Shown piece after piece: positions 1-64,000 of a stretch of 64,000 nt of DNA. Location: positions 62,001 through 126,000 of the forward strand of contig CAIOKE010000363.1 of assembly GCA_903858815.1 (NCBI GenBank). The letters are read 5' to 3'. This DNA is from an uncultured Planctomycetaceae bacterium. GTDB lineage: Bacteria; Planctomycetota; Planctomycetia; Planctomycetales; Planctomycetaceae. The position numbers and the translations under genes were made by a program. How positions within the stretch are numbered: the first letter of the stretch is position 1; each line of letters begins with the position of its first letter. The notes beneath the pieces were generated by a model. That model did not search any database. It saw only the letters and a list, made by a program, of their open reading frames with translations, and was not told the DNA's origin.

Positions 1-1390
1 CAGCCACAAACGTGTCTCGGCGGGTTCCAAACAGGCGGTCAAACACATCCAGCAGACCCTCACCCAGCTGGACTCGATGAATGACATAGTCACCCGCCTT
101 GTCGACGTTGAGTTCGACCTGGGTGCCGGGGTGCATGTCCTTCATCCGCGGCAGGATTTCGGTCAGAGTCGCGGCATTCGCTGCGTTGTAGGCCCCGATA
201 CTGTTGAAACCGCCCTGACCATCGGGCACTGCTTCAACAAAGATGTTCATCCAGCCTGAGTCGATACCGGAACGCAGATGAGTGACAATATCGGTGACGA
301 CACCATCGATGGCTTCCTTTTCGGAGGCCGGACGCTGACTGCCGTTCTTCAGCTTGGCCGAGACTTCGTCACGGACCAGATTGAGGAAGGATGTCATACC
401 GGCCTTTCGCATGTCGTCAATCGGATGATTGATGCGCAGTGACAGGGCAGAACCGGGCAGACGGGCAATACCAGCAAAAGCATCCGGGCGTGTATTGAAC
501 TGCTGCAGAGCAGTGGCCAGCGCCGTTCCGGAAATCGCCGCAAGATCCCCCTGCACACTCACCTTCGGAGTGGCTGCTGCACTGTGGTCCATCTGCAGGG
601 AAATCTGCAGAGTCTCGGATTCTGCGGTCGCACGTTCCACCTCATCCAGCATCAGGTTGCTGGACAATTTTCGCATCTCGAACCGCGTGGCTGTTTCATC
701 CGGCCGCTTCTGCATCGCATCCATGGTGGTCTTGCGACTGGCAGTAAACGAGCTGCGACGATGCTTCTGTGCCGCTTCAGTCACATCCGGATTGATGAGC
801 TGCATGACAGCGCCGCTGCCCGCTGCGGAATCCACCGCTTTCTTCGCCAGCGTCAGTTCCTTCAGCTGTGGCAGGCTGCTGCGAGTTGAAGACATGGAGA
901 GAATCAGGTAATCGACGTCAGCCAGGACTTTCATCCAGCCCACATCCTCGGTCGCCGCGGTGCCAGGGGTGCTTTCCTGATCTGAATCCAGAGTCATATT
1001 GAACTGGTACAGCGAGGTATCTTTCGCGTCCCGCTTCAGTTCATATCCCAGGCCTTCGACATTGTCGCGAAACGTCTGAAAACCCCCGTCCAGCGGCAGT
1101 GCGACGAGGTAACCCGAGGGTGTCATTCCGGCCAGCAGCTGCACCTGAAAGGGACGGCTTCCGTCGATGCCAGCGACAAATGTGTCAATAAAATCCTCAA
1201 TGTTCGACCATTGCTTCTGGTCAGCAGGCGTGCCAAGGTCGAGGAGTGACTTGAGATCCTTTTTGAGCACCTGAAAACCGGGGTGCTGAATGGTAATCTG
1301 CGGGTCCTGTGGTGTCTGGGCGATTGCCGGACGGGTGCAGCAAAGAAGCAGGGCAAGTGCAGGGGCGAGGCGGGTGATGAGATTCATCAT
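1..1390 (-). CDS. secreted protein of unknown function, C-terminus beyond window
   Basis: One open frame runs from an ATG at 1390 leftwards through the window edge, 463 codons without a stop, so the gene is partial. The N-terminus (MMNLITRLAPALALLLCC followed by TRPAIAQ) is a signal peptide with cleavage likely after AIA, so the product is exported. The rest is soluble, mixed alpha/beta, acidic and without cysteines or recognisable catalytic motifs. An MMNL start is chosen because it directly precedes the hydrophobic segment; a second ATG is three bases further in, and no strong Shine-Dalgarno is visible. It is divergent from the oxidoreductase at 1618. It resembles the large lineage-specific exported proteins common in planctomycetes, but I cannot assign a function. 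Confidence 0.85.
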   Translation of the reverse strand, partial: MMNLITRLAPALALLLCCTRPAIAQTPQDPQITIQHPGFQVLKKDLKSLLDLGTPADQKQWSNIEDFIDTFVAGIDGSRPFQVQLLAGMTPSGYLVALPLDGGFQTFRDNVEGLGYELKRDAKDTSLYQFNMTLDSDQESTPGTAATEDVGWMKVLADVDYLILSMSSTRSSLPQLKELTLAKKAVDSAAGSGAVMQLINPDVTEAAQKHRRSSFTASRKTTMDAMQKRPDETATRFEMRKLSSNLMLDEVERATAESETLQISLQMDHSAAATPKVSVQGDLAAISGTALATALQQFNTRPDAFAGIARLPGSALSLRINHPIDDMRKAGMTSFLNLVRDEVSAKLKNGSQRPASEKEAIDGVVTDIVTHLRSGIDSGWMNIFVEAVPDGQGGFNSIGAYNAANAATLTEILPRMKDMHPGTQVELNVDKAGDYVIHRVQLGEGLLDVFDRLFGTRRDTFVA

Positions 1391-1617
1391 GGTTCACCGA
1401 AGTCTGTTGTGGGGATGCCGGACAAGTTCCGGCTGCTGACGCTGCATTCTATTCCAGGATTTCAAATCGGGTAAAGACTGGTTCCAGTGGCCGGGTCGGC
1501 TTGAGATTGCCGGGGTGAATGGGTAGGAAGGGGGGTGAGGCGAATTCCCGTCTGCTGCAGCGGCCGATCGGCAGAATTTTCCTGAACACTGACAGTTGTA
1601 AAAGACGTGGAAGCGAC

Positions 1618-3057
1618 ATGCCTCGCGATTTTCTGAAGGGCGCTCGGGATTTCTACGATGTCATCGTGATCGGCAGTGGTCTGGCCGGTCTGACGTCGGC
1701 CAATATTCTGGCACGGCAGGGCTACAGTGTCCTGTTGCTGGAGCATCACTATCAGCTGGGGGGGATGGCGACATGGTTTAAGCGTTCGCGAGGCCACATC
1801 TTTGATATTTCGCTGCATGGTTTTCCCTACGGAATGATCAAAAGCTGCCGCAAATACTGGTCGCAGGACATTGCGGACTCGATCGTCCAGTTGAAGGGGA
1901 TTCGTTTTGAAAATCCGCAGTTTTCCATTCGCACGACGTTCAATCGTGAGGACTTTACGCGACTGCTGATTGAGCATTTCGGGATCAGCGGCGAAACAGT
2001 GCAGCAGTTCTTCGACACGGCTCGAGGAATGAATTTCTACGACGAGCAGACGCGCAGCACGCGACAGCTGTTTGAGCAGTTTTTCCCCGGTCGGGATGAC
2101 GTGGTGCGGATGCTGATGGAGCCGATTACCTATGCCAATGGGTCGACTCTGGAAGATCCCGCAATCACTTATGGAATTGTGTTTTCGAACTTCATGCAGA
2201 AGGGGGTCTACACCTTTCAGGGCGGAACGGATTCGCTCGTGACTCGCATGAAGCACGAGCTGTTGAAGAATGGTGTGGATCTGCGGATTCGCTGTCTCGT
2301 TGAGCGGATTGAGGTCAGTCCCGACCGGCGGGTACAGGCGGTGCATGTGAATGGTCGGCGGATTGGTTGTCGTGCGGTGGTTTCGAACGCCAGTATTCGC
2401 AGCACCATTCTGGAGTTGGCAGGAGAGCAGCACTTTGATCGGCAGTTTGTGGATTCTGCTCGGGGCGTACGCCTGAACAACAGCTCCTGTCAGGTCTACA
2501 TGGCGCTGCGTCCTGGTGAGGGTTTTGATCCTGGCTGCGGAGATCTGTTGTTCCATTCCGAGCATCGGGGATTTGACATTGACGCGATGCTCAGCCGGGA
2601 CGTCAGCAGTCGCACATTCAGCTTCTATTACCCGGAGACTCGTCCGGGCAGCGATCGCTGGCTGATCGTGAGTTCGACGAACGCCCGGTATGAAGACTGG
2701 GCATCGTTATCTGAAGAGGATTATGAGCAGGCGAAGCGGGATCTGATCGAATCGACTCTGGATTGTCTGCAGCAGTACGTGCCGAATGTGCGGCAGGTTC
2801 TGGATCATGTGGAAGCGGCGACTCCAAAGACCTTTCAGCGATACACGCGGCATCCGGCGGGTGCATCCTTTGGGACGAAGTTTGAGGGTCTGCAGGTCAG
2901 TCGGGATCTGCCGCAGCAGGTACACGGCTTGTACCATGCCGGCAGCGTGGGGATTATCATGTCCGGCTGGCTGGGGGCGGTGAATTACGGTGTGATTGTC
3001 AGCAACGACGTGGACAAGCTGCTGGGCGGGCCACAGCACCCCGTGTTATCCGGCTGA
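1618..3057 (+). CDS. FAD-dependent oxidoreductase, phytoene desaturase / retinol saturase-like
   Basis: 479 residues. An N-terminal Rossmann dinucleotide motif (VIGSGLAG, residues 17-24) is followed by the acidic end of strand 2 (LLLEHH) and the GG motif (QLGGMATWF), as in the CrtI/CrtISO/RetSat amine-oxidase superfamily. The C-terminus has the second FAD contact region ([14 protein letters not shown], then GAVNYG). Members desaturate, isomerise or saturate isoprenoid or retinoid double bonds; no other carotenoid gene lies nearby, so the substrate is unknown. The frame is open upstream to 1519, but the ATG at 1618 places the Rossmann strand at the usual distance from the start. It is convergent with the small membrane protein ending at 3063. 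Confidence 0.85.
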
Positions 3058-3062
3058 TACCG

Positions 3063-3323
3063 TCAGAACAGGACTCGACGCTGGAAAACCAGAAGCAGCT
3101 CCTCGGAGTTTTCCGGATTTGGAACCGCACTCACCATTTGCCAGCCACGGGCGCCGACATCGGGCATGATGTTGCTGCCGCGAAAATCGCCGTCCTTGTC
3201 GATCTCAAGGTAATACGTCATGTACTCCATCCGTGGCGTGACCAGAGCGTCGAACAGCAGTCGAGTAAAGATTTCGGCGGTCCAGATCGTCAGGATCAGA
3301 AGGAACAGTTGTTTCCACGACAT
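3063..3323 (-). CDS. small single-pass membrane protein, DUF4177-like tail
   Basis: 86 residues from the ATG at 3323, which has AAGGA seven bases upstream; an ATG at 3356 would add eleven residues. One hydrophobic segment (LFLLILTIWTAEIF) near the N-terminus anchors it. The C-terminal half (GARGWQMVSAVPNPEN, then LLLVFQRR) resembles the DUF4177 pattern of a strand with a GW-ELV core ending in a basic residue pair. Six bases separate its stop from the stop of the convergent oxidoreductase gene. Function unknown. Confidence 0.6.
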   Translation of the reverse strand: MSWKQLFLLILTIWTAEIFTRLLFDALVTPRMEYMTYYLEIDKDGDFRGSNIMPDVGARGWQMVSAVPNPENSEELLLVFQRRVLF

Positions 3324-3705
3324 GGCGGGATCCTTGGGAGGGGCCGGAAGCTGCATAGGAATATCCGGGGCCTGTTCGAGTCGTTGTATTCTGCCAATGC
3401 TGACGGATTGTTGCGAAAAGGGCTGGTTGAGTTAAGGGGAGTTGTCCGGAGTCTTGCGGCCCGGCAGCCAACGGGTGCTGAAAAATCATCGGCTCAGGTG
3501 TTGCCGAAAGGCATCATTCCAGGCTGTTTCTGGTGCATCAGAACAACAATGCCTGAAACGCAACGTCAGTCAGGAATTCTTCGTTGTCTCGTGGCATATC
3601 TGATCTGGTCAACTGAGTTTTGCCGGGTAGTTTTGGTGGCGAGTCGCGTGCACAAATTGTGTGTGCGAGGCACTTCCCGGCTTGAGAGATTCAGGAGTCA
3701 GAATC
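3324..3705. other. intergenic stretch, no gene seen
   Basis: About 380 bases between a leftward and a rightward gene, so promoters for both should lie here. No convincing -35/-10 pair, repeat or RNA structure was seen. The open frames in this stretch have no ribosome binding site and no protein-like composition. Confidence 0.4.
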
Positions 3706-4203
3706 ATGAGCACGCGAAAGAAGCAGCGACTGAGCTGCCGGGTGGACGGACAGACGGCGATTGTGTGTCTGGACGATATGGAAATCTGGGACGGGGCCGA
3801 TCTGGCCCTGCTGCGCGACGTGCTGAATCGGTTGATTCAGCACGACGGTTTCCGGTCCCTTGGCGTGGATCTGACATCCGTGAAGTACATCCCCAGTGGA
3901 TTTTTCGGAATGTTGTTTGAGTGGTACGAGTCGGGGCTGGAGATTGCAGTCTTCAGGCCTCAGGAAAACGTGCGTCAGATGCTGTGGTTTCGCATGTTTT
4001 TCGCCCAGGATGGCCTCGATCGGTTTGTGCTTACGGATGCGGACGTGCGCAATAACTCGCCCAGTGAGCAGATTGAATATCATCGCCGGGCATTCACGGG
4101 CGACCTGCTCGTTGATGATCTGCTGGATTCAGATGAACTCGATGCGGATCTGGAAGCCGATGCCGACGTGAATGTCCGTGATGGTTTTCTGATTGGGGGC
4201 TGA
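3706..4203 (+). CDS. STAS-domain protein (anti-anti-sigma-like)
   Basis: 165 residues from the ATG at 3706, with AGGAG about ten bases upstream. Residues about 8-110 follow the STAS pattern: strand (TAIVCLDDMEIWDGAD), helix (LLRDVLNRLIQ), then the core strand and helix cap LGVDLTSVKYIPSGFFGML, where the serine of PSGFFG occupies the usual phosphorylation site of SpoIIAA-like proteins. The last 40 residues are strongly acidic (DDLLDSDELDADLEADADVN). No kinase or phosphatase partner is adjacent. The next gene downstream is the primary sigma factor, 617 bases away, so a link to sigma control is possible but unproven. Confidence 0.65.
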   Translation: MSTRKKQRLSCRVDGQTAIVCLDDMEIWDGADLALLRDVLNRLIQHDGFRSLGVDLTSVKYIPSGFFGMLFEWYESGLEIAVFRPQENVRQMLWFRMFFAQDGLDRFVLTDADVRNNSPSEQIEYHRRAFTGDLLVDDLLDSDELDADLEADADVNVRDGFLIGG

Positions 4204-4297
4204 TTTTTCAGACATTGCTGGCAGTTTCGGGGCCATGCGGGGCAGTGGAAGACTGTTCCGGATGGCCATTTTTATTGTTGTCAGAGTGCCGGAAAAG

Positions 4298-4326
4298 TTG
4301 ACGTTCTGTCATGAACTGCGAATAAT
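4298..4326 (+). promoter_or_regulatory. predicted sigma-70 promoter upstream of rpoD
   Basis: TTGACG at 4298-4303 and AATAAT at 4321-4326 are separated by exactly 17 bases, each one mismatch from the housekeeping consensus. It lies about 495 bases before the rpoD start and would give a long leader containing several hairpins. Whether it drives rpoD or a separate small RNA cannot be told from sequence alone. Confidence 0.5.
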
Positions 4327-4501
4327 CCCCGGGTCAAACGGTTTTTTGTGGGGATTTGGAAGGCTGCAGGATGGTGTTCTGATCCTGTTTGAGAGGCTTT
4401 CTGCGATTCCCGCGAACATGATCTTTTTTGCTGGCGTGCAGGATTGATTTTTCAGATTCGCCGGTATGCTGTTCAGCGAAGAACTCACGTGTTCAAGTGG
4501 C

Positions 4502-4590
4502 TGACGGGTAGAACCCGTTAGCAGGTGGTCTGCGGAAAATTCCGCAGGCCCGTGGCCGGGTTGGCTGACGATCGATGAAAGTCGATCAGC
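4502..4590 (+). other. three consecutive hairpins in the rpoD leader
   Basis: ACGGGT/ACCCGT with a 3-base loop (4504-4518), a perfect CTGCGGAA/TTCCGCAG inverted repeat with a 2-base centre (4530-4547), and an imperfect CTGA...TCAG stem containing paired TCGA blocks (4565-4589). None is followed by a U-tract. The rest of 4204-4820 shows no gene. This may be a structured 5' untranslated region or a small RNA; I do not recognise the fold. Confidence 0.45.
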
Positions 4591-4820
4591 AGGCAGCCTG
4601 TACAGATCAGATCTAGCGTGTGTCTCACATGGAGGCACGGACACTCGTCAGGAATACAGAGGCCACTGTGCCTCACGGTTTTTCGGGTTCGGGCAGGTAC
4701 TTGTTCTGCTGCGTTGGTTCACAGAGGCGGTGCTTCCGGGGATTGTCGCAGAATCAGGTGTCGCAGTGTCGTTCGCGGGGTATTGACTTCGTGGCGGTGC
4801 TGTCCTGAAACTTGAAAGAC

Positions 4821-6554
4821 ATGCAGCTGATTAAGGGGATGTGTGTGTATCGTCTGAATACCGGATTGAAGGCGATCATCGAAAAGGGCAGGGAGCGTGG
4901 CTTCGTAACGGTCCAGCAGGCCCATGGATGGCTCCCCGATGAGGGTGGCGACCCAGCGATGGTGGACAGCCTGATCATGGCGCTGGATGAGGCGGGTCTG
5001 GATTTCATTGAAGATCCGGACATCAGGCTTGAGCCTGAGCCAGTCGAGGAAGAGGTCAAGCAGGCGCAGGCCGAACGAACTGCTCGTGCATTGCTGGGGC
5101 CAGAGACATCAGCGCTGTCGTCCCGTGACCCGATCCGCATGTATCTCAGTCAGATGGGGAACATTCCCCTGCTGACTCGTGATCGGGAAATCTTCCTTGC
5201 CAAGCAGATCGAAGTGACTCGCAAGCGGATGCGTCGGCATGTGCTTGAGTCAGACTTTGCCCTGACCATCGCTGTCGAAACGATCGAGAAGGTTCGTCGT
5301 GGCGAACTTCCATTCGAGCGAACTCTGCGAACATCTGAGACCGAGGAAGTTCGCAAAGAGCAGATCGAAGGCCGCATGGAGGCCAATCTGCGAACACTCC
5401 GGCACCTCATGGAATTGAATCGCAACGAATTCCTGCAATGGCGTGCTCTGGCTGATGGGTCGCGTGAGAAGGCAGCCCTCGGTTCACAGATTCTGGTACG
5501 CCGTCGCAAGATGTGCACGCTCTGCGAAGAGCTCAGTGTTCGAACTCATCGCCTGCAGCCGGTGATGAAACGCATGCTGCAGATTGGTGAGCGTATCGAA
5601 CAGCTGCAGGACGAAATCGCCTGCCTGCGAGGTATGCGAACTGCTGATACCGAGCGGGAAGCATTAGAGCGGGAGCTGGAAGAATACGTTCAACTGCTGC
5701 TGGAGACACCTGACCAGTTTCTGCGGCGTTGCCGGGAAATTCGTCGTCGCATGCAGGGCTGGACGGATGCCAAGCAGAAACTGTCCGGTGGCAACCTGCG
5801 ACTGGTAGTATCCATCGCTAAAAAATACCGCAATCGAGGGCTCAGCTTCCTCGACCTGATCCAGGAAGGCAACGCCGGTTTGATGCGTGGCGTTGAAAAG
5901 TACGAGTATCGCCGGGGCTACAAATTCTCCACATACGCTACGTGGTGGATTCGCCAGGCTATTACTCGCGCTGTTGCTGACCATGCCCGCACCATTCGTA
6001 TTCCGGTGCACATGTTCCAGAGCATTTCGATGCTGAAGGCCAAGGCAGAAGAAATTCGCCAGGCGACCGGCCGTGAACCCAGCAACGAGGAGCTGGCAGA
6101 AGCGGTGGGTATGAGCATCGAGGAAACTGAGCGGATCATGAAGACGTGGAAGCATCCGATCAGCCTCGATACGCCTGTCGGTGAAAGCGAAGACAGCAGC
6201 TTTGGTGAGTTTCTGGAAGATAACCACGAAAGCAGTCCGGCTGAGTCGGCCGCAAAGCAGATGCTGCGGGACAAGATTGATCATGTCCTGAAAAGTCTGA
6301 CCTATCGTGAGCGCGAGATCATCAAGCTGCGATATGGACTTGGTGACGGATACAGTTACACGCTCGAAGAAACCGGCCGCATCTTCAAGGTCACTCGAGA
6401 GCGTATCCGACAGATTGAAAGCAAAGCCCTCAAGAAGCTCCAGCATCACACTCGAGCTATCCACCTGAAAGGTTTCGTGGATAACGTGGACGAGGTCCCT
6501 TTGCCGACCATTGAGGAAGAGCCGACAGAAATGGAAGACGCCTCGATCCTGTGA
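4821..6554 (+). CDS. rpoD: RNA polymerase primary sigma factor RpoD/SigA
   Basis: 577 residues from the ATG at 4821; a TTG nine bases earlier is also in frame. Region 1.1 is recognisable ([19 protein letters not shown]). Region 1.2 begins [20 protein letters not shown] long spacer of charged helices (about residues 170-310) follows, then region 2 ([49 protein letters not shown]), region 3 and region 4 with its helix-turn-helix ([20 protein letters not shown]). Region 1.1 plus the non-conserved insert makes this a group 1 or 2 sigma factor, most likely the essential housekeeping factor. It is monocistronic: a long leader precedes it and a terminator follows. A short acidic tail after region 4 is unusual but minor. 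Confidence 0.93.
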
Positions 6555-6583
6555 GGCACCGTCTGCTGTCGTGTGCAGATCAG

Positions 6584-6614
6584 AGCGATCGGGCAAGTCC
6601 CGATCGCTTTTTTT
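6584..6614 (+). terminator. Rho-independent terminator of rpoD
   Basis: A perfect 10-bp stem, AGCGATCGGG (6584-6593) with CCCGATCGCT (6599-6608), encloses a 5-base loop, and seven T residues run from 6608 to 6614. It starts 30 bases after the rpoD stop codon. Confidence 0.92.
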
Positions 6615-6708
6615 GCTCCACGCATAATGCTGTGCGCGGAGTTGCTGTTCCGTCTGAGTGTTGGTGATTCTTCACGATCGAAGGCTGCGGTTGTCAGTGA
6701 TCAGTGCA

Positions 6709-6960
6709 CGCAAAGTTCTCCCTGGGAGGGCGAGGCTCCTGCCGGGCCGAAGTTCATTGCCCGAGTTCCAGTTGTCGTTGTTCGCCAACAACCGTAGTCC
6801 GGGCATTCCTGCCTGGCCACCTTTTCCGCACACAAAGTCGCAACGCGAAGCACGTTGCCCGTCCAGCCATTCCGTGGGCCGATAACCACTCAGCAATGAG
6901 AGGCCTCGGCATCGTCCCCGAGCTGGTGCTCGGTGGTCGCAGCATGGGCTTCAGCCCCTG
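6709..6960. repeat. cluster of dispersed intergenic repeats (GTAG-anchored hairpin type)
   Basis: The spacer 6615-6965 has no gene. It contains a GGGAGGGCGAGGC-type block (from about 6709), a GTAG-anchored hairpin with core GGGCATTCCTGCC (6794-6818), an exact 19-base palindromic block beginning CCGAGCTGGTGCTCGG (6918-6936), and a GGGCTTCAGCCC hairpin near 6946. The same blocks recur at 9680-9766 in inverted orientation and at other intergenic sites in the window. Confidence 0.7.
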
Positions 6961-6965
6961 CCCTG

Positions 6966-8615
6966 TCAGCGGGTCGGCTGCAACTCTGCGGCCGTCAATG
7001 CTCGGCGGTGGATTTTCAGATCCCTCAACTGACCATTCAGGCTGCCATTCATCCCCGCTCCAATGCGCAGTGGGGCGGTGGACTGTAGATTGATGGCATG
7101 GTCCGCTCGAATGTCGGCCACAGCAACCTCCTGACCATCCACATACAACAGCAGCCTGTGGCCCGCACGCACTGCAGCGACGTCATGCCAGCCATCGGGA
7201 AATGCTGCGTGGTGCTGGACTGAAACGCCAGCCTGCACCGACCAGATATGTCCGGAAGGCAGTGTGCTGCAATACAGTCGACCGTTGAGCTCAGCCAGTG
7301 TCCACGCCCGGCGATAACGCACATTCGGGGTAGGATCCAGTCGGATCAGCTTCTGCCACTGCTGTTCACCATTGTATTGATGGATTTCTGCCAGTGGCAG
7401 GGTACCTGCCAGCAGGCGACCGTTGTGCACCAGCATTCCCATGACTTCAAGCTCTTCACCCAGACGTCCACAGTCAGTCCAGTTGTGCGGGGATTCCAGT
7501 CGATAGACGCGGCCACTGGGCCAGGTGCCCACATAAAGGCGTCCATCATACTGGGCGAATGAGTACGTCTGAGTATTGTCACCCAGTTGTCCACAGCTGC
7601 TCCAGTTTGCACCGTCCCAGCGATACACGTGCCCGCCGTCATAGCTGCTGGCATAGAGTGCCCCTTCCCAGACCGTCATGGCCTCAACCCTGCGGTCCGA
7701 AGTCGTGCCCGGCTCCGGAGCGACCGCCTGTGGTACTGGCAGGGTGGTCCACGTGCCATCCTCTTCAAGCCGAAAGAATCCGGCCGGTTTGTAGAGTGAA
7801 GAAGCGTGTAATCGACCCTGAAAAACGACGAGGCCACCAATCGCTTCCACTGACGGCAACTGACCGCAGTCGACCCAGCGCCCATCCGGTGCGCGACGAA
7901 GAATCCGTCCGCCGATGTTCGTGTTGGGTGACTCCGGCAGACTGGATCCGGCGACGCGGTATTTTCCCGTGCCAACATACAGGTCATTGCGATACTCGGC
8001 CATGGCTGTGACGCTGTTGGACTGATCCGGTGCTCCGCAGTCTACCCAGGTCCCATCACTGCCAAGCCGATAAACATGGCCGGCCTGTCCCGCATCCGGT
8101 TCGCACGTTCCGACAAACAGACTGCCCTTGTGGACCGCCATAGCAAAGCCCAGCAGAGCATTCCCGGGCCGACCATGATCAACCCACGGTGTCAGGCGGT
8201 TGTCATCAATACCGAAGTGCAGCTGTCGCAGAGCAGCCTGACTGGACGTGACGCCGGCTGCGGTTTTCAGCGACAGGTGGAAACCACGTCGCGTCTGAGG
8301 GTCATACTGACTGACAAGATCGCCACTGGGACCATCGCTCTGAGGACACTGCACTCGGACGGTCACAGTAAAGTCGCCTGTGCCGAGCTCTGGAGCGTGC
8401 GCGGCCGGGATTTCGATCCATGACCCACTGGTGGGGAAATTCGCTGACTCGGTGACTTGTGCGTTGCCTTTGAGGACGGCAGGAGCATCCGGTTGCAGCA
8501 GATTGGCTGCAGTGCTCCGCAAAGGCCAGTGAGCAGCCGGTGAATGGGGAGCATTCTGTGCGAGTGCTGTTGTCGGCAGCAGCAGCAGGGCAGCGGACAG
8601 GGTACGCAGCAGCAT
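6966..8615 (-). CDS. secreted LamG / beta-propeller-like protein
   Basis: 549 residues with a signal peptide (MLLRTLSAALLLLPTTALAQ). Residues about 25-140 look like a concanavalin A-like LamG domain (WIEIPAAHAPELGTGDFTVT, then SQYDPQTRRGFHLSLKT), and the C-terminal 90 residues look like a second half-LamG (WHDVAAVRAGHRLLLYVDGQ). Between them about six repeats of the type LYVGTWPSGRVYRLE / WTDCGRLG predict a propeller of about 40-45 residues per blade. It is probably exported and binds a glycan or surface, but no catalytic residues are evident. It is co-directional with the dehydrogenase at 8662, 46 bases downstream of it, so the two may be co-transcribed. Confidence 0.8.
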   Translation of the reverse strand: MLLRTLSAALLLLPTTALAQNAPHSPAAHWPLRSTAANLLQPDAPAVLKGNAQVTESANFPTSGSWIEIPAAHAPELGTGDFTVTVRVQCPQSDGPSGDLVSQYDPQTRRGFHLSLKTAAGVTSSQAALRQLHFGIDDNRLTPWVDHGRPGNALLGFAMAVHKGSLFVGTCEPDAGQAGHVYRLGSDGTWVDCGAPDQSNSVTAMAEYRNDLYVGTGKYRVAGSSLPESPNTNIGGRILRRAPDGRWVDCGQLPSVEAIGGLVVFQGRLHASSLYKPAGFFRLEEDGTWTTLPVPQAVAPEPGTTSDRRVEAMTVWEGALYASSYDGGHVYRWDGANWSSCGQLGDNTQTYSFAQYDGRLYVGTWPSGRVYRLESPHNWTDCGRLGEELEVMGMLVHNGRLLAGTLPLAEIHQYNGEQQWQKLIRLDPTPNVRYRRAWTLAELNGRLYCSTLPSGHIWSVQAGVSVQHHAAFPDGWHDVAAVRAGHRLLLYVDGQEVAVADIRADHAINLQSTAPLRIGAGMNGSLNGQLRDLKIHRRALTAAELQPTR

Positions 8616-8661
8616 TCGGGAAACTCCGATCCGGCAGGGATTTCAAAAGGGGAAACGTCGT

Positions 8662-9549
8662 TCAATGGCTGGTCACATCAGACTGCATTCCGGCACGGAC
8701 CGCTTCAATCACGGCGCTGTTGTCAGCATCGCCAAAACCAAGGATTTCGGCACGCTCAAGAAGTTGCTGATGAGCAGCAGTGAGTGTTAGTGAAAGTCCG
8801 GATTGGGCAGCGGTTTCCAGTATCAGGCGGACGTCCTTCAGGTGCTGTGTGAGCCGCGCCTGAACCGCGTAGTCGGAAGTCAGCATCTTCGAACCTTTGG
8901 TGTCCATTTGTCGCGAGTACGCGGGACTGCCCCGAAGAACTTCAAGTGCGGCAGACGGGGAGATGCCCTGCGAGGCGGCGTAAACCAGTCCTTCTGCCAG
9001 CGCCGCGCGATTCAACCCCAGCACCAGGTTCGTGACAAGTTTCATGCGCGCTGCACTGCCTGAACCGCCGACGTGGAATACGCTGGCACCAAGGACAGGC
9101 CAGAGACTGCGACACTGCGTGAAACTGTCCGTATCACCTCCGACGATCACGCACGCTTCGCCTCGCCGTGTCTGTTCACTGGAACCTGAAATGGGGGCAT
9201 CAAGGAGTGCAGCGCCCCGCTGGTGCAGCCGGGCTGCCAGTCGTTCACTGAATTCCGGGCTGCCAGTGGTGGTGTCAATCAGGATCTGGCCGGGCTTCAG
9301 TGCCACAAGAAACTTCTGCAGCACTTCATCCACCACGTCACTGGAATACAGGCTGATGATGACTCGCCGACAGTCTGCGATCGGATTGCTGCTCAGGATT
9401 GCTCCGCGGTCCGCAAGGGGCCCCGTTTTTTCGGACGAACGATTCCAGATGTGCGGGCGCCATCCGGCTTCCAGCAGCCGTTCTGTGATGGCCGTTCCCA
9501 TCAGGCCAAGTCCAATGACGCCGATATCGGGATCGTTGTCGGGCTGCAT
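8662..9549 (-). CDS. beta-hydroxyacid dehydrogenase (3-hydroxyisobutyrate / tartronate semialdehyde reductase family)
   Basis: 295 residues. An N-terminal NAD(P)-binding motif (IGVIGLGLMGTAI, residues about 9-21) is followed by the substrate-binding signature DAPISGSSEQTRRGE and the catalytic-lysine helix (RMKLVTNLVLGLNRAALAEG). C-terminal dimerisation helices follow at normal length. The family reversibly oxidises short beta-hydroxyacids such as 3-hydroxyisobutyrate, tartronate semialdehyde or glyoxylate/succinate semialdehyde; the residues seen do not fix the substrate. It is first in a two-gene leftward unit with the LamG/propeller gene, though no functional link is obvious. Confidence 0.9.
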   Translation of the reverse strand: MQPDNDPDIGVIGLGLMGTAITERLLEAGWRPHIWNRSSEKTGPLADRGAILSSNPIADCRRVIISLYSSDVVDEVLQKFLVALKPGQILIDTTTGSPEFSERLAARLHQRGAALLDAPISGSSEQTRRGEACVIVGGDTDSFTQCRSLWPVLGASVFHVGGSGSAARMKLVTNLVLGLNRAALAEGLVYAASQGISPSAALEVLRGSPAYSRQMDTKGSKMLTSDYAVQARLTQHLKDVRLILETAAQSGLSLTLTAAHQQLLERAEILGFGDADNSAVIEAVRAGMQSDVTSH

Positions 9550-10141
9550 ACGGCAGGTCTCTCTGCAGGCATAATCCGTGTCTGACAGCAGTGCAGCATA
9601 GCAGAGTGAGGGAAACGGAGCGTATCGATGTCGAGCGCGGACTGGAGAAAAAAATCAACGCAGAACCAATGCCCTCGGACCACCGAGCACCAGCTCGGTG
9701 ACGCTCACTTCAGCAGCCTTCAGCTCGGCTGCTGCCTCGCCCGCCCAGGGGGAACTTCGCCTTCACTCACCACTGATCTTCCGCTCGGGCTTGATTGTAT
9801 GTGGGTCTGGGAAAGCAGGGTTGAGTCTGCAGCCCTGGTTTCAAGGCCCTGTTTCGAAATGGCTGGTTTGGTGGAAGCTGCCACGCATCCCGGAAGTGTC
9901 GATTCTGACGACTGTCTGCAGAACCGGCAGGCAGGCGATCAGATTCGGCAGTTTCCACCGGAAACAAGTTGCCTCAGTCGAAATCGCAGTTCGATAACGA
10001 ACGGGCTGTGCGTGAGTTCAGGAAGAATCTCGCGGGCAGTTGCGGGCTGGCGACTGGCTGGTACCACAGCAGACAGAAGTACGGCAGACATGCGAACGGA
10101 TTCGCGCCGAAGACAACAGATCTCCAGAGGGAGTTCCCTGG
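9550..10141. other. intergenic region with inverted repeat blocks
   Basis: 592 bases between divergent genes. Positions 9680-9698 hold the inverted copy of the 19-base block at 6918-6936, and 9739-9766 holds an inverted copy of the GGGAGGGCGAGG block at about 6709. The rest (9770-10141) shows no gene, hairpin or clear promoter. Open frames through it are judged spurious, or to be upstream extensions of the protease frame. Confidence 0.6.
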
Positions 10142-11305
10142 ATGGCGCGCGGAAGTATTTCAGTGCTGGGATCGGCAGCATTGCTGTCCATCGGTCTGGC
10201 TGTCGGGGGTCAACTTGGAACGCTGCAGCTGGCAACGCCTCTGAGTGCTGTGCCTCGAGAAGGCAGCAATGGACCCACCGTTCCGTCCATTGGTATGGCT
10301 CTGGTTCAGAGTGGTGAACACATTTCGAAGGTCTCTGAGCAGGTACTGCCTTCAGTAGTGCACATCCAGGCCATTCGGGCAGAGAATGATCGGAAGGTAG
10401 AAGAGACAGGTTCCGGGGTACTGATGCGGTCGGCCGGAGTCCGAGGCCTGTTTGTTGTTACGAATCAGCACGTTGTGCGGGGTGCCGAGCTGTCAGCGGT
10501 CGATGTCATGCTGGCTGATGGAACGCGGGTCAATCCGCAGCGGTCCTATCGCGATTCCGAAAGTGATCTGGCGATTCTGCAGATTCCGGACGGCGGTCAG
10601 GCGGCTGCCCAGTGGGGTGACAGCAGCTCTGTACAGATCGGTCATTTCGTCCTCGCCGTCGGCAGTCCATTTGGGCTCAGTCAGTCAGTAACGATGGGGA
10701 TCGTGAGTGCCAAGGGGCGACGTGATCTGTCCCTGACCAGCGACCAGTCGGTGACGAACCAGGACTTCATCCAGACGGATGCCGCGATCAATCCGGGCAA
10801 CAGTGGTGGTCCTCTGATTGACATGTACGGCACGGTGGTTGGGATCAATACAGCGATAGCGTCGAACGGCGGGGGAAACGAGGGCATCGGTTTCAGCATT
10901 CCCAGCAATCTGGTGCGGCGTGTCTTCGAACAGCTGGTGGCACATGGTCGCGTTCGTCGCGCTTATCTGGGAGTGGAGCTGGACAACGACTTCAATGAGG
11001 CGACGGCACGGCGACTGGGGCTCGGGCGAGCCCGCGGTGCTCGAATCATGAGGGTTTACAACCAGAAAAACAGCCCGGCGGTACGAGCCGGTCTGCGACC
11101 GGATGACGTGATTCTGAAGTTCAATGGTGTGGAGGTGATCGATGAAAACCATCTGATCAACCTTGTGAGTCTGTCAGATATCGGGGTTGCGGTGGACATC
11201 GAAGTATTCCGCGGCCGCCAGATGTCACAATTAGCTGTCACGCTGATGGATCGCGAGGAATATCGGACCGCCGACGATCCTCGAAATACCTTCAACACTC
11301 GCTGA
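10142..11305 (+). CDS. HtrA/DegP-type serine protease with PDZ domain
   Basis: 387 residues from the ATG at 10142, preceded by a GAGGGAG site; the frame is open back to 10040 without support. A hydrophobic N-terminal segment (residues 5-22) exports or anchors it. The trypsin-like domain has His110 (FVVTNQHVVRG), Asp142 (SDLAILQI) and Ser221 (NPGNSGGPL), so all three catalytic residues are present. One PDZ domain follows (YLGVELDNDF, then SPAVRAGLRPDDVILKFNG). One PDZ fits the DegS/HtrA family more than DegP, which has two. The likely role is envelope protein quality control or regulated cleavage. Confidence 0.92.
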   Translation: MARGSISVLGSAALLSIGLAVGGQLGTLQLATPLSAVPREGSNGPTVPSIGMALVQSGEHISKVSEQVLPSVVHIQAIRAENDRKVEETGSGVLMRSAGVRGLFVVTNQHVVRGAELSAVDVMLADGTRVNPQRSYRDSESDLAILQIPDGGQAAAQWGDSSSVQIGHFVLAVGSPFGLSQSVTMGIVSAKGRRDLSLTSDQSVTNQDFIQTDAAINPGNSGGPLIDMYGTVVGINTAIASNGGGNEGIGFSIPSNLVRRVFEQLVAHGRVRRAYLGVELDNDFNEATARRLGLGRARGARIMRVYNQKNSPAVRAGLRPDDVILKFNGVEVIDENHLINLVSLSDIGVAVDIEVFRGRQMSQLAVTLMDREEYRTADDPRNTFNTR

Positions 11306-11532
11306 ATGTCCTCCTGCAATCACCCTCCACGGGGCTCCCGCTGCCCCGAAAACCGTGCGGGTTTTCGGCAGACGAATTGCAATCCTGCTGCCGAGCCGGA
11401 TAATGGAGCAGGTGGTTTTGCGAGGCTCGGTAGTCCAGGCAGGGCGGGTCCTGTGCCCGGGACAGCCACGCAGGGTCGTACCCTGCTGCTGGCGAAAAGT
11501 TCAGCTCTGGCACGCTACCAGGAGACAGCAAA

Positions 11533-12447
11533 GTGAAACCTGCGGGCGTAGACAACAGTGTTACTGCAGATGCAGCAGAATCGCCGGTTCGCCGAACGCG
11601 ACGGCAGAAGGTTTTTGCTGTCCTGCCCACACTGCTGACGCTGTGCAACGCAGCCTGCGGCTTCGGGGCCATCACGATCACTGCCAAAGTGGGGCCGGAA
11701 CATTTCGGTGGCAGCGAGCTGATCACAGCGTCGCAGCTGATTTTTCTTGCCATGCTGTTCGACATGCTGGACGGAAGTGCGGCACGGCTGACGAATCAGA
11801 CATCAGATTTCGGGGCACAACTGGACAGCCTGTGTGATGCCATCAGCTTCGGCGTCGCCCCAGCCTTCATTTTCCTGCAGCTTGCCCATCCGGCCCATCA
11901 TCTGATGGATACAATTGCTGCCGCACCGTTCTACTTCCATCCCCGCATCCTCTGGGCGATCGCCGTACTGTTCATGATGTGTGCCATCCTCAGACTGGCT
12001 CGCTTCAACGTTGAGACAGACGAAGAAGACTCACACGAATTCTTCAGCGGACTTCCGTCACCAGCAGCTGGTGGCGTCGTGGCATCACTGCCGATTGGTA
12101 TGAGTGAACTGAAAAGTCAGCTCAGCACTGGCGGAAGTCTGCAGAGTCTGGCGACTGTTGAAAGGTACATCTGGTCCACGCTGGTGGTTATCGTTCCGCT
12201 GGTGACTCTGTCAGCGGCTGTGCTGATGGTGTCGCGTCTGAAATACGCTCACGTATTCAATCAGCTGGTTCGCGGACGTCGCGGGCGACTGCAGATTCTG
12301 CAGATAGTCTTCAGCCTTGTGCTGGTCTTTATCGTTCGAGAACTGGCGCTGCCGGTACTGTTCGGGTACTTTGCATTCTCGGGTCCGGTGCGTTCCGTTT
12401 GGCAGCGAATGCGACGACAGCCCGCCGCAGTGCGGGAGCAGTTGTAG
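11533..12447 (+). CDS. pssA: CDP-diacylglycerol-serine O-phosphatidyltransferase
   Basis: 304 residues from a GTG with GGAG eight bases upstream. The complete CDP-alcohol phosphotransferase signature is present: Asp77-x2-Asp80-Gly81-x2-Ala84-Arg85-x8-Gly94-x3-Asp98-x3-Asp102. About seven hydrophobic segments predict an integral membrane enzyme. The length and the N-terminal LPTLLTLCNAACGFGAI segment fit PssA rather than phosphatidylglycerophosphate synthase. It transfers phosphatidyl from CDP-diacylglycerol to serine, the precursor step for phosphatidylethanolamine. The EamA transporter follows after 66 bases on the same strand and may be co-transcribed. Confidence 0.9.
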   Translation: MKPAGVDNSVTADAAESPVRRTRRQKVFAVLPTLLTLCNAACGFGAITITAKVGPEHFGGSELITASQLIFLAMLFDMLDGSAARLTNQTSDFGAQLDSLCDAISFGVAPAFIFLQLAHPAHHLMDTIAAAPFYFHPRILWAIAVLFMMCAILRLARFNVETDEEDSHEFFSGLPSPAAGGVVASLPIGMSELKSQLSTGGSLQSLATVERYIWSTLVVIVPLVTLSAAVLMVSRLKYAHVFNQLVRGRRGRLQILQIVFSLVLVFIVRELALPVLFGYFAFSGPVRSVWQRMRRQPAAVREQL

Positions 12448-12513
12448 CGTGAATATTGCCTGCTGGGGTGGCAGCCGATGCCGCTGGCGCTCAACCACGC
12501 TGTTGAGGCTGGC

Positions 12514-13380
12514 ATGAAGCCCTACTTGCTGATGCTGTGCGGGGCCTTCGCCTTCTCACTGATGGGTATCTTTACTCACGCGGCCGCTCGGGTCTTTGAC
12601 TGGCAGGTCATTGCTCTGGCACGTTCCGGTACGGCACTCGTGCTGGCGCTGGCACTGGCCACCGCCGCTGGGACTCCTTTGGTGTTTCTGCGCCCTCGCA
12701 CATTATGGATCCGCAGCATCGCCGGTAGTCTCAGTGTGCTCTGCAATTTCTTTGCACTGGCACACATGAATGTCGCCGATGCACTCGCTCTGACGAATAT
12801 GTTTCCGGTCTGGATTGCGGTGCTGTCGTGGCCGGTACTGGGGCGAGTTCCTGGCAGGGATGTCTGGCTCAGCGTCGGCTGCGCGATGGCTGGTGTCGCT
12901 TTGATGTTGAAGCCGACGGGCGAAGGGGGACTTGGCACGCTGCTGGCAGCTACAGGGTCGGTGACCAGTGCTGTGGCACTGATGGGCCTGCATCGACTGC
13001 GACACATTGCGGCGAATGCTGTCGTGGTTCATTTTTCCGCCGTGTCCGTGGTCATTCTCACAGGGCTGTGGCTGATTGTGCCCGCAACTCGACCCCTGCA
13101 GACCCTGCCCGCTCTGTTACTCAGTGACGGCTGGTTGCTGCTGGGGGTGGGGCTGGGAGCAACCGTCGGACAGCTGATGCTGACAAAAGCCTTCGCTGTC
13201 GGAGCTCCGGCTCGCGTCAGTATTGTCGCACTGTCACAGGTCGTCTTCGCCATGGTGATTGAATCTCTGCTCTGGCAGCGAACCTACGACCCTATGACCC
13301 TGACCGGTATTCTGATGGTGCTGGGACCAACGGGCTGGATGCTGCTGCGACGACCTCTGCGCGAAGAATCTGCCGATTGA
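12514..13380 (+). CDS. EamA-family (DMT superfamily) transporter
   Basis: 288 residues with about ten hydrophobic segments arranged as two EamA repeats (MLCGAFAFSLMGIFTHAAAR, then ATGSVTSAVALMGLHRL). The ATG at 12514 has GAGG six bases upstream and starts directly at the first membrane segment; an ATG at 12478 would add twelve polar residues. The conserved ALALTNMFPVWIAVLSW region at the end of the first repeat fits the family. The substrate is unknown; relatives export metabolites or amino acids. Confidence 0.87.
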   Translation: MKPYLLMLCGAFAFSLMGIFTHAAARVFDWQVIALARSGTALVLALALATAAGTPLVFLRPRTLWIRSIAGSLSVLCNFFALAHMNVADALALTNMFPVWIAVLSWPVLGRVPGRDVWLSVGCAMAGVALMLKPTGEGGLGTLLAATGSVTSAVALMGLHRLRHIAANAVVVHFSAVSVVILTGLWLIVPATRPLQTLPALLLSDGWLLLGVGLGATVGQLMLTKAFAVGAPARVSIVALSQVVFAMVIESLLWQRTYDPMTLTGILMVLGPTGWMLLRRPLREESAD

Positions 13381-13440
13381 TTTGGCTGTTGTTTTTCCGC
13401 AACATCGCGTCAGATTGAGCGCGATTGCAGGGACCGAAAA

Positions 13441-14451
13441 TCAATCCGTCGGAAATCCTGTTGACAACAGAACCTCGTCACCAATTTTCAGGTCCAGCGC
13501 GGGGCCGTCGACGGAGAGTGTCAGGTAGTGATCCCAGCTGTCCCGGACTTCTGCTCCGATCGGTGACAGCACACGGTATTTCACTTTGCGACCGTCGCTG
13601 GGGCGAAAGCAGGCAATAACACATGTTTCCAGAGTCGGTCTGGCAATCACCAGCGCCGAAATGCTGTGTGTGGAAGGCCGGTTGTCGATGTCCGCTTTCG
13701 AAATGCTGGCGGATACGGGCCACGGATTGCATATCGCCGCTCCGTGAAATTCCGACAGTAAAGGCACAGGCAGTCGGCCACAAACAAGGTTCAGCGGCGC
13801 CAGTTTGCCTGAGTCTGTCGTGTGGATCGCCCTGCCGCTGCCCGGTGATTGCTGTCGCTGCATCATCTGCAGGGTGTGCTGACTCATGGAAACTGCCGAC
13901 TGCAGCGCCCGACCCTGCTCAGCAGCTTCCACCTCTGAGTCACAGGGGTCTCGCACAAACAGTCCACTCAGATGCAGTTCCGGCAGCTTCAGGACTGCGG
14001 CCACCAGATGAACCGCGTCCGGCCCCGCAGTGACGCCAGCCACGTGACGCCCCAGACGCAGTTCCACCAGCAGCGAAAGGCGACAACCGGCAGCCTGCGC
14101 CGCAGCGACAGCCAGCTCAGCATGGCGAAAATGACTGATGACCAGTGTGCACGGTCGAGTTGCGGCAAGGGCCGCCATTCGAGGAACGTCAGCATGTCGA
14201 ACAATCGGGCAGGTCAGCAACAGTTCACAGGATTTATCAGCATCGAATCGCAGCTGTTCGGCAGTCGTCAGATCAGCACATGCGATACCGCGGATCTGAT
14301 GACTGGTCATGGTTTGCAGTTGCTGCAGGATGGCCTGTACAGGTACGGTCGCATCAGGGGCAGTAATCTGCGGGTACCACGTGGTGTTGGCTGACAGCTG
14401 CGACAGCAGGGTTGTGATCTGTATGCGGTTGGTGTCGGGCTGACCCGTCAT
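13441..14451 (-). CDS. D-threonine aldolase / D-serine dehydratase-like protein lacking PLP lysine (predicted pseudoenzyme)
   Basis: 336 residues. The ATG at 14451 overlaps the stop of the upstream 876-residue gene in an ATGA, implying translational coupling. The middle follows the fold-III (alanine racemase-like) barrel of the DSD1/DTA family: LVISHFRHAELAVAAAQAAG, LLVELRLGRHVAGV in place of the usual EVDxGxxRCGV, and LHLSGLFVRD. Where the family has RPHxKTHK with the PLP lysine, this protein reads WYPQITAPDATVP. Where the C-terminus has the metal-binding His/Cys or His/Asp pair, it reads STGFPTD. It is therefore unlikely to be a PLP enzyme in the usual sense. The family call is moderately sure, the loss of catalysis is inferred, and the role is unknown. 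Confidence 0.65.
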   Translation of the reverse strand: MTGQPDTNRIQITTLLSQLSANTTWYPQITAPDATVPVQAILQQLQTMTSHQIRGIACADLTTAEQLRFDADKSCELLLTCPIVRHADVPRMAALAATRPCTLVISHFRHAELAVAAAQAAGCRLSLLVELRLGRHVAGVTAGPDAVHLVAAVLKLPELHLSGLFVRDPCDSEVEAAEQGRALQSAVSMSQHTLQMMQRQQSPGSGRAIHTTDSGKLAPLNLVCGRLPVPLLSEFHGAAICNPWPVSASISKADIDNRPSTHSISALVIARPTLETCVIACFRPSDGRKVKYRVLSPIGAEVRDSWDHYLTLSVDGPALDLKIGDEVLLSTGFPTD

Positions 14452-17078
14452 TGTGCAGACTCCAGTTGCTTCTGCAGCGTGGCAGCGCGTTGTTTTCGTT
14501 CCGCTTGTCCCCATTCCGGGTGCAGCACATTGACAACCTGCAGCATCCGCAGAGCGTCCTGACGACGACCTTCGATGGCGGTGGATTCAGCCAGTCTCAA
14601 AGCAGCTTCCAGCCAGAGGTCATCACCGGGGCGCGACTGATTTCGCAGCTTCTGCCAGAAACTGACCAGCGCGCGACGTGCTGATGGATCGGCCGATGTG
14701 CGGACGGACAGGGAACCTGCCACGCCGGACAGCTGCGATAGCTGTGCAGGTGTTAGTGGCTGCAGCAGCAGTTCGGAGAGATGCCCGAGCAGTGGTTCTG
14801 TATTCCCGGCGGCAGTGGCAAATGTGGTTTCCTGTTGCAGCCATTGCAGACGCTGATCCAGCGAATCGGCCGAGTCATGAAGTGTCTGATGTATGCTGGA
14901 AAGTCGCCTGCCCAGCTGTGAATGACCCGGCAGAGTGGCCTCGGTCAGCTGTGGTGAGAGCAGCTGCAGGGCCAGCCTGCGAAGTTCCGGGGGGCTGTTG
15001 AGCAGTGATTGTTGCAGTGGGTCAATCAGTGTCTCCGGTTCCAGCAGACGGCAGGCAGCCAGAAGTCGGGTACAGATGGCTGCGGTGCGGCCGCGTGGCA
15101 GCAGCTCGGCTGACGCGGAGTCCGCTTCCGGTGGGACTTCAGGCAATGGCAGAGCGAGTGCGGCATCGGTACTGCGGGCCAGTTGTGACCAGTCGATCGG
15201 TGTGGGTTCCGCGGGAGTCTGCCAGAGAATCGCGGCTGACTGCAGCAGTGCAAGTGACGTGTTCGCGGGGCTTTCCGCCGATGGTGTTTGTCCGACCTGT
15301 TCCAGAAAGGCGGTCGTCAGACGCTGTCGTTGAGTCTGGACATCTGCAGCAGCAGCGGAATCCATGGGCGGTGTACCGAATGCCGTATGTTCCAGCAGCA
15401 GGTCTGCCAGCAGGCATAACAGTGTCGTACGATCAGTCTGCAGCACGGGTGGCGAGGCCGCGGGGGACTGCAGCAGTTGAAGCACATCCGCGGCGGCTGA
15501 GAGTGGTGCTTCAGCTCGCAGGTAGCGAATACGATACAGACGAGCCGCTGGTTCTGTTTTTTGTTGTGCAAAGTCCTTCAGATGCTGTTCGACGGCGTCG
15601 CGATAGTTGTTTTGTCGGGCAGTCTTTTCTGTGGCAGATGCGGTGTTCCAGAGTTGACCGAGGCAGTACAGTCTGAGCAGATCAGCGCTGGCGGCCTGCT
15701 CAGACGACTGGAGTTCACGATAACCTTCGCTGGCCTGTTGCAGTTCTGTGGATGCGGCAGCCCAGTCAGAAAGACGCAGTGAAAGTTCACCGGCCTGCAT
15801 CAGAGCGTAGGATTTTACCGATTGTTGTTCAGACTGGTCGGCAAGGTGCCGCAGCTTGCTGCGTGCCGACTGGTAGTCAGTAGAGGTGATGTGCTCATTG
15901 ATTTGTTCCAGCGTTGTGGCGGCTGCGGGGCCGACCTGCAGTGACAGTTCAAATCGCTGTTGCAGACGCAGCGTGGCTTCGTGCAGCACGCCGGAAGTCT
16001 GCTGCAGCAGTGCTTCGGACCGTTGCTGGAATTCGGTTGCTGTGGACAGCAGAGACTGTTGTCGTTCGGGTGAGGAGTTACGAAGCAGCAGGAGAGATTC
16101 GTGAAGTCTGAGCAGGGCGTGGGCTCTGAGCAGTTGCAGTTCCTGTGGCAGCACCGGCATGGTTTCTGTGAATCTGACAGAAGCCTGCAGGGCATCGGAC
16201 GGTTGATTCTGCAGCAGCAGTGCGCGCCAATGAAGCACTGCGCTGGCTGTCTGGTCAGCGGGCAGCAGAACATCGGGCTGCAGGCGTCTGAGCTGCAGCT
16301 GGAACGCCGCAAAGTCTCGTCGATCCAGCAGAGCATCTGCCTGCAGCAGTCGGGCCTGCAGGCGATCAGCTGAACCACTGCTGCGCACCAGCTGCTCAGC
16401 CTGCTCGTCCAGCTGGGTCAGTAGTCCCGGGATCTCTGCGGCTGTAGCCAGTCGGCAACGGGTCTGCAGGCAGGAAGCAAGGACGAAACGCAGACGCTGC
16501 CGGCAGGAACGCAGAAACGAAGGCTCGAGATTTGCTCGCAGCAGATCCAGCTGCTGAAGTCCTGCGTCAGCCAGTGCAGCGCCCTGCTGGCTGGCGTCGA
16601 GTGCAAACTGTTTCCTGCGAGCGCTGAGCTGGAGGGGCGTCTGCGGCGGATGTGAGGGGTTGAGTGTGAGCAGCTCCGGCAGACATTCGGTACGAGCAGC
16701 CGTGGCAAGCAGTTCTGTGCGACGAATCTGCAGCAGGAGATCTGTGACCGGTCCCGGAGGACGATCGTTCAGGAACTCAGTGATATCTGTGGCTGCCTTG
16801 GTTACCAGTTCGGGGCGTTGTCTGGCGGGCATCAGAGGCAGTTGTAATTCACAGCCGTCAGCCATCAGCAGCTGCCAAAGAGCCTGCTGATTACGGCTGA
16901 CAGCGGTCGCCTGCTGTCGTTGACAGTGCTGTGCTGCCAGATCGAACATGTGGCGATCGTGCAGCGCTGCAACAAACTGCTGCTGCCCATCGGGCAGCAG
17001 CGAGTCGTCCGGCGGCTGAGCGGGTTCAGCAGCCTGCGAATTCAGCAGCAGAATCAGGTTAAGCAGTGCGGATTGCAT
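14448..17078 (-). CDS. large helical repeat protein (TPR-like), exported, function unknown
   Basis: 876 residues beginning with a short hydrophobic signal-like segment (MQSALLNLILLLNSQAAEP). The rest is almost wholly alpha-helical in appearance and very rich in Leu, Gln and Ala, with many LLQxxxxL and AxLLxLQR patterns that suggest degenerate tetratricopeptide or HEAT-like repeats. I see no consistent 34-residue period by eye. No catalytic motif and very few charged clusters are present. It is translationally coupled (4-base overlap) to the PLP-fold pseudoenzyme downstream, suggesting the two act together. It is divergent from the PQQ-propeller gene at 17209. Confidence 0.75.
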   Translation of the reverse strand: MQSALLNLILLLNSQAAEPAQPPDDSLLPDGQQQFVAALHDRHMFDLAAQHCQRQQATAVSRNQQALWQLLMADGCELQLPLMPARQRPELVTKAATDITEFLNDRPPGPVTDLLLQIRRTELLATAARTECLPELLTLNPSHPPQTPLQLSARRKQFALDASQQGAALADAGLQQLDLLRANLEPSFLRSCRQRLRFVLASCLQTRCRLATAAEIPGLLTQLDEQAEQLVRSSGSADRLQARLLQADALLDRRDFAAFQLQLRRLQPDVLLPADQTASAVLHWRALLLQNQPSDALQASVRFTETMPVLPQELQLLRAHALLRLHESLLLLRNSSPERQQSLLSTATEFQQRSEALLQQTSGVLHEATLRLQQRFELSLQVGPAAATTLEQINEHITSTDYQSARSKLRHLADQSEQQSVKSYALMQAGELSLRLSDWAAASTELQQASEGYRELQSSEQAASADLLRLYCLGQLWNTASATEKTARQNNYRDAVEQHLKDFAQQKTEPAARLYRIRYLRAEAPLSAAADVLQLLQSPAASPPVLQTDRTTLLCLLADLLLEHTAFGTPPMDSAAAADVQTQRQRLTTAFLEQVGQTPSAESPANTSLALLQSAAILWQTPAEPTPIDWSQLARSTDAALALPLPEVPPEADSASAELLPRGRTAAICTRLLAACRLLEPETLIDPLQQSLLNSPPELRRLALQLLSPQLTEATLPGHSQLGRRLSSIHQTLHDSADSLDQRLQWLQQETTFATAAGNTEPLLGHLSELLLQPLTPAQLSQLSGVAGSLSVRTSADPSARRALVSFWQKLRNQSRPGDDLWLEAALRLAESTAIEGRRQDALRMLQVVNVLHPEWGQAERKQRAATLQKQLESAQ

Positions 17079-17208
17079 GCGGCAATTGTAACGAGGTGCA
17101 GGGTTGACGCGAAGTCGCCCGACGGTTCACTTGTATTGATGCGACGCTGTGGGCAATGATGCGATGCGTGGCGGTGTTATCCATCGGGGCTGTGACGGGG
17201 AGCGGGTT

Positions 17209-18495
17209 ATGATGCGGGTGCAGGCCTGGAGCGTCAGTCGCGTTGTGGTGTTGAGTGCAGTCCTGGTGAGTGGACTGCTGAATCTTCGGCTGAACGCCGA
17301 TGACTGGACAGCATTCCGGGGGGCTGACGGGCAGGGCAGTGCCGGTGCGGTCAGTCTGCCCGTGAAGTGGGGCGACGGTGAGAACATCGCATGGAAAACC
17401 GAACTGCCCGGGCCTGGAGCATCCAGTCCGGTGCTTTACGGAAAGCATATCTATGTGACCTGCTACTCAGGTTTCTTTGTGCCCGGTCAGACCGGGGGCA
17501 CGCAGGCAGATCTGCGCCGTCATCTGCTGTGTGTGGATCGGGCAGGCGGCAAGGTGATTTGGCAGCGTACTGTGGAGGCAAAACTTCCTGAGGAAGAGCG
17601 GATTCGTGATCATGGCTTCGCTGCCAGTACTCCTGCCTGCGATGCAGCCGGAGTCGTGGTGTTTTTTGGCAAGACCGGTGTGATTGCGTTCGATCATCAG
17701 GGACAGGAGCAGTGGCGAGCGGATGTGGGTTCCAAAACGCATGGCTGGGGGTCCAGTGCATCGCCCGTGCTGTATGAGAATCTGGTATTGATCAATGCCA
17801 GCGTGGAGAGTGAGTCGTTGCGAGCGCTGGACCGTCGCACGGGCCGGGAAGTCTGGAGTGTGTCCGGGATCCGCGAATCGTGGAATACTCCGGTCATTGG
17901 CAGGAGTCGCGAAGGTCGGACGGAGCTGCTGCTGGCGATGCAGGGCAGTCTGCGAAGCTACAATCCTCAGACAGGCGAACAGTACTGGAACTGTCAGACG
18001 GATATTACGTGGTACATGGTGCCAAGCGTCGTCTGGCATGAGGGTACGGTGTACTGTCTGGGCGGTCGTTCGGGAGTGGCGGGGCTGGCCGTAAGGATGG
18101 GCGGTAGCGGTGATGTGACGGACAGTCTGAGGTTGTGGACCAGCATGAAGGGGTCGAATGTCACATCTCCGGTGTATCACGCCGGTCACCTGTACTTTAT
18201 GAATGACAATCGTGAGATTGCCTATTGTCTGTCGGCAGAGACGGGCGAGGTTGTCTATGAGGAGCGTGTAAACCGGGCCGGCCAGATTTATGCATCGGCA
18301 CTGCTGGCCGGGGGTCGGATTTACTACCTGTCGCGGGACGGCCGTACGTTTGTTGTTGAAGCAGCGCCAAAATTCACAGAATTGGGGCGAAACGAGCTGC
18401 GGGACGGTGGCCAGTTCAATGGCAGTTTTGCAGTGGATGCAGGACGTCTGCTGGTGCGTTCGGACCGATATCTGTATGCGATCGGTGGAAACTGA
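17209..18495 (+). CDS. secreted PQQ-like (BamB-type) beta-propeller protein
   Basis: 428 residues from the ATG at 17209 (GGGGAGCGGG upstream); a GTG at 17149 is also in frame. The signal segment is VVVLSAVLVSGLLNLRLNA. The sequence starts WTAFRGADGQGSAG, typical of planctomycete PQQ-like propeller proteins, and has repeating blade motifs such as LLCVDRAGGKVIWQRTVE, VIAFDHQGQEQWRADVG and LRALDRRTGREVWSV. Propellers of this group may bind cofactor or act as scaffolds. No dehydrogenase catalytic residues are evident, so a structural or binding role is more likely. Confidence 0.87.
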   Translation: MMRVQAWSVSRVVVLSAVLVSGLLNLRLNADDWTAFRGADGQGSAGAVSLPVKWGDGENIAWKTELPGPGASSPVLYGKHIYVTCYSGFFVPGQTGGTQADLRRHLLCVDRAGGKVIWQRTVEAKLPEEERIRDHGFAASTPACDAAGVVVFFGKTGVIAFDHQGQEQWRADVGSKTHGWGSSASPVLYENLVLINASVESESLRALDRRTGREVWSVSGIRESWNTPVIGRSREGRTELLLAMQGSLRSYNPQTGEQYWNCQTDITWYMVPSVVWHEGTVYCLGGRSGVAGLAVRMGGSGDVTDSLRLWTSMKGSNVTSPVYHAGHLYFMNDNREIAYCLSAETGEVVYEERVNRAGQIYASALLAGGRIYYLSRDGRTFVVEAAPKFTELGRNELRDGGQFNGSFAVDAGRLLVRSDRYLYAIGGN

Positions 18496-18591
18496 CGAAA
18501 TCCTGTTAGAAGTACAAGTCGCAGGCGTCTTGTCCGTGGTTGAGCGTACAGAGGCGTCCGGGTGGCGTTTTCTGACGTCTGGAAAGACTGC

Positions 18592-19137
18592 ATGACCAGT
18601 TCGGAACCAGCAGGATCGGGGTTGCTGGCACGGAACGAAGAAATTGCCCATTTTTACCGGGAAAATGCTCGGGAATTATGGGCCATTTTCTATTCCATGT
18701 GCAGTGATCCCGAGCGCGCACATGATGCCGTTCAGGAAGCCTTTGCTCGACTGTACGATCATCATGGGGAACCCGTGCGTGACCTGCGGGCATGGTTGCT
18801 GCGGGTCGGCCAGAACTGGCTGCGTGACGTCGCTCGACGGAAAAGCAGTAGTTGCAGTCTGTTGCCGGGGCTGGATGAGTTTACGGGTGCCGCTGTGGAT
18901 CCTCGGCAGTCAGCCGAGCTTCACGAGCGACAGCTGCAGATCCGGGCTGCTCTGGCTGAACTGAATGAAGATGATCGAAAAGTGCTGGTGATGAAATATT
19001 CAATGGATTGGTCAGCAGCACAGATTGGTACGGTGATGAACAGCTCTGCGGCAGCAATTGACATGCGTTTGTCGCGTGCAAGGCGTCGGCTGGCTGAGAT
19101 TCTGGTTGAACAAGGGTATCAGCATGAAGAGTTCTGA
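18592..19137 (+). CDS. ECF-type RNA polymerase sigma factor
   Basis: 181 residues from the ATG at 18592, with GGAAAG upstream. Region 2 is visible (IFYSMCSDPERAHDAVQEAF, then LRAWLLRVGQNWLRDVARR). Region 4 has a helix-turn-helix (VMKYSMDWSAAQIGTVMNSS, then AIDMRLSRARRRL). There is no region 3, as expected for ECF factors. The coding end overlaps the start of the membrane protein at 19124 by 14 bases, the usual layout of a sigma factor and its membrane-bound partner. Target promoters are unknown. Confidence 0.88.
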   Translation: MTSSEPAGSGLLARNEEIAHFYRENARELWAIFYSMCSDPERAHDAVQEAFARLYDHHGEPVRDLRAWLLRVGQNWLRDVARRKSSSCSLLPGLDEFTGAAVDPRQSAELHERQLQIRAALAELNEDDRKVLVMKYSMDWSAAQIGTVMNSSAAAIDMRLSRARRRLAEILVEQGYQHEEF

Positions 19138-19555
19138 CGGCAGTCATGACCACATGATCGGTCAATTGTCGGATCAGCAGATGGAACTGCTGCTGCGTGA
19201 TTTTTTCGCGATTGAAGTTCCCGCAGTTTTGCCGACTGCGCGGCAACCTGCGGTGCAACTGCGTCGCGATCCGGTCGACCACAGTGTTCGGGTGTCTCGC
19301 TCCGCGATCTCCGTGCGATCCGGTCGCTTAACAGCCGCACTGGCGCTTGCCGCACTGGGCCTGTGTGCCGTGCTGTTGAATCAGGATGCGGAGCGAGTGG
19401 CGGCCATGGCCGCGCGAGTGAATCAGCCGGCTGCCACGACGGATTCAATGCTGGTATCTCCTCAGGGTGCCACCAAAGGCGGGCGGGTTCCGGTCGGCGC
19501 CGATGGGCTTCTTCTGCAGGAAACGGAGCAGATCGAAGTGCATCCCCAGCGGTAA
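19124..19555 (+). CDS. putative membrane-anchored anti-sigma partner
   Basis: 143 residues; its ATG lies 14 bases inside the sigma factor gene, so the two are translationally coupled. About 70 N-terminal residues are cytoplasmic in type, followed by one membrane segment (LTAALALAALGLCAVLLN) and a short periplasmic tail. The zinc-binding HxxxCxxC motif of ZAS anti-sigma factors is absent; the only cysteine is in the membrane segment. The role is inferred from position and topology, not from a recognised domain. Confidence 0.6.
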   Translation: MKSSDGSHDHMIGQLSDQQMELLLRDFFAIEVPAVLPTARQPAVQLRRDPVDHSVRVSRSAISVRSGRLTAALALAALGLCAVLLNQDAERVAAMAARVNQPAATTDSMLVSPQGATKGGRVPVGADGLLLQETEQIEVHPQR

Positions 19556-19579
19556 CGTCAACCTGTTTTCATCGGTCAA

Positions 19580-19797
19580 CTAATCCAGCTTGAAATCGAT
19601 GGTGTTACTTATGGATGGGGAACCACTTTCGGACTCCGGGTAAAAGGCCGCAGACAACCGACTTCCGGAAGTACCCAGAATGGTGATTGTTCCCGAGACT
19701 TCAGTCAGTTCTGCCCCACTGCTGCCACCACACCTGACGGCAGACTACACAGCACGCAGCACAGCCGTCGTAGTTTCAGCGGAAAATGAAGGACCAT
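19580..19797 (-). pseudogene. remnant of a small lipoprotein gene (partner of DUF1559 genes)
   Basis: Reading leftwards from the ATG at 19797 gives a signal peptide (KLRRLCCVLCSLPSG). After a one-base frame shift the next frame gives CGGSSGAELTEVSGTITI, a lipobox cysteine and the start of a regulatory beta-sandwich of the kind found downstream of DUF1559 genes. It then jumps to a C-terminal end (ISNTIDFKLD, stop at 19580). At about 70 residues in total it lacks most of the expected domain. It is best read as a frameshifted, internally deleted relic. The frame shift could be a sequencing error, but the missing middle could not. Confidence 0.65.
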
Positions 19798-19866
19798 GCC
19801 GCGCATTCCTTGTGACCCGGAAAAATTTCGTTGCACATCCGTCTACGCCAATCGTGGCAGTTGCCC

Positions 19867-20153
19867 TCAGAATTCGCCCAGCACCTGACCGTCATTCATA
19901 CCGGCCAGACGCTGACAGGTTCCGTAAGGACTGTTCACCACAGCTGTCGTGTAGTTGGTCCCCGAGTGATCAATGTTTTCGCTCAGGAATCGCACCGATC
20001 CATCTGCCAGCGGAAACTGAGCGCCCCCGGTGTGCAGACTGTAGAACGCTCGATGCAGCAGGGCCACAAGTATGGCGATGATGCGATAACGACCAGCAAC
20101 TCAATCAGAGTAAATCCAGGCCGGAGCCGTCGGCGTGTACGAGGAACGAACAT
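19867..20153 (-). pseudogene. DUF1559 prepilin-type gene with frameshift and large internal deletion
   Basis: The frame from the ATG at 20153 encodes [20 protein letters not shown], the type IV prepilin cleavage/methylation motif (G-FTLIELL), then VVIA. One base appears missing; in the next frame IIAILVALL continues the same helix. The reading then passes directly to the family's C-terminal H-X9-DG block ([20 protein letters not shown]) and ends GEVLGEF-like (GQVLGEF, stop at 19867). Intact members are about 300 residues, so about 200 are missing. It lies just upstream of the lipoprotein relic, and together they are a decayed DUF1559/lipoprotein unit. Confidence 0.8.
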
Positions 20154-20312
20154 GGCGAAAAGTCTCCGTGCAGAACAAAATCACGTGGTTGTTTTGTTGC
20201 ATCAGCCATTCGTTAGAAATCATCGCAATCTGGAAGGCGGTTGCGATTTCCGAGAAGCAGCTTGCAGGGACGCTGATTCTTGTTGCAACTCAATGCCCGC
20301 TATAAAGGCTGT

Positions 20313-20996
20313 CTAGCGGATGGTTGGGTTGTTTGGCGGAACAAAGCTGCTGCGGGCCTGCAGAAAGGCGTTCAGCAAAGCGGCTGGAGCGGGCGGGCTG
20401 GCGATGGTAAATGACAGTAGATCGGGCGTTACTGTCAGTACTGCGGAGGCTTTTGTCAGTTGCAGTGAGCACCATGTTGCCTGTCGATCGTAGTCAAGAA
20501 CCACCCCGGAAGGCTGCAGATCCTCCAGTCGATCGATCAGCTCCGCAATATCAATTGAGCCGGGGGGACAGAACTCCACCGTATCGAAAAAGCCCTGGAA
20601 AAGTCCGGCGATTTCGGGTGAATCGAGCTGCTGAGCGGCCTTGAGTTCTGCCAGCTGCCACCGCCACGCCACCTCGGTCGGGTCATCTTCTGCCAGGGTC
20701 GCTCGAATCTGATATTCGAACCATGGAGTGGTGATGGCAGCACTGCCGGTGTCCGGCTCTGTGACAACAAGGTCGGTTCGTCGACATTTCAGCTGCCGAC
20801 GAAAATCTGCAAATCGCTGCTCAAGATGTTCGGCGATATCATCAGCGGCGATACGAGCGATGAAGGCCGCTGTATGCTCGTTATATTCCTCAGGCACCTG
20901 ATGCGATTTACGAAAGCCCCGCAGATCACGGACTCGTGAGCGACGAGTTCGGACGAGGGTGACGGCAGCAACAGGTTCGACGTAAGACTCGGGCAT
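20313..20996 (-). CDS. conserved hypothetical protein
   Basis: 227 residues, soluble, no signal peptide or membrane segment. The N-terminus (RTRRSRVRDLRGFRKSHQV) is basic; the centre is helical (HTAAFIARIAADDIAEHLEQ). The C-terminal half has alternating strands, including CSLQLTKASAVLTVTPDLLS. Codon use and length look genuine. No recognisable motif and no close operon partner: the divergent glycosylase gene begins 137 bases away. Confidence 0.65.
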   Translation of the reverse strand: MPESYVEPVAAVTLVRTRRSRVRDLRGFRKSHQVPEEYNEHTAAFIARIAADDIAEHLEQRFADFRRQLKCRRTDLVVTEPDTGSAAITTPWFEYQIRATLAEDDPTEVAWRWQLAELKAAQQLDSPEIAGLFQGFFDTVEFCPPGSIDIAELIDRLEDLQPSGVVLDYDRQATWCSLQLTKASAVLTVTPDLLSFTIASPPAPAALLNAFLQARSSFVPPNNPTIR

Positions 20997-21132
20997 GGCA
21001 GGGCTGGGTCTGCAGCATGGGCAGGAAGTTATCGAAATTCCGTGTGGATTTGCAAACGACAGTGAATCGTAGAGAATCGACGCCGCAGATTGCAGTGTTG
21101 CAGATGAAGTTCAGGTCGGGAATCGGGTAGTT

Positions 21133-21801
21133 GTGGCCACGAAAGCCGGGGCCGGGGGAAAACGCAGTATGGGATGGTCGGGGGCAGACAGGCTAACGGC
21201 TGTCAGACACCTGCAAAGGCAGGATGCAATTCTGCGAAATGTGATCAAAATCGCCGGGCCGCTGAAACTCAGATCGGCGGGGCGAGGTTATCCGGTTCTG
21301 GTTCAGTCAATCATTTCACAGCAGATTTCCACTGCAGCAGCCGCCACGATCGGCCAGCGACTGCGATTGCTGGCCGCAGGTGGCGAGTTAAGCGCCGAAG
21401 TCGTCGCGCAGCTGTCTGATCAGCAGCTTCAGAACGCCGGCGTTTCACCACAAAAGCTTTCGTACCTGCGCGACCTCACTCGCTGTACTCTGGAAGGTGT
21501 GATCAATTTTCGTCGGATTGCTCGAGCTGCAGACGAGGCGGCAATTGCGGAACTTGTGCAGGTCCGGGGAATCGGACGCTGGACGGCACAGATGTACCTG
21601 ATCTTTTCACTCGAACGCCCCGATGTCTTCGCTCCGGATGATCTGGGACTGCGAAATGCCATGCAGCGACTGTATGCAATTCCGCAGCAGACATCACGCG
21701 TGGAACTGGAGCGGATGGCCGAGCAGTGGCGACCATGGCGAAGTGCTGCCAGCTGGTACTTGTGGCGATCACTGGAACAATCTCAGAATGCAGATCACTG
21801 A
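21133..21801 (+). CDS. DNA-3-methyladenine glycosylase II (HhH-GPD)
   Basis: 222 residues from a GTG; an in-frame ATG at 21169 with GGGGGAAA upstream may be the true start, giving 210. It has the HhH-GPD core: LVQSIISQQISTAAAATIG as the first helix pair, the hairpin VRGIGRWTAQMYLIF, and the catalytic Asp in FAPDDLGLRNA. It lacks the four-cysteine iron-sulfur loop of endonuclease III, so it belongs with AlkA/Mag-type enzymes that excise alkylated purines. It is shorter than E. coli AlkA because the N-terminal TBP-like domain is absent, as in many bacterial relatives. Confidence 0.9.
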   Translation: MATKAGAGGKRSMGWSGADRLTAVRHLQRQDAILRNVIKIAGPLKLRSAGRGYPVLVQSIISQQISTAAAATIGQRLRLLAAGGELSAEVVAQLSDQQLQNAGVSPQKLSYLRDLTRCTLEGVINFRRIARAADEAAIAELVQVRGIGRWTAQMYLIFSLERPDVFAPDDLGLRNAMQRLYAIPQQTSRVELERMAEQWRPWRSAASWYLWRSLEQSQNADH

Positions 21802-21864
21802 CACTCGTTTTGACGCCTCGAACCCAAAACTCAGCACTCGCATTCCTGACGCCGATGACACAAT

Positions 21865-21962
21865 GTAGCCCGAGCATTCCTGCTCGGCCCCATCCCTCAA
21901 AAAAACCGGGGGATTTCAAGCGTGACGTGAAGTTCGTGCCCGGGCTGAAGCCCAGACTACGA
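21865..21962. repeat. paired GTAG-anchored hairpins facing each other (REP/BIME-like element)
   Basis: The left arm begins GTAG and folds as CCCGAGC/GCTCGGC around ATTCCT (21865-21889). The right arm, read on the minus strand, begins GTAG and folds around GGGCTTCAGCCC (21936-21962). Two inverted hairpins with conserved GTAG feet match the general design of repetitive extragenic palindromes handled by RAYT transposases. Related copies lie near 6794, 29930, 29993 and 32641. Confidence 0.65.
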
Positions 21963-22025
21963 CTATTGTCCCTCGCATCACTCCTGCCGAAACTATCGCT
22001 GGCAACGTCAGGCTGATCAGAACTG

Positions 22026-22397
22026 TCACGGTTGAGGCAAACGAAATTCCGGTAATGGATAGTCGGGCAGCGGGACGGACTGAGCGTTGTCAGCCAGTTC
22101 CAGCAGTCGTTTCCAGCCGCGAGTGATCAGTAGCGTACGCTGCTGAACATACTGAGGATCCAGTGCACGACGATCAAAGAATCCTGTGGCATACACCGGA
22201 GCAAAATCCGGGTCTTCAATGAACTGCGCATTTACGGGATTACAGCGAAGATGACGTTCGGGCGCTGCCAGCAGCTGTCGTGATGGCAGTTCACCAATCA
22301 CAAACCGCAGATAAAGGTCGCTCTCACGAATCGATTCAACTTCTTCACCGCAGACATCGCACAGATAACCCTGTTCACAGCGTGCCATATTTGTCAT
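22026..22397 (-). CDS. small conserved hypothetical protein with N-terminal cysteines
   Basis: 123 residues from MTNMARCEQGYLCDVCGEEV; a start at the second Met is possible. The three closely spaced cysteines (CxxxxxCxxC) suggest metal binding, although a fourth ligand is not obvious; His at PERHLRCNPVNAQF and a nearby Cys are candidates. The C-terminus is proline-rich (PLPDYPLPEFRLPQP). It follows the P/Q/Y-rich protein gene on the same strand after a strong hairpin, so it probably has its own promoter. Function unknown. Confidence 0.65.
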   Translation of the reverse strand: MTNMARCEQGYLCDVCGEEVESIRESDLYLRFVIGELPSRQLLAAPERHLRCNPVNAQFIEDPDFAPVYATGFFDRRALDPQYVQQRTLLITRGWKRLLELADNAQSVPLPDYPLPEFRLPQP

Positions 22398-22455
22398 CCG
22401 CGGGTTGAAAAAGTTCAGGAAGAGAACATCCGGCTGGCGAGTATGATAAACGGAA

Positions 22456-22484
22456 ACGGCCGCCAGCGAAAACGCGGCGGCCGT
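22456..22484 (-). terminator. strong hairpin between two leftward genes
   Basis: A perfect 9-bp inverted repeat, ACGGCCGCC (22456-22464) and GGCGGCCGT (22476-22484), has an 11-base loop. It lies 33 bases past the stop of the gene at 22517, and on the minus strand it is followed by TTCCGTTT. It probably acts as a terminator, although the U-tract is weak. Confidence 0.5.
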
Positions 22485-22516
22485 CCACAGACTGATGCTG
22501 TGTTCAGAATCGCAGA

Positions 22517-23686
22517 TCAGCGGAGTGAGGCTGGGTAACGCCGTGACAGAGCACTGTTACCGGGGCCGCTGAGGCTGGCATTGCGAATTGGCAACTGACC
22601 ACCGAAGGCATTCGGGCGAATGTAGCCGTTTGCATTCTGCGGCATCTCATGATCACCATAAATATCACTCATGCCAGGCATCGGTTGCGGCATCTGAGCC
22701 ATCCTCGGCTGGACATACTGCGGCTGCGGGAACTGCGGCTGGGAATACTGTATGCCGGCGTACTGAGGAATGGCGTACTGCGGCATTCCATACTGCGGCA
22801 TGGGCTGTGGCACGTTCTGTGAGTAGCCGGAAGAGTAGGCTGAGTTGATGCTGTTGCTCTGAAATCGAGCAGCAGCTGCTGCGGTCCACGTGGGGGCCTG
22901 CTGCCACGTCTGCTGCGGTGACCAGACTCGGCCTGGATGCCAGCTGTTGGCGGCGACCTGAGTCGGGTAGCTGGAATTCCAGGCCTGTGGCATCCCCATA
23001 CCAGGCATCATACTGACTGGCGGCAGGGGTTGTGTATAAGTGCCGGAAGATCCGCCACTGCAACCGCAGTCGCCGGCTGGGGCTGCTTCAGGCATGACCG
23101 GTGCTCCACAACCAGCCGAGTCTGTCATGGTGGACTGGCACGAATCACAGCAGTCACCACCGAAGACAGTCCCCGCCATCAAAGGAGCTGTCTGCATCCA
23201 TGGCTGCGGTTGATAATACTGTGGCTGTGGCATCTGATAGACCTGCGGCTGTGGCATCACTGCCAGAGGGGGCATACTGCCGCAGGGATCACAGCAGGGA
23301 TCCCATGCAGGAGCATAGATTGGCTGGGGGCCCACAGGTGCTGCTGGTGATGGGTACATGCCGTTGAACTGCGGCTGCCACGCGAGGGCCGGTGGAGCGT
23401 AGCCATGGCCGTGATGCAGATTGCGATACCAGTTGCCGGGGTAGTGTCCCAGAGTTCCGTTCTGGTTTCGCAGGTAGCCATAGCCGAGCCAGTCGTCGAT
23501 GACTTTCCAGCTGGCATACGGCTGATTGCCATACAGTCCGCCTGCCGCTCCACCATAACCCGGATGGATATGCTGGCAGCCGAACAGCCAGTAGAGCGGG
23601 CACAGCAGCCCGCAGGCCGATGCGACCGGTGAGGTGATGATGAAGATCAGAACTGCCAGCAGCGAGATTCCGCGTCGGGAGCTCAT
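22517..23686 (-). CDS. secreted Pro/Gln/Tyr/Met-rich low-complexity protein
   Basis: 389 residues with a signal peptide (SLLAVLIFIITSPVASA) followed directly by Cys, so a lipoprotein form is possible although the lipobox is poor. The mature part has GYGG/YGN repeats, a Cys-rich stretch (DPCCDPCGS, GGDCCDSC) and long runs of PQ/PQY repeats such as MPQPQVYQMPQPQYYQPQP. Such proteins are common in planctomycete envelopes and are presumed structural. The cysteine pairs could form disulphide cross-links. No enzymatic motif. Confidence 0.75.
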   Translation of the reverse strand: MSSRRGISLLAVLIFIITSPVASACGLLCPLYWLFGCQHIHPGYGGAAGGLYGNQPYASWKVIDDWLGYGYLRNQNGTLGHYPGNWYRNLHHGHGYAPPALAWQPQFNGMYPSPAAPVGPQPIYAPAWDPCCDPCGSMPPLAVMPQPQVYQMPQPQYYQPQPWMQTAPLMAGTVFGGDCCDSCQSTMTDSAGCGAPVMPEAAPAGDCGCSGGSSGTYTQPLPPVSMMPGMGMPQAWNSSYPTQVAANSWHPGRVWSPQQTWQQAPTWTAAAAARFQSNSINSAYSSGYSQNVPQPMPQYGMPQYAIPQYAGIQYSQPQFPQPQYVQPRMAQMPQPMPGMSDIYGDHEMPQNANGYIRPNAFGGQLPIRNASLSGPGNSALSRRYPASLR

Positions 23687-23889
23687 TGAGTCTTTTCCTT
23701 GAGCCAGCGATTGACAGAGAGACTAAGACCGGCGGCAGGTGGCAACGGGGAAAGCAGCCAGCGACAACCGCAGAGGAGGCCGGAACAATAAAACTCCGAC
23801 TTTCACGGGAAAATCGGAAATTGACTCAAGTTCCGGGAGTCTGCAGATTTTCACCGAGATCAGATTCAGGAACCGGCCGGAATCGCCGT

Positions 23890-24864
23890 TCAGCGGATCA
23901 GAACGGCAAGTAAAGTCAGCAACAACAGGATGCCCACAGTGATGATAATCGGCAGTTTTGGCCAGTACCCGGCAGATCCTGCCGAAACATGCGGGGCAGG
24001 TGTCGCAGTCGCAGTTGCCGAGTTTTCAAAAAGGCCCCCGATGATCGTGGACTTGTATCCCGTGGCATCGTCACGACAGTCGTGGATCGGCATTTCAGCA
24101 TCATCGATCAGGATTTCACCCAGTCGCCCCTGAAGCTCGCGAACAGTCAGCGGCAGTGGCTGCGCAGGGTCCAGCAGTCGGTCCAGCAGTCGAGCAAGGC
24201 GACTATTGAGACTGGTAGTGGACGGCTGCTGAGTACGTTCTTTGCAGGCATGTTCCAGCAGGTGTTTCAGGAGTGCAGCCAGGTCCCGCAGATCGCGTTG
24301 CACCTGTTCGGCTGAGGCGAAGGCGCTGACACTGATCAATGCCGGCCTCGTGGCAGACTGGTTCTGCTGGGCTCGAGCCGTGGCTGCGGCATTCAGCCAG
24401 CGCTGTAACCCCACTGCCGTAATCACGGGTTGCAGACCCTCTGTCAGCAACACCGTGTCCGCTGACAATGCACCATGGGCCAGTCCCACGTTATGCATCT
24501 GCTGCAGAGCCGAACAGATCTGCCAGCCAATATCGATGATTTCATCCGCAGACAGCCTCGTCCCCGCTTCGATCAGCAAGGCCAGCTTCGGGGCTTCCGG
24601 AGCTTCCATCCAGCACAGCAGTTCACCGTCAGATTCCGCAAAGCCCAGGAATTTCTGAATACACGCATGCTGCAGCTGAAGCAGAGTGTCGCGATCGGTT
24701 CTGACCGCTGCACGGAATTGAGACAGCTGAGAAAAAACCTGAGAAAACATGAGCAGGTGCACCAACCTGCCAGTCGGTCGATGCACCGCTGATTCAAGGC
24801 TCCAGCCATCCGCTTGCTGCAGAGTCTGCTGCAGGTCAAAATCGCCTCGCTGCACTGCGGACAT
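23890..24864 (-). CDS. tail-anchored protein kinase-like protein (predicted pseudokinase)
   Basis: 324 residues from the ATG at 24864, five bases after the stop of the S1-like gene, so co-transcribed with it. Residues about 80-230 follow a protein kinase C-lobe: LQHACIQKFLGFAESDGELL, the hinge region, ICSALQQMHNVGLAHGALSA and DTVLL. The catalytic loop HRDLKPxN is replaced by HGALSADT, which lacks the catalytic Asp, and no DFG is seen (ITAVGL instead). The N-lobe lysine and glycine loop are not evident. One membrane segment (LPIIITVGILLLLTLLAVLI) ends the protein, leaving the kinase-like domain in the cytoplasm. Confidence 0.7.
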   Translation of the reverse strand: MSAVQRGDFDLQQTLQQADGWSLESAVHRPTGRLVHLLMFSQVFSQLSQFRAAVRTDRDTLLQLQHACIQKFLGFAESDGELLCWMEAPEAPKLALLIEAGTRLSADEIIDIGWQICSALQQMHNVGLAHGALSADTVLLTEGLQPVITAVGLQRWLNAAATARAQQNQSATRPALISVSAFASAEQVQRDLRDLAALLKHLLEHACKERTQQPSTTSLNSRLARLLDRLLDPAQPLPLTVRELQGRLGEILIDDAEMPIHDCRDDATGYKSTIIGGLFENSATATATPAPHVSAGSAGYWPKLPIIITVGILLLLTLLAVLIR

Positions 24865-24868
24865 AGCA

Positions 24869-26371
24869 TCAGGAGAAGTCAGACGGATTTCCAAACAGTC
24901 CGCCACCCTTACCAGAGCCACCAGTGCCACCACGCAGATTCGTATTGCGCGGCTTACGAGGCTCTTCAGGAGTCGCCGGAGCCGCCTCTTCTGCCTTCTC
25001 TGGCTTCGGGGGCTCAGGACGCTTCTCCAGCGCCTTCAGCGACAGTGAAACTCGCTTGCGTTTCGTGTCGACTTCAACCACCTGAAATTCGCGAGTCTCA
25101 CCGACCGTCAGAATCTCACCCACGTTCCCGACACGACGCCACGCCAGTTCGCTGATGTGCACCATGCCCTCAAGGCCGGCTTCCAGCTCAATAAAAGCAC
25201 CAAATTCCGCCAGACGAGTCACCGTGCCGGAAACATTGCGACCCTGAGCATAACGCTCGGAAGCACTGGCCCACGGATTCTGTGCCAGCTGTTTCATGCC
25301 CAGACTGATCCGCTTCTTTTCGGAATCCAGCTTCAGGATCCGTACGTCAATCTGCTGGCCTTCGGACAGAACGTCCTTCGGATGATTAATGCGAGACCAG
25401 CTGATTTCCCCAATGTGCAGGAACCCATCCACCGGTCCAATGTTGACAAACGCGCCGTAGTCCTTGATCGTCTTGACGATACCCGGAAAGTCCTGGCCGA
25501 CTTCCACCTTGCCCCAGAAATCCGTCTCACCCTCAGCTCGCTCGGCCTGCAGCAGTGCACGACGGCTGACAACAAGGTTGCGCTTCTTCGGATTCACTTC
25601 GGTGATCTGCACCGACATCTTCTGACCAACATACTGCTCAAGGTTACCCGCAAATCCCAGTTCCACCTGACTGGCCGGCATAAAGGCTCGCAGATTGCTG
25701 ACCGTAACCTGCAGACCACCCTTGTTGACGGCAGTCACAAGGCAATCCACGACCTGACCTGCTGCCAGTGATTCCCAGTTCCCGCCAGCACGATGGCGAG
25801 CACGCGGAATACGACCCTTGATCAGACCGTCTGCTCCAGCCGAATCAATAATCACATCAAGCTGATCACCAACAGCCGGGTGCTTGCCTTCCGGAAACTG
25901 TGTCAGCTGCAGCACAATGTTGTGCCGCAGACCAGCTTCAAGGAACACTTCGCCGTTATGCACGGCCTGCACCACACCCTTGACCTTGCTGCCAACTGCG
26001 ATTTCCTTCGCCGAGCCCGCTGCGTCGTCTTCCGCAGTCGGTTCTTCAGTGACCGCTACTGGCACCGGGATATCACCCGACATCGCAGCAGCAATTTCTG
26101 CTTCCAGGCCCGCTTCCAGATCATCCTCTTTCGGGATTTCCACAGGACCTCGACGCGCTGCCGGAGCAGAGACTGTTTCCTCGGGCTGCGGCAGAGCCTC
26201 TGTTGCAGCCGACATCTTTTCGCGGATGCGTGCACCAACAGACTCTGAATCTGAGGTCGCTTCGGCGACAGGAGTTACCGCCGCTGCCGCCACCTGCGAA
26301 GTCGCGTCGTCTGAAGATGCGGCGGATACCGTTGTCTCTTGAGAATCAGGCTGCGTTGGGTCCGTGGTCAT
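24869..26371 (-). CDS. rpsA: ribosomal protein S1-like RNA-binding protein
   Basis: 500 residues from the ATG at 26371 (GGAAG upstream); the frame is open to 26440. An acidic, Ala/Glu-rich N-terminus of about 125 residues is followed by four S1 domains: GSKVKGVVQAVHNGEVFLEA, GQVVDCLVTAVNKGGLQV, GQDFPGIVKTIKDYGAFVNI and GRNVSGTVTRLAEFGAFIEL. The last two are the most canonical. The tail is Gly/Lys-rich. E. coli S1 has six domains; four is usual in several other phyla. It probably binds mRNA on the 30S subunit. The stop is five bases from the start of the pseudokinase gene. Confidence 0.88.
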   Translation of the reverse strand: MTTDPTQPDSQETTVSAASSDDATSQVAAAAVTPVAEATSDSESVGARIREKMSAATEALPQPEETVSAPAARRGPVEIPKEDDLEAGLEAEIAAAMSGDIPVPVAVTEEPTAEDDAAGSAKEIAVGSKVKGVVQAVHNGEVFLEAGLRHNIVLQLTQFPEGKHPAVGDQLDVIIDSAGADGLIKGRIPRARHRAGGNWESLAAGQVVDCLVTAVNKGGLQVTVSNLRAFMPASQVELGFAGNLEQYVGQKMSVQITEVNPKKRNLVVSRRALLQAERAEGETDFWGKVEVGQDFPGIVKTIKDYGAFVNIGPVDGFLHIGEISWSRINHPKDVLSEGQQIDVRILKLDSEKKRISLGMKQLAQNPWASASERYAQGRNVSGTVTRLAEFGAFIELEAGLEGMVHISELAWRRVGNVGEILTVGETREFQVVEVDTKRKRVSLSLKALEKRPEPPKPEKAEEAAPATPEEPRKPRNTNLRGGTGGSGKGGGLFGNPSDFS

Positions 26372-26926
26372 CTTTAGTCTTCCTGTCAGAGGCTGCATCG
26401 GCCCGAAGGCACAGAAAACGTCATCCTGAACCCGAGCCACTGACGCTTCACATCACATCGCATTCAACTGCATGCGGCGTCTGTTACGGACACTGCGAAC
26501 GCAGTCAACGTTGTGGTCATGAATCGCTGTGACGGATCAGAGACAAACCGATTCAACAACCTGTCTGACTGCAGGTGTGAATAGGGGAAATTCCGCAGTG
26601 TTCGCATTCAAGAAACCGCAGTTTTCCAACACGAGCATACCGAAATTGACTCGCGTTCGCCAATCAATTGAGGGCTGCGAAGCCGGTTCCTGTGTGGATT
26701 TTTTGGGATTTTGTCGGGACCCCTGAATACAGGGATAACCGCTAAAACGATCGCTCTACGGTCCTCGCTGCAAACTTGCGCGGGGTTGAGAATTCTCCGA
26801 TGCTGACCTCTCAATTCCCTGAATTCCCCAATAAATCACACGATCTGCGAATCATTTTCTGGTGCAAACTGGTTGGAATATACGTGGTCTGCACCAGTGT
26901 CGCTGTTCATTTCAGGAGTTCTGGTG
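26372..26926. other. intergenic region between divergent genes
   Basis: About 555 bases that must hold promoters for both the S1-like gene and the fusion gene at 26927. A small CCCTG/CAGGG hairpin is seen near 26722. No gene, and no clear -35/-10 pair that I would defend. Confidence 0.4.
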
Positions 26927-28975
26927 ATGCGTTTTAGTAGCATTTCAAGCGTTCTGCTGGTTGTGCTGATCGCACTACAGGGGACTGCGGAACTCACGGC
27001 CACGGCCGCAGAACAACCCGTCGATTCCCGTACCGCTCGAATACTGAAGCCAGCCGAACATGGCGTCGGGCGGTTCATTGCCGATCTTGAGTTCACGGAT
27101 CTGCAGGGACGAATGCTGCGACTGTCCGACTATCGGTCTGCAAAGGTCCTCGTAGTAGCCATGACCAGCACGTCCTGTCCCCTCAGCCGCAAATATCTGC
27201 CCACCCTCACCGAACTGGCACGCCAGTACAGCACGCGGTCTGCTCAATTCATTCTCGTCAACAGCATTCGCTCGGATGATCGCCAGGCAATGCAGACAGC
27301 AGCGGCAGGCCTGCCCGCAGCAGTGCCGTATGTCGTGGATGCGGATGAGACTTTGCTGCAGCGGCTGGGGGCCGTCTCAACAACCGACGTATTCGTGCTG
27401 GATCCAGCCCGAACCGTCCTTTATCACGGTGCTGTGGATGATCAATACGGTGTAGGCTACGCGTTAGAACAGCCGAAACGCCGATTCCTGACTGACGCTC
27501 TGGAGGCCGTACTTGCCGGAGTCAATCCGCAGACCGCAGCAACCACAGCGCCCGGCTGCGTGCTTGAAGCCGATACCGCAGCTGCCACAACTTCCATCAC
27601 GTGGCACAATCGCGTGTCACGGATTCTGCAGCAGCGCTGCATGGAGTGTCATCGCAGTGGCGGAGTGGCCCCGTTCTCGCTGCAAACCGCAGCCGACGCG
27701 GCTGCACACGGTGCGATGATCAGACAGGTCGTGTCTGATCGCACCATGCCTCCCTGGTTCGCCGCCAATGTTCCACAACACACAATCTGGGCCAACGATC
27801 GCTCGCTGACAGATGCCGAACGAGGCGATCTGCTGGCGTGGCTGGATGGAGGCCGACCTGAAGGCAACCCCGAAGATGCACCGCAGCCCCGGGTCTGGCC
27901 GTCTGAGTGGTCGCAGGGTGAGCCGGATGCGATTGTGCAGCTGCCACAACCCATCAGAATCAAAGCCACCGGGCAGATGGCCTATCAGTACGTAACTGTT
28001 CCCTGGAATGGTGATCAGGATCGGTGGGTACAGGGTTATGAAATCCAGCCCACCGATCGCAGTGTCGTGCATCACGTCATTGTCAATGTGCTGGAACCGG
28101 GGCAGTCCGGAAATCGCCGTGAAGATGGGGTCGGTGGATACTGGGCAGCATACGTGCCCGGAAATGCCGGACAGATGTACCCCCCGGGATTCGCTCGCCG
28201 ATTACCCGCCGGTGCCACATTCCGATTCCAGATTCACTACACTCCCAATGGCACAGCCACGACCGATCAGGTTCGAATCGGACTGCATTTCGCTGACAGT
28301 GCGCCGAAATATGAAGTCAGCACGATCCCGCTCGCAAAGGTGAATCTGTCCATCCCCCCGCACGCGGGCAACCACATCGAGACTCTGACACGCCCTGTGC
28401 CTATGGACATTCCCGTGCTGGCCTACATGGCCCATATGCATGTCCGTGGCAAAGCGTTTCGCTTTGAACTGGAAGATCCGAACGGAGTTCGCAGCACCCT
28501 GCTGGATCTGCCGCAGTACGACTTCAATTGGCAGCTGCGATACGACCTGCAGGAACCTCAGGTGCTGAAGCAGGGCAGCAAAGTTCTGCTGACCGCCGTT
28601 TATGACAACAGTGCTGACAATCCGGCCAATCCGGATCCGTCAAGAATGGTTCGCTGGGGCGATCAGACCGACGAAGAGATGATGATTGGATATGTGGAAA
28701 CCTATGCAGCTCCCGGCGCCCGTCGCGAACGCATGGCCGGTCGGACCGGTGCCGCTGCAAATACCAGCGGGCAGGTACTGTTTTCACTGCTGGACCGTGA
28801 CAGCAGCGGATTACTGGATGCTGCTGAACTGGAACGAGTGGGTGAGCGTTTCCCGGGTCTGAAGGCCGAAAATGGTCTGCTGGAACGGGTATTTCGCGAA
28901 ACCGATGAAAACGGAGATGGCAGTCTTTCACTTCCGGAATTTGAAGCGGCTCGCGAACGCATCCGAAGACGTTAA
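26927..28975 (+). CDS. secreted thioredoxin-fold / cytochrome / copper monooxygenase-like / EF-hand fusion protein
   Basis: 682 residues from the ATG at 26927 with AGGAG nearby. A signal peptide ends near TATAAEQ. Residues about 35-200 form an AhpC/TSA-like thioredoxin fold (DLQGRMLRLSDYRSAKV, TSTSCPLSRKY) with a single active-site cysteine. A CMECH haem c site follows, then a type II copper monooxygenase-like domain with HHVIVN, FQIHYTPNG and MAHMHVRGKAFRFE. Two EF-hand loops end the protein (DRDSSGLLDAAE, DENGDGSLSLPE). This architecture recurs in planctomycetes. It is predicted to be exported, with haem, copper and calcium sites. The substrate is unknown. Confidence 0.87.
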   Translation: MRFSSISSVLLVVLIALQGTAELTATAAEQPVDSRTARILKPAEHGVGRFIADLEFTDLQGRMLRLSDYRSAKVLVVAMTSTSCPLSRKYLPTLTELARQYSTRSAQFILVNSIRSDDRQAMQTAAAGLPAAVPYVVDADETLLQRLGAVSTTDVFVLDPARTVLYHGAVDDQYGVGYALEQPKRRFLTDALEAVLAGVNPQTAATTAPGCVLEADTAAATTSITWHNRVSRILQQRCMECHRSGGVAPFSLQTAADAAAHGAMIRQVVSDRTMPPWFAANVPQHTIWANDRSLTDAERGDLLAWLDGGRPEGNPEDAPQPRVWPSEWSQGEPDAIVQLPQPIRIKATGQMAYQYVTVPWNGDQDRWVQGYEIQPTDRSVVHHVIVNVLEPGQSGNRREDGVGGYWAAYVPGNAGQMYPPGFARRLPAGATFRFQIHYTPNGTATTDQVRIGLHFADSAPKYEVSTIPLAKVNLSIPPHAGNHIETLTRPVPMDIPVLAYMAHMHVRGKAFRFELEDPNGVRSTLLDLPQYDFNWQLRYDLQEPQVLKQGSKVLLTAVYDNSADNPANPDPSRMVRWGDQTDEEMMIGYVETYAAPGARRERMAGRTGAAANTSGQVLFSLLDRDSSGLLDAAELERVGERFPGLKAENGLLERVFRETDENGDGSLSLPEFEAARERIRRR

Positions 28976-29000
28976 ACGCAGAAAGAGCAAGGGCTCAGTC

Positions 29001-29885
29001 ATGCTGAAATACTTCGTATGGCTATTTGTCGGTGTTGCCTGTACGTCCGCCAGTGGGCTGGTATCCGGTCAGCAGCCCGGGCCATCAGCGCCCTTGAAGG
29101 CGGTCAGCCCGGCAACTCCCGTAACTCGCACATGGCAGGTGGAAGGCGTGGCCAGGCAGGGCCTGCTTTATGTTCCGGAAATCGCAAAATCAATGCCCGC
29201 ACCGCTGGTGTTCTGCTTTCACGGACATGGCGGAAACACTCGTAATGCCGCTCGCTCGTTCCGCCTGCATGAAGTCTGGCCGGAAGCCATCGTGGTCTAT
29301 CTGCAGGGGCTGAATACTCCCGGACAACTGACGGATCCCGAAGGAAAGAAACCGGGCTGGCAGAAGTCGGCCGGTGATCAGGGTGATCGAGATCTCAAAT
29401 TCTTCGATGCCGTTCTGAAATCAATTCGTGAGGATTATCGAGTCGACGATCGTCGAGTGTACTCGACGGGACATTCCAATGGTGGCGGGTTCACCTATCT
29501 GCTGTGGTCCGAGCGTGGTAGTGTGTTTGCAGCGATGGCACCTTCCGGGGCCGCAGCACTGCGGCTCCGGAATGAACTGCCTCCGAAACCCGTGCTGCAC
29601 ATCGCCGGAAGAAATGACCCGCTGGTGAAATTCACGTGGCAGCAGCTGATGATCGATCGACTGAAAACAGCTCAGAAGTGCGGCGCCGGTCGCCCATGGC
29701 AGGGTGGTGCCACGGAATATCCGGCCGCGGACGGAGCCTCGGTCTTTACGCTGGTGACGGACGAAGGCCATAAGTTTCCTGCACAAGCACCGCAGTTGAT
29801 TGCAGAGTTCTTCCGCAGGCACGCGAAGCCGGAAAATACCACCAGCGGTCAGTCCCGGAATAAGTCGCCCGAGGTCGCTCGGTGA
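29001..29885 (+). CDS. secreted esterase, polyhydroxybutyrate depolymerase / feruloyl esterase-like (LpqC family)
   Basis: 294 residues from the ATG at 29001, 25 bases after the fusion gene, so probably one operon. A signal peptide ends in VSGQQ. The alpha/beta hydrolase core has an oxyanion region (LVFCFHGHGGNTRNAARSF) and the nucleophile elbow GHSNGG (STGHSNGGGFTYLL), then HIAGRNDPLVKF carrying the likely catalytic Asp and a late DEGHKFP carrying the His. Relatives hydrolyse short-chain polyesters, feruloyl or other carbohydrate esters. Export with a redox protein may indicate polymer degradation, which is inference. Confidence 0.85.
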   Translation: MLKYFVWLFVGVACTSASGLVSGQQPGPSAPLKAVSPATPVTRTWQVEGVARQGLLYVPEIAKSMPAPLVFCFHGHGGNTRNAARSFRLHEVWPEAIVVYLQGLNTPGQLTDPEGKKPGWQKSAGDQGDRDLKFFDAVLKSIREDYRVDDRRVYSTGHSNGGGFTYLLWSERGSVFAAMAPSGAAALRLRNELPPKPVLHIAGRNDPLVKFTWQQLMIDRLKTAQKCGAGRPWQGGATEYPAADGASVFTLVTDEGHKFPAQAPQLIAEFFRRHAKPENTTSGQSRNKSPEVAR

Positions 29886-29929
29886 TCTGACTGGCGTTGC
29901 CCAGGCATTCCTGACACGAGAGTCAAACC

Positions 29930-30112
29930 CGTAGTCCGGACTTCAGCCCGGGCGCGCCCTGCGTGTCACAACTGACGCTAAGGACAAAACACGTAGACCG
30001 GGCATTCCTGCCCGGCCCCCCCCCTTGAAAACCAAAGTGGTTTCATCAGTAACGCGGTGCTGAAGCCAGGGCTACCCAATTTTGTCCACGGCGTCAGGAA
30101 TGCTCGGGCGAC
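29930..30112. repeat. GTAG-anchored intergenic hairpin repeats, two or three copies
   Basis: A GTAG foot at 29933 or just before leads a CTTCAGCCCGGG hairpin arm. A second GTAG foot at 29993 leads CCGGGC/GCCCGG around ATTCCT, and facing it GCTGAAGCCAGGGCTAC closes near 30074. An inverted CAGGAATGCTCGGGC follows to 30112. Same family as 21865-21962. The rest of the 29886-30213 spacer holds no gene. Confidence 0.65.
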
Positions 30113-30213
30113 CTTTGTCCCCCATGTCAGTGTGATGCCCGGGAAACACTGCTCCCCCAAAACCACACCGTACACAGCTTCACTCAGCTGAATGCCACGT
30201 TGCCACGTTGTGC

Positions 30214-30831
30214 TCAGGCGCCGCCGAACTCGTCGTCGTAGTCAGCAATCGCTGCACGCACGACCTTCTCTGCATGGGCTCGATCATAGATGTGATCGAT
30301 CTGCACCTGCTGCGATGTGTCGCCCGGCATGGTTTTGTATGTGGTGAAGTAATGTCGCAGTCGCTGCACCAGTGCCTGCGGAAGCTCGTCCAGATCTTCG
30401 ACATGCGACCAGATGTTGTCCTGGGCCAGTACACCGATGATTTTGTCATCGGCTTCACCGCCATCCAGCATGGGCAGCCCACCGATGACTCGCACGTTGA
30501 CAATGACTTCCGATTTGGTGATGGGACGCTCACTGAGAACGCAGATGTCAAGCGGGTCGCCGTCACCACGCCGCGCCTTCGGCATCAGCTCGGCAACTCG
30601 CTGCCCGCAGAATGTGCGAGGTATGAAACCATACAGAGCCGGCGGCTGCGAGGACGTCCGCTGCGGCCGGTCCACACGCAGATAACCGGTCACTTTGTCG
30701 ACTTCATATTTGACGAGGTCAAACGGTGAGATCTCGATGAAGGCGTGTACAAGGCTGGGCGGGTTTGGTCCGACTTCCAGACCATGCCACGGATGCGGGC
30801 GCCAGCGGAAGAAGGGTTTAGGAAATGCCAT
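30214..30831 (-). CDS. ppa: inorganic pyrophosphatase, family I
   Basis: 205 residues. The metal-binding signature [10 protein letters not shown] carries Asp90, Asp92 and Asp95 (the three signature aspartates), and [19 protein letters not shown] with [12 protein letters not shown] gives the upstream active-site Lys, Arg and Tyr residues. It hydrolyses cytosolic pyrophosphate, driving biosynthetic reactions. The N-terminal extension and length fit larger family I members. It appears monocistronic; glnA lies upstream on the same strand but ends at a predicted terminator. Confidence 0.93.
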
Positions 30832-30927
30832 ACAGCGGGATCCGGAAAGGGCCTGTCGGGTTCTGATCTAAGTTCACTGTAGGGGACAGACGGTCAGAAC
30901 CGCCACTGCAGCCCCCCGACCCTGCAG

Positions 30928-30950
30928 AAAAATTCCCGCAGTCCGGCGGG
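30928..30950 (-). terminator. predicted terminator downstream of glnA
   Basis: On the minus strand CCCGC (30950-30946) pairs with GCGGG (30939-30935) across a 6-base loop, followed by AATTTTT (30934-30928). It lies about 30 bases past the glnA stop codon. Confidence 0.6.
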
Positions 30951-30978
30951 GTTTCCGAAGGTCGGCCAATTGCAGTGT

Positions 30979-32400
30979 TCAACAGTCAAAATACAGAGCA
31001 AATTCGTAGGGATGCGGACGCTGCAGAATGGCATTCACGTCAGCTTCACGTTTATGCCGGATCCAGCGTTCAATCACATCGGGTGTGAAAACGTCATTGC
31101 GAGTCAGAAAGTCGTGGTTGCTTTCAAGGGCTGTGAGTGCTGCATCAAGCGATGTGGGAGTACATTCGAGGCCAGCCCGCTCTTCCGGTCGCAGGTCATA
31201 CAGGTCCTTGTCCTGCGGCATACCCGGAGAAATACGGTTCAGAATGCCGTCCAGCATGGCCATCAGCACCGCAGACGTCCCCAGATAAGGATTGCAGGCT
31301 CCATCCGGGCAGCGGAATTCAATCGCCCGCCGTGATTCCTGTCCCGAATTTGCCGGAATCCGAATGGCGGCCGAACGGTTGCGATAACTGTAGGAGAGAT
31401 TCACAGGAGCATCAAAGCCAGGGGTCAGCCGACGATAACTGTTCGTGGTCGGACAGCAGAATGCCAGCAGCGCGGGGGCATGCTTCAGAATACCGCCAAT
31501 GGCGTACATCGCGGTTTCACTGAGCCCACCATAGCCGCTGCCCGAAAACAGACACTGATCACCCTGAAACAGCGACAAACCAAGGTGCATCCCGGAACCG
31601 TTGTCATTCCAGATGGGCTTCGGCATGAAGGTGGCCGTGCGACCATGACGCTGAGCCGTGTTGCGAACCAGATACTTAAGCCGCTGAGTACTGTCACAGA
31701 TACGCACAAGCGAATCAGCCTGCAGGGAAATCTCAGACTGACCACCCGAAGCAACTTCGTGATGCTGTCGCTCCGTACGAATACCACTGTCCTCCAGCAG
31801 CATCAGGATCTCAGTTCGCAGATCCTGAAAACTGTCCTGCGGTGACAGCGTCAGATATCCCTCACGATGCCGAATCGCAGAACCCCCGCCACGCACCGAC
31901 TGGCCACGGTTCCACTGACCCTCCTCACTGTCCAGATAATAAAAACCATGCTGCTCACGCTGATCAAATCGCACACTGTCAAAGACAAAGAATTCAGACT
32001 CCACCGCCAGCTGCACACGATCGGCAATACCAGTGGACTGCAGATACGCTTCGGCTTTGCGTGCAATATTGCGAGGATCACGGGGATAGGTCTGATGAGT
32101 CACCGGGTCACGCACATTGCAGAACAACGCGACCGTCGATTTCATGAACGGGTCAACAAAGCAGGTCTGCGATTCCGGCACCACCTGCATGTCGCTCTCG
32201 TGAATCGCCTGCCAACCGGGCATCGACGATCCATCAAACGAAAAACCGTACTCGAAGCTCTCCTCAGTCAGTTGACGCACGGGAATCGTGAAGTGCCGCA
32301 GCGAACCGCAGAAGTCCGTAAATCGCAGATCGATCGCCTGAATCTCTCGCTGGCGACACAACGCCAGAACCTCACGCGGCGACATATTGCTTTGGGACAT
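30979..32400 (-). CDS. glnA: glutamine synthetase type I
   Basis: 473 residues, the normal GSI-beta length. N-terminal strand IQAIDLRFTDFCGSLRHFTI; catalytic Asp50-type loop EYGFSFDGSSMPGW; metal and glutamate sites ESEFFVFD, ERQHHEVASGGQSEI and NGSGMHLGLS; the ATP/glutamate region RSAAIRIP; and a late KDLYDLRPEE carrying the Tyr that is adenylylated in GSI-beta enzymes. It condenses ammonia and glutamate with ATP. The presence of the Tyr site suggests adenylylation control, and a sigma-54-like promoter lies upstream (32471-32487). No other nitrogen gene lies nearby. Confidence 0.94.
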   Translation of the reverse strand: MSQSNMSPREVLALCRQREIQAIDLRFTDFCGSLRHFTIPVRQLTEESFEYGFSFDGSSMPGWQAIHESDMQVVPESQTCFVDPFMKSTVALFCNVRDPVTHQTYPRDPRNIARKAEAYLQSTGIADRVQLAVESEFFVFDSVRFDQREQHGFYYLDSEEGQWNRGQSVRGGGSAIRHREGYLTLSPQDSFQDLRTEILMLLEDSGIRTERQHHEVASGGQSEISLQADSLVRICDSTQRLKYLVRNTAQRHGRTATFMPKPIWNDNGSGMHLGLSLFQGDQCLFSGSGYGGLSETAMYAIGGILKHAPALLAFCCPTTNSYRRLTPGFDAPVNLSYSYRNRSAAIRIPANSGQESRRAIEFRCPDGACNPYLGTSAVLMAMLDGILNRISPGMPQDKDLYDLRPEERAGLECTPTSLDAALTALESNHDFLTRNDVFTPDVIERWIRHKREADVNAILQRPHPYEFALYFDC

Positions 32401-32470
32401 GTTCCAAAACCTCTTGAGCTGTAATGCGATCCACTGTCAGCACCAATTCTCAACCAGAACACGTCCCAAT

Positions 32471-32487
32471 TGCAAACCGCAGGCCAG
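32471..32487 (-). promoter_or_regulatory. sigma-54-like promoter upstream of glnA
   Basis: On the minus strand CTGGCCTGCGGTTTGCA keeps the essential GG and GC dinucleotides with the required 10-base spacing and the TTGCA -12 element, 71-87 bases before the start codon. Three internal consensus positions differ (CAC reads CCT, and R reads C). Confidence 0.5.
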
Positions 32488-32640
32488 TTTCAAGCACACT
32501 TTCCAGTAAAACGGTTCATTTGTTCAGTGTTTCCCCGGAGTTCTGCGAAGAAATCAGGAGAACTGCATTATTCAATCGCGAAAATGCCTGTTTACGCATG
32601 CTGGTGTTGGGAATGCCACACGACAACACCGCACAACAAA

Positions 32641-32675
32641 CTTCCCGGGCAGGCAGGAATGCCTGTTTTCGGGAC
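32641..32675. repeat. single GTAG-family-like hairpin repeat
   Basis: CCCGGGCAGGCAGGAATGCCTG is the inverse of the ATTCCTGCC hairpin arm found at 6794, 21865 and 29993. It lies in the otherwise empty spacer 32401-32705 between glnA and the DUF1549/DUF1553 gene. Confidence 0.55.
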
Positions 32676-32705
32676 AGCAGTGTTGAAAAAACAGACAGTG
32701 CCGGT

Positions 32706-35192
32706 TCAGTGGTTGAACAGGAATTCGCGACTGCTCAATACGGCCCACACGACATCTTCCAGTGTTGCACGGCGTTCTTCAGGAGTGCTCGCACGCTGCA
32801 GTTCTGCCAGTAGCCCGGCCTGTTCCGCGGCGGATGGCTCTCGCGCAAGGCAACTCAGATAGATTTCACTGAGGATCTCCTCGTTCGTCATCCTGGCAGC
32901 CAGCCATCTGCTGAGCCGATTTTCCGGAGCCGACAGTTTTCCGTTCAGTGTCTCTCCGTTGGAAAGGTGCAGTGCCTGCACCATGCTGGGTTCATCAGAG
33001 CGTTCACATTCACACGTGATACGACGCTGATTACGCCCGAAGGTCTGCAGAAACCACGACTGAACGGCAGAGTCCTGCAACTGGATCGCTCGGGTTCCGC
33101 GAGGATACGCGTCAGTCGGTTTGATATCACTGCCCGAGTAGACGATGTTTTTGAACTCCGTCGGCACGTCCGTGACTTGCGAGACGGCATCCAGCATCAC
33201 CTCGGCCAGCATGCGTCGGGGAAAGCAGCGGGAATACTGACGCTGATCTCCCTGGTTTTCCGGGAGCGGCTCGCTGCTCCGCTGCCACGTCTCAGACTGC
33301 AAAATGGTACGCATCAACGCTTTCAGGCTGTAGTGATTCTGCACAAGGTGTTCAGCCGCCGCCGCCAGCAGTCGCTCGTTGCTGGCCGGATTTGATGCAC
33401 GCATGTCATCAACCTGTTCCACCAGCCCAACACCAAAGTAATTCTTCCACACGCGATTGGTGATGGCGCGAGCAAACAGTGCGTTCTGCGGGCTGACCAG
33501 CCATTCGGCAAGGTATTCACGGCGATCTCCCGTGGCGTCAAAGCTGATGGGGTCGGCATCCAGTGGGGCAGGTGGCTGAGGTTTACCGGTCCGAGGCTGC
33601 ACCAGTTCCCCAAAGGAGGCTGTGACAAGGGTCCGCTTGCCGTCACCGTTGCGAGCGTCACCGCCCCAGCCCTTCGCTCGGACTCGCGAAAACAGATTCG
33701 CGAATGCGTAGTACTGGTCGTTGGTCCATTTTTCGAGCGGATGATTGTGACAGCGGGCACAGCCAATCGAGAGTCCAAGGAACGCCTGACTGACATTCTC
33801 AGCCATATCCTCGGGGGCCTGATGGCGCGCAAAGAAATTGGTGGCCCCGTTTTCAATACTGGATCCCTTCGCAGTCACCAGTTCCCGGACAAAGCGGTCC
33901 CACGGAGCATCAGCAGCTACCTGCTGGCGAATCCAGCGGTACCACGCCGCGATAGCATCAGGACGCAGCTCATTCCCGTTCAGCAGCAGCAGATCGGACC
34001 AGCGATAGGTCCAGTAATCCACAAACTCCGGTCGGCCCAGCAGCGATTCAATCATGCGATCACGCTTGTCTGCTGCAGTATCAGCCAGGAAGCTGCGGAC
34101 TTCGTCTGCTGTGGGAAGCGTACCAATCGTGTCCAGAAATACACGGCGGATGAAAACTTCGTCCGAACAGCGAGGTGCAGGTCTGAGCTGCAGCTGCTGC
34201 AACTGGTCCAGCACAATCTCGTCAATGAAGTTACGACGGGGGGCGGTGGTATAGACTTCCGCGGGAATGGTATTGGGCCACGGCACCGTGATCGTGGCAA
34301 TAACGATGCGACTGGAAAACCACGCTGTGACCGCCCCGGCACCTGAACCCGAAATGCTGATCATTCCCTGTTCATCGACAGAGGCGACTGCCTCAGCCGA
34401 GGCTGTGAATTTGGCAAGATGTGTGACGTCCTCCGAGCGACCGTTGGAATAGTGAGCGCGGACCAGCAGCGGTTGTGTGCTGCCGACTGAGGCGAGTATT
34501 CGGTCCGGGATCACTTCCAGTCGTTCCAGGCGTGCATCCGTTTCTGTCGGCCCTGCAGCTCCCGCTGCAATCCATTCCGACAGGATGCGATAGCCAATGG
34601 AATCCGCCGGCAGACGCAGCCCACCTTTGTGCGGCACCGCCATGGCAGGCTTGGTCAGCAACAGGCTGGCTGACGGATCTGCCAGTTCGACGCGACGCCC
34701 CAACTGCTGCTCAACGATGGAAAAATAGTCACGGTCAGGATCATAACCACGCAGCGACAGCCGAAAACCACCTTTCCCGGCAAGAGCGCCGTGACAGGCT
34801 CCTGAACTGCAGCCCTGTCGCGCCAGCACGGGTTCGACATGATTACGGAATGACCACTCTCCAGAACGCTCCATCGCTGTGACTGTGACCTGCTGCACCG
34901 ACGATTCCGGGACAGCACCCTGCAGTCGAATCGTGGTCCTGCCGTTGCTTACCGGGATCAGTCGCCGACCTTCGACTCGGACAATCTGAGGGTCGTCACT
35001 GACCAGCACGGCGTCAGTGGCAGGACCCACAGCGGTGTCATCACGAAATCGTTCAACAAGGACCAGTGACGAGTCCGCGGGGCCCTGCAACTGCAACTCG
35101 GCGGGCAGAATTCGCAGGGTTTCTGGAGATTGAGCTGAAACCAGGGATGGGAACAGCAGGCTCAGGCTGACCGACAGACAGCGAATCAACAT
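32706..35192 (-). CDS. DUF1549/DUF1553 (PSCyt2/PSD1) surface protein with Ig-like region
   Basis: 828 residues from the ATG at 35192, with GGGGAGA ten bases upstream; the frame runs open to 35636 but the signal peptide (LSVSLSLLFPSLVSAQ) fixes this start. Two Ig/BIG-like stretches near residues 25-95 and 190-270 flank CSSGACHG, a haem-like site with one residue more than CxxCH spacing. DUF1549 follows (IDEIVLDQLQQLQLRPAPRC, VFLDTIGTLPT, CHNHPLEKWTNDQYY), then DUF1553 (WLVSPQNALFARAITNRVWK). This family is a planctomycete hallmark, usually next to a DUF1501 gene, which is absent here. It is divergent from the ECF gene at 35505. Function unknown, possibly polysaccharide metabolism. Confidence 0.9.
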   Translation of the reverse strand: MLIRCLSVSLSLLFPSLVSAQSPETLRILPAELQLQGPADSSLVLVERFRDDTAVGPATDAVLVSDDPQIVRVEGRRLIPVSNGRTTIRLQGAVPESSVQQVTVTAMERSGEWSFRNHVEPVLARQGCSSGACHGALAGKGGFRLSLRGYDPDRDYFSIVEQQLGRRVELADPSASLLLTKPAMAVPHKGGLRLPADSIGYRILSEWIAAGAAGPTETDARLERLEVIPDRILASVGSTQPLLVRAHYSNGRSEDVTHLAKFTASAEAVASVDEQGMISISGSGAGAVTAWFSSRIVIATITVPWPNTIPAEVYTTAPRRNFIDEIVLDQLQQLQLRPAPRCSDEVFIRRVFLDTIGTLPTADEVRSFLADTAADKRDRMIESLLGRPEFVDYWTYRWSDLLLLNGNELRPDAIAAWYRWIRQQVAADAPWDRFVRELVTAKGSSIENGATNFFARHQAPEDMAENVSQAFLGLSIGCARCHNHPLEKWTNDQYYAFANLFSRVRAKGWGGDARNGDGKRTLVTASFGELVQPRTGKPQPPAPLDADPISFDATGDRREYLAEWLVSPQNALFARAITNRVWKNYFGVGLVEQVDDMRASNPASNERLLAAAAEHLVQNHYSLKALMRTILQSETWQRSSEPLPENQGDQRQYSRCFPRRMLAEVMLDAVSQVTDVPTEFKNIVYSGSDIKPTDAYPRGTRAIQLQDSAVQSWFLQTFGRNQRRITCECERSDEPSMVQALHLSNGETLNGKLSAPENRLSRWLAARMTNEEILSEIYLSCLAREPSAAEQAGLLAELQRASTPEERRATLEDVVWAVLSSREFLFNH

Positions 35193-35504
35193 GGGGTGAA
35201 TCTCCCCGGGATGGTCAGGAAAATGGGGCGAAATAGTACAGCCAGGCATCATCAGCAAGGCTGCGAGTGATTGCAACTGAGTATTTGTAACGGTTTTTGC
35301 GGGTTTCTGCAGGCAGTTCAGAAAATCCGCCGATTTCGGGGGTTGTAGAAACCGGAATCGCAGCAGAGAATCGCGTAATACGATCCGGGTGCAACACGTT
35401 GTCTCATCGTCAGTGCAGTGGATTGGGTCTGTGAGACTATCAGGATTCCTGCGTCTCATCGGCTCGGCATCGTTGTTTCGGTCGTTTTTTGCAGGGAGCT
35501 TGTC
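35193..35504. other. divergent promoter region between DUF1549 gene and ECF sigma gene
   Basis: About 310 bases without a gene. It should hold two divergent promoters. I do not see a clear housekeeping promoter, which would be consistent with ECF-type control. Confidence 0.35.
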
Positions 35505-36080
35505 ATGCCGCTGACAAACACAGATCGCAGATTGGTTGACGATCTGCTCGCTGGGAATGCCGGCAGCTGGCGAACCTTTGTCGATCGATTTACCGGCCTG
35601 ATCCTGCAGGTAATCCGACAAACGGCTCAGGCTCACAGCCTGAAGCTGTCAGCGGATGACGCCGAGGATCTGTGTGCAGACACGTTTGCGGAACTGCTGA
35701 CTCGCGACAAATCTGCACTCCGCAGTTTCAGGGGCCGGTGTTCGCTGGCGACGTGGCTCACCGTAATCGCTCGGCGCATCGTCGTCAGGAAACTGAACGA
35801 GCATCGTTATCGGCAGGCGCTGGGGCACGTAATGGCACATCAGGCCGCCGTCGACTATGCCTCGTCCGAATTGAACGCAGGTCAGCGCACAGAGCAGAAA
35901 GAGCAGGTCGAGTATCTGCTGTCGGCTCTGCCCCGTGAAGCCGCTGCGCTGCTGCAGGCCGTGTATCTGGAAGGTTGCAGCTACGCCGAAGTCGCCCTGC
36001 GCCTGGGACGTCCCGAAAACTCCATCGGTCCGCTGCTGTCACGTTTTCGTGCACTGGCCGCGAATGTCCAGAAACCATAG
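35505..36080 (+). CDS. ECF-type RNA polymerase sigma factor
   Basis: 191 residues from the ATG at 35505, with GGGAG upstream. Region 2: GSWRTFVDRFTGLILQVIRQ, SADDAEDLCADTFAELLTRD and RGRCSLATWLTVIARRI. Region 4: LLQAVYLEGCSYAEVALRLG and RPENSIGPLLSRFRALA. No anti-sigma gene overlaps or follows, so this is an orphan ECF factor. It is divergent from the DUF1549/DUF1553 gene. The C-terminus ends directly after region 4. Confidence 0.86.
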   Translation: MPLTNTDRRLVDDLLAGNAGSWRTFVDRFTGLILQVIRQTAQAHSLKLSADDAEDLCADTFAELLTRDKSALRSFRGRCSLATWLTVIARRIVVRKLNEHRYRQALGHVMAHQAAVDYASSELNAGQRTEQKEQVEYLLSALPREAAALLQAVYLEGCSYAEVALRLGRPENSIGPLLSRFRALAANVQKP

Positions 36081-36251
36081 TCCCACCGTTTAGTTTCTCT
36101 GTGTCTCAGACACGCCACACCTCTGGTCAGCAATCTGCAGGCGGTGATCGCGGGTGTTGAATCCCCCCCGTCGTCTGCCCTCGTTTTTCTAACGGCAGCA
36201 TCGCTCTCTGCGACCCGGATGCAGCATCTGGTTGTTGCGGTGCATCTGGAT

Positions 36252-37289
36252 TCAGCGAGTATCGGTTGAAGTGGGTGTGGAGGCGAACTGCCCACTGCTC
36301 TGTTCCACTAACTTTCCACTGCTGTCCACGTTCAGAAACATCACATCAAACCCCGCCTGTTTTGCCAGCTTCAGACCTTTTTCAGAGCCCAGCACCATCA
36401 TGGCCGTAGCCAGTCCGTCAGCCGTCATGCAGGATGCATGAGTCACCGAAACGCTGGCGGGTGGGTCAGCCACCGGTCGCCCGGTGCGAGGATCCAGGAC
36501 GTGCGAAAATCGCTGCCCGTCAATGACAAAAAAATTGCGATAATCGCCCGAAGTGGCGATCGATTTTTCAGTCAGTTCAAGAATCTTGTGCAGGTTGCCA
36601 AGCGGTGATTCGACGCCCAGTCGCCATGGTTCTCCGGAACGCTTAGCGGCACCCGCACGGTTTTCTCCACCGACATCGACAACATGAGCCTTCAATCCGT
36701 GCTCCCGAAGCAGTTCTGAGACGCGGTCGGCTGCATAGCCGGGAGCAAGAGCGTTCAGGCTGATCTGAATTCCCGGACGTGTGCGTCGGATCGCGGGGGG
36801 GGCATCGCGAACCTCAATGAACTGAGTTCCCAGCAGCTGCAGAGCACCTGCGATTTCTGCGTCCGGAGGAATCCGTTTCTTTCCGCTGCGACCAAATCCC
36901 CACGCTTCAATCAACGGTGCCAGCGTGATCTCCAGAGCCCCCGAAGTCAGAGTATGCAGTCGGCGAGCTTCGCTCGTGACGGTCGCGAAGTCTCGACTGA
37001 CCGGGAACCACTCGGTACTGTCGACTGCCTGATTGAACCGGGAAATTTCCGAGTTTGGGTCCCAGGTAGACATCTGGCGATTCAGATCGGCAAAAACCGT
37101 TTCTATCTGCTGCTGTAATGGGGCCGCAGCAGGCGGTGCCGCGGAATCGATGACGATGGAGTAATACGCCCCCATGGTCTTCCCGGCAATCCTTAAAGGT
37201 TCCTGACAGTTTGCAGGATGCAGCAGCAGCAGGCTGATGAGGAATGCTGCAGGGATTGACGGTTGCGAAGATCGCACGCTGTGATGCAT
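36252..37289 (-). CDS. apbE: FAD:protein FMN transferase (ApbE family)
   Basis: 345 residues from the ATG at 37289, which directly precedes the signal segment (IPAAFLISLLLLHPANC). ApbE features: MGAYYSIVIDS, DLNRQMSTWDPNSEISRFN, the SLNALAPGYAADRVSELL helix, VVDVGGENRAGA, and the metal-binding C-terminal site SVTHASCMTADGLATAMMVL. The usual Lys in the A-K-GYA motif is Pro here. It attaches FMN through a phosphoester to a Thr/Ser of exported flavoproteins such as RnfG or NqrC. No such acceptor is encoded nearby. Confidence 0.9.
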   Translation of the reverse strand: MHHSVRSSQPSIPAAFLISLLLLHPANCQEPLRIAGKTMGAYYSIVIDSAAPPAAAPLQQQIETVFADLNRQMSTWDPNSEISRFNQAVDSTEWFPVSRDFATVTSEARRLHTLTSGALEITLAPLIEAWGFGRSGKKRIPPDAEIAGALQLLGTQFIEVRDAPPAIRRTRPGIQISLNALAPGYAADRVSELLREHGLKAHVVDVGGENRAGAAKRSGEPWRLGVESPLGNLHKILELTEKSIATSGDYRNFFVIDGQRFSHVLDPRTGRPVADPPASVSVTHASCMTADGLATAMMVLGSEKGLKLAKQAGFDVMFLNVDSSGKLVEQSSGQFASTPTSTDTR

Positions 37290-37421
37290 GAGCAGATGGT
37301 CCGGAGAAGTGACGTTGGATTTGCCGCCAACGAGTAACAAAACGCAGCCTCGTCGTCCAGCGGACAAGAGTCGAGATCATTACGATTGGGATATCCCCGG
37401 ACCTCAAAGTTCCTGAGTCGT

Positions 37422-37610
37422 TCAGATGACGATGTTGTCTTTGCTGCTGCATCTGTCCGAGTACCAGGGGTGACCTCCCTCAATGGGTTGAAACCATGCT
37501 GCAAATGCCGGGTTTTGTTTGGTGCCCAGGGGATCCTTCTGATTGATCTTGCTGAACACAAAAAACTGCTTGTGACATCCGACCAGAGCATTGAAGATTT
37601 CAGGAAGCAT
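37422..37610 (-). CDS. possible 62-residue gene or gene fragment
   Basis: The frame MLPEIFNALVGCHKQFFVFS...GGHPWYSDRCSSKDNIVI has protein-like composition and codons in an otherwise empty 485-base spacer (37290-37774). It has no good ribosome binding site and no recognisable domain. It may be a decayed remnant rather than an expressed gene. Confidence 0.25.
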   Translation of the reverse strand: MLPEIFNALVGCHKQFFVFSKINQKDPLGTKQNPAFAAWFQPIEGGHPWYSDRCSSKDNIVI

Positions 37611-37774
37611 CCACAGGTTTTGCTGCCAACGCTGAACGGAACGCCGATAGATTCTTCACATTGTTCTGACGAACGATGCCGGCACTCGAAGTATTTGAAC
37701 TGGCCGGATTTCCGATGCCTGTGTCTGTCGCTCGGACTTTTTTGGGGTAAACTTTGGCAAGGGGGTGAGCCACA

Positions 37775-38377
37775 ATGAAGTCACGAAACACAATGCCTGA
37801 TTGCCATGTCATGCTCCCGTTGCGATCGCTTGTGCAAGCAATCAAGGCGCGTGCGGTAAGCTCACGTATCGGTCTTTTCGTAATAAGTTCTGTTCTTGTT
37901 GGTTGCAGCCAGCAGGACAAGCCATCGACGGAACCGCCGAAATCAGTAATCGCAGCCAATCAGCCTGCTGCGGCTGATCCGAACACGGCGACAACCGTTA
38001 CAGAGTACCAGAAGTACTCGGGCACGTGGCAGATCGTGTCACAAGTTGAAGATGGAATGGAAGTACCGCAGGAGCTGCTGAAGGATGTCCGCGTGGTGAT
38101 CAACCGCGAAAAATACTCCGTCTACCACGGTCTCGACACTGTCATGAAGGACTGGGTCTGGCAGCTCGATTCTGCAGAAGCTCCCGTGAAATACGAAATT
38201 CACGTTCCCGATGGACCATACAAGGGAAAAACGATCTATGGAATCTGCGAAATGGATGGTGACATCAGCCGCTACTGCGATGTCGTTGGAACCGACCCAT
38301 CTTTGCGGCCGAAAGAATTCGCTGCCCCGGCAGGCAGTGCAAGGCGACTGTTTGTCTACAAAAGGGTCGCCGAATAA
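37775..38377 (+). CDS. lipoprotein with TIGR03067-type domain
   Basis: 200 residues. The lipoprotein signal ends in ISSVLVGC after an unusually long 30-residue polar start; a later Met is possible. From YSGTWQIVSQVEDGMEVP to the end it follows the planctomycete TIGR03067 pattern (a G-W-ELVS opening, a strand ending in YEIHVPDGPYKGKTIYGICE, and a final RR-F-Y-R). Function unknown. First of a run of four small exported or membrane genes on the same strand. Confidence 0.75.
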   Translation: MKSRNTMPDCHVMLPLRSLVQAIKARAVSSRIGLFVISSVLVGCSQQDKPSTEPPKSVIAANQPAAADPNTATTVTEYQKYSGTWQIVSQVEDGMEVPQELLKDVRVVINREKYSVYHGLDTVMKDWVWQLDSAEAPVKYEIHVPDGPYKGKTIYGICEMDGDISRYCDVVGTDPSLRPKEFAAPAGSARRLFVYKRVAE

Positions 38378-38421
38378 CAGTACGGCGATACGACGGAGTA
38401 CAATGCTGCAGGGGTAACGAC

Positions 38422-38763
38422 GTGCAGAGTGGTTTGCTTGTGGCTGTCAAAGCACGAAGGCATCGTGTGCCTGCTTCAGTATTTGCAACGTTTCTGCTGG
38501 CTGCACACTTCGTTACGCAACATTACGGGACTGTCGCAGTTGATGCGATGGAACGATCGCAGTATGGCGATCTCTACATGCAGATTCGAACTGATGACGC
38601 TCGCGTCATTTTACCATTTGTCGTCTCAACAGGTTTCACTACGACGATCCATGATTTGATGACAGGCAGGACCTCACGTGAAGCGAAGTTGCGTCGTTAC
38701 TACCTTTGGATTGGCACACCAATTTGTTTTGCCGAATGGCATCGACCTGAAGATGCATGCTGA
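38422..38763 (+). CDS. small hypothetical protein with N-terminal hydrophobic segment
   Basis: 113 residues from a GTG with CAGGGG eight bases upstream. One hydrophobic segment (PASVFATFLLAAHFV) is followed by a soluble part containing MQIRTDDARVILPFVV. It resembles no family I know. Kept because of its ribosome binding site and its place between two credible genes, but it could be chance. Confidence 0.4.
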   Translation: MQSGLLVAVKARRHRVPASVFATFLLAAHFVTQHYGTVAVDAMERSQYGDLYMQIRTDDARVILPFVVSTGFTTTIHDLMTGRTSREAKLRRYYLWIGTPICFAEWHRPEDAC

Positions 38764-38917
38764 CGGTGTTCGAAGGAGCCCTGAGACTGAAGGGAAGTAG
38801 CCACAGCGGTCAAGCTCTTGATCGGTGAGCGAGGAGCGGTGGCTTGAATCCGGCAGTCCGCGTACTGGTCGCAGCCGTACAGAATCGGTAAGTCTGGTCC
38901 AGCGTCAGGGAGTCATC

Positions 38918-39370
38918 GTGTTCTTCAAATTGCTGTTCACGTTTGCCATTTGTTTTTTCATCTTCGTGATTGGCACGAGCGTTGTTATGCTGCCAAATCT
39001 GGAACAAAGCAGAGAAGAAGCACGCGAATCGCAGGCGTATATTCTTTCTCAACAGATCAGATCTTGTGCAGTGCCTGCGGGTACCAAAGATCCATGGGGA
39101 AGTCGCTTCATCGTCAATCGTATCGGTGAGGATGGCACCGTTGCTGTCTCGTGTGGTCGAAACATGATGACTCCGGAAAAGGGTTTCGATTCAGTTGACA
39201 TCTGGGATTCGATGTCCGATCCTCCACACCGAAAAGCACTTCGCCGCAAGGGAACGCAACTGCTCCTCGTTTGTACCGTGGCAGCGCTGCCGTGGCTCTT
39301 CCTGGCGGTGACGCTGTTGCGTGAACGGCGGCGTTGGAATACAACCGGTGCAGGTTGTGATGCCACGTAG
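38918..39370 (+). CDS. two-pass membrane protein with pseudopilin-like (GspG-type) middle
   Basis: 150 residues from a GTG at 38918 with GGGAG six bases upstream; a GTG at 38825 is also in frame. An N-terminal membrane helix (FFKLLFTFAICFFIFVIG) is followed by SREEARESQAYILSQQIRS, then DPWGSRFIVNRIGEDG and GFDSVDIWDSM, which mirror the DPWGxPY...G.DG...DDI core of type II secretion major pseudopilins. A second helix (LLLVCTVAALPWLFLAVTLL) ends the protein. It lacks a prepilin peptidase site. A stand-alone periplasmic pseudopilin-like domain held at both ends is unusual. Confidence 0.65.
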   Translation: MFFKLLFTFAICFFIFVIGTSVVMLPNLEQSREEARESQAYILSQQIRSCAVPAGTKDPWGSRFIVNRIGEDGTVAVSCGRNMMTPEKGFDSVDIWDSMSDPPHRKALRRKGTQLLLVCTVAALPWLFLAVTLLRERRRWNTTGAGCDAT

Positions 39371-39467
39371 CAGCGATTCGTGCTGCAGTCGCACGTGGGG
39401 CGGTTCCTGTCTTTCAGGATTCGACTGGTCGCCAGTCAGTGAATACTGGCCTTCCCGGGGAATAGCC

Positions 39468-39908
39468 GTGAAGATTTGCAGGTCTGTTCCTTGTTTCTTC
39501 GTTGTCACGCTGCTTTTTGTCGGTTGCCAATCGCTTGCGCAACAGGCACACAGTTCGTGGCTTGCAGACTTTGATCGAACTGACACTCTTGTTGCACGGA
39601 AAAAGGGGGAACCGGCGATTCGCTGGACGGACCAGGCAACCATTCATCGACTTCGAGAAATCTACAACACGGCGGACTGGAAGCCATACTCAACGACCAT
39701 TCCCGCAGACATCAATCAGCGAACCATCACGCTTTACAACGGCGACCAGCAGTTACGTCAGTTTTCGTTTTGCCTCGGTGACTTTTGCGAATCCGGTTCC
39801 TACAGCGAAATTCGCACAACGGAACTGAGTCCAGAGGAACTCAGTTGGCTAGAGTCGTTATTCAAGCCCCCGAACGATCATGAGTGGCCTATCGAGTCAA
39901 CCGAATAA
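39468..39908 (+). CDS. small lipoprotein of unknown function
   Basis: 146 residues from a GTG at 39468 with GGGGA upstream; the frame is open to 39321. The signal peptide and lipobox are clear (FFVVTLLFVGCQS). The mature part, including ITLYNGDQQLRQFSFCLGDF and LSPEELSWLESLFK, is soluble with two cysteines. Last of the four small genes before the repeat array. Confidence 0.65.
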   Translation: MKICRSVPCFFVVTLLFVGCQSLAQQAHSSWLADFDRTDTLVARKKGEPAIRWTDQATIHRLREIYNTADWKPYSTTIPADINQRTITLYNGDQQLRQFSFCLGDFCESGSYSEIRTTELSPEELSWLESLFKPPNDHEWPIESTE

Positions 39909-39937
39909 CGATTACTGCACTGCGGGAGTGCTGCAGC

Positions 39938-40348
39938 GGGGACACACGCCTCAGCGTGGCGGCGGCAGAAGGGCGGCAGCGGGGACACACTATCAACGTG
40001 GAGGGCGCGGTGGGGACACACCATTTCTAGTTCCGTTCAGCGGGCTGCGATGTAGATCCCCCCCCCCCCCCAGGTTCGCTCGCCGTACCGCCATTGCCTG
40101 TGTCCCCCCCATAGATGCATTTTGGCGGGCGAGTTTTGGCGGGGACACACCAGTTTATTGGAGGTGTGGGTTGTGATGGAGTTGTGGGGACACACCATTT
40201 CTCGTTTCATCCGGTGAGTTCTGCTGCGGTGTGTCCCCCCTGTTGTAGCGATAGGGCATTGCGTGGTCTACTGCTGTGTCCCCCCTGTGTTTGAGCGTGT
40301 TGGCTGAGGCACAACCGTGTTGGGCGTGAGCGCGTTAGCGGGGACACA
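39938..40348. repeat. GGGGACACAC / GTGTCCCC repeat array, left side of the HUH transposase
   Basis: Direct copies at 39938, 39981, 40012, 40141, 40186 and 40340, and inverted GTGTCCCC copies at 40100, 40229-40238 and 40276. Most extend to GGGGACACACC or its complement. Spacing is irregular (roughly 30-120 bases). No gene is supported in 39909-40660. A 14-C homopolymer interrupts the array at 40058-40071. Confidence 0.85.
40058..40071. repeat. 14-base cytosine homopolymer
   Basis: An uninterrupted run of 14 C residues in the repeat array. It is noncoding, so not an obvious phase-variation tract. A length error in assembly is possible. Confidence 0.8.
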
Positions 40349-40660
40349 GTCCGATTATTGGGTATCTGCTGAGGGCGAAGCGACGGATCCAGGAAGGGTG
40401 GGGCTACGGCAGGTAGGCTGGGCCCGCAGCATGAGGTTGCCCCGCCAGAGATTGGAAGGGGCACGGAACTGTGTGCAGGAGGTTCGCTATGCAGTGGCGG
40501 CGACGAAAGTTGAGCCGGAAAGCGATGTCATAGACAATCGCGGTGCGAACAGTGCTTCTCTGAAAAAATCGAGCGGTTGCAAAAGGAATTCGAACTATTG
40601 AGAGCCACTTCTTACAACGTGGTACGTTTGCCCCTCGATAGTCTCATGACAAACAGGACG

Positions 40661-41860
40661 TCAGAGAGTATGAAGTGGGGTGGGCTGCAGATTTTTCGCT
40701 TCCAGGTTGCACAGTCTGGAGAACAGTTCCCTGAGTTGCAGCCGAGCTCGGTGGCGATGCCGAGGGGGTGTTGATTGGGCTTTGCGAGCGGGCTGATATG
40801 CCGCAATCAGGTGAGGTTTTCCAGCGACAAGGCTGAACAGACGCCGGAAATCTCTGACCAGCCCACACCACGTCGATTCATTCAGGCCCAGCTGGTTTAA
40901 AAACGAATCCACCTCGGGTGGTGTTGATTCCGTTTTGTGGTATCGATCGCAGACAATCTGGCTGGCAGTCCATTCGAGCAGCTTCAGGTACTTTTCTGTC
41001 GACATCGGTAGGAACCCTTTGTTGCTGCATCGGTCGCCGGCAACGTGTAAATCAGGCCCCGGCGTTTGCGTGCTTTCCTGCAGATCAATCGGGGACAAAT
41101 GTCGTGAATAATCGGGCCGTGTTGGGGCCGGCTGGGTGCTTTCTGAAGGGATTTCTGTTGCGGCTGTAGCTGCTTGAGCAGCTGCAGATTCGATAATTGT
41201 TGCTATCGCCTTTACCTGCAGGTCGCGTGCCCGTTTCTGGGCTGAGGTGTAGTCGCTTGTGTCAATCGATCGAGCCAGTCCAGCCCGGATGGGGTTGAGG
41301 TCGATATACGCAGAGCACGCAGCAATCGCGGCCTCATCCAGCATTCGTACGGCTCGATAACGAGCCTGAAAAAACTTTCCGGTTTGGCCGTCTTCCTTGT
41401 TTGCTCGCTGGGCAATGTGCTGACTGAGCAGCCGCATCCACCACGAAATGTCACTGAGGCGACTTCGTATCGTGGCCAGTTTCTCTGGGTTGTTCACAAT
41501 GCGTTTGATCTCGAATTCTGTTGGTTCGATCGGTTGACGCTGCGAGTCCCGTTGCCTCGGACACAGCATCAGCCACCGCCAGGCGACATCAGTGTCGCTG
41601 AATTGTTTCACGGCATCCGGTCTTGATCGAAGCAGCAGGTGAAAGTGATTGCTGAGTATTGCCGAACTCAGAAGGTCGATGGCAAAGTACTTTGCCAGTT
41701 GCACGAGGAGATCATCGAGCCACTGTTTTCGATGGTCATAGTTTCTTCCGGTGACTTCGTCGCTACCGAAAAGGAAGCACCGTCGCACAGTACGATTCAT
41801 GACATGCACGACAGCAATTTCATCTGCGGCAAAGACCTCAACTCGAGCCAATCGGGCCAT
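40661..41860 (-). CDS. HUH-type (IS200/RAYT-like) transposase
   Basis: 399 residues from the ATG at 41860, preceded by GAGGTG; an ATG at 41878 is also in frame. The HUH motif is present as N-H72-F-H74 in SSAILSNHFHLLLRSRPD. It is followed by the family block WWMRLLSQHIAQRANKEDG, then FFQARYRAVRMLDEAA and SAYIDLNPIRAGLA. Where single-domain Y1/RAYT proteins carry the catalytic Tyr I see QHIAQRAN with no Tyr, so the nucleophile is uncertain. A long C-terminal extension (about 200 residues) is Gln/Arg/Pro-rich. GGGGACAC repeats flank both sides, as expected for an element acting on its own repeats. Confidence 0.85.
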   Translation of the reverse strand: MARLARVEVFAADEIAVVHVMNRTVRRCFLFGSDEVTGRNYDHRKQWLDDLLVQLAKYFAIDLLSSAILSNHFHLLLRSRPDAVKQFSDTDVAWRWLMLCPRQRDSQRQPIEPTEFEIKRIVNNPEKLATIRSRLSDISWWMRLLSQHIAQRANKEDGQTGKFFQARYRAVRMLDEAAIAACSAYIDLNPIRAGLARSIDTSDYTSAQKRARDLQVKAIATIIESAAAQAATAATEIPSESTQPAPTRPDYSRHLSPIDLQESTQTPGPDLHVAGDRCSNKGFLPMSTEKYLKLLEWTASQIVCDRYHKTESTPPEVDSFLNQLGLNESTWCGLVRDFRRLFSLVAGKPHLIAAYQPARKAQSTPPRHRHRARLQLRELFSRLCNLEAKNLQPTPLHTL

Positions 41861-42235
41861 GGGGCACCTCGCGATCATTGAAACCAGGGTTCTTCACTGC
41901 AGATACAGTACCCATGTGCGTATGCAATGTCCATAGGCGGGTGTGGAAAATGATGTACCCCTATAAATGTGCTCTTCGGAATCGAGGTCTCACCCTGTGA
42001 ATTTTAAAATGTTCCCCTGTTCGGCACGGAGCAGTGTCCCTGCATGAAGTTCGACCGGACGAGTTTCCTATATGTCGTGATCGTCCGCATTTAATTCAAT
42101 GAAATGGATGCATCGGAAGTGGATGAGTACAGATCTGGCGAGGATGTTTCTTGTTTACAACCGATGTGTGCGAATTGCATCAGGGGATTCCTAAACGTTG
42201 AGTCCCCATGGAATTGATGTCGGCCTTCTGAAAAA

Positions 42236-42268
42236 TGTGTGTCCCCTCGGTTGCTGGTGTGTGTCCCC
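42236..42268. repeat. GTGTCCCC repeats on the right side of the transposase
   Basis: Two inverted-orientation copies (ending at 42246 and 42261-42268) of the repeat seen at 39938-40348. The related strings GTTCCCC and GTGTCCC near 42010 and 42034 look like decayed copies. The remainder of 41861-42580 holds no supported gene; its rightmost 200 bases are notably G/T-rich. Confidence 0.75.
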
Positions 42269-42580
42269 GCGGTTGTTGGCATTTGGCTTTGGAGGGAGGA
42301 GGATGGGGTGGGGGGATTTCTGGTGATTGGGTGGGCTGTTTCGGGTTGGGGACTGGTTTTGCAAAGAATTGGTGGGTTGGTGGGTTCGCTTTTCAGCGAC
42401 GGAGTTGCTCGTCAGAATACGTTGCCGTCAGTAGTGGCGCGGGGTGTGGCAATGCGAACTGGATTCGGCGGGGTGGCCCGGAGTTGTCGTGGTTGTCGTA
42501 GTTGATTTCGGCTGAGCAGCGCACGGTGGGGCAGTGCGGGGTATGTTGGGTTTGGGGGTCAGTTTCAGGAGTGTGGAGCG

Positions 42581-43609
42581 ATGCAGCGGGTGATTGTGCG
42601 ACCGGAGCGATTGGATCTGGATTCTCCGGGGCGTCGTGACTATTGGGTGGCTCTGGAGCACGACAGTATTTGGGGCGATCATCTGCTGCCGCTGACGGTC
42701 TTTGTGGGTCCTGAGACGAGGGATGGTGAGGGACTGGTGTCATTTGGTTCGAATCATGGCAACGAATATGAGGGTCCGGTTGCTCTGAAGCACCTGGTAC
42801 GAGATCTGCGACTGCAGGATGTGCGCGGACGGATCATTCTGATTCCGGTGTTGAATCCGGCAGCCTTTCTTGCGGGGACTCGGGAAAGCCGACTGGATGA
42901 CGGCGTGAATCTGAATCGGGCATTTGTGGACGGAGCAGGTCGAAATCCGGCTCTCTCCGGGATTACTCACAGGATCGCTGATTTTGTTCGCACCTGCATC
43001 TGGCCGCGTGTGCATATTGTGCTGGACCTGCATTCGGGAGGTGATGTGGCACGGTTTGCGATCTGTGCGAACTACCACCCGATTGACGATCCGGTGCTGG
43101 GGGCGAAGATCGAAGAGACGGCTCGCTGGTTCGGGACTCCGGCGTTGATGATCTACCAGAACCAGACTCCGGGTCTGCTGCCATCGGAGGCGGAGCGTCT
43201 GGGTAAGATCACAGTGGGGACTGAGCTGGGCTGGGGTCGGGCGGTCAATCCTGAGGGTGTGCGGTATGGCAGGCAGGGTGTACTTGCGGCGCTGATCAAC
43301 AATGGTCTGTTGCATGGCAGTATCGAGCCCATCGCGCATCATCGCGAGGGGACTCAGCGGAAACTGGAAATGGTGGATCGAGACTGTTTTATACCGGCTC
43401 CGTTTGCCGGGCATTATGAACCGCTGGTGGAGTGTGGCACGGCAGTGCGGAAGGGGCAGACGGTGGGTTTGCTGCATGATTTTGATCAGTTTGATCTGGA
43501 GCCGTGGCCGTGCGTAGCGGCTTTGGATGGCGTGGTTTTGGCGCAGGCCTGGGCAGCGGTTGTGCCCAAGGGTCAGCACATCGTGGTGGTTGCGAGGGAC
43601 GTCACCTGA
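42581..43609 (+). CDS. M14-type zinc deacylase (succinylglutamate desuccinylase/aspartoacylase family)
   Basis: 342 residues from an ATG with GGAG upstream. Zinc ligands are in SNHGNEYEG (His and Glu) and LDLHSGG (His). The catalytic region GTELGWGRAVNPEGVRYG follows, then a C-terminal beta-domain (GHYEPLVECGTAVRKGQTVG) with a lipoyl/barrel-like pattern. This two-domain form is typical of deacylases acting on acylated amino acids or ectoine intermediates. The substrate is not fixed by sequence. Monocistronic, 20 or more bases from its neighbours. Confidence 0.87.
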   Translation: MQRVIVRPERLDLDSPGRRDYWVALEHDSIWGDHLLPLTVFVGPETRDGEGLVSFGSNHGNEYEGPVALKHLVRDLRLQDVRGRIILIPVLNPAAFLAGTRESRLDDGVNLNRAFVDGAGRNPALSGITHRIADFVRTCIWPRVHIVLDLHSGGDVARFAICANYHPIDDPVLGAKIEETARWFGTPALMIYQNQTPGLLPSEAERLGKITVGTELGWGRAVNPEGVRYGRQGVLAALINNGLLHGSIEPIAHHREGTQRKLEMVDRDCFIPAPFAGHYEPLVECGTAVRKGQTVGLLHDFDQFDLEPWPCVAALDGVVLAQAWAAVVPKGQHIVVVARDVT

Positions 43610-43763
43610 AAATTGCAGTCTCAATCGTCACCATCCAGGAAAACTCCGGGAAAAATCCCAAAAACCCCATTTTTGCCACGTTCGGCAGTCGGTCATCGGG
43701 TGAGAATTCCCGGGTCAGCCTGCCGAACCGTTTCCCGCCCAATTCGACTGAAGATCTGTGGAC

Positions 43764-44837
43764 ATGAAATCGACCGTACATCCGCTGCAGGATGTGAACA
43801 TCGTCAGTACTTCGCCGCTGATTGCTCCGGCGCAACTGAAACAGGAAATTCCCCTTACGGATGCTCTGGCTGAGCATGTCTGGAAATCGCGCAACGCGGT
43901 CTGCAGTATTCTGCGCGGTGAAGATCCTCGTGTGATGGCCATCGTGGGGCCCTGTTCCATTCATGATCCGCAGATGGCAATCGAGTATGCGGCTCAGTTG
44001 AAGGAAGTGGCGGACGAAGTCAGTGATATGCTGTTCGTTGTGATGCGAGTGTATTTCGAAAAGCCGCGGACGACGGTGGGGTGGAAGGGGCTGATCAATG
44101 ATCCGCATCTCAACGACACCTTTGATATTGTCGAGGGACTGCGTAAGGCCCGGCAAATTCTCTGCGAGGTCAACAGCACGGGACTTCCGGCCGCCACTGA
44201 GATGCTCGAACCGATTACTCCGCAGTACATCGCCGATCTCATTGCGGTTGCTTCGATTGGGGCTCGAACAACCGAATCCCCGACTCATCGGCAGATGGCC
44301 AGTGGGTTATCGATGCCAGTGGGTTTCAAGAACAGCACAGAAGGCAGTCTGGAGGTCGCCATCAACGCGATGAAGGCCGCACAGGCTCAGCATCGCTTCC
44401 TGGGTATCGACAGCAACGGTCAGACCTGCGTCATGACGACTCGCGGAAACCCTCATGGACATTTGATTCTGCGTGGTGGTCGAAATGGTCCCAACTATCA
44501 TGCTGAGGCCGTGGCTGAAGCCAGTGCAATGCTGCGTGCTGCCCAGTTGCCTCCGCGGCTACTGGTGGACTGCAGCCATGCCAATTCAAGCAAGGACTAT
44601 CGCCGGCAGCCACAGGTGTGGGATGATGTGATTGGCCAGCGTGCAGCTGGGAACGCTGAGATTGTGGGGCTTATGCTGGAAAGCAATCTTCGCGAGGGGG
44701 CTCAGACGCTGGGACCTGATCCGCAGCAGTTGCAGTATGGTGTCAGCATTACGGATGGCTGCATCAGTCTGGAGACGACTGTGCAGCTGCTGCGTTCCGC
44801 GAGGAAGACTTTGCAGTCCGGCCGACGTTCCGGCTGA
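43764..44837 (+). CDS. aroG: 3-deoxy-7-phosphoheptulonate (DAHP) synthase, class I
   Basis: 357 residues from the ATG at 43764; a GTG six bases earlier is also in frame. AroFGH-type motifs: VMAIVGPCSIHDPQMAIEYA, VVMRVYFEKPRTTVGWKG, STGLPAATEMLEPITPQYIA, IGARTTESPTHRQMASGLS, VGFKNSTEG, and HLILRGGRNGPNY. It condenses phosphoenolpyruvate and erythrose 4-phosphate, the first step of aromatic amino acid synthesis. Feedback type (Phe, Tyr or Trp) cannot be read. It follows the deacylase gene after about 150 bases. Confidence 0.94.
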   Translation: MKSTVHPLQDVNIVSTSPLIAPAQLKQEIPLTDALAEHVWKSRNAVCSILRGEDPRVMAIVGPCSIHDPQMAIEYAAQLKEVADEVSDMLFVVMRVYFEKPRTTVGWKGLINDPHLNDTFDIVEGLRKARQILCEVNSTGLPAATEMLEPITPQYIADLIAVASIGARTTESPTHRQMASGLSMPVGFKNSTEGSLEVAINAMKAAQAQHRFLGIDSNGQTCVMTTRGNPHGHLILRGGRNGPNYHAEAVAEASAMLRAAQLPPRLLVDCSHANSSKDYRRQPQVWDDVIGQRAAGNAEIVGLMLESNLREGAQTLGPDPQQLQYGVSITDGCISLETTVQLLRSARKTLQSGRRSG

Positions 44838-44961
44838 AGTCAACGAATGGTCAGCTGCAGTTCGCTGATGTGCGGGGAAGCTGCTGCCGGTCAAGGGCGA
44901 CTGGGGGTAATGTGTCTGATAGCCGGGCCGAATGGCTGATGGTTTTTGGGGGCTGTGCAGC

Positions 44962-45654
44962 ATGCGGGTATTAAGCCGTGAGCAGGTCAGGCGACTGGAC
45001 CGTGATGCTGTTGAACGGCTGGGGATACCGTCATTGTTGTTGATGGAAAATGCGGCGCGTGGGTTGAGTGGGGTGATTCAGCAGTGTCGGCAGCAGTTGG
45101 GTCAGTTGTCAGGCGGTCGGATTGTGATTATTGCGGGACCGGGCAACAACGGTGGTGACGGTCTCGCCGCAGCTCGATTGCTGGCGGCGGAGGGTGTGTT
45201 TGCGGAGGTGTTTTTACTCCGCGGTACTCGTCAGCTCAGTGCAGACACAGCGGCAAATCTGGGTTTTTTGCAGCGTGCGGGGCTGGAAGTTGAGGAGCGT
45301 TCGGAGCAGTGGGTGTGCGAGGTCTTGCGGGGTTTGTGCAGTTCGGATCTGGTGGTTGATGCATTGCTGGGAACGGGTCTGCGGGGTGCTCCTGAGGAAG
45401 CTCAGTCAGGGGTGATTGAAGCGATCAATTCCAGCGGGTCACGGGTGTTGTCAGTGGATCTGCCGTCGGGTCTGGACTGTGATCTGGGAACGGCTGCGGG
45501 GGCCTGTGTACGGGCGGACTGGACGGTCACATTTGCGGCAAAAAAGCTGGGTTTTTTGCAGCCTGAGTCGCGGCAGTGGACGGGTGAAGTGCAGGTGTGT
45601 CCGATCGGGATTCCGTGGAGCTGGGCTGGCTGGCCGGCGGTTGCCGATTGCTGA
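44962..45654 (+). CDS. nnrE: NAD(P)H-hydrate epimerase
   Basis: 230 residues from the ATG at 44962; the frame is open to 44932. YjeF_N features: LSREQVRRLDRDAVERLG, PSLLLMENAARG, VIIAGPGNNGGDGLAAARLL, VVDALLGTGLRGAPEE and VLSVDLPSGLDCDLG. It interconverts the R and S forms of hydrated NAD(P)H for repair. The ADP-dependent dehydratase domain (YjeF_C) that is often fused is absent, so the partner must be encoded elsewhere. It lies just upstream of the phosphate genes but reads as separate. Confidence 0.92.
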   Translation: MRVLSREQVRRLDRDAVERLGIPSLLLMENAARGLSGVIQQCRQQLGQLSGGRIVIIAGPGNNGGDGLAAARLLAAEGVFAEVFLLRGTRQLSADTAANLGFLQRAGLEVEERSEQWVCEVLRGLCSSDLVVDALLGTGLRGAPEEAQSGVIEAINSSGSRVLSVDLPSGLDCDLGTAAGACVRADWTVTFAAKKLGFLQPESRQWTGEVQVCPIGIPWSWAGWPAVADC

Positions 45655-45677
45655 GACCGCCTGGATCGCGAGCAGAA

Positions 45678-45695
45678 TTTAACACAATCTTAACA
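45678..45695 (+). promoter_or_regulatory. PHO-box-like direct repeat upstream of pstS
   Basis: TTTAACA (45678) and CTTAACA (45689) form a direct repeat with an 11-base period, followed by ATTGC, 67-84 bases before the pstS start. The same arrangement occurs before phoU. The 11-base period is that of PhoB/SphR binding sites; TTAAC-type repeats are described in cyanobacteria. Confidence 0.65.
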
Positions 45696-45761
45696 ATTGC
45701 CTCGTTTAATTGAGCAGGCGTGTGTTGTGTGTGTGATCTTCTGTCAGGTCAGGGTCGATCG

Positions 45762-46778
45762 ATGAGTACGGCATTTCGGCGTGCAGGTGGCTGGGTTTCC
45801 GTGATTTTGCCGGCATTTTGTGCGGTGCTGGCGGCTGGTTGTTCGGTGGAGTCGGTGGATGCGCCACCAGCGACGGCGGGTTCGGGGCCAGCGACGGCAG
45901 CGGGTTCTGGTGGTGTTGAGAAGCGTATTCAGGTGGACGGCAGCAGTACGGTGGCGAAGGTTGCGGCAGCTGTGCAGGAGGAGTTCACGAAGAAGTTTTC
46001 CGACACGAAGGTGGCTCTGAAGGTGACAGGCACGGGTACTGGTTTCAAGGAGATGATTGCTGACCGGATTGATATTGCGAATGCATCACGACCGGTGAAG
46101 GAATCTGAGCGGGCTGACTGTGTGAAGGCCGGGATTGAACTTGTGGAACTGAAGATTGCCTTGGACGGTCTGACTGTGTGTGTGAATCCGCAGAACGACT
46201 GGGTGGACACCATCACGGTGGCTCAATTGAAGAAGATCTGGGAACCGGGCAGTGCAGTGAAGACGTGGAAGGACGTGGATCCGGCGTGGCCTGACGTTCC
46301 GCTGGCATTATTTGGACCTGGTGAGGAGTCCGGCACGTTTGATTATTTCACGGAAGTGATCAATGGGAAGGAGGACCAGATCACTGAGAGTTACAGCGCG
46401 AGTGCTGACGACAACGTGACGATCACGGGGATAGCGGGTGAGAAGGGTGGGATGGGGTTCTTTGGCTGTGCGTATTATTTTTCGAACCGTGACAAGGTGA
46501 AGGCGTTGAAGATTTCGGCGACGGACAGTGTGGCGGACGGAGTTGAGCCGACTATTGAAACGGTGCGTTCGGGTGCCTATAAGCCGTTGTCTCGTCCGTT
46601 GTTCATCTATGTGAAGAAGAGTTCTCTGGCGAAGCCTGAAGTCCTGGATTTTGCGAAGTTCTTTCTGAACGAGGGGCAGGCTCAGGTGGGTGCTGTGGGC
46701 TATGTGCCGCTGGAGGAGTCGGAGTTGAAGTCTGTGAACGAGGCATTGGATGCCGCGGTTGGTGGTGCGGGCAAGTAG
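45762..46778 (+). CDS. pstS: phosphate ABC transporter substrate-binding lipoprotein PstS
   Basis: 338 residues from the ATG at 45762. The lipoprotein signal has Cys27 in AVLAAGC. The mature part opens with the phosphate loop IQVDGSSTVAKVAA, then VTGTGTGFKEMIADRIDIAN with SRPVKESE, and FGPGEESGTFDYFTEVI, all typical of PstS. It binds phosphate outside the membrane and delivers it to PstCA. First gene of the pst unit, with a PHO-box-like site upstream. Ser/Thr-rich linker after the lipid anchor. Confidence 0.95.
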   Translation: MSTAFRRAGGWVSVILPAFCAVLAAGCSVESVDAPPATAGSGPATAAGSGGVEKRIQVDGSSTVAKVAAAVQEEFTKKFSDTKVALKVTGTGTGFKEMIADRIDIANASRPVKESERADCVKAGIELVELKIALDGLTVCVNPQNDWVDTITVAQLKKIWEPGSAVKTWKDVDPAWPDVPLALFGPGEESGTFDYFTEVINGKEDQITESYSASADDNVTITGIAGEKGGMGFFGCAYYFSNRDKVKALKISATDSVADGVEPTIETVRSGAYKPLSRPLFIYVKKSSLAKPEVLDFAKFFLNEGQAQVGAVGYVPLEESELKSVNEALDAAVGGAGK

Positions 46779-46901
46779 TTTGGTTGTGATCTGCAGGCAA
46801 GGTTGTATTCTGGTCTGGAAGTCGACCAGCAGTGGTCGGCTTCCTGTCAGTTGCTCCTTGTGCGTCTGGGTTTTGGGCTGAGTTTTGTGGAAAGCGTGCT
46901 G

Positions 46902-47843
46902 ATGCCAACCTGGGCGTCTCAGAGGATTCATCGGCGTCATGAAACGCTCATTCGCTGGGTGTTGTTTGTGTGTGCTGCGCTGTCGGTTTTGACGACAGCG
47001 GCCATCATTTATGTGCTGCTCAGCAATGCCGTGTATGCTCCGGGTGAGAAGACGGCATTTTTCGAGCGTGTTTCATTATGGCAGTTTCTGACGAGTGGCC
47101 GGTGGAAGCCGACTGATGGTGCGGGTGCTCATTTTGGGATCTGGCCCCTGCTGACGGGGACTCTGCAGGTGGCATTGATTGCATCGCTGGTGAGTATTCC
47201 GGCGGGTCTGGGTGCAGCGGTGTACATGAGCGAGTATGCTCAGCCACGTGAGCGTGAATTTCTGAAACCGGTTCTGGAAATACTGGCGGGGATTCCGTCG
47301 GTGGTTTATGGCTTTTTTGCTCTGAAGTTCATTACTCCCTGGGTTCTTAAACCTTTGTTTGGTCTGTTGGGTCTGGAGATTTCGATCTTCAACAGTCTGA
47401 GTGCGGGGATAGTGGTGGGGATTATGGTGACGCCGCTGATAGCGTCACTGAGTGAGGACGTGATTCGGGCAGTTCCTCGCAGTCTGCGTGAGGCTGCATA
47501 TGCCCTTGGAAGTACTCGTTTCGACGTGTCTGCTCGCGTGGTGGTACCAGCGGCATTGTCTGGCATTCTGGCATCCTTTCTGCTGGCATTTTCGCGGGCT
47601 GTTGGTGAGACGATGGCGGTGGCGATTGCGGCTGGTGGCAATCCGTTATTGACGTTGAATCCACTGCGTGGTTCGCAGACGATGACGGGATTTATGGTGC
47701 ATGCCAGTGCGGGTGACAGTGCTGCTGATTCGATCAGTCGGATGAGCATGTATGCGGTGGGGATCACATTATTTGTGATGACGCTGACGATCAATCTGCT
47801 GTCGGGCTGGATTATGCGGCGTTATCGCGAGGTGTATCAATGA
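46902..47843 (+). CDS. pstC: phosphate ABC transporter permease PstC
   Basis: 313 residues from the ATG at 46902; the frame is open to 46803. About six membrane segments, starting with LIRWVLFVCAALSVLTTAAI. The permease coupling motif is present (SLREAAYALGSTRFDVSARV with a following AFSRAVGETMAV). It pairs with PstA to form the membrane channel. Its TGA overlaps the pstA ATG by four bases (47840-47843). The loop between segments 1 and 2 is normal for PstC. Confidence 0.94.
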   Translation: MPTWASQRIHRRHETLIRWVLFVCAALSVLTTAAIIYVLLSNAVYAPGEKTAFFERVSLWQFLTSGRWKPTDGAGAHFGIWPLLTGTLQVALIASLVSIPAGLGAAVYMSEYAQPREREFLKPVLEILAGIPSVVYGFFALKFITPWVLKPLFGLLGLEISIFNSLSAGIVVGIMVTPLIASLSEDVIRAVPRSLREAAYALGSTRFDVSARVVVPAALSGILASFLLAFSRAVGETMAVAIAAGGNPLLTLNPLRGSQTMTGFMVHASAGDSAADSISRMSMYAVGITLFVMTLTINLLSGWIMRRYREVYQ

Positions 47844-48898
47844 GTGTAGTGTCGGGAGGTGTGACCGACGGTGTTGTGTCGGTGAGTTTCACGGCTGGTT
47901 CGGACAGTCAGATACGTCAGCGGCTGCGTTTGTCGCGGTATTTCATGTGGCTGTGCAGGCTGGTGACGTATGCCTCACTGGGTGTACTGGCCGTTCTGTT
48001 GCTGTCGATCATGTGGAACAGTGCTGGTCGGCTGAGCTGGAGTTTTCTGTCCAGTCATTATTCGATGCATCCGGATCGTTGTGGCATTCTGGCGGGGTTG
48101 TGGGGGACATTCTGGCTGGTGTTATTGACGGCCGGTTTTTCGATTCCGATTGGAGTGGGTTCGGCTGTGTATCTGGAGGAGATGGCGAAGGACACGTGGT
48201 TGATGCGTGTGATTCGTGTGAACCTGTCGAATCTGGCGGGTGTGCCATCGATAGTGTATGGGATTCTGGGATTGACGGCATTTCGTCCGCTGATGATTCA
48301 GCTGCAGTCATTGTTTGATGGGCGTCATGCGGTGAATGTGCTGGGGATGTTTCGTCTGCGACTGCTGAAGCTGGACATTTACGATGGAAGTGTGCTGATT
48401 GGTGCGATGACGATGAGTCTGGTGATTCTGCCGACGGTGATCATAGCTTCACAGGAGGCATTGCGAGCGGTTCCGGCATCGATTCGAGTGGCATCTCTGG
48501 CCCTTGGTGCGACTCGCTGGCAGACCATCTGGCGTCAGGTTCTGCCAGCTTCGCTGCCTGGGATTGCGACGGGCGTGATTCTGTCGATATCTCGGGCGAT
48601 CGGCGAAGCGGCTCCTTTGATGATGATTGGTGTATTGACGGTGGCGTCGATGTGTCCGGGTGGTCTGGAGTCACCGGGGCAGTTGTTGTCTGAGCCTGGG
48701 CGGGTGCTGGCGGTGCCATTTGACCAGTTCACGGCGATGCCGGTGGAGATTTACGACTGGTCGAAGCAGCCGGACCCGGAGGATCGTTTTACGGCGGTGG
48801 CGGCAGCGGGGATTCTGGTGCTGTTGGCGGTGTTGCTGACGGTGAATGCGGCGGCGATGATAGTGCGTTATCGGGCTGGTCGCCAGTTGCGGTGGTAG
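47840..48898 (+). CDS. pstA: phosphate ABC transporter permease PstA
   Basis: 352 residues; its ATG overlaps the pstC stop (ATGA). About six membrane segments, the coupling helix region SIRVASLALGATRWQTIWRQ and ISRAIGEAAPLMMIGVL. A longer N-terminal polar region (about 35 residues) than E. coli PstA, and an insert after the fifth segment (LESPGQLLSEPGRVL, then EIYDWSKQPDPEDRF) like that of several non-proteobacterial PstA proteins. With PstC it forms the channel energised by PstB. Confidence 0.94.
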   Translation: MSVVSGGVTDGVVSVSFTAGSDSQIRQRLRLSRYFMWLCRLVTYASLGVLAVLLLSIMWNSAGRLSWSFLSSHYSMHPDRCGILAGLWGTFWLVLLTAGFSIPIGVGSAVYLEEMAKDTWLMRVIRVNLSNLAGVPSIVYGILGLTAFRPLMIQLQSLFDGRHAVNVLGMFRLRLLKLDIYDGSVLIGAMTMSLVILPTVIIASQEALRAVPASIRVASLALGATRWQTIWRQVLPASLPGIATGVILSISRAIGEAAPLMMIGVLTVASMCPGGLESPGQLLSEPGRVLAVPFDQFTAMPVEIYDWSKQPDPEDRFTAVAAAGILVLLAVLLTVNAAAMIVRYRAGRQLRW

Positions 48899-48976
48899 TG
48901 AGTGGTAGTGTTATTGGGGTGGAGTGTCGTGTTGTGTGGTTGAGTGTGCGGGATTGAGTGTCAGAAAGCAGGGCTT

Positions 48977-49807
48977 ATGGGATCCAGTGTTTCCGGTCTG
49001 TCAGTACCACCATCTGTTCCGGGTGTGGATCGCAATCTGGACACATCGGGTCATGCGGCGGCGATTGATGTACAGGGAATGAATTTCTTTTATGGCGAGC
49101 AGCAGGTGCTGTTTGACATATCGCTGGTGGTTCCTGAGCGATCGGTGACTGCTCTGATTGGTCCATCGGGATGTGGGAAGAGTACGTTTCTGCGGACGTT
49201 GAATCGGATGAATGACCTGGTTGACGGGGCGCGGTGTACTGGTCGGTGTCTGGTGGAGGGGCAGAATATCATGGATCCGGCAGTGGATGTGGTGCTGCTG
49301 CGGAAACATGTGGGGATGGTCTTCCAGAAGTCGACTCCGTTCCCCAAATCGATTTTTGACAACGTGGCGTATGGTCCTCGTGTGGCGGGCGAGAAGAATC
49401 GGGCGGTGCTGTCGGAGCTGGTGGAGTCGTGTCTGAGGAAGGCGGCGTTGTGGGAAGAGGTGCGGGATCGGCTGCACACATCAGCGATGGCATTATCGGG
49501 TGGTCAGCAGCAGCGACTCTGTATTGCTCGAACGCTGGCCACGAACCCGAAGATTATTCTGATGGACGAACCTGCTTCGGCGCTTGATCCGGCAAGTACA
49601 GATCGGATTGAGAACCTGATTGGGGAATTGTGCAGTAACTACACGATCGTGATTGTGACTCACAATATGCAGCAGGCATCGCGAGTGAGTCATCAGACGG
49701 CATTTTTCTTTCGTGGTCGGTTAGTGGAATGTGGGCCGACGATGAAGATTTTCACCAGTCCTGCAGAGAAGCAGACGGAAGACTACATCACGGGTCGATT
49801 TGGTTGA
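48977..49807 (+). CDS. pstB: phosphate ABC transporter ATP-binding protein PstB
   Basis: 276 residues from the ATG at 48977, with GCAGGG upstream; a GTG at 48944 is also in frame. Walker A at residues 62-70 (GPSGCGKST), PstB-type [36 protein letters not shown], the signature [17 protein letters not shown] and Walker [17 protein letters not shown]. The N-terminal 27 residues are a non-conserved lead. Intergenic distance to pstA is 78 bases. It ends 36 bases before the second PHO-box-like site. Confidence 0.95.
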
Positions 49808-49843
49808 TTTGGAAACTGCTGCAACAGGTTGTTTTCATGTGAT

Positions 49844-49861
49844 CTTAACACTTTATTAACA
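49844..49861 (+). promoter_or_regulatory. PHO-box-like direct repeat upstream of phoU
   Basis: CTTAACA (49844) and ATTAACA (49855), again with an 11-base period, followed by ATCC. It lies 63-80 bases before the phoU start, nearly the same offset as the copy before pstS, and the 22-base blocks match at about 16 positions. Confidence 0.65.
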
Positions 49862-49923
49862 ATCCGCAGGCAGACTGTGAGCTAAGGTGCTGCCGCTGGA
49901 TCTGACTGATCGGGATTCGGCCG

Positions 49924-50616
49924 ATGACGATTCACTTTGTTCGGGAAATGGAGCACTTGCATCGTGGCATTCTGTCGATGTGTTCGACGGTGGAAGAGTT
50001 GATACATGATTCGGTGGACGGTCTGCGGGCTGGTCGTCCGGATCTGGCTCGGGAGCTGTCGGGGCGTGACGGGGAGGTGGACGAGTGGGACATTCGGATC
50101 GAGGAGGAGTGCCTGAAGATTCTGGCGCTTTATCATCCGGTTGCGAATGACCTGCGGCGTGTGGCTGTCGTGATGAAGATTGGTGCGGAGCTGGAGCGAG
50201 TGGCTGATCTGGCAGTCAGCATAGCGGAGCGTTCGGCTGGGATTGCTGAGCATGGGGGATTCCCGATGCCTGAGCGTCTCTCCGAGATGGCTCGTGAGTC
50301 GCTCAGCATGCTGCATGACAGTATTGATGCATTTGTGGAACAGAACGCTGAGTTGGCTCGACGGGTTTGTCTGCGAGACGAAGCCGTGGACCAGCTGAAT
50401 CGGCAATTGATTGATGATGTGGTGCAGGTGATGAAGCAGCGTCCGGATCTGGTTGAGCCGGGGCTGCATTTGTTTTCGGTCATTCGTCATGTGGAACGAG
50501 TGGCGGATCATGCGACGAATATCGCTGAGGACGTGGTGTACCTGGTGGAGGGTGCCATAATACGGCATCCGAGGTTGCCGCGAAGGACAGGGAATTCCAG
50601 GGCCGGTGGTGCTTAG
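49924..50616 (+). CDS. phoU: phosphate-specific transport system accessory protein PhoU
   Basis: 230 residues, all-helical, with the two PhoU repeats and their metal-binding Asp/Glu motifs: EMEHLHRGILSMCSTVEELI, DVDEWDIR-type (DGEVDEWDIRIEEECLKIL), ANDLRRVAVVMKIGAELERV in repeat 1, and VDQLNRQLIDDVVQVM, FSVIRHVERVADHATNIAED in repeat 2. It links PstSCAB activity to the PhoR/PhoB signalling pair. It has its own PHO-box-like site rather than reading from pstB, and phoB follows 39 bases later. Confidence 0.94.
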   Translation: MTIHFVREMEHLHRGILSMCSTVEELIHDSVDGLRAGRPDLARELSGRDGEVDEWDIRIEEECLKILALYHPVANDLRRVAVVMKIGAELERVADLAVSIAERSAGIAEHGGFPMPERLSEMARESLSMLHDSIDAFVEQNAELARRVCLRDEAVDQLNRQLIDDVVQVMKQRPDLVEPGLHLFSVIRHVERVADHATNIAEDVVYLVEGAIIRHPRLPRRTGNSRAGGA

Positions 50617-50655
50617 CAGTCATCCGGTTCGCAGAAACAAGGCAACGCTGGCCGT

Positions 50656-51339
50656 ATGCAGCCAACGATCCTGGTGATAGAGGACGAGCAGTCCATCGCG
50701 GATGTGGTGATCTACAATCTGCGGAAGGAAGGTTACAACGTCCAGTGGGAGCGGGACGGTCGTGGCGGTTTGGCTCGAGCGCAGACGCTGCTGCCGGATC
50801 TGGTCGTGCTTGATCTGATGCTGCCGGGCATTGACGGTCTGCAGATCTGTCGGGTTCTGAAGGGTGACCCGCGAACTCGAACGATTCCAGTGATGATGCT
50901 GACGGCTCGCAGTACAGAGACTGACGAGATTGTCGGCTTCAATATGGGTGCGGACGACTATGTGACGAAGCCGTTTCGGGTGCAGCCACTGATTCATCGA
51001 GTGAAGGCGTTGCTGCGTCGTGTGGAGACGGCGGAAGCAGGTAAGAGTGTGATCAGTCTGCACGGCATTGAAATTGATCGGGTAAATCACACGACGAAGT
51101 TCAATGGGGTTGAGCTGGAACTGACGCCAACGGAATTCCGGATGCTGTGGACGATGATGTCTCAGCCGGGCCGTCCGTTTTCGCGTAACGAGCTGATGGA
51201 AACGTCACGTGGTGAGGATGCGAATTCGCTGGAGCGAACGATAGACGTTCACGTGCGATCGCTGCGCAAGAAGCTGGAGCCTGAATCGGAGTTGATTGAA
51301 ACGGTGCGGGGCGTGGGCTATCGGTTTATCCGGAAGTAA
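50656..51339 (+). CDS. phoB: OmpR/PhoB-family response regulator
   Basis: 227 residues. Receiver domain residues 1-120 with phospho-acceptor Asp53 (VVLDLMLPGIDG), acidic pocket IEDE (residues 8-11), MLTARS and the invariant Lys in DYVTKPF. A winged-helix DNA-binding domain follows (ELTPTEFRMLWTMMS, RNELMETSRGEDA, SLERTIDVHVRSLRKKLEPE). Context and similarity mark it as PhoB. No histidine kinase (phoR) lies on either side. Its stop codon abuts that of the convergent ferredoxin gene with no spacer. Confidence 0.9.
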   Translation: MQPTILVIEDEQSIADVVIYNLRKEGYNVQWERDGRGGLARAQTLLPDLVVLDLMLPGIDGLQICRVLKGDPRTRTIPVMMLTARSTETDEIVGFNMGADDYVTKPFRVQPLIHRVKALLRRVETAEAGKSVISLHGIEIDRVNHTTKFNGVELELTPTEFRMLWTMMSQPGRPFSRNELMETSRGEDANSLERTIDVHVRSLRKKLEPESELIETVRGVGYRFIRK

Positions 51340-51702
51340 TCAGTTCCAGAATTTGTCACCGTGCCAGTTGATTGGCGGGTGTGTTTCGACTTCGACATCG
51401 CCGTTGACGCGGGTTTGGCAGGCGAGCCGGACTTCTTTGCCGGGGTTGCTGAGGATTTTGATGCCGAGCAGTGGGTTGAGGAGTCGCCAGAGGCGTTCGA
51501 GCAGACCGGCGTTGCTGACTTTGTCAGCACCTTTGGCAACGATCACGTTGCAGCTGCAGCAGGTGCCAAGGCCCATGCAATTGACGACTTTATGTGGCCC
51601 GGAATACAGCTGCACGCCGTTTTTGCGAGCGATGGTCCGGAGGTCTTCGCCTTCTGCGGCGTCAACAGTGACTTTTTCGTTGACAAACTTGACCTTGGGC
51701 AT
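51340..51702 (-). CDS. [2Fe-2S] ferredoxin, adrenodoxin/plant-like fold
   Basis: 120 residues. Cysteine ligands Cys42, Cys48, Cys51 (CMGLGTCCSC gives C-x5-C-x2-C) and Cys95 (RLACQT) match the adrenodoxin/Isc Fdx spacing; Cys49 is an extra residue. The domain has an insert between Cys51 and Cys95 (LLERLWRLLNPLLGI) and a short C-terminal tail (PPINWHGDKFWN). An electron carrier, partner unknown. It is the last gene of a possible leftward unit beginning at the cobalamin riboswitch. Confidence 0.88.
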   Translation of the reverse strand: MPKVKFVNEKVTVDAAEGEDLRTIARKNGVQLYSGPHKVVNCMGLGTCCSCNVIVAKGADKVSNAGLLERLWRLLNPLLGIKILSNPGKEVRLACQTRVNGDVEVETHPPINWHGDKFWN

Positions 51703-51744
51703 GACAGCGAACTTTCAGCAGCCTGAATGAAAAGTGAGGGCCGT

Positions 51745-52599
51745 TCACCATGCCACCATGCTAGTGCTGCTGGTTCCTGAATTCCAGATGCGAGGCGCGG
51801 ATCCCGACACTGGGAAGGGCAGTTTTTGCGGATTTCGTGGTTTTTCGGGGGTGTCTTCGGACAACAGGGCCTGCAGTTCGGCAAATTCCTGCTGGCAGAG
51901 CGTGCAGTGTTCGGCGGAGCTGAAGCTGCGGGGGGGTGAATTCTGGTCGGCCGGGAGTTCCGTCAGCAGCTTGGGCAGGATGTGTCGGGTGATCTGACGG
52001 AGGGCATCGCGGCTGGTGCAGTGGGGGCAGAGGTGGAAAGCGATTCCGGCCTGTGCCAGCCGGGCCAGCAGTGGTTTGAGGATCAGCCAGGCGCGTCGTT
52101 GTCCCGGCAGCAGGTCCGAATTCGGCAGTTCGGCGGTGGCGGGCAGTGAGGTGGTTACCTTGAGTGTTGAGTTGGCGGTGGGTTTGAGTGGTGGCGAAGG
52201 GGGAAGATCGAGCAGGTGTTGAGGGGGTTGCACAGTCACGAGGCTGTGGGTGAGTTGCAGGTTGACCGGTCCATCCGGTCCGTGCCAGCGCAGTGTGAAC
52301 GGGGTGATTTGCGTGGGTGCGGTGCGGGAATTGCGGGGCAGGGAGCAGCTGCCGAGGACACCGATCTGGTGATATTGAAGCCCATCTGGCAGTGTGGCGT
52401 CAGGGCCGGTGTGAGGCAGTTTGTAGTTGATAAAATGCAGTGATTGCCCGGCCAGATGTCCGGGAAGATTTCCGACGAGTGCCAGCAGGACCGTGGCGGT
52501 ACCGCGAGTGGAGCGGACTTCCAGCCAGCCATCGATGGTATTTTTCATGTCATTTCGGACAGTTCCTTTGAGTACGGAGTGATCAATCCGGAGCGTCAT
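51745..52599 (-). CDS. hypothetical protein with two CxxC pairs
   Basis: 284 residues. The N-terminal half is a beta-rich domain (MTLRIDHSVLKGTVRNDMKN, ATVLLALVGNLPGHLAGQSL). The C-terminal half has CPHC near residue 190 (FHLCPHCTSRDALRQI) and CTLC near 230, which could make a four-cysteine zinc site, followed by a Pro/Ser-rich tail. It lies between the DUF1559 gene and the ferredoxin on the same strand with 42 bases to the latter. I do not recognise it. Confidence 0.65.
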   Translation of the reverse strand: MTLRIDHSVLKGTVRNDMKNTIDGWLEVRSTRGTATVLLALVGNLPGHLAGQSLHFINYKLPHTGPDATLPDGLQYHQIGVLGSCSLPRNSRTAPTQITPFTLRWHGPDGPVNLQLTHSLVTVQPPQHLLDLPPSPPLKPTANSTLKVTTSLPATAELPNSDLLPGQRRAWLILKPLLARLAQAGIAFHLCPHCTSRDALRQITRHILPKLLTELPADQNSPPRSFSSAEHCTLCQQEFAELQALLSEDTPEKPRNPQKLPFPVSGSAPRIWNSGTSSTSMVAW

Positions 52600-52722
52600 A
52601 ATGGCGGCCTTTGCTGGCGGTATTCTGAATATTTACCAGGGTGGCATTGCATTCCCTACTTTATCTGTGGTCGGAAGATGTTGCGACAAACGTCATTTGG
52701 GCAGCGCGGAAATGATCGGAAA

Positions 52723-53616
52723 TCACTGCAGATCGTACAGTTCATCCTGAAGCTGCGGATTGTGCAGGTTCCCGCGGGACAGGAAGCCGAGGCGACGACG
52801 GGTCATCTGTTCCGCCTGTTCCGGGTAGACATAGTTGGGGCCTGGTACCTGCACCGACGTGGCCCAGCTCAGACTTTCCACATGCCCATCCAGAAATGCG
52901 ACATTGGCCGAGTCTGTGTGGCGAAAATGCACCGTGGGGAAGTTGCTGCTGGGTGGATCCAGCAGCCAGTTCTCTTCAAAGCTGAGCTGTACCGGGTAGA
53001 ACTGCAGCAGGTTTACCGCGGCACTGTCGGCGAAGGCGACCGTTTCGGAAAGCGTTGCCACATCGCGCAGGCGACGACAGGCGGGCTGACGACTGAAGAC
53101 GGCCTGCCATGTCGGGGGCAGCCATTCGATACCGCTGGTACGAGCGAGATAGTGGCCGTTGTATCCGTATCCGGTTGCCGGTCGACCAAAGCGGACGCGT
53201 TCCATCTGAGCCATACCGAAGTCCGGGCACTGGAAGGAGGCGTAGTTGGTTTCCATATAGGGACTGAGCGGTCCGGCGGCGAAATCGAGTCGTGCCGTCA
53301 GATCGGGAACCTGGTAGTTGACATTACCGAACCAGTAGCGGGCCTGTCCGGGTGCACCGCTCCACGTCTGCAGATACTGCAGCTGCTGCTGATCTTCGAT
53401 CACATAGGGAATCAGATGTTCGTTGTAGACGTCAGCGTAGTTGTGCATGGCCAGCACCAGCTGCCGGAGGCTATTGCGGCACTGGACACTGCGAGCGGCC
53501 GCGCGGGCCTGCTGAACGGCCGGCAGCAGGAGGCTGACGAGTACGGAAATAATGGCGATGACGACCAGCAGTTCAATGAGTGTAAAACCGCGAGCGTGAC
53601 GGGTGCGAGTACGCAT
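52723..53616 (-). CDS. DUF1559 prepilin-type exported protein, downstream of a cobalamin riboswitch
   Basis: 298 residues from the ATG at 53616, which puts the prepilin motif at the N-terminus ([19 protein letters not shown]), as in the family; the frame is open to 53733. The C-terminal H-X9-DG motif is present ([17 protein letters not shown]). The product is predicted to be processed by prepilin peptidase and to enter a type IV-like assembly or stay membrane-anchored by its helix. The 140-base gap to the riboswitch at 53757 contains no other gene. Cobalamin control suggests a role in corrinoid uptake or use, which is inference. Confidence 0.9.
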
Positions 53617-53756
53617 GCAACAGATCCTGCTGTCAGACTGTGACGCGGACGAGCACGACGACGACCACTGAGCCACTGATGCCCTTGCCGTGGGTTCAGG
53701 TGGAGCACAGGAGCGGGCGCCGGGCGTCCCCAACCGCGAGGGAGAACCGGAATGCT

Positions 53757-53966
53757 GGCAGAGGCAGGTCTTCTGGCTTACGGATCAGCCCGTCACAGCG
53801 CCTTCCCGGGTGACCAGCGAATTTGACGCTGATCAATCCAGTGGCATGCAGCAGTGACGGTCCCCGATTACAGCGGCGCGACCGCGACGGAATTCCGAAT
53901 ACATCGGTCACCGTCTTCCCTTTTCATCTGCACCCGCGGTGACGTTACGCACCGCCCGCAGACACC
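53757..53966 (-). promoter_or_regulatory. cobalamin (adenosylcobalamin-type) riboswitch
   Basis: Read on the minus strand from 53966: an opening GGTG; AAAAGGGAA-type junction (near 53923); the B12-box core GCGGTCGCGCCGCTGTAAT; GCCACTGG; CGGGAAGG; and the closing AAGCCAGAAGACCTGCCT at 53762-53779. These blocks occur in the canonical order and spacing of the cobalamin riboswitch. It lies between pyrE (stop at 54041) and the DUF1559 gene. It should lower expression when cobalamin is abundant. Tertiary detail and ligand subtype were not modelled. Confidence 0.9.
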
Positions 53967-54040
53967 TTTGCAGCGTGGCCCGAAAACCGAGCCACCAGTC
54001 ACAGTATACAGGGGAACTTGCAGTTCTCAGTCAACCGTTT

Positions 54041-54601
54041 TCAGTTCTCAATTGCGGGTGGTGTGATGCCGAAGTCGCGGATGGTGAGCAGTGCGGAGAA
54101 GGTCAGGCCGCGGGCTTTGAAGGCGGCTTCACCACCCTGCAGGCGGTCGACGATGCCGACGACGTGCACGACTTCACAGCCGAATTCCTGAACGCGGTCG
54201 ATTGCCTGCAGGGCACTGCCGCCGGTGGTGACGACGTCGTCCACGATCACGACTTTGTCGCCGGGTTTGATCGGGCCTTCGATGAACCTTTGTGTGCCGT
54301 GGCCTTTGGCTTCCTTGCGGACCATGAAGCCCTGCAGTGAACGATTCTGGCCGGCTGCCGCCACAAGGACTCCGCCGACAATCGGGTCGGCTCCGATAGA
54401 CATGCCGCCGAAGCCACTGAAGGGAACATCCTGCAGCAGTTCGAGCAGTCCGAGGGAAATCTGCAGCAGGCCTTCGGCGCTGAGTGTGACTTGTTTGCCG
54501 TCGAGGTAGTAGGTGGATTTTTTTCCGGAGGCCAGTGTGAAGTCACCGAACTTCAGGGCGCGTTCACGGATCAGTTCCATCAGTCGATTGCGGTTGTACA
54601 T
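54041..54601 (-). CDS. pyrE: orotate phosphoribosyltransferase
   Basis: 186 residues from the ATG at 54601. The PRPP-binding loop is VVIVDDVVTTGGSA (residues about 117-130) and the flexible lysine loop region is VRKEAKGHGTQRFIEG. An opening FGDFTLASGKKSTYYLDGK is typical of PyrE. It converts orotate and PRPP to OMP in pyrimidine synthesis. An open frame continues upstream to 55162 but consists of repeat sequence and antisense of ubiA. It is followed by the riboswitch 75 bases later. Confidence 0.93.
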   Translation of the reverse strand: MYNRNRLMELIRERALKFGDFTLASGKKSTYYLDGKQVTLSAEGLLQISLGLLELLQDVPFSGFGGMSIGADPIVGGVLVAAAGQNRSLQGFMVRKEAKGHGTQRFIEGPIKPGDKVVIVDDVVTTGGSALQAIDRVQEFGCEVVHVVGIVDRLQGGEAAFKARGLTFSALLTIRDFGITPPAIEN

Positions 54602-54699
54602 GGCGGGTTCCAGGCAGCCGGTATGGGGGCAAAACAGGGGCGTAGGTGCAAAGTTTGCAGGAAGGATAGAAGAAAGCCGCATCGCGGGCGAGCATGGAG

Positions 54700-54882
54700 G
54701 GCAGTTTTCGGGTTTCGGGTTTCGGGGGTTGGGGGTTGGGGGTTGGGGGTAACCACGAAATACGCGAAATACACGAAAGGGGCATGGGTGTTGTGGGGGA
54801 CGGAGGGGGCGTTGCGAGCTCTCCTTACTCCTTTCTCTGTTCTCCGTTCTTTGGCATGGATGCCAGGGCGTGGATGCCAAAG
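54700..54882. repeat. stacked repeats between pyrE and the UbiA gene: G5TT tract, GAAATAC repeats, GGATGCC palindrome
   Basis: From 54713 the + strand runs TTTCGGG twice and then GGGGGTT several times, suitable for a G-quadruplex. At 54756-54778 CGAAATACGCGAAATACACGAA is a near-tandem repeat. At 54853-54880 GGCATGGATGCC is followed by GTGGATGCC. The 281-base spacer has no gene. Such strings recur in many bacterial genomes as dispersed repeats; their role is unknown. Confidence 0.7.
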
Positions 54883-55773
54883 TCAGCTCATGGGGATTAC
54901 GCGTTTCAGCAGGACAGCGGGTGCGATCAGCAGAATGATTGTCAGGGCGCGATCTGCGCTGCCGGTGAGTGCAAAGACGAGGACGGCGTCGAGGAAGATG
55001 AGGCACAGCAGCATGAGTCCGACGGTTTGCTGCAGCAGTCGAGGGACGTTGCGCGTGATCGCAGCAGCAGCTCGCATAGTGAGATTCAGCCCGAGCAGCA
55101 GCAGAGCCATGCTGCCACCGCGGATTGACATGATGGTGGCGCCTTTGTGGCTGATCAGCCATGCGTCGATTGCGATGCCGGACAGCAGTACCAGCAATCC
55201 GCCGATCAGTCCGAAGCGGCTGGCTGTGCCTGCTTCATTTCTGGCGAACCAGGTGACGCCGATGATGTAGACGGCCAGTGCGGTTGCTGCTGTGAGGATG
55301 GTGGCATCAGGCAGGCTGCCAAGTGGCAGACCGACACTGGCTCCGAGTGTGAAGTTCAGGAATCGGCAGGCTGCCATGCCGAATGGTCCAGCGGGTGTGG
55401 ATTTCAGTTTGCTGTTGTAGGCGAGGACGGCGCAGGCGGTGAGGCTGGCGATCGCTGCGGAGGAGATTCCGAGGCAGGCGGCGGTGGCGATGCCGATCAG
55501 CAGCAGTGCGGTACCGAAGACTGCGGCGGTGGATCTTTTGATGCGTCCCGAGGGGATCGGCCGTTCCGGCCGTTCAGCGGCATCGAGGGCGGCGTCGAAG
55601 ACATCATTCAGCACCATTCCTCCGAGGTACAATCCGGCGGTGGTCAGCGCGAGCAGACACAGCTGCAGCGTGGGTGGTGCCTGAGTCGGGCTGGCAATGA
55701 AACAGCCGCACAGGACATTGGAGACCGCGGTGAATACGGCGGGAAGCCGCATCAGTCTGAGCCAGGCCAGCAT
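54883..55773 (-). CDS. UbiA-family prenyltransferase (EboC-like)
   Basis: 296 residues with about eight membrane segments. The first Asp-rich motif is NDVFDAALD (Asn56, Asp57, Asp60, Asp64) followed by ERPERPIPSG, diagnostic of UbiA-type enzymes and of the EboC branch found in planctomycetes and cyanobacteria. The second motif region is less clear than in UbiA (YNSKLKSTPAGPFGMAACRF). It is predicted to transfer a prenyl group. The other ebo genes are not in this window. The HAD gene at 55801 is upstream on the same strand with a 27-base gap, so co-transcription is likely. Confidence 0.85.
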   Translation of the reverse strand: MLAWLRLMRLPAVFTAVSNVLCGCFIASPTQAPPTLQLCLLALTTAGLYLGGMVLNDVFDAALDAAERPERPIPSGRIKRSTAAVFGTALLLIGIATAACLGISSAAIASLTACAVLAYNSKLKSTPAGPFGMAACRFLNFTLGASVGLPLGSLPDATILTAATALAVYIIGVTWFARNEAGTASRFGLIGGLLVLLSGIAIDAWLISHKGATIMSIRGGSMALLLLGLNLTMRAAAAITRNVPRLLQQTVGLMLLCLIFLDAVLVFALTGSADRALTIILLIAPAVLLKRVIPMS

Positions 55774-55800
55774 TCGTGTTGTGTCTCCGTGCAGAGTTGA

Positions 55801-56478
55801 TCAGTGATGAAAGCGGCGGTTGGAAAGAATGGAGTGCAGTCGTGGGTCGAGCAGGCTGTTGATCTGCAGTTGTGCCATACTGAAGTCACCTGTGGCAGTA
55901 TGGCGATTGGGTACAGACACAACCACAGCACCGGCTGCGGCTGCAGCGCGGGTTCCTGTTTCGCTGTCTTCCAGCACCAGCATCTGTGCGGGTTCGATCT
56001 GCAGTCGGGTGGCGGCTGTCAGATAGATTTCGGGGTGTGGTTTTCCGTGTGTGACATCTTCGGCTGCGAGTGTAAAGACGAAGCGTTCGGCCAGTCCTGT
56101 GCGCTGCAGCAGCCACTGCATGTAGTTGTGTGGTGATGACGTGGCAACGGCGCGAGGCAGCCGGACCTGTTCCGTGAGCTGCAGTACTTCGTGCAGTCCG
56201 GGCATAGGTGCAACGGAGTGTTCAGCGAGTGCGCGAAACAGTTCTTTGGTTTCGTGCATCAGTTCTTCGATGGGTTCAGGCAGGTGCACGAGGGATTTGA
56301 GGGCAGTGAAGGCTTCGACCGGGCGTCGTCCGAGCATCGCGCGGCGGATTTCATCGGTCATCACGAGGCCGCGACGGTGCATCAGTTGCTGTCCGGCTAC
56401 TTCGAAGATGTCTTCGGTATTGAGCATGGTGCCGTCGAGATCGAAGACAACGGCGTGGATTTCGGAGGCAGCGGGCAA
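55801..56478 (-). CDS. HAD-superfamily phosphatase/phosphomutase
   Basis: 225 residues from a TTG at 56478 with AGGAA upstream; the frame is open to 56694 but that extension reads through the G-rich repeat as PTPNPQPPTP and is not credible. HAD motif I VVFDLDGTMLNTE has Asp13 and Asp15; motif II ATSSPHNYMQWL; motif III/IV GKPHPEIYL and LVLEDSETGTRAAAAAGA. The cap is helical, between motifs I and II, so this is subfamily I. A beta-phosphoglucomutase or phosphatase role is likely. It precedes the UbiA-family gene. Confidence 0.87.
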   Translation of the reverse strand: MPAASEIHAVVFDLDGTMLNTEDIFEVAGQQLMHRRGLVMTDEIRRAMLGRRPVEAFTALKSLVHLPEPIEELMHETKELFRALAEHSVAPMPGLHEVLQLTEQVRLPRAVATSSPHNYMQWLLQRTGLAERFVFTLAAEDVTHGKPHPEIYLTAATRLQIEPAQMLVLEDSETGTRAAAAAGAVVVSVPNRHTATGDFSMAQLQINSLLDPRLHSILSNRRFHH

Positions 56479-56589
56479 GTGGCGAGTTCCTGTGCAGACG
56501 TTGGGACTACGGCGAGCGGTATTCTGATCAAATCGTGTCGCGTTAGCACTCCGCGAGGGAGGTTCCTGCGGGGAATTTCCTTTTCGCAG

Positions 56590-56656
56590 GAGGTTGGGGG
56601 TCGGGGGTCGGGTGTCGGGGGTTGGGGGTTGGGGGTTGGGGGTTGGGGGGGGCGGG
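56590..56656. repeat. G-rich tandem repeat (GGGGGTT/GGGGGTC)
   Basis: The + strand carries about seven G5 tracts separated by TT, TC or TGTC. It is related to the G-tract at 54713-54750, on the other side of the HAD/UbiA pair. Predicted to form a G-quadruplex. It lies in the 329-base spacer between the HAD gene and moeA, which otherwise holds no gene. Confidence 0.75.
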
Positions 56657-56807
56657 GCGCATGCAGATGGATGGGTGTTGATTTTTTTCAACACGGATTG
56701 GTGGGAGGATGGGAAACCGGGAAGTGATTGATTTGGATTGTGCGTGTGTTTGAGGCTATGCTGGATTGCTTGAGTTGGGTTGAGGCAGTGGTGGAGGGGG
56801 CGGGTTG

Positions 56808-58082
56808 ATGGCAGGGGCGGGTGGCTTATTGACGGTGCAGCAGGCTTTGCAATTGGCGTTGCAGGCGGCGGTGCTGATGGATTCTGAGGACGTGCTGCTG
56901 GAGCAGTCTGCGGGGTTACGTCTGGCGAGTGATCTGTTGGTGCCTCAGGATCAGCCGGCGACGGCGCGGGCCATGATGGATGGTTTTGCGGTGGCGTCGG
57001 AGGTGTGTGGGGATCAGGTTGTTGAGCAGGCGGTCTTTGCTGTGGTTGAGACGATCACAGCGGGTTTGGTTCCGCAGCGTGTATTGCAGGCTGGCGAGGC
57101 AGCTCGGATCATGACGGGTGCGATGGTGCCTGGGGGTGCGATGTGTGTCGTACCGGTGGAGCGTGCGGTGTTACAGTCAGTCGCTGCAGAGGGAGTTGCC
57201 GGCGACTCGGGTATTGAGCGGGTACGGATTGGTCGTGAATACCTGAAACCGTCGGCCCATATTCTGCCGGCCGGTTCTTTGGCTCGACGTGGCGAGATTC
57301 TGCTACCCGTGGGGACTCGGATTTGTGCGCAGCACATTGCTTTACTGGCAGAGCATGGTTTTGCGCGGGTTCCTGTGCGTCGGCGTGTGGAGGCGGCGGT
57401 TCTGGCGACGGGAAACGAGCTGGTGCATCATTCAGAAACTCCGCAGCAGGGTTGTATTCGCAATTCGAATGCTCCGATGCTGCAATCGCAACTGACGGCG
57501 GCTGGTGCGATTCCGCGGATGCTCAGGACGGCTCAGGATTCCCTGGAGAGTCTGCGTGTTCAGATTCAGCGGGGTTTGCGATCGGACGTGTTGTTACTGA
57601 CGGGTGGGGTGTCAGCCGGGATGCTGGATCTGGTTCCGCAGGTCCTGCGAGAGGCGGGTGTGCAGCAGATTCTGCATGGCATTCGGATGAAGCCGGGTAA
57701 GCCGTTGTATGTGGGAGTGCTGCAGCAGGCTGGTCGGCAGTGTCTGGTGTTTGGTCTGCCGGGGAATCCTGTGAGCAGTCTGGCGTGTTTTGAATTGTTT
57801 GTGCGTCCGGTGCTGGAGCGGATGAGTGGTGGAGTGGTGGCGGTCCCGGTGCGAGCGGCGCTGGTACGTGGGTTTACGGTGCGTGGCGATCGGACGTTGT
57901 GTCAGCCGGTGCAGCTGCGGCTGTCTGAGGGTCAGTTGCTGGCGGAACCGGTTTCGTGGACCAGTTCGGCTGATCTGAAGTCGGCCAGTGACGCCAACGG
58001 GATGGCGATATTTGAGCCGGAGCATGGCGAGTACGGAGCGGGTGAGCTGGTGCAGGTGATTTCGTGGAACGGGTGGTTCTGA
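56808..58082 (+). CDS. moeA: molybdopterin molybdenumtransferase MoeA
   Basis: 424 residues from the ATG at 56808, with GGAGGGGG upstream (a TTG three bases earlier is also in frame). MoeA motifs: PATARAMMDGFAV, RIMTGAMVPGGAMCVVPVE, VLATGNELVH in the MoCF/MogA-like domain, DVLLLTGGVSAGMLDLVPQV, MKPGKPLYVGVL and FGLPGNPVSSLACFELFV, then the C-terminal beta domain. It inserts molybdate into adenylylated molybdopterin. The RluA-type gene follows after 15 bases, so the two share a transcript. Confidence 0.93.
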   Translation: MAGAGGLLTVQQALQLALQAAVLMDSEDVLLEQSAGLRLASDLLVPQDQPATARAMMDGFAVASEVCGDQVVEQAVFAVVETITAGLVPQRVLQAGEAARIMTGAMVPGGAMCVVPVERAVLQSVAAEGVAGDSGIERVRIGREYLKPSAHILPAGSLARRGEILLPVGTRICAQHIALLAEHGFARVPVRRRVEAAVLATGNELVHHSETPQQGCIRNSNAPMLQSQLTAAGAIPRMLRTAQDSLESLRVQIQRGLRSDVLLLTGGVSAGMLDLVPQVLREAGVQQILHGIRMKPGKPLYVGVLQQAGRQCLVFGLPGNPVSSLACFELFVRPVLERMSGGVVAVPVRAALVRGFTVRGDRTLCQPVQLRLSEGQLLAEPVSWTSSADLKSASDANGMAIFEPEHGEYGAGELVQVISWNGWF

Positions 58083-58097
58083 GGCGGGGAGTGGTGA

Positions 58098-59081
58098 GTG
58101 CCGATACTGATTCAGGATCATGTGATTGAGGCTGGTTCTCCTTTTGCGGGTGTGCGGGCTGATCGTCTGGTGCAGCATCTGACGAGTGGTTCGCGTTCCT
58201 TTGCGACGGGCTTATTTGATCATGACTGTGTGCAGGTGAACGGTCAGTTGGAGCCGAATGCGGGTCGTCTGCTTTCGGTGGGTGATCAGTTGCGAGTGCG
58301 TTATGAGCAGGGGCGTCGTTATTCGCCGCGTCGTCGTCCTGAGCAGCAGCAGAACCGGGGTTTTCGGGTTTTGTTTGAGGATGCGGATCTGATTGTGGTG
58401 GAGAAGTCTGCGGAGCTGTTGACTGTCCCCACGGATGCTCGTGAGGCACACACTCTGATTTCGCGGCTGGGTGAATATGTGAAGCGAACGTCGTCGATTC
58501 GGAGTGTGCATCTGGTGCATCGTCTGGATCGAGGTGTTTCGGGTCTGCTTGTGTTTGCACGAACTCGGGAGTGTGCCGAAGAGCTGCAGCGGCAGTTTGC
58601 TGAGCGGAAGCCGGAGCGACGCTATGATGCTCTGGTGGCGGGGTTGGTGCAGTCTGATCGCGGTACGATTCGCAGTTATCTGGCGACGGGAAAGAATCTG
58701 GGGCGGTATTCGGTTCGTTCGGCTGATCAGGGCGAGCTGGCGATCACGCATTATGAGGTGGTATCGCGTCTGGCGGATGGTCCGCGCAGTCCGGCAGTGA
58801 CTCATGTGCAGGTGCGTCTGGAGACGGGTCGTCGCAATCAGATTCGCGTGCATCTGGCGGAGGCTGGTCACTCGGTGCTGGGCGACGATCGGTATCGAGT
58901 GGATTTGTGGTCGCGGATTCCGTGGCAGCCGAAGCGTTTGGCGCTGCATGCATCATCGCTGGGTCTGGAGCATCCGCGAACGGGTGTCCCGTTGCAGTTT
59001 GAGAGTCCGTTGCCGGATGAGCTGTCGGGGTTTCTGCGTTTTGTTTCGGCGGGGGAGCGGGATCTGAGGCGGGGTCGCTGA
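58098..59081 (+). CDS. RluA-family pseudouridine synthase
   Basis: 327 residues from a GTG with GGGGAG upstream. An N-terminal S4-like region (ADRLVQHLT, then VCVNGQ-like VQVNGQLEPNAGRLLSVGDQ) is followed by the synthase domain: catalytic Asp144 in VHLVHRLDRGVSGLLVFART, then KPERRYDALVAG and TGRRNQIRVHLAEAGHSVLG. It isomerises uridine in rRNA or tRNA; RluC/RluD-type by layout, the exact target unknown. Follows moeA by 15 bases. Confidence 0.92.
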   Translation: MPILIQDHVIEAGSPFAGVRADRLVQHLTSGSRSFATGLFDHDCVQVNGQLEPNAGRLLSVGDQLRVRYEQGRRYSPRRRPEQQQNRGFRVLFEDADLIVVEKSAELLTVPTDAREAHTLISRLGEYVKRTSSIRSVHLVHRLDRGVSGLLVFARTRECAEELQRQFAERKPERRYDALVAGLVQSDRGTIRSYLATGKNLGRYSVRSADQGELAITHYEVVSRLADGPRSPAVTHVQVRLETGRRNQIRVHLAEAGHSVLGDDRYRVDLWSRIPWQPKRLALHASSLGLEHPRTGVPLQFESPLPDELSGFLRFVSAGERDLRRGR

Positions 59082-59288
59082 CGCTTTGGTGGCAGATTCT
59101 GCCGGTTTGTGTTGAGCAGCGGGCGGTCAGGTGACTGGGTGTGGGTGAGGGTGTGCAGTTGCGGGGGTGTTTGGCGTGCCGTGTGGTGCCGCAGTTCGTC
59201 GATAATTCGGGTCATCAGAACTGTCTGAATCGCGGTCGTGCAGCGACGGGCGGGTTGGGTTGGTGGTCAGTCGGCGGGAGAGCGGTTG

Positions 59289-59966
59289 ATGTCAATTTCC
59301 GGTGGAAGATCCCGAGCTATGTCGCGGCGGTCACTGATACCGATGCTGCATTCGCTGTCGTCGCGTGAATCGCGTCGTCGGTTGTGGCATATGACGCCGG
59401 GTCTGCTGGCATTTCCGCTGCAGTTTGTATCGCATGCGGATCCGCTGTCACCGACGCTGCGGGGGATTATTCTGGGGGTGATAGTTCTGCTGTCATTGCA
59501 GATTTTTCTGGGATTCCGTCGGATTCAGCGGGAGCAGCAGGAGACGGGTCTGTGGGCTGTGGCGGGTTATGCGCTTTCGGTGCTGGGAACGATTGTGTTG
59601 TTTCCGGATCGTCTGGAGGTGGGGTTGGCTCTGCTGGGAATTCTGGCGTTTGGTGATGGTTCAGCGACAGCGTTTGGAAAGATGCTGCGTGGACCAGTTC
59701 TGCCGTGGAATCGTGGTAAGACGTGGGCCGGTTTTCTGGCTTTCATCATCAATGGTTCGCTGATGTCCGGCTGGATTTACTGGGGTGAGACGCAGAATCC
59801 GGAAGCATTGGAGATGCCATTATCGCTGGGTCGAGCGCTGCTGCTGACAGCGCCGGCGGTGGTGTTGTGTGCGATTGTGGAATCGGTGCCATCGCGGATC
59901 AACGACAACATCCGTGTGGGAGTTGTGGGCGCTGTTTCGCTGCTGCTGCTGAGTGGGCTCAGGTAA
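59289..59966 (+). CDS. membrane phosphatidate cytidylyltransferase / dolichol-kinase-like protein
   Basis: 226 residues from the ATG at 59289, with GGGAGAG upstream; the frame is open to 59238. About six membrane segments. The signature AFGDGSATAFGKMLRG and LPWNRGKTWAG, and the late VESVPSRINDNIRVG, match the SEC59/DGK1/VTE5 polyprenol and diacylglycerol kinase family, which is CTP-dependent in known cases. The substrate (a polyprenol, phytol or diacylglycerol) cannot be told. The gene stands alone. Confidence 0.85.
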   Translation: MSISGGRSRAMSRRSLIPMLHSLSSRESRRRLWHMTPGLLAFPLQFVSHADPLSPTLRGIILGVIVLLSLQIFLGFRRIQREQQETGLWAVAGYALSVLGTIVLFPDRLEVGLALLGILAFGDGSATAFGKMLRGPVLPWNRGKTWAGFLAFIINGSLMSGWIYWGETQNPEALEMPLSLGRALLLTAPAVVLCAIVESVPSRINDNIRVGVVGAVSLLLLSGLR

Positions 59967-59991
59967 GAGTGGTCAGTGGTCAGTGGTCATT

Positions 59992-61011
59992 TCAGGCGAA
60001 GGCTGGCAGGCGATAGAAGGCGGCTGCGTTTGCGTGCAGCAGTTTTTTCTGATCGGTTAGAGGTCGATTGGCGATCAGCGTTCTGAGTGTGGTCAGCCAG
60101 TCTTTGTAGGATCCACCGAGGAGGCAGACGGGCCAGTCACCGCCGAAGATCACGCGATCGGGTCCGAAGGTATCGAGGCAGTGATTGACGATGGGTGCGA
60201 GTGCATCTGCGAGAGGGACTCCGGCCGGTGCGCGGGCGATGACTCCGGAGATCTTGCAGATGACGTTGGGGCAGTCAGCGAGTGTTTTGATATCGTCGCG
60301 CCACTTGCCGGGGTCGTGGGGTGCGGTTTCGCTTTTGGGTGGATTTTTCAGGAAGGCTGCGGGGTCAGCATTTCCGCAGTGATCGACGATGAAGCGAGTT
60401 TTGGGGCATTTGCGGGCGAGGGCTGCTCCATCTGCCAGTTCTGTGGGTCGCATACAGAGGTCGAAGCTGAGGTTCAGTTCGCCGAGCAGCAGCATGGAGC
60501 GTACGAACTGAGTTTCGAGGCACATCCCGGCGGGTGCGGTTTCGGAGTGCAGAACCTGGCGAACGCCGCGGATTTCCGGTGCTTTGGCCAGTTTTCGAAT
60601 GTAGTCACTGAAGGTTTCCAGTCCCGGTCGGCCTGAGATGACGGCAGCGACGGTGGGGGCTTTTTTCGAGCGACAGATGTTGATCAGTGTTTCGGCTTCG
60701 AGGACATGATCTTCCGGGCGAACATCGACTTCCATGTAGACAGCCTGTACGACATTCAGTCCGGCGGTAGCCGCTGCATATTCTGGCAGTCCGTAGTCCT
60801 GCTTCAGGATATGTGGTGCACCGGCGAGCCATGGGAGCTGCAGTTTTTTCAGATCCCAGAGGTGCTGGTGAGTATCAATGGCCGGGATCAGATTCGTGGG
60901 TGTTGTGGCTGCGGTGGCTGCGCTGCTGAGCAGGGATGTACCGGCAGCGGCAGCGGCGAGTGCGAGGAAGTCGCGGCGGGAGGCAGACGAAGCGGATGGA
61001 TTGACTGGCAT
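59992..61011 (-). CDS. Tat-exported amidohydrolase (L-fuconolactonase-like)
   Basis: 339 residues. A twin-arginine signal SRRDFLALAAAAAG leads it to the periplasm. The TIM-barrel amidohydrolase core has IDTHQHLWD (HxH metal site), YMEVDVRP, VRQVLHSE, FIVDHCGNAD (third His) and VIFGGDWPVC with the catalytic Asp. It belongs to the amidohydrolase-2 group with L-fucono-1,4-lactonases and uronate enzymes. Its substrate is unknown. The alpha/beta hydrolase at 61080 is upstream on the same strand with a 68-base gap. Confidence 0.87.
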   Translation of the reverse strand: MPVNPSASSASRRDFLALAAAAAGTSLLSSAATAATTPTNLIPAIDTHQHLWDLKKLQLPWLAGAPHILKQDYGLPEYAAATAGLNVVQAVYMEVDVRPEDHVLEAETLINICRSKKAPTVAAVISGRPGLETFSDYIRKLAKAPEIRGVRQVLHSETAPAGMCLETQFVRSMLLLGELNLSFDLCMRPTELADGAALARKCPKTRFIVDHCGNADPAAFLKNPPKSETAPHDPGKWRDDIKTLADCPNVICKISGVIARAPAGVPLADALAPIVNHCLDTFGPDRVIFGGDWPVCLLGGSYKDWLTTLRTLIANRPLTDQKKLLHANAAAFYRLPAFA

Positions 61012-61079
61012 GTGATCACCGTGTGGGTGGGGGTGTTGCTGATGGGACCTGAAGCAGGCTGATTTGACTGCGAGTCTGA

Positions 61080-62105
61080 TTATTTTGAACGTCGATCTGT
61101 GCGATCACGCCATGGCATTTCCAGATCTTTCACGTTCTTCGTCAGGAAGTCGATGATGTCCTTCTGGGTGGTGGCGGCGAGGTTGCCTTCGAGGAAGGCT
61201 TCTGCATGCGTAGCGGTGCTGGTCAGCAGCATCTTGCGGCTTTCCTTGAACTGTTCGCCTTTCAGTTCGATCCCTTTGAAGACTTTTTCGGCATCGGCTT
61301 TATCTGTTTTGTTGTCACCTCCGGCGACAACATAGATGGGCACAGCGAGGCCTTTGACGGACTTCAGGATACCGACAGTGTTGATGCCTTTGACTGATGC
61401 GTTGGGGCTGTACAGCACGAGTGCTCGGACATCCTGTCCGCGAGGTGTGCGCTGATCGAGAGTGGGGGCATCGGGGTAGGGTGTGCGGGCCCAGTCTTCG
61501 ACGGTGAAGGCTGCAGCGACCATGCAGCTTGAGCCCATGGCGACGATACTGAGTTTGCGGATATTGAGTTTTTCGTTGCGGTGCTGTTCCATGAGGAAGG
61601 CTTTGATGGATTCGAGATCACCACTGGCCATGAGTGCATAGTCGGCGGGACCCATCTTGACTGGCAGTGGTTCTCCGGTGGGCGACATGGGAACGCTGTC
61701 ACCGTGTTTGCGGAGGTCGGCAGTGATGACAGCGAAACCGGCTTTCTGCAGGGCGGTGGCAGTGGGCTGGAAGAAGCGGCGGTTGCGAGTGTCTTTGGCC
61801 ACGACGCCGTCGGTGGAGTTGAGCAGGATCACGCAGGCGGATTCGCGACCTGCGGGTGATTCGTAGTAGGTGCAGTGAATCTGCCAGCCATCAGGCGTGG
61901 GCAGCACAAGATCCTGAACTCCGTCCTTTGCTGCGGACTGAGACAGAGGGGTTCCGGTGGGACCTTTTTTTGCGTCAGCGTCGTTCTTGCTGTCTTTCTG
62001 AGCCTTGCCAGGTGGTGTTTTTGCCTGAGCGTGGGCTTGTGGGGCAGCGACGGACTGGCAGACGCACAGGATTGCAGCGAGGCAGAGTGATTTCCACATG
62101 GCCAT
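61080..62105 (-). CDS. secreted alpha/beta-hydrolase-fold protein with weak nucleophile elbow
   Basis: 341 residues with a signal peptide ending near AHAQA; an ATG six bases in is an alternative start. A Lys/Asp/Ala-rich linker precedes the domain. Hydrolase features: CVILLNSTDGV, FAVITADLRKHGDSV, the elbow SIVAMGSSCMVAAAF (G-x-S but Met instead of the fourth-position Gly), then VRALVLYSPNA, PIYVVAGGDNKTDK and STATHAEAF. The elbow departs from GxSxG, so activity is uncertain. Co-directional with the amidohydrolase. Confidence 0.8.
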   Translation of the reverse strand: MAMWKSLCLAAILCVCQSVAAPQAHAQAKTPPGKAQKDSKNDADAKKGPTGTPLSQSAAKDGVQDLVLPTPDGWQIHCTYYESPAGRESACVILLNSTDGVVAKDTRNRRFFQPTATALQKAGFAVITADLRKHGDSVPMSPTGEPLPVKMGPADYALMASGDLESIKAFLMEQHRNEKLNIRKLSIVAMGSSCMVAAAFTVEDWARTPYPDAPTLDQRTPRGQDVRALVLYSPNASVKGINTVGILKSVKGLAVPIYVVAGGDNKTDKADAEKVFKGIELKGEQFKESRKMLLTSTATHAEAFLEGNLAATTQKDIIDFLTKNVKDLEMPWRDRTDRRSK

Positions 62106-62305
62106 GGGTGAGCTCCGGAAGGAATCCGTGATCAGCAGAAGTGGTCAATTCGGGCGGAATTGAATGAGTGTTTCAGAGACATTCAGCAGGGCTGACGGCG
62201 GTGTGAGGTGAAAGTTGGTTTGGGTTTGTGGGGGCCGGGCAGGGGTGCTCGGGCTACGTTTGGGTTTGTGGTGGCGGGGCGGTGGTGCCGGGGGAATGGG
62301 TGTGA
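62106..62305. other. short spacer with G/T-rich repeats
   Basis: 200 bases with GTTTGGGTTTGTGG-type near-repeats around 62215-62285 and no gene. Reported so the gap is not mistaken for missed coding sequence. Confidence 0.4.
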
Positions 62306-62809
62306 TTACTGTCCGACGCCTTCGGCGAACTGGAAGTAGTCGAGAATCACGAGTGGGTTGGTACTGCCGACATTGCGGTTGGTGGGTCTGGGAAACCCGT
62401 ACGCAATGACTCGTCCTGTCGACAGTTCACCGACGTAAATGATACCGAAGGCTGGCTGTACACCGCCTGCGGAGCGCAGGTTTGCGGGTCCAGTGACGAT
62501 GGCGTAGCGTGGGTCGGGCGTATTTCCGGTCTGGAAGTCTGCAGCGACGTTATGGACCCAGCGATTGGAGAATTTTGATGTACTTTCGTTGATAGCGCCG
62601 CCGACCAGCATTCCGGTGAGGTTATTGAGTACGAAGACACCTTCGGGGACTCCGGTTTCCTGGAGCTGTACGGTGACCATGGAGAATTTGTCGTTGCCAT
62701 TGGCGACGGGTGCTTGTGCCTGTCGCTGGGGCAGAGCGGTGAGGATTGCTGCAGCGGCGACGACGCCGGCACCGAACACAGCCACGGATCGCAGAAAGTG
62801 AGTTTTCAT
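62306..62809 (-). CDS. exported hypothetical protein
   Basis: 167 residues from the ATG at 62809 (GAAGG upstream); the frame is open to 62857. Hydrophobic N-terminus VAVFGAGVVAAAAILTALP may be a signal or an anchor, since no clear cleavage site follows except QAQA. The mature part is beta-rich: FSMVTVQLQETGVPEGVFVL, MLVGGAINEST, AFGIIYVGELSTGRVIAYGF. No known domain. The upstream neighbour is cysE, divergent. Confidence 0.7.
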   Translation of the reverse strand: MKTHFLRSVAVFGAGVVAAAAILTALPQRQAQAPVANGNDKFSMVTVQLQETGVPEGVFVLNNLTGMLVGGAINESTSKFSNRWVHNVAADFQTGNTPDPRYAIVTGPANLRSAGGVQPAFGIIYVGELSTGRVIAYGFPRPTNRNVGSTNPLVILDYFQFAEGVGQ

Positions 62810-62990
62810 GGGGTTGCCTTCAGGAATCGCTCGACAGCAGGGCATCGAAACCATCACGATGCTCCTGATTGTGTGACAGAATGATATAATTTCCGCACCG
62901 AGTCGACCCTGGAGGCCATTGAATTGCCGGTTTTCAGTGTGTCGACCTCCTGTGTGCTCAGTATTTCCTGCCGTTTTTCACTGTTCTGCC

Positions 62991-63800
62991 ATGTCCAGCC
63001 AAACTGAATCGACTGAAATTGTTCTGTGGAAAGAGATTCGACAGCGAGCTGCGCAGCGAGCGGCTGACGAGCCTGTTCTTGCCAGTTTTCTGCATGCGAC
63101 GATATTGAATCATCAGCAGTTGTCGGAGGCGGTCAGTTTTCATCTGGCTGGCAAACTGTCATCTGAGACGCTTCCGGCGATGCAATTGCGAGAGATTATG
63201 CAGGAGGCGATGTCGGTTGAACCGGGGATTCTGCAGGCGATTTGTGCAGATATGAAAGCGGTTCTGGAGCGGGATCCGGCGGTGAAATGCTGTCTGGTGC
63301 CGCTGTTATTTCTGAAGGGCGTTCATGCACTGGCGGCGTGGCGTGTGGCATCGTGGTTGTGGCGTCAGGGTCGTGAATTGATGGCGTTGTATCTGCAGAA
63401 TCGGATTTCCGAGAAATTCGGGGTGGATATTCATCCGGCGGCTCGGATTGGTCGTGGAATTCTGATGGATCATGCGACATCGATCGTCATTGGTGAAACG
63501 GCGGTGATTGAGGATGACGTATCGTTGCTGCATGAGGTGACACTGGGTGGGACGGGTAAGGCGACGGGGGATCGTCATCCGAAGGTGCGTCGGGGCGTTT
63601 TGATTGGTGCTGGAGCGAAGATTCTGGGGAACGTGGAGATTGGTGTGGGAGCCAAGGTGGGTGCGGGCAGTGTTGTGCTGCGGGATGTGCCACCGAGCTG
63701 TACTGTGGCGGGTGTTCCTGCGGTTGTGGTGGGTCGTCCGATCGGCAGTTCCCCGGCTCTGGACATGGATCACGGGATCGGCTCGGGGGACGCGATTTGA
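62991..63800 (+). CDS. cysE: serine O-acetyltransferase
   Basis: 269 residues from the ATG at 62991; the frame is open to 62919. A helical N-terminal region (AADEPVLASFLHATILNHQQ) precedes the left-handed beta-helix of hexapeptide repeats: VDIHPAARIGRGILMDHATS, VIGETAVIEDDVSLLHEVTL with catalytic His and Asp, GGTGK, RRGVLIGAGAKILGNVEIG and the C-terminal PSCTVAGVPAVVVG. It acetylates serine with acetyl-CoA in cysteine synthesis. Longer N-terminus than EpsC type, close to E. coli CysE length. No adjacent cysK. Confidence 0.92.
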   Translation: MSSQTESTEIVLWKEIRQRAAQRAADEPVLASFLHATILNHQQLSEAVSFHLAGKLSSETLPAMQLREIMQEAMSVEPGILQAICADMKAVLERDPAVKCCLVPLLFLKGVHALAAWRVASWLWRQGRELMALYLQNRISEKFGVDIHPAARIGRGILMDHATSIVIGETAVIEDDVSLLHEVTLGGTGKATGDRHPKVRRGVLIGAGAKILGNVEIGVGAKVGAGSVVLRDVPPSCTVAGVPAVVVGRPIGSSPALDMDHGIGSGDAI

Positions 63801-63986
63801 GGGGTTTTGACCGTCTGCAGCAGCTGTGGCCAGCGATTCTTTGAGAATTCCCGCTGGAGACGCGGGGAAACGGATTGAGGCGTGTGCGGCGGGTCTATGA
63901 TGGCGGGTGCCGGTCTTTCCGGCTGCGTGGTGTTGAATTTGCGTGTGTTATTTCAGGTTTTGGTCACAATTTTTCAGGCAGTGCTC

Positions 63987-64000
63987 ATGACTGACCCGAC
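63987..64000 (+). CDS. possible start of a gene truncated by the window edge
   Basis: An ATG at 63987 opens MTDP and runs off the window. It is only a candidate; the upstream 186 bases after cysE show no other gene. Confidence 0.25.

Follow-up and report, generated by a model that had tools for sequence, protein, structure and literature searches.

A cobalamin riboswitch precedes a conserved subfamily of pilin-like DUF1559 genes in Planctomycetia

We found that a gene for a prepilin-type DUF1559 protein lies directly behind a cobalamin riboswitch in the window (the whole 64-kb stretch of planctomycete DNA analyzed here), and regulation of this gene by the B12 switch is strongly supported. The riboswitch itself is an ordinary member of the known family RF00174. 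The new element is the fixed association of such switches, across the Planctomycetia, with one subfamily of pilin-like proteins, here termed type A. The type A protein is probably exported, repressed by B12, and involved as a pilin-like component in the uptake of cobamides; the planctomycetes that have it are mostly without BtuB.

The riboswitch and the gene it precedes

When the whole window was compared with Rfam using cmscan, the sole match was RF00174 (Cobalamin) at 53979-53746 on the minus strand, with a score of 101.3 bits (E 3.6e-24) and coverage of the complete model (positions 1-189 of 189). A preliminary description of this DNA had placed a B12 riboswitch on the minus strand at 53757-53966, about 140 bases before a DUF1559 gene; these positions fall inside the covariance-model match, which scores well over the gathering score of 31.5 bits, and the spacing between the end of the aptamer and the ATG of the gene (52723-53616) proved to be 129 nt. 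The features of the locus, all on the minus strand, are as follows.

54041..54601, minus strand: pyrE-like phosphoribosyltransferase gene, upstream of the switch (PF00156); outside the system
54003..54030, minus strand: sigma-70-like promoter match CTGAGA-16-TATACT; suggestive only
53746..53979, minus strand: cobalamin riboswitch aptamer (complete RF00174 model, cmscan)
53727..53743, minus strand: small hairpin with a C-rich/G-rich stem and CGCGG in the loop, at the P13/L13 position directly 3′ of the Rfam model
52723..53616, minus strand: type A DUF1559 pilin-like gene, 297 aa, with prepilin leader (PF07963, PF07596, TIGR02532, TIGR04294)
52867..52929, minus strand: H-X9-DG motif region (TIGR04294 and invariant columns of alignment A2)
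51745..52599, minus strand: hypothetical gene, downstream (no Pfam or NCBIfam match); probably outside the system
51340..51702, minus strand: 2Fe-2S ferredoxin-like gene, downstream (weak PF13510 and TIGR02007 matches); probably outside the system

The candidate promoter is located between the pyrE stop codon and the aptamer, 24 nt 5′ of the latter, and agrees with 9 of 12 consensus bases (one such match was seen, compared to 0.1 expected in shuffled sequences). In an alignment of leaders from 11 loci of the same genus, the TCGCGG-type loop of the P13-like hairpin was mostly kept, while simple complementarity between L5 and L13 averaged 4.66 within a leader and 4.59 when the leaders of other loci were used. 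A search of the leader for an intrinsic terminator found none. The only other RF00174 match in the 6.39-Mb genome from which the window derives (G000:C81:5221-5415) reached 29.6 bits, under the gathering score, upstream of rpmE/prfA-like genes, and is probably a chance match.

The protein encoded behind the switch matches PF07963 (N_methyl) and the N-terminal part of PF07596 (DUF1559); the latter match scores 44.4 bits against a curated threshold of 23.3 but covers only profile positions 1-32. The prepilin N-terminus model TIGR02532 is over its cut-off, and the H-X9-DG model TIGR04294 reaches 21.9 bits (cut-off 19) at residues 230-250, a region in which alignment A2 shows the residues R-H, A-N-V, and D-G-H-V to be invariant among type A proteins. 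Profile-profile comparison with hhalign related the C-terminal part of type A to ordinary DUF1559 proteins (93.6% probability, E 2e-7). N_methyl and DUF1559 were the only domains found, with no plug or beta-barrel match of the BtuB type and no match to PF14717 (DUF4465). An AlphaFold model built from an alignment of 66 sequences (pLDDT 93.1, pTM 0.87) consists of a helix at residues 2-54 of the modeled part and a beta-rich C-terminal domain, and confidently predicts a type IV pilin fold. Foldseek returned nothing under E 0.001 for this model, and in a VIA structural comparison all of the matches listed were type IV pilins, the best being a modest one to PilA4 of Thermus (6xxd; Z 5.3, rmsd 3.4, 124 aligned residues). 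As no B12-binding protein was among the matches of the predicted fold to solved structures, no ligand-binding structural relative can be named.

The genes flanking this pair appear to be outside the system. We observed pyrE, the hypothetical gene, and the ferredoxin gene beside the switch in one subgroup of the genus only, and they were absent at all other loci examined; their arrangement therefore has the appearance of local synteny. The earlier suggestion that the hypothetical gene and the ferredoxin gene are co-transcribed with the DUF1559 gene was not borne out, and an operon of the three as a general feature was rejected on the same grounds. The same description had reported no gene for cobalamin synthesis or a BtuB-type receptor behind the switch, and indeed none was present in the inspected 46-60 kb part of the window. 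At 45720-51339 on the plus strand, translations indicate a complete phosphate regulon in the order PstS-, PstC-, PstA-, PstB-, PhoU-, and PhoB-like.

Association of the switch with one DUF1559 subfamily

We detected RF00174 in 53 of 59 whole genomes sampled from the level of the genus to that of the class, and for 60 riboswitches from related genomes we analyzed the surrounding DNA, up to 12 kb in each case. A prepilin/DUF1559-type gene was the first gene after the switch in at least 42 of the 60, although PF07596 matches represent a small minority of genes (43 in the window's own genome). Genes upstream of the switch varied in both kind and strand among genomes. Since the neighbors are variable while the pairing recurs, the constant element is the switch together with the DUF1559 gene. 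One may alternatively suppose that the position is a coincidence, the switch serving another gene or being a relic and the DUF1559 transcript beginning downstream of it. The missing terminator and a 129-nt gap in which no expression platform was recognized would agree with such a reading. However, the pair is kept across families while the neighbors on both sides change, which indicates that the DUF1559 gene is the one that the switch serves, and pyrE lies upstream rather than downstream of the switch. We consider a coincidence to be very improbable.

We then placed 42 switch-linked DUF1559 proteins and 29 paralogs from the window's own genome in a maximum-likelihood tree. Thirty-two of the switch-linked proteins, including that of the window, formed a single clade (support 100/100) apart from the 29 paralogs; this clade, type A, spans five families (f1, f3, f4, f5, and f6). 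A second clade of nine switch-linked proteins, type B (support 86/92), is nested among ordinary DUF1559 proteins. Type B genes, found at loci L053, L062, L073, L076, L077, L080, L084, L088, and L091, are often followed by a DUF4465 gene, and a PEP-CTERM signal was present in the one type B protein tested.

When the C-terminal part of type A was used to search a second genome collection, 80 loci were retrieved, including ones from Fuerstiella, Schlesneria, Thalassoglobus neptunius, Planctomicrobium, relatives of Gemmata, and strain Pan216. Using a B12-box pattern that recovers 55 of the 60 known switches, we found the box upstream in 73 of the 76 evaluable type A loci, with the qualification that this collection partly overlaps the first genome set and the counts are thus not fully independent. 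The same pattern gave no matches around 30 paralog loci of the window's own genome (112.7 kb). The outcome of the pattern search was borne out by cmscan both at ten sampled type A loci (74-120 bits) and at the three misses. In a class-wide sample, RF00174 lay close upstream of the fetched type A genes in 18 of 20 and in 7 of 12 cases, two more loci being truncated at contig ends.

The association is not without departures. Some diverged type A homologs in genus g39 have no adjoining switch; of two genomes of this genus that were searched, one has switches before another DUF1559 gene and one has no switch at all. In three genomes of the window's own genus (G011, G012, and G015), the riboswitch and a strong type A gene are both missing, and it seems that switch and gene were lost together. 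In another genome (G059), near-identical riboswitch-DUF1559 leaders occur far apart (L284 and L286), and one of the genes is apparently broken.

B12 use, BtuB, and other genes under the same switches

The window's own genome encodes a B12-dependent MetH (TIGR02082, 1248 bits), and yet it has no recognized B12 uptake route among the genes sought. No BtuB-like receptor was matched in it, and PF01497, the BtuF family, was found neither there nor in any of 18 sampled genomes of the same genus. A single DUF6580 gene is present, away from the window locus. Matches to GATase_3 were weak and none was convincing as CobQ, true CobQ-type proteins scoring 4e-49 (G020) and 2e-55 (G039). The assembly, 99.4% complete, is a draft in 373 contigs, so the absence of any single gene is not proof. 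No transporter gene adjoins the pilin gene in this genus.

We compared the occurrence of type A with that of BtuB-type receptors, taking kinship into account by counts of genera only. Among the first 59 genomes, type A was present in 36 (one weak match excluded) and a BtuB-type receptor in 8, and no genome had both, compared to 4.9 expected (Fisher P 2e-4; by genus, P ~0.003). Among 148 genomes sampled across the class, 76 had type A, 15 had BtuB, and 2 had both, compared to 7.7 expected (P 0.002), although counted by genus the difference was not significant (2 versus 4.1 expected, P 0.12). The strict mutual exclusion suggested by the first set was softened by the two genomes having both: G147, with a clear type A gene and a clear BtuB gene, each with its own switch, and, weakly, G110. 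Avoidance of BtuB by type A is thus a real tendency and not a rule.

The other genes controlled by these switches are informative with respect to function. BtuB-type TonB receptors (TonB_dep_Rec and Plug) were the first genes at five loci (in G023, G027, G031, G040, and G049), and further targets were DUF6580 membrane proteins, BtuF-like PF01497 proteins, a PP-loop protein, MetE, and DUF4465, a B12-binding family with experimental support (PMC13398666). In G020, a type A gene heads a run that, from names read from the sequences, comprises BluB, CobQ, and more cobalamin genes. Forty of the 80 type A loci have a small lipoprotein-like gene with a Cys motif, and 25 have a DUF6580 gene on the same strand. 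At L047, the small gene occupies +1124..+1457 after the riboswitch, has a CxxC-type motif, and has no NCBIfam match; no such gene is found beside the window gene. Its product is a possible partner of type A.

Proposed role and relation to known systems

By analogy with the same switches elsewhere, the riboswitch in the leader would turn the DUF1559 gene down when cobalamin is sufficient, and the gene would be expressed when cobalamin is scarce. Its product is of the prepilin type, in which a short cleavable leader and one long helix for membrane anchoring or assembly precede a DUF1559-type beta domain at the C terminus. It would presumably be processed by prepilin peptidase and then exported and assembled. 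At the cell envelope, the protein may bind or present cobamides or, alternatively, it may belong to a pilus-like structure by which cobamides pass the outer membrane. The other genes under these switches and the bias of type A against BtuB agree with a role in uptake. The preliminary description had envisaged a corrinoid-responsive exported protein, possibly an uptake component; the link between switch and gene and a fitting regulon support this, while binding or transport of B12 is what we infer from them.

The gene may instead be B12-regulated without having a part in uptake, for example by encoding a surface protein or adhesin that is produced when B12 is short and could attach cells to algae or particles serving as a B12 source, or by belonging to a starvation-linked change of the envelope. 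Attachment is a common role of pilins, DUF1559 proteins are many and mostly have no B12 link (as the 43 matches in the window's own genome illustrate), and the gene stands without transporter neighbors in its own genus. However, the same switches elsewhere govern uptake, synthesis, and B12-related metabolism, type A tends to avoid BtuB, and the small lipoprotein-like gene and DUF6580 recur at type A loci. We therefore regard a surface or adhesion role as a less likely, if reasonable, alternative to cobamide uptake. That the system imports cobalt rather than cobamides is less likely still: nickel/cobalt transporters under B12 riboswitches have been described (PMC2667541), but with no convincing CobQ in the window's own genome it is the finished cobamide, rather than cobalt, that should be needed, and the partners DUF4465, BtuF-like proteins, and BtuB handle cobamides.

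Cobamide uptake by a pilin-like protein would differ from the systems to which it can be compared. The RNA is of the same family as in the RF00174-btuB arrangement, with a complete model, and such switches do precede BtuB-type receptors in related planctomycetes; here, however, the first gene is of the prepilin type, and the search of the genome gave no BtuB-like gene. In the B12 loci of Bacteroides (BtuG, BtuH, and BtuJ/DUF4465), too, riboswitches control additional proteins that accompany the transporter and are exported or located at the surface, a parallel extended in planctomycetes by the DUF4465 genes that often follow type B. The Bacteroides binders are lipoproteins that act with BtuB, whereas type A has a predicted pilin fold and occurs in genomes mostly without BtuB. 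With ordinary PF07596/SBP_bac_10 paralogs, type A shares the prepilin N-terminus, the H-X9-DG motif, and the C-terminal profile match. It is unlike them in that its Pfam match is limited to the first ~32 positions, it forms a separate clade, and it is tied to a B12 switch, which the 30 paralog loci are not. Pili-like fibers extending from the crateriform structures of planctomycetes bind dextran and have been proposed to serve the uptake of large molecules (PMC5394234). These fibers make a fiber-based cobamide route thinkable, unconnected as they are to the window protein; their protein make-up was not linked to DUF1559 in that work, and no B12 link was reported (PMC5394234).

DUF1559 proteins are the largest group of paralogs in some planctomycetes; Planctopirus limnophila has 68, of which two are essential (PMC10632474). 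In the open-licence papers searched, we found no link of DUF1559 or planctomycetes to cobalamin riboswitches. A conserved B12 switch before one orthologous DUF1559 subfamily assigns to it a specific, testable role. A broader and more tentative proposal, which we hold to be possible but rather doubtful, is that many Planctomycetia acquire cobamides at the outer envelope mainly through this pilin-fold subfamily, which would replace BtuB. If this were true, a pseudopilus-like system would be taking up a vitamin, and part of the large DUF1559 family would have its first function. The finding also suggests a way in which B12 may reach planctomycetes that have no BtuB.
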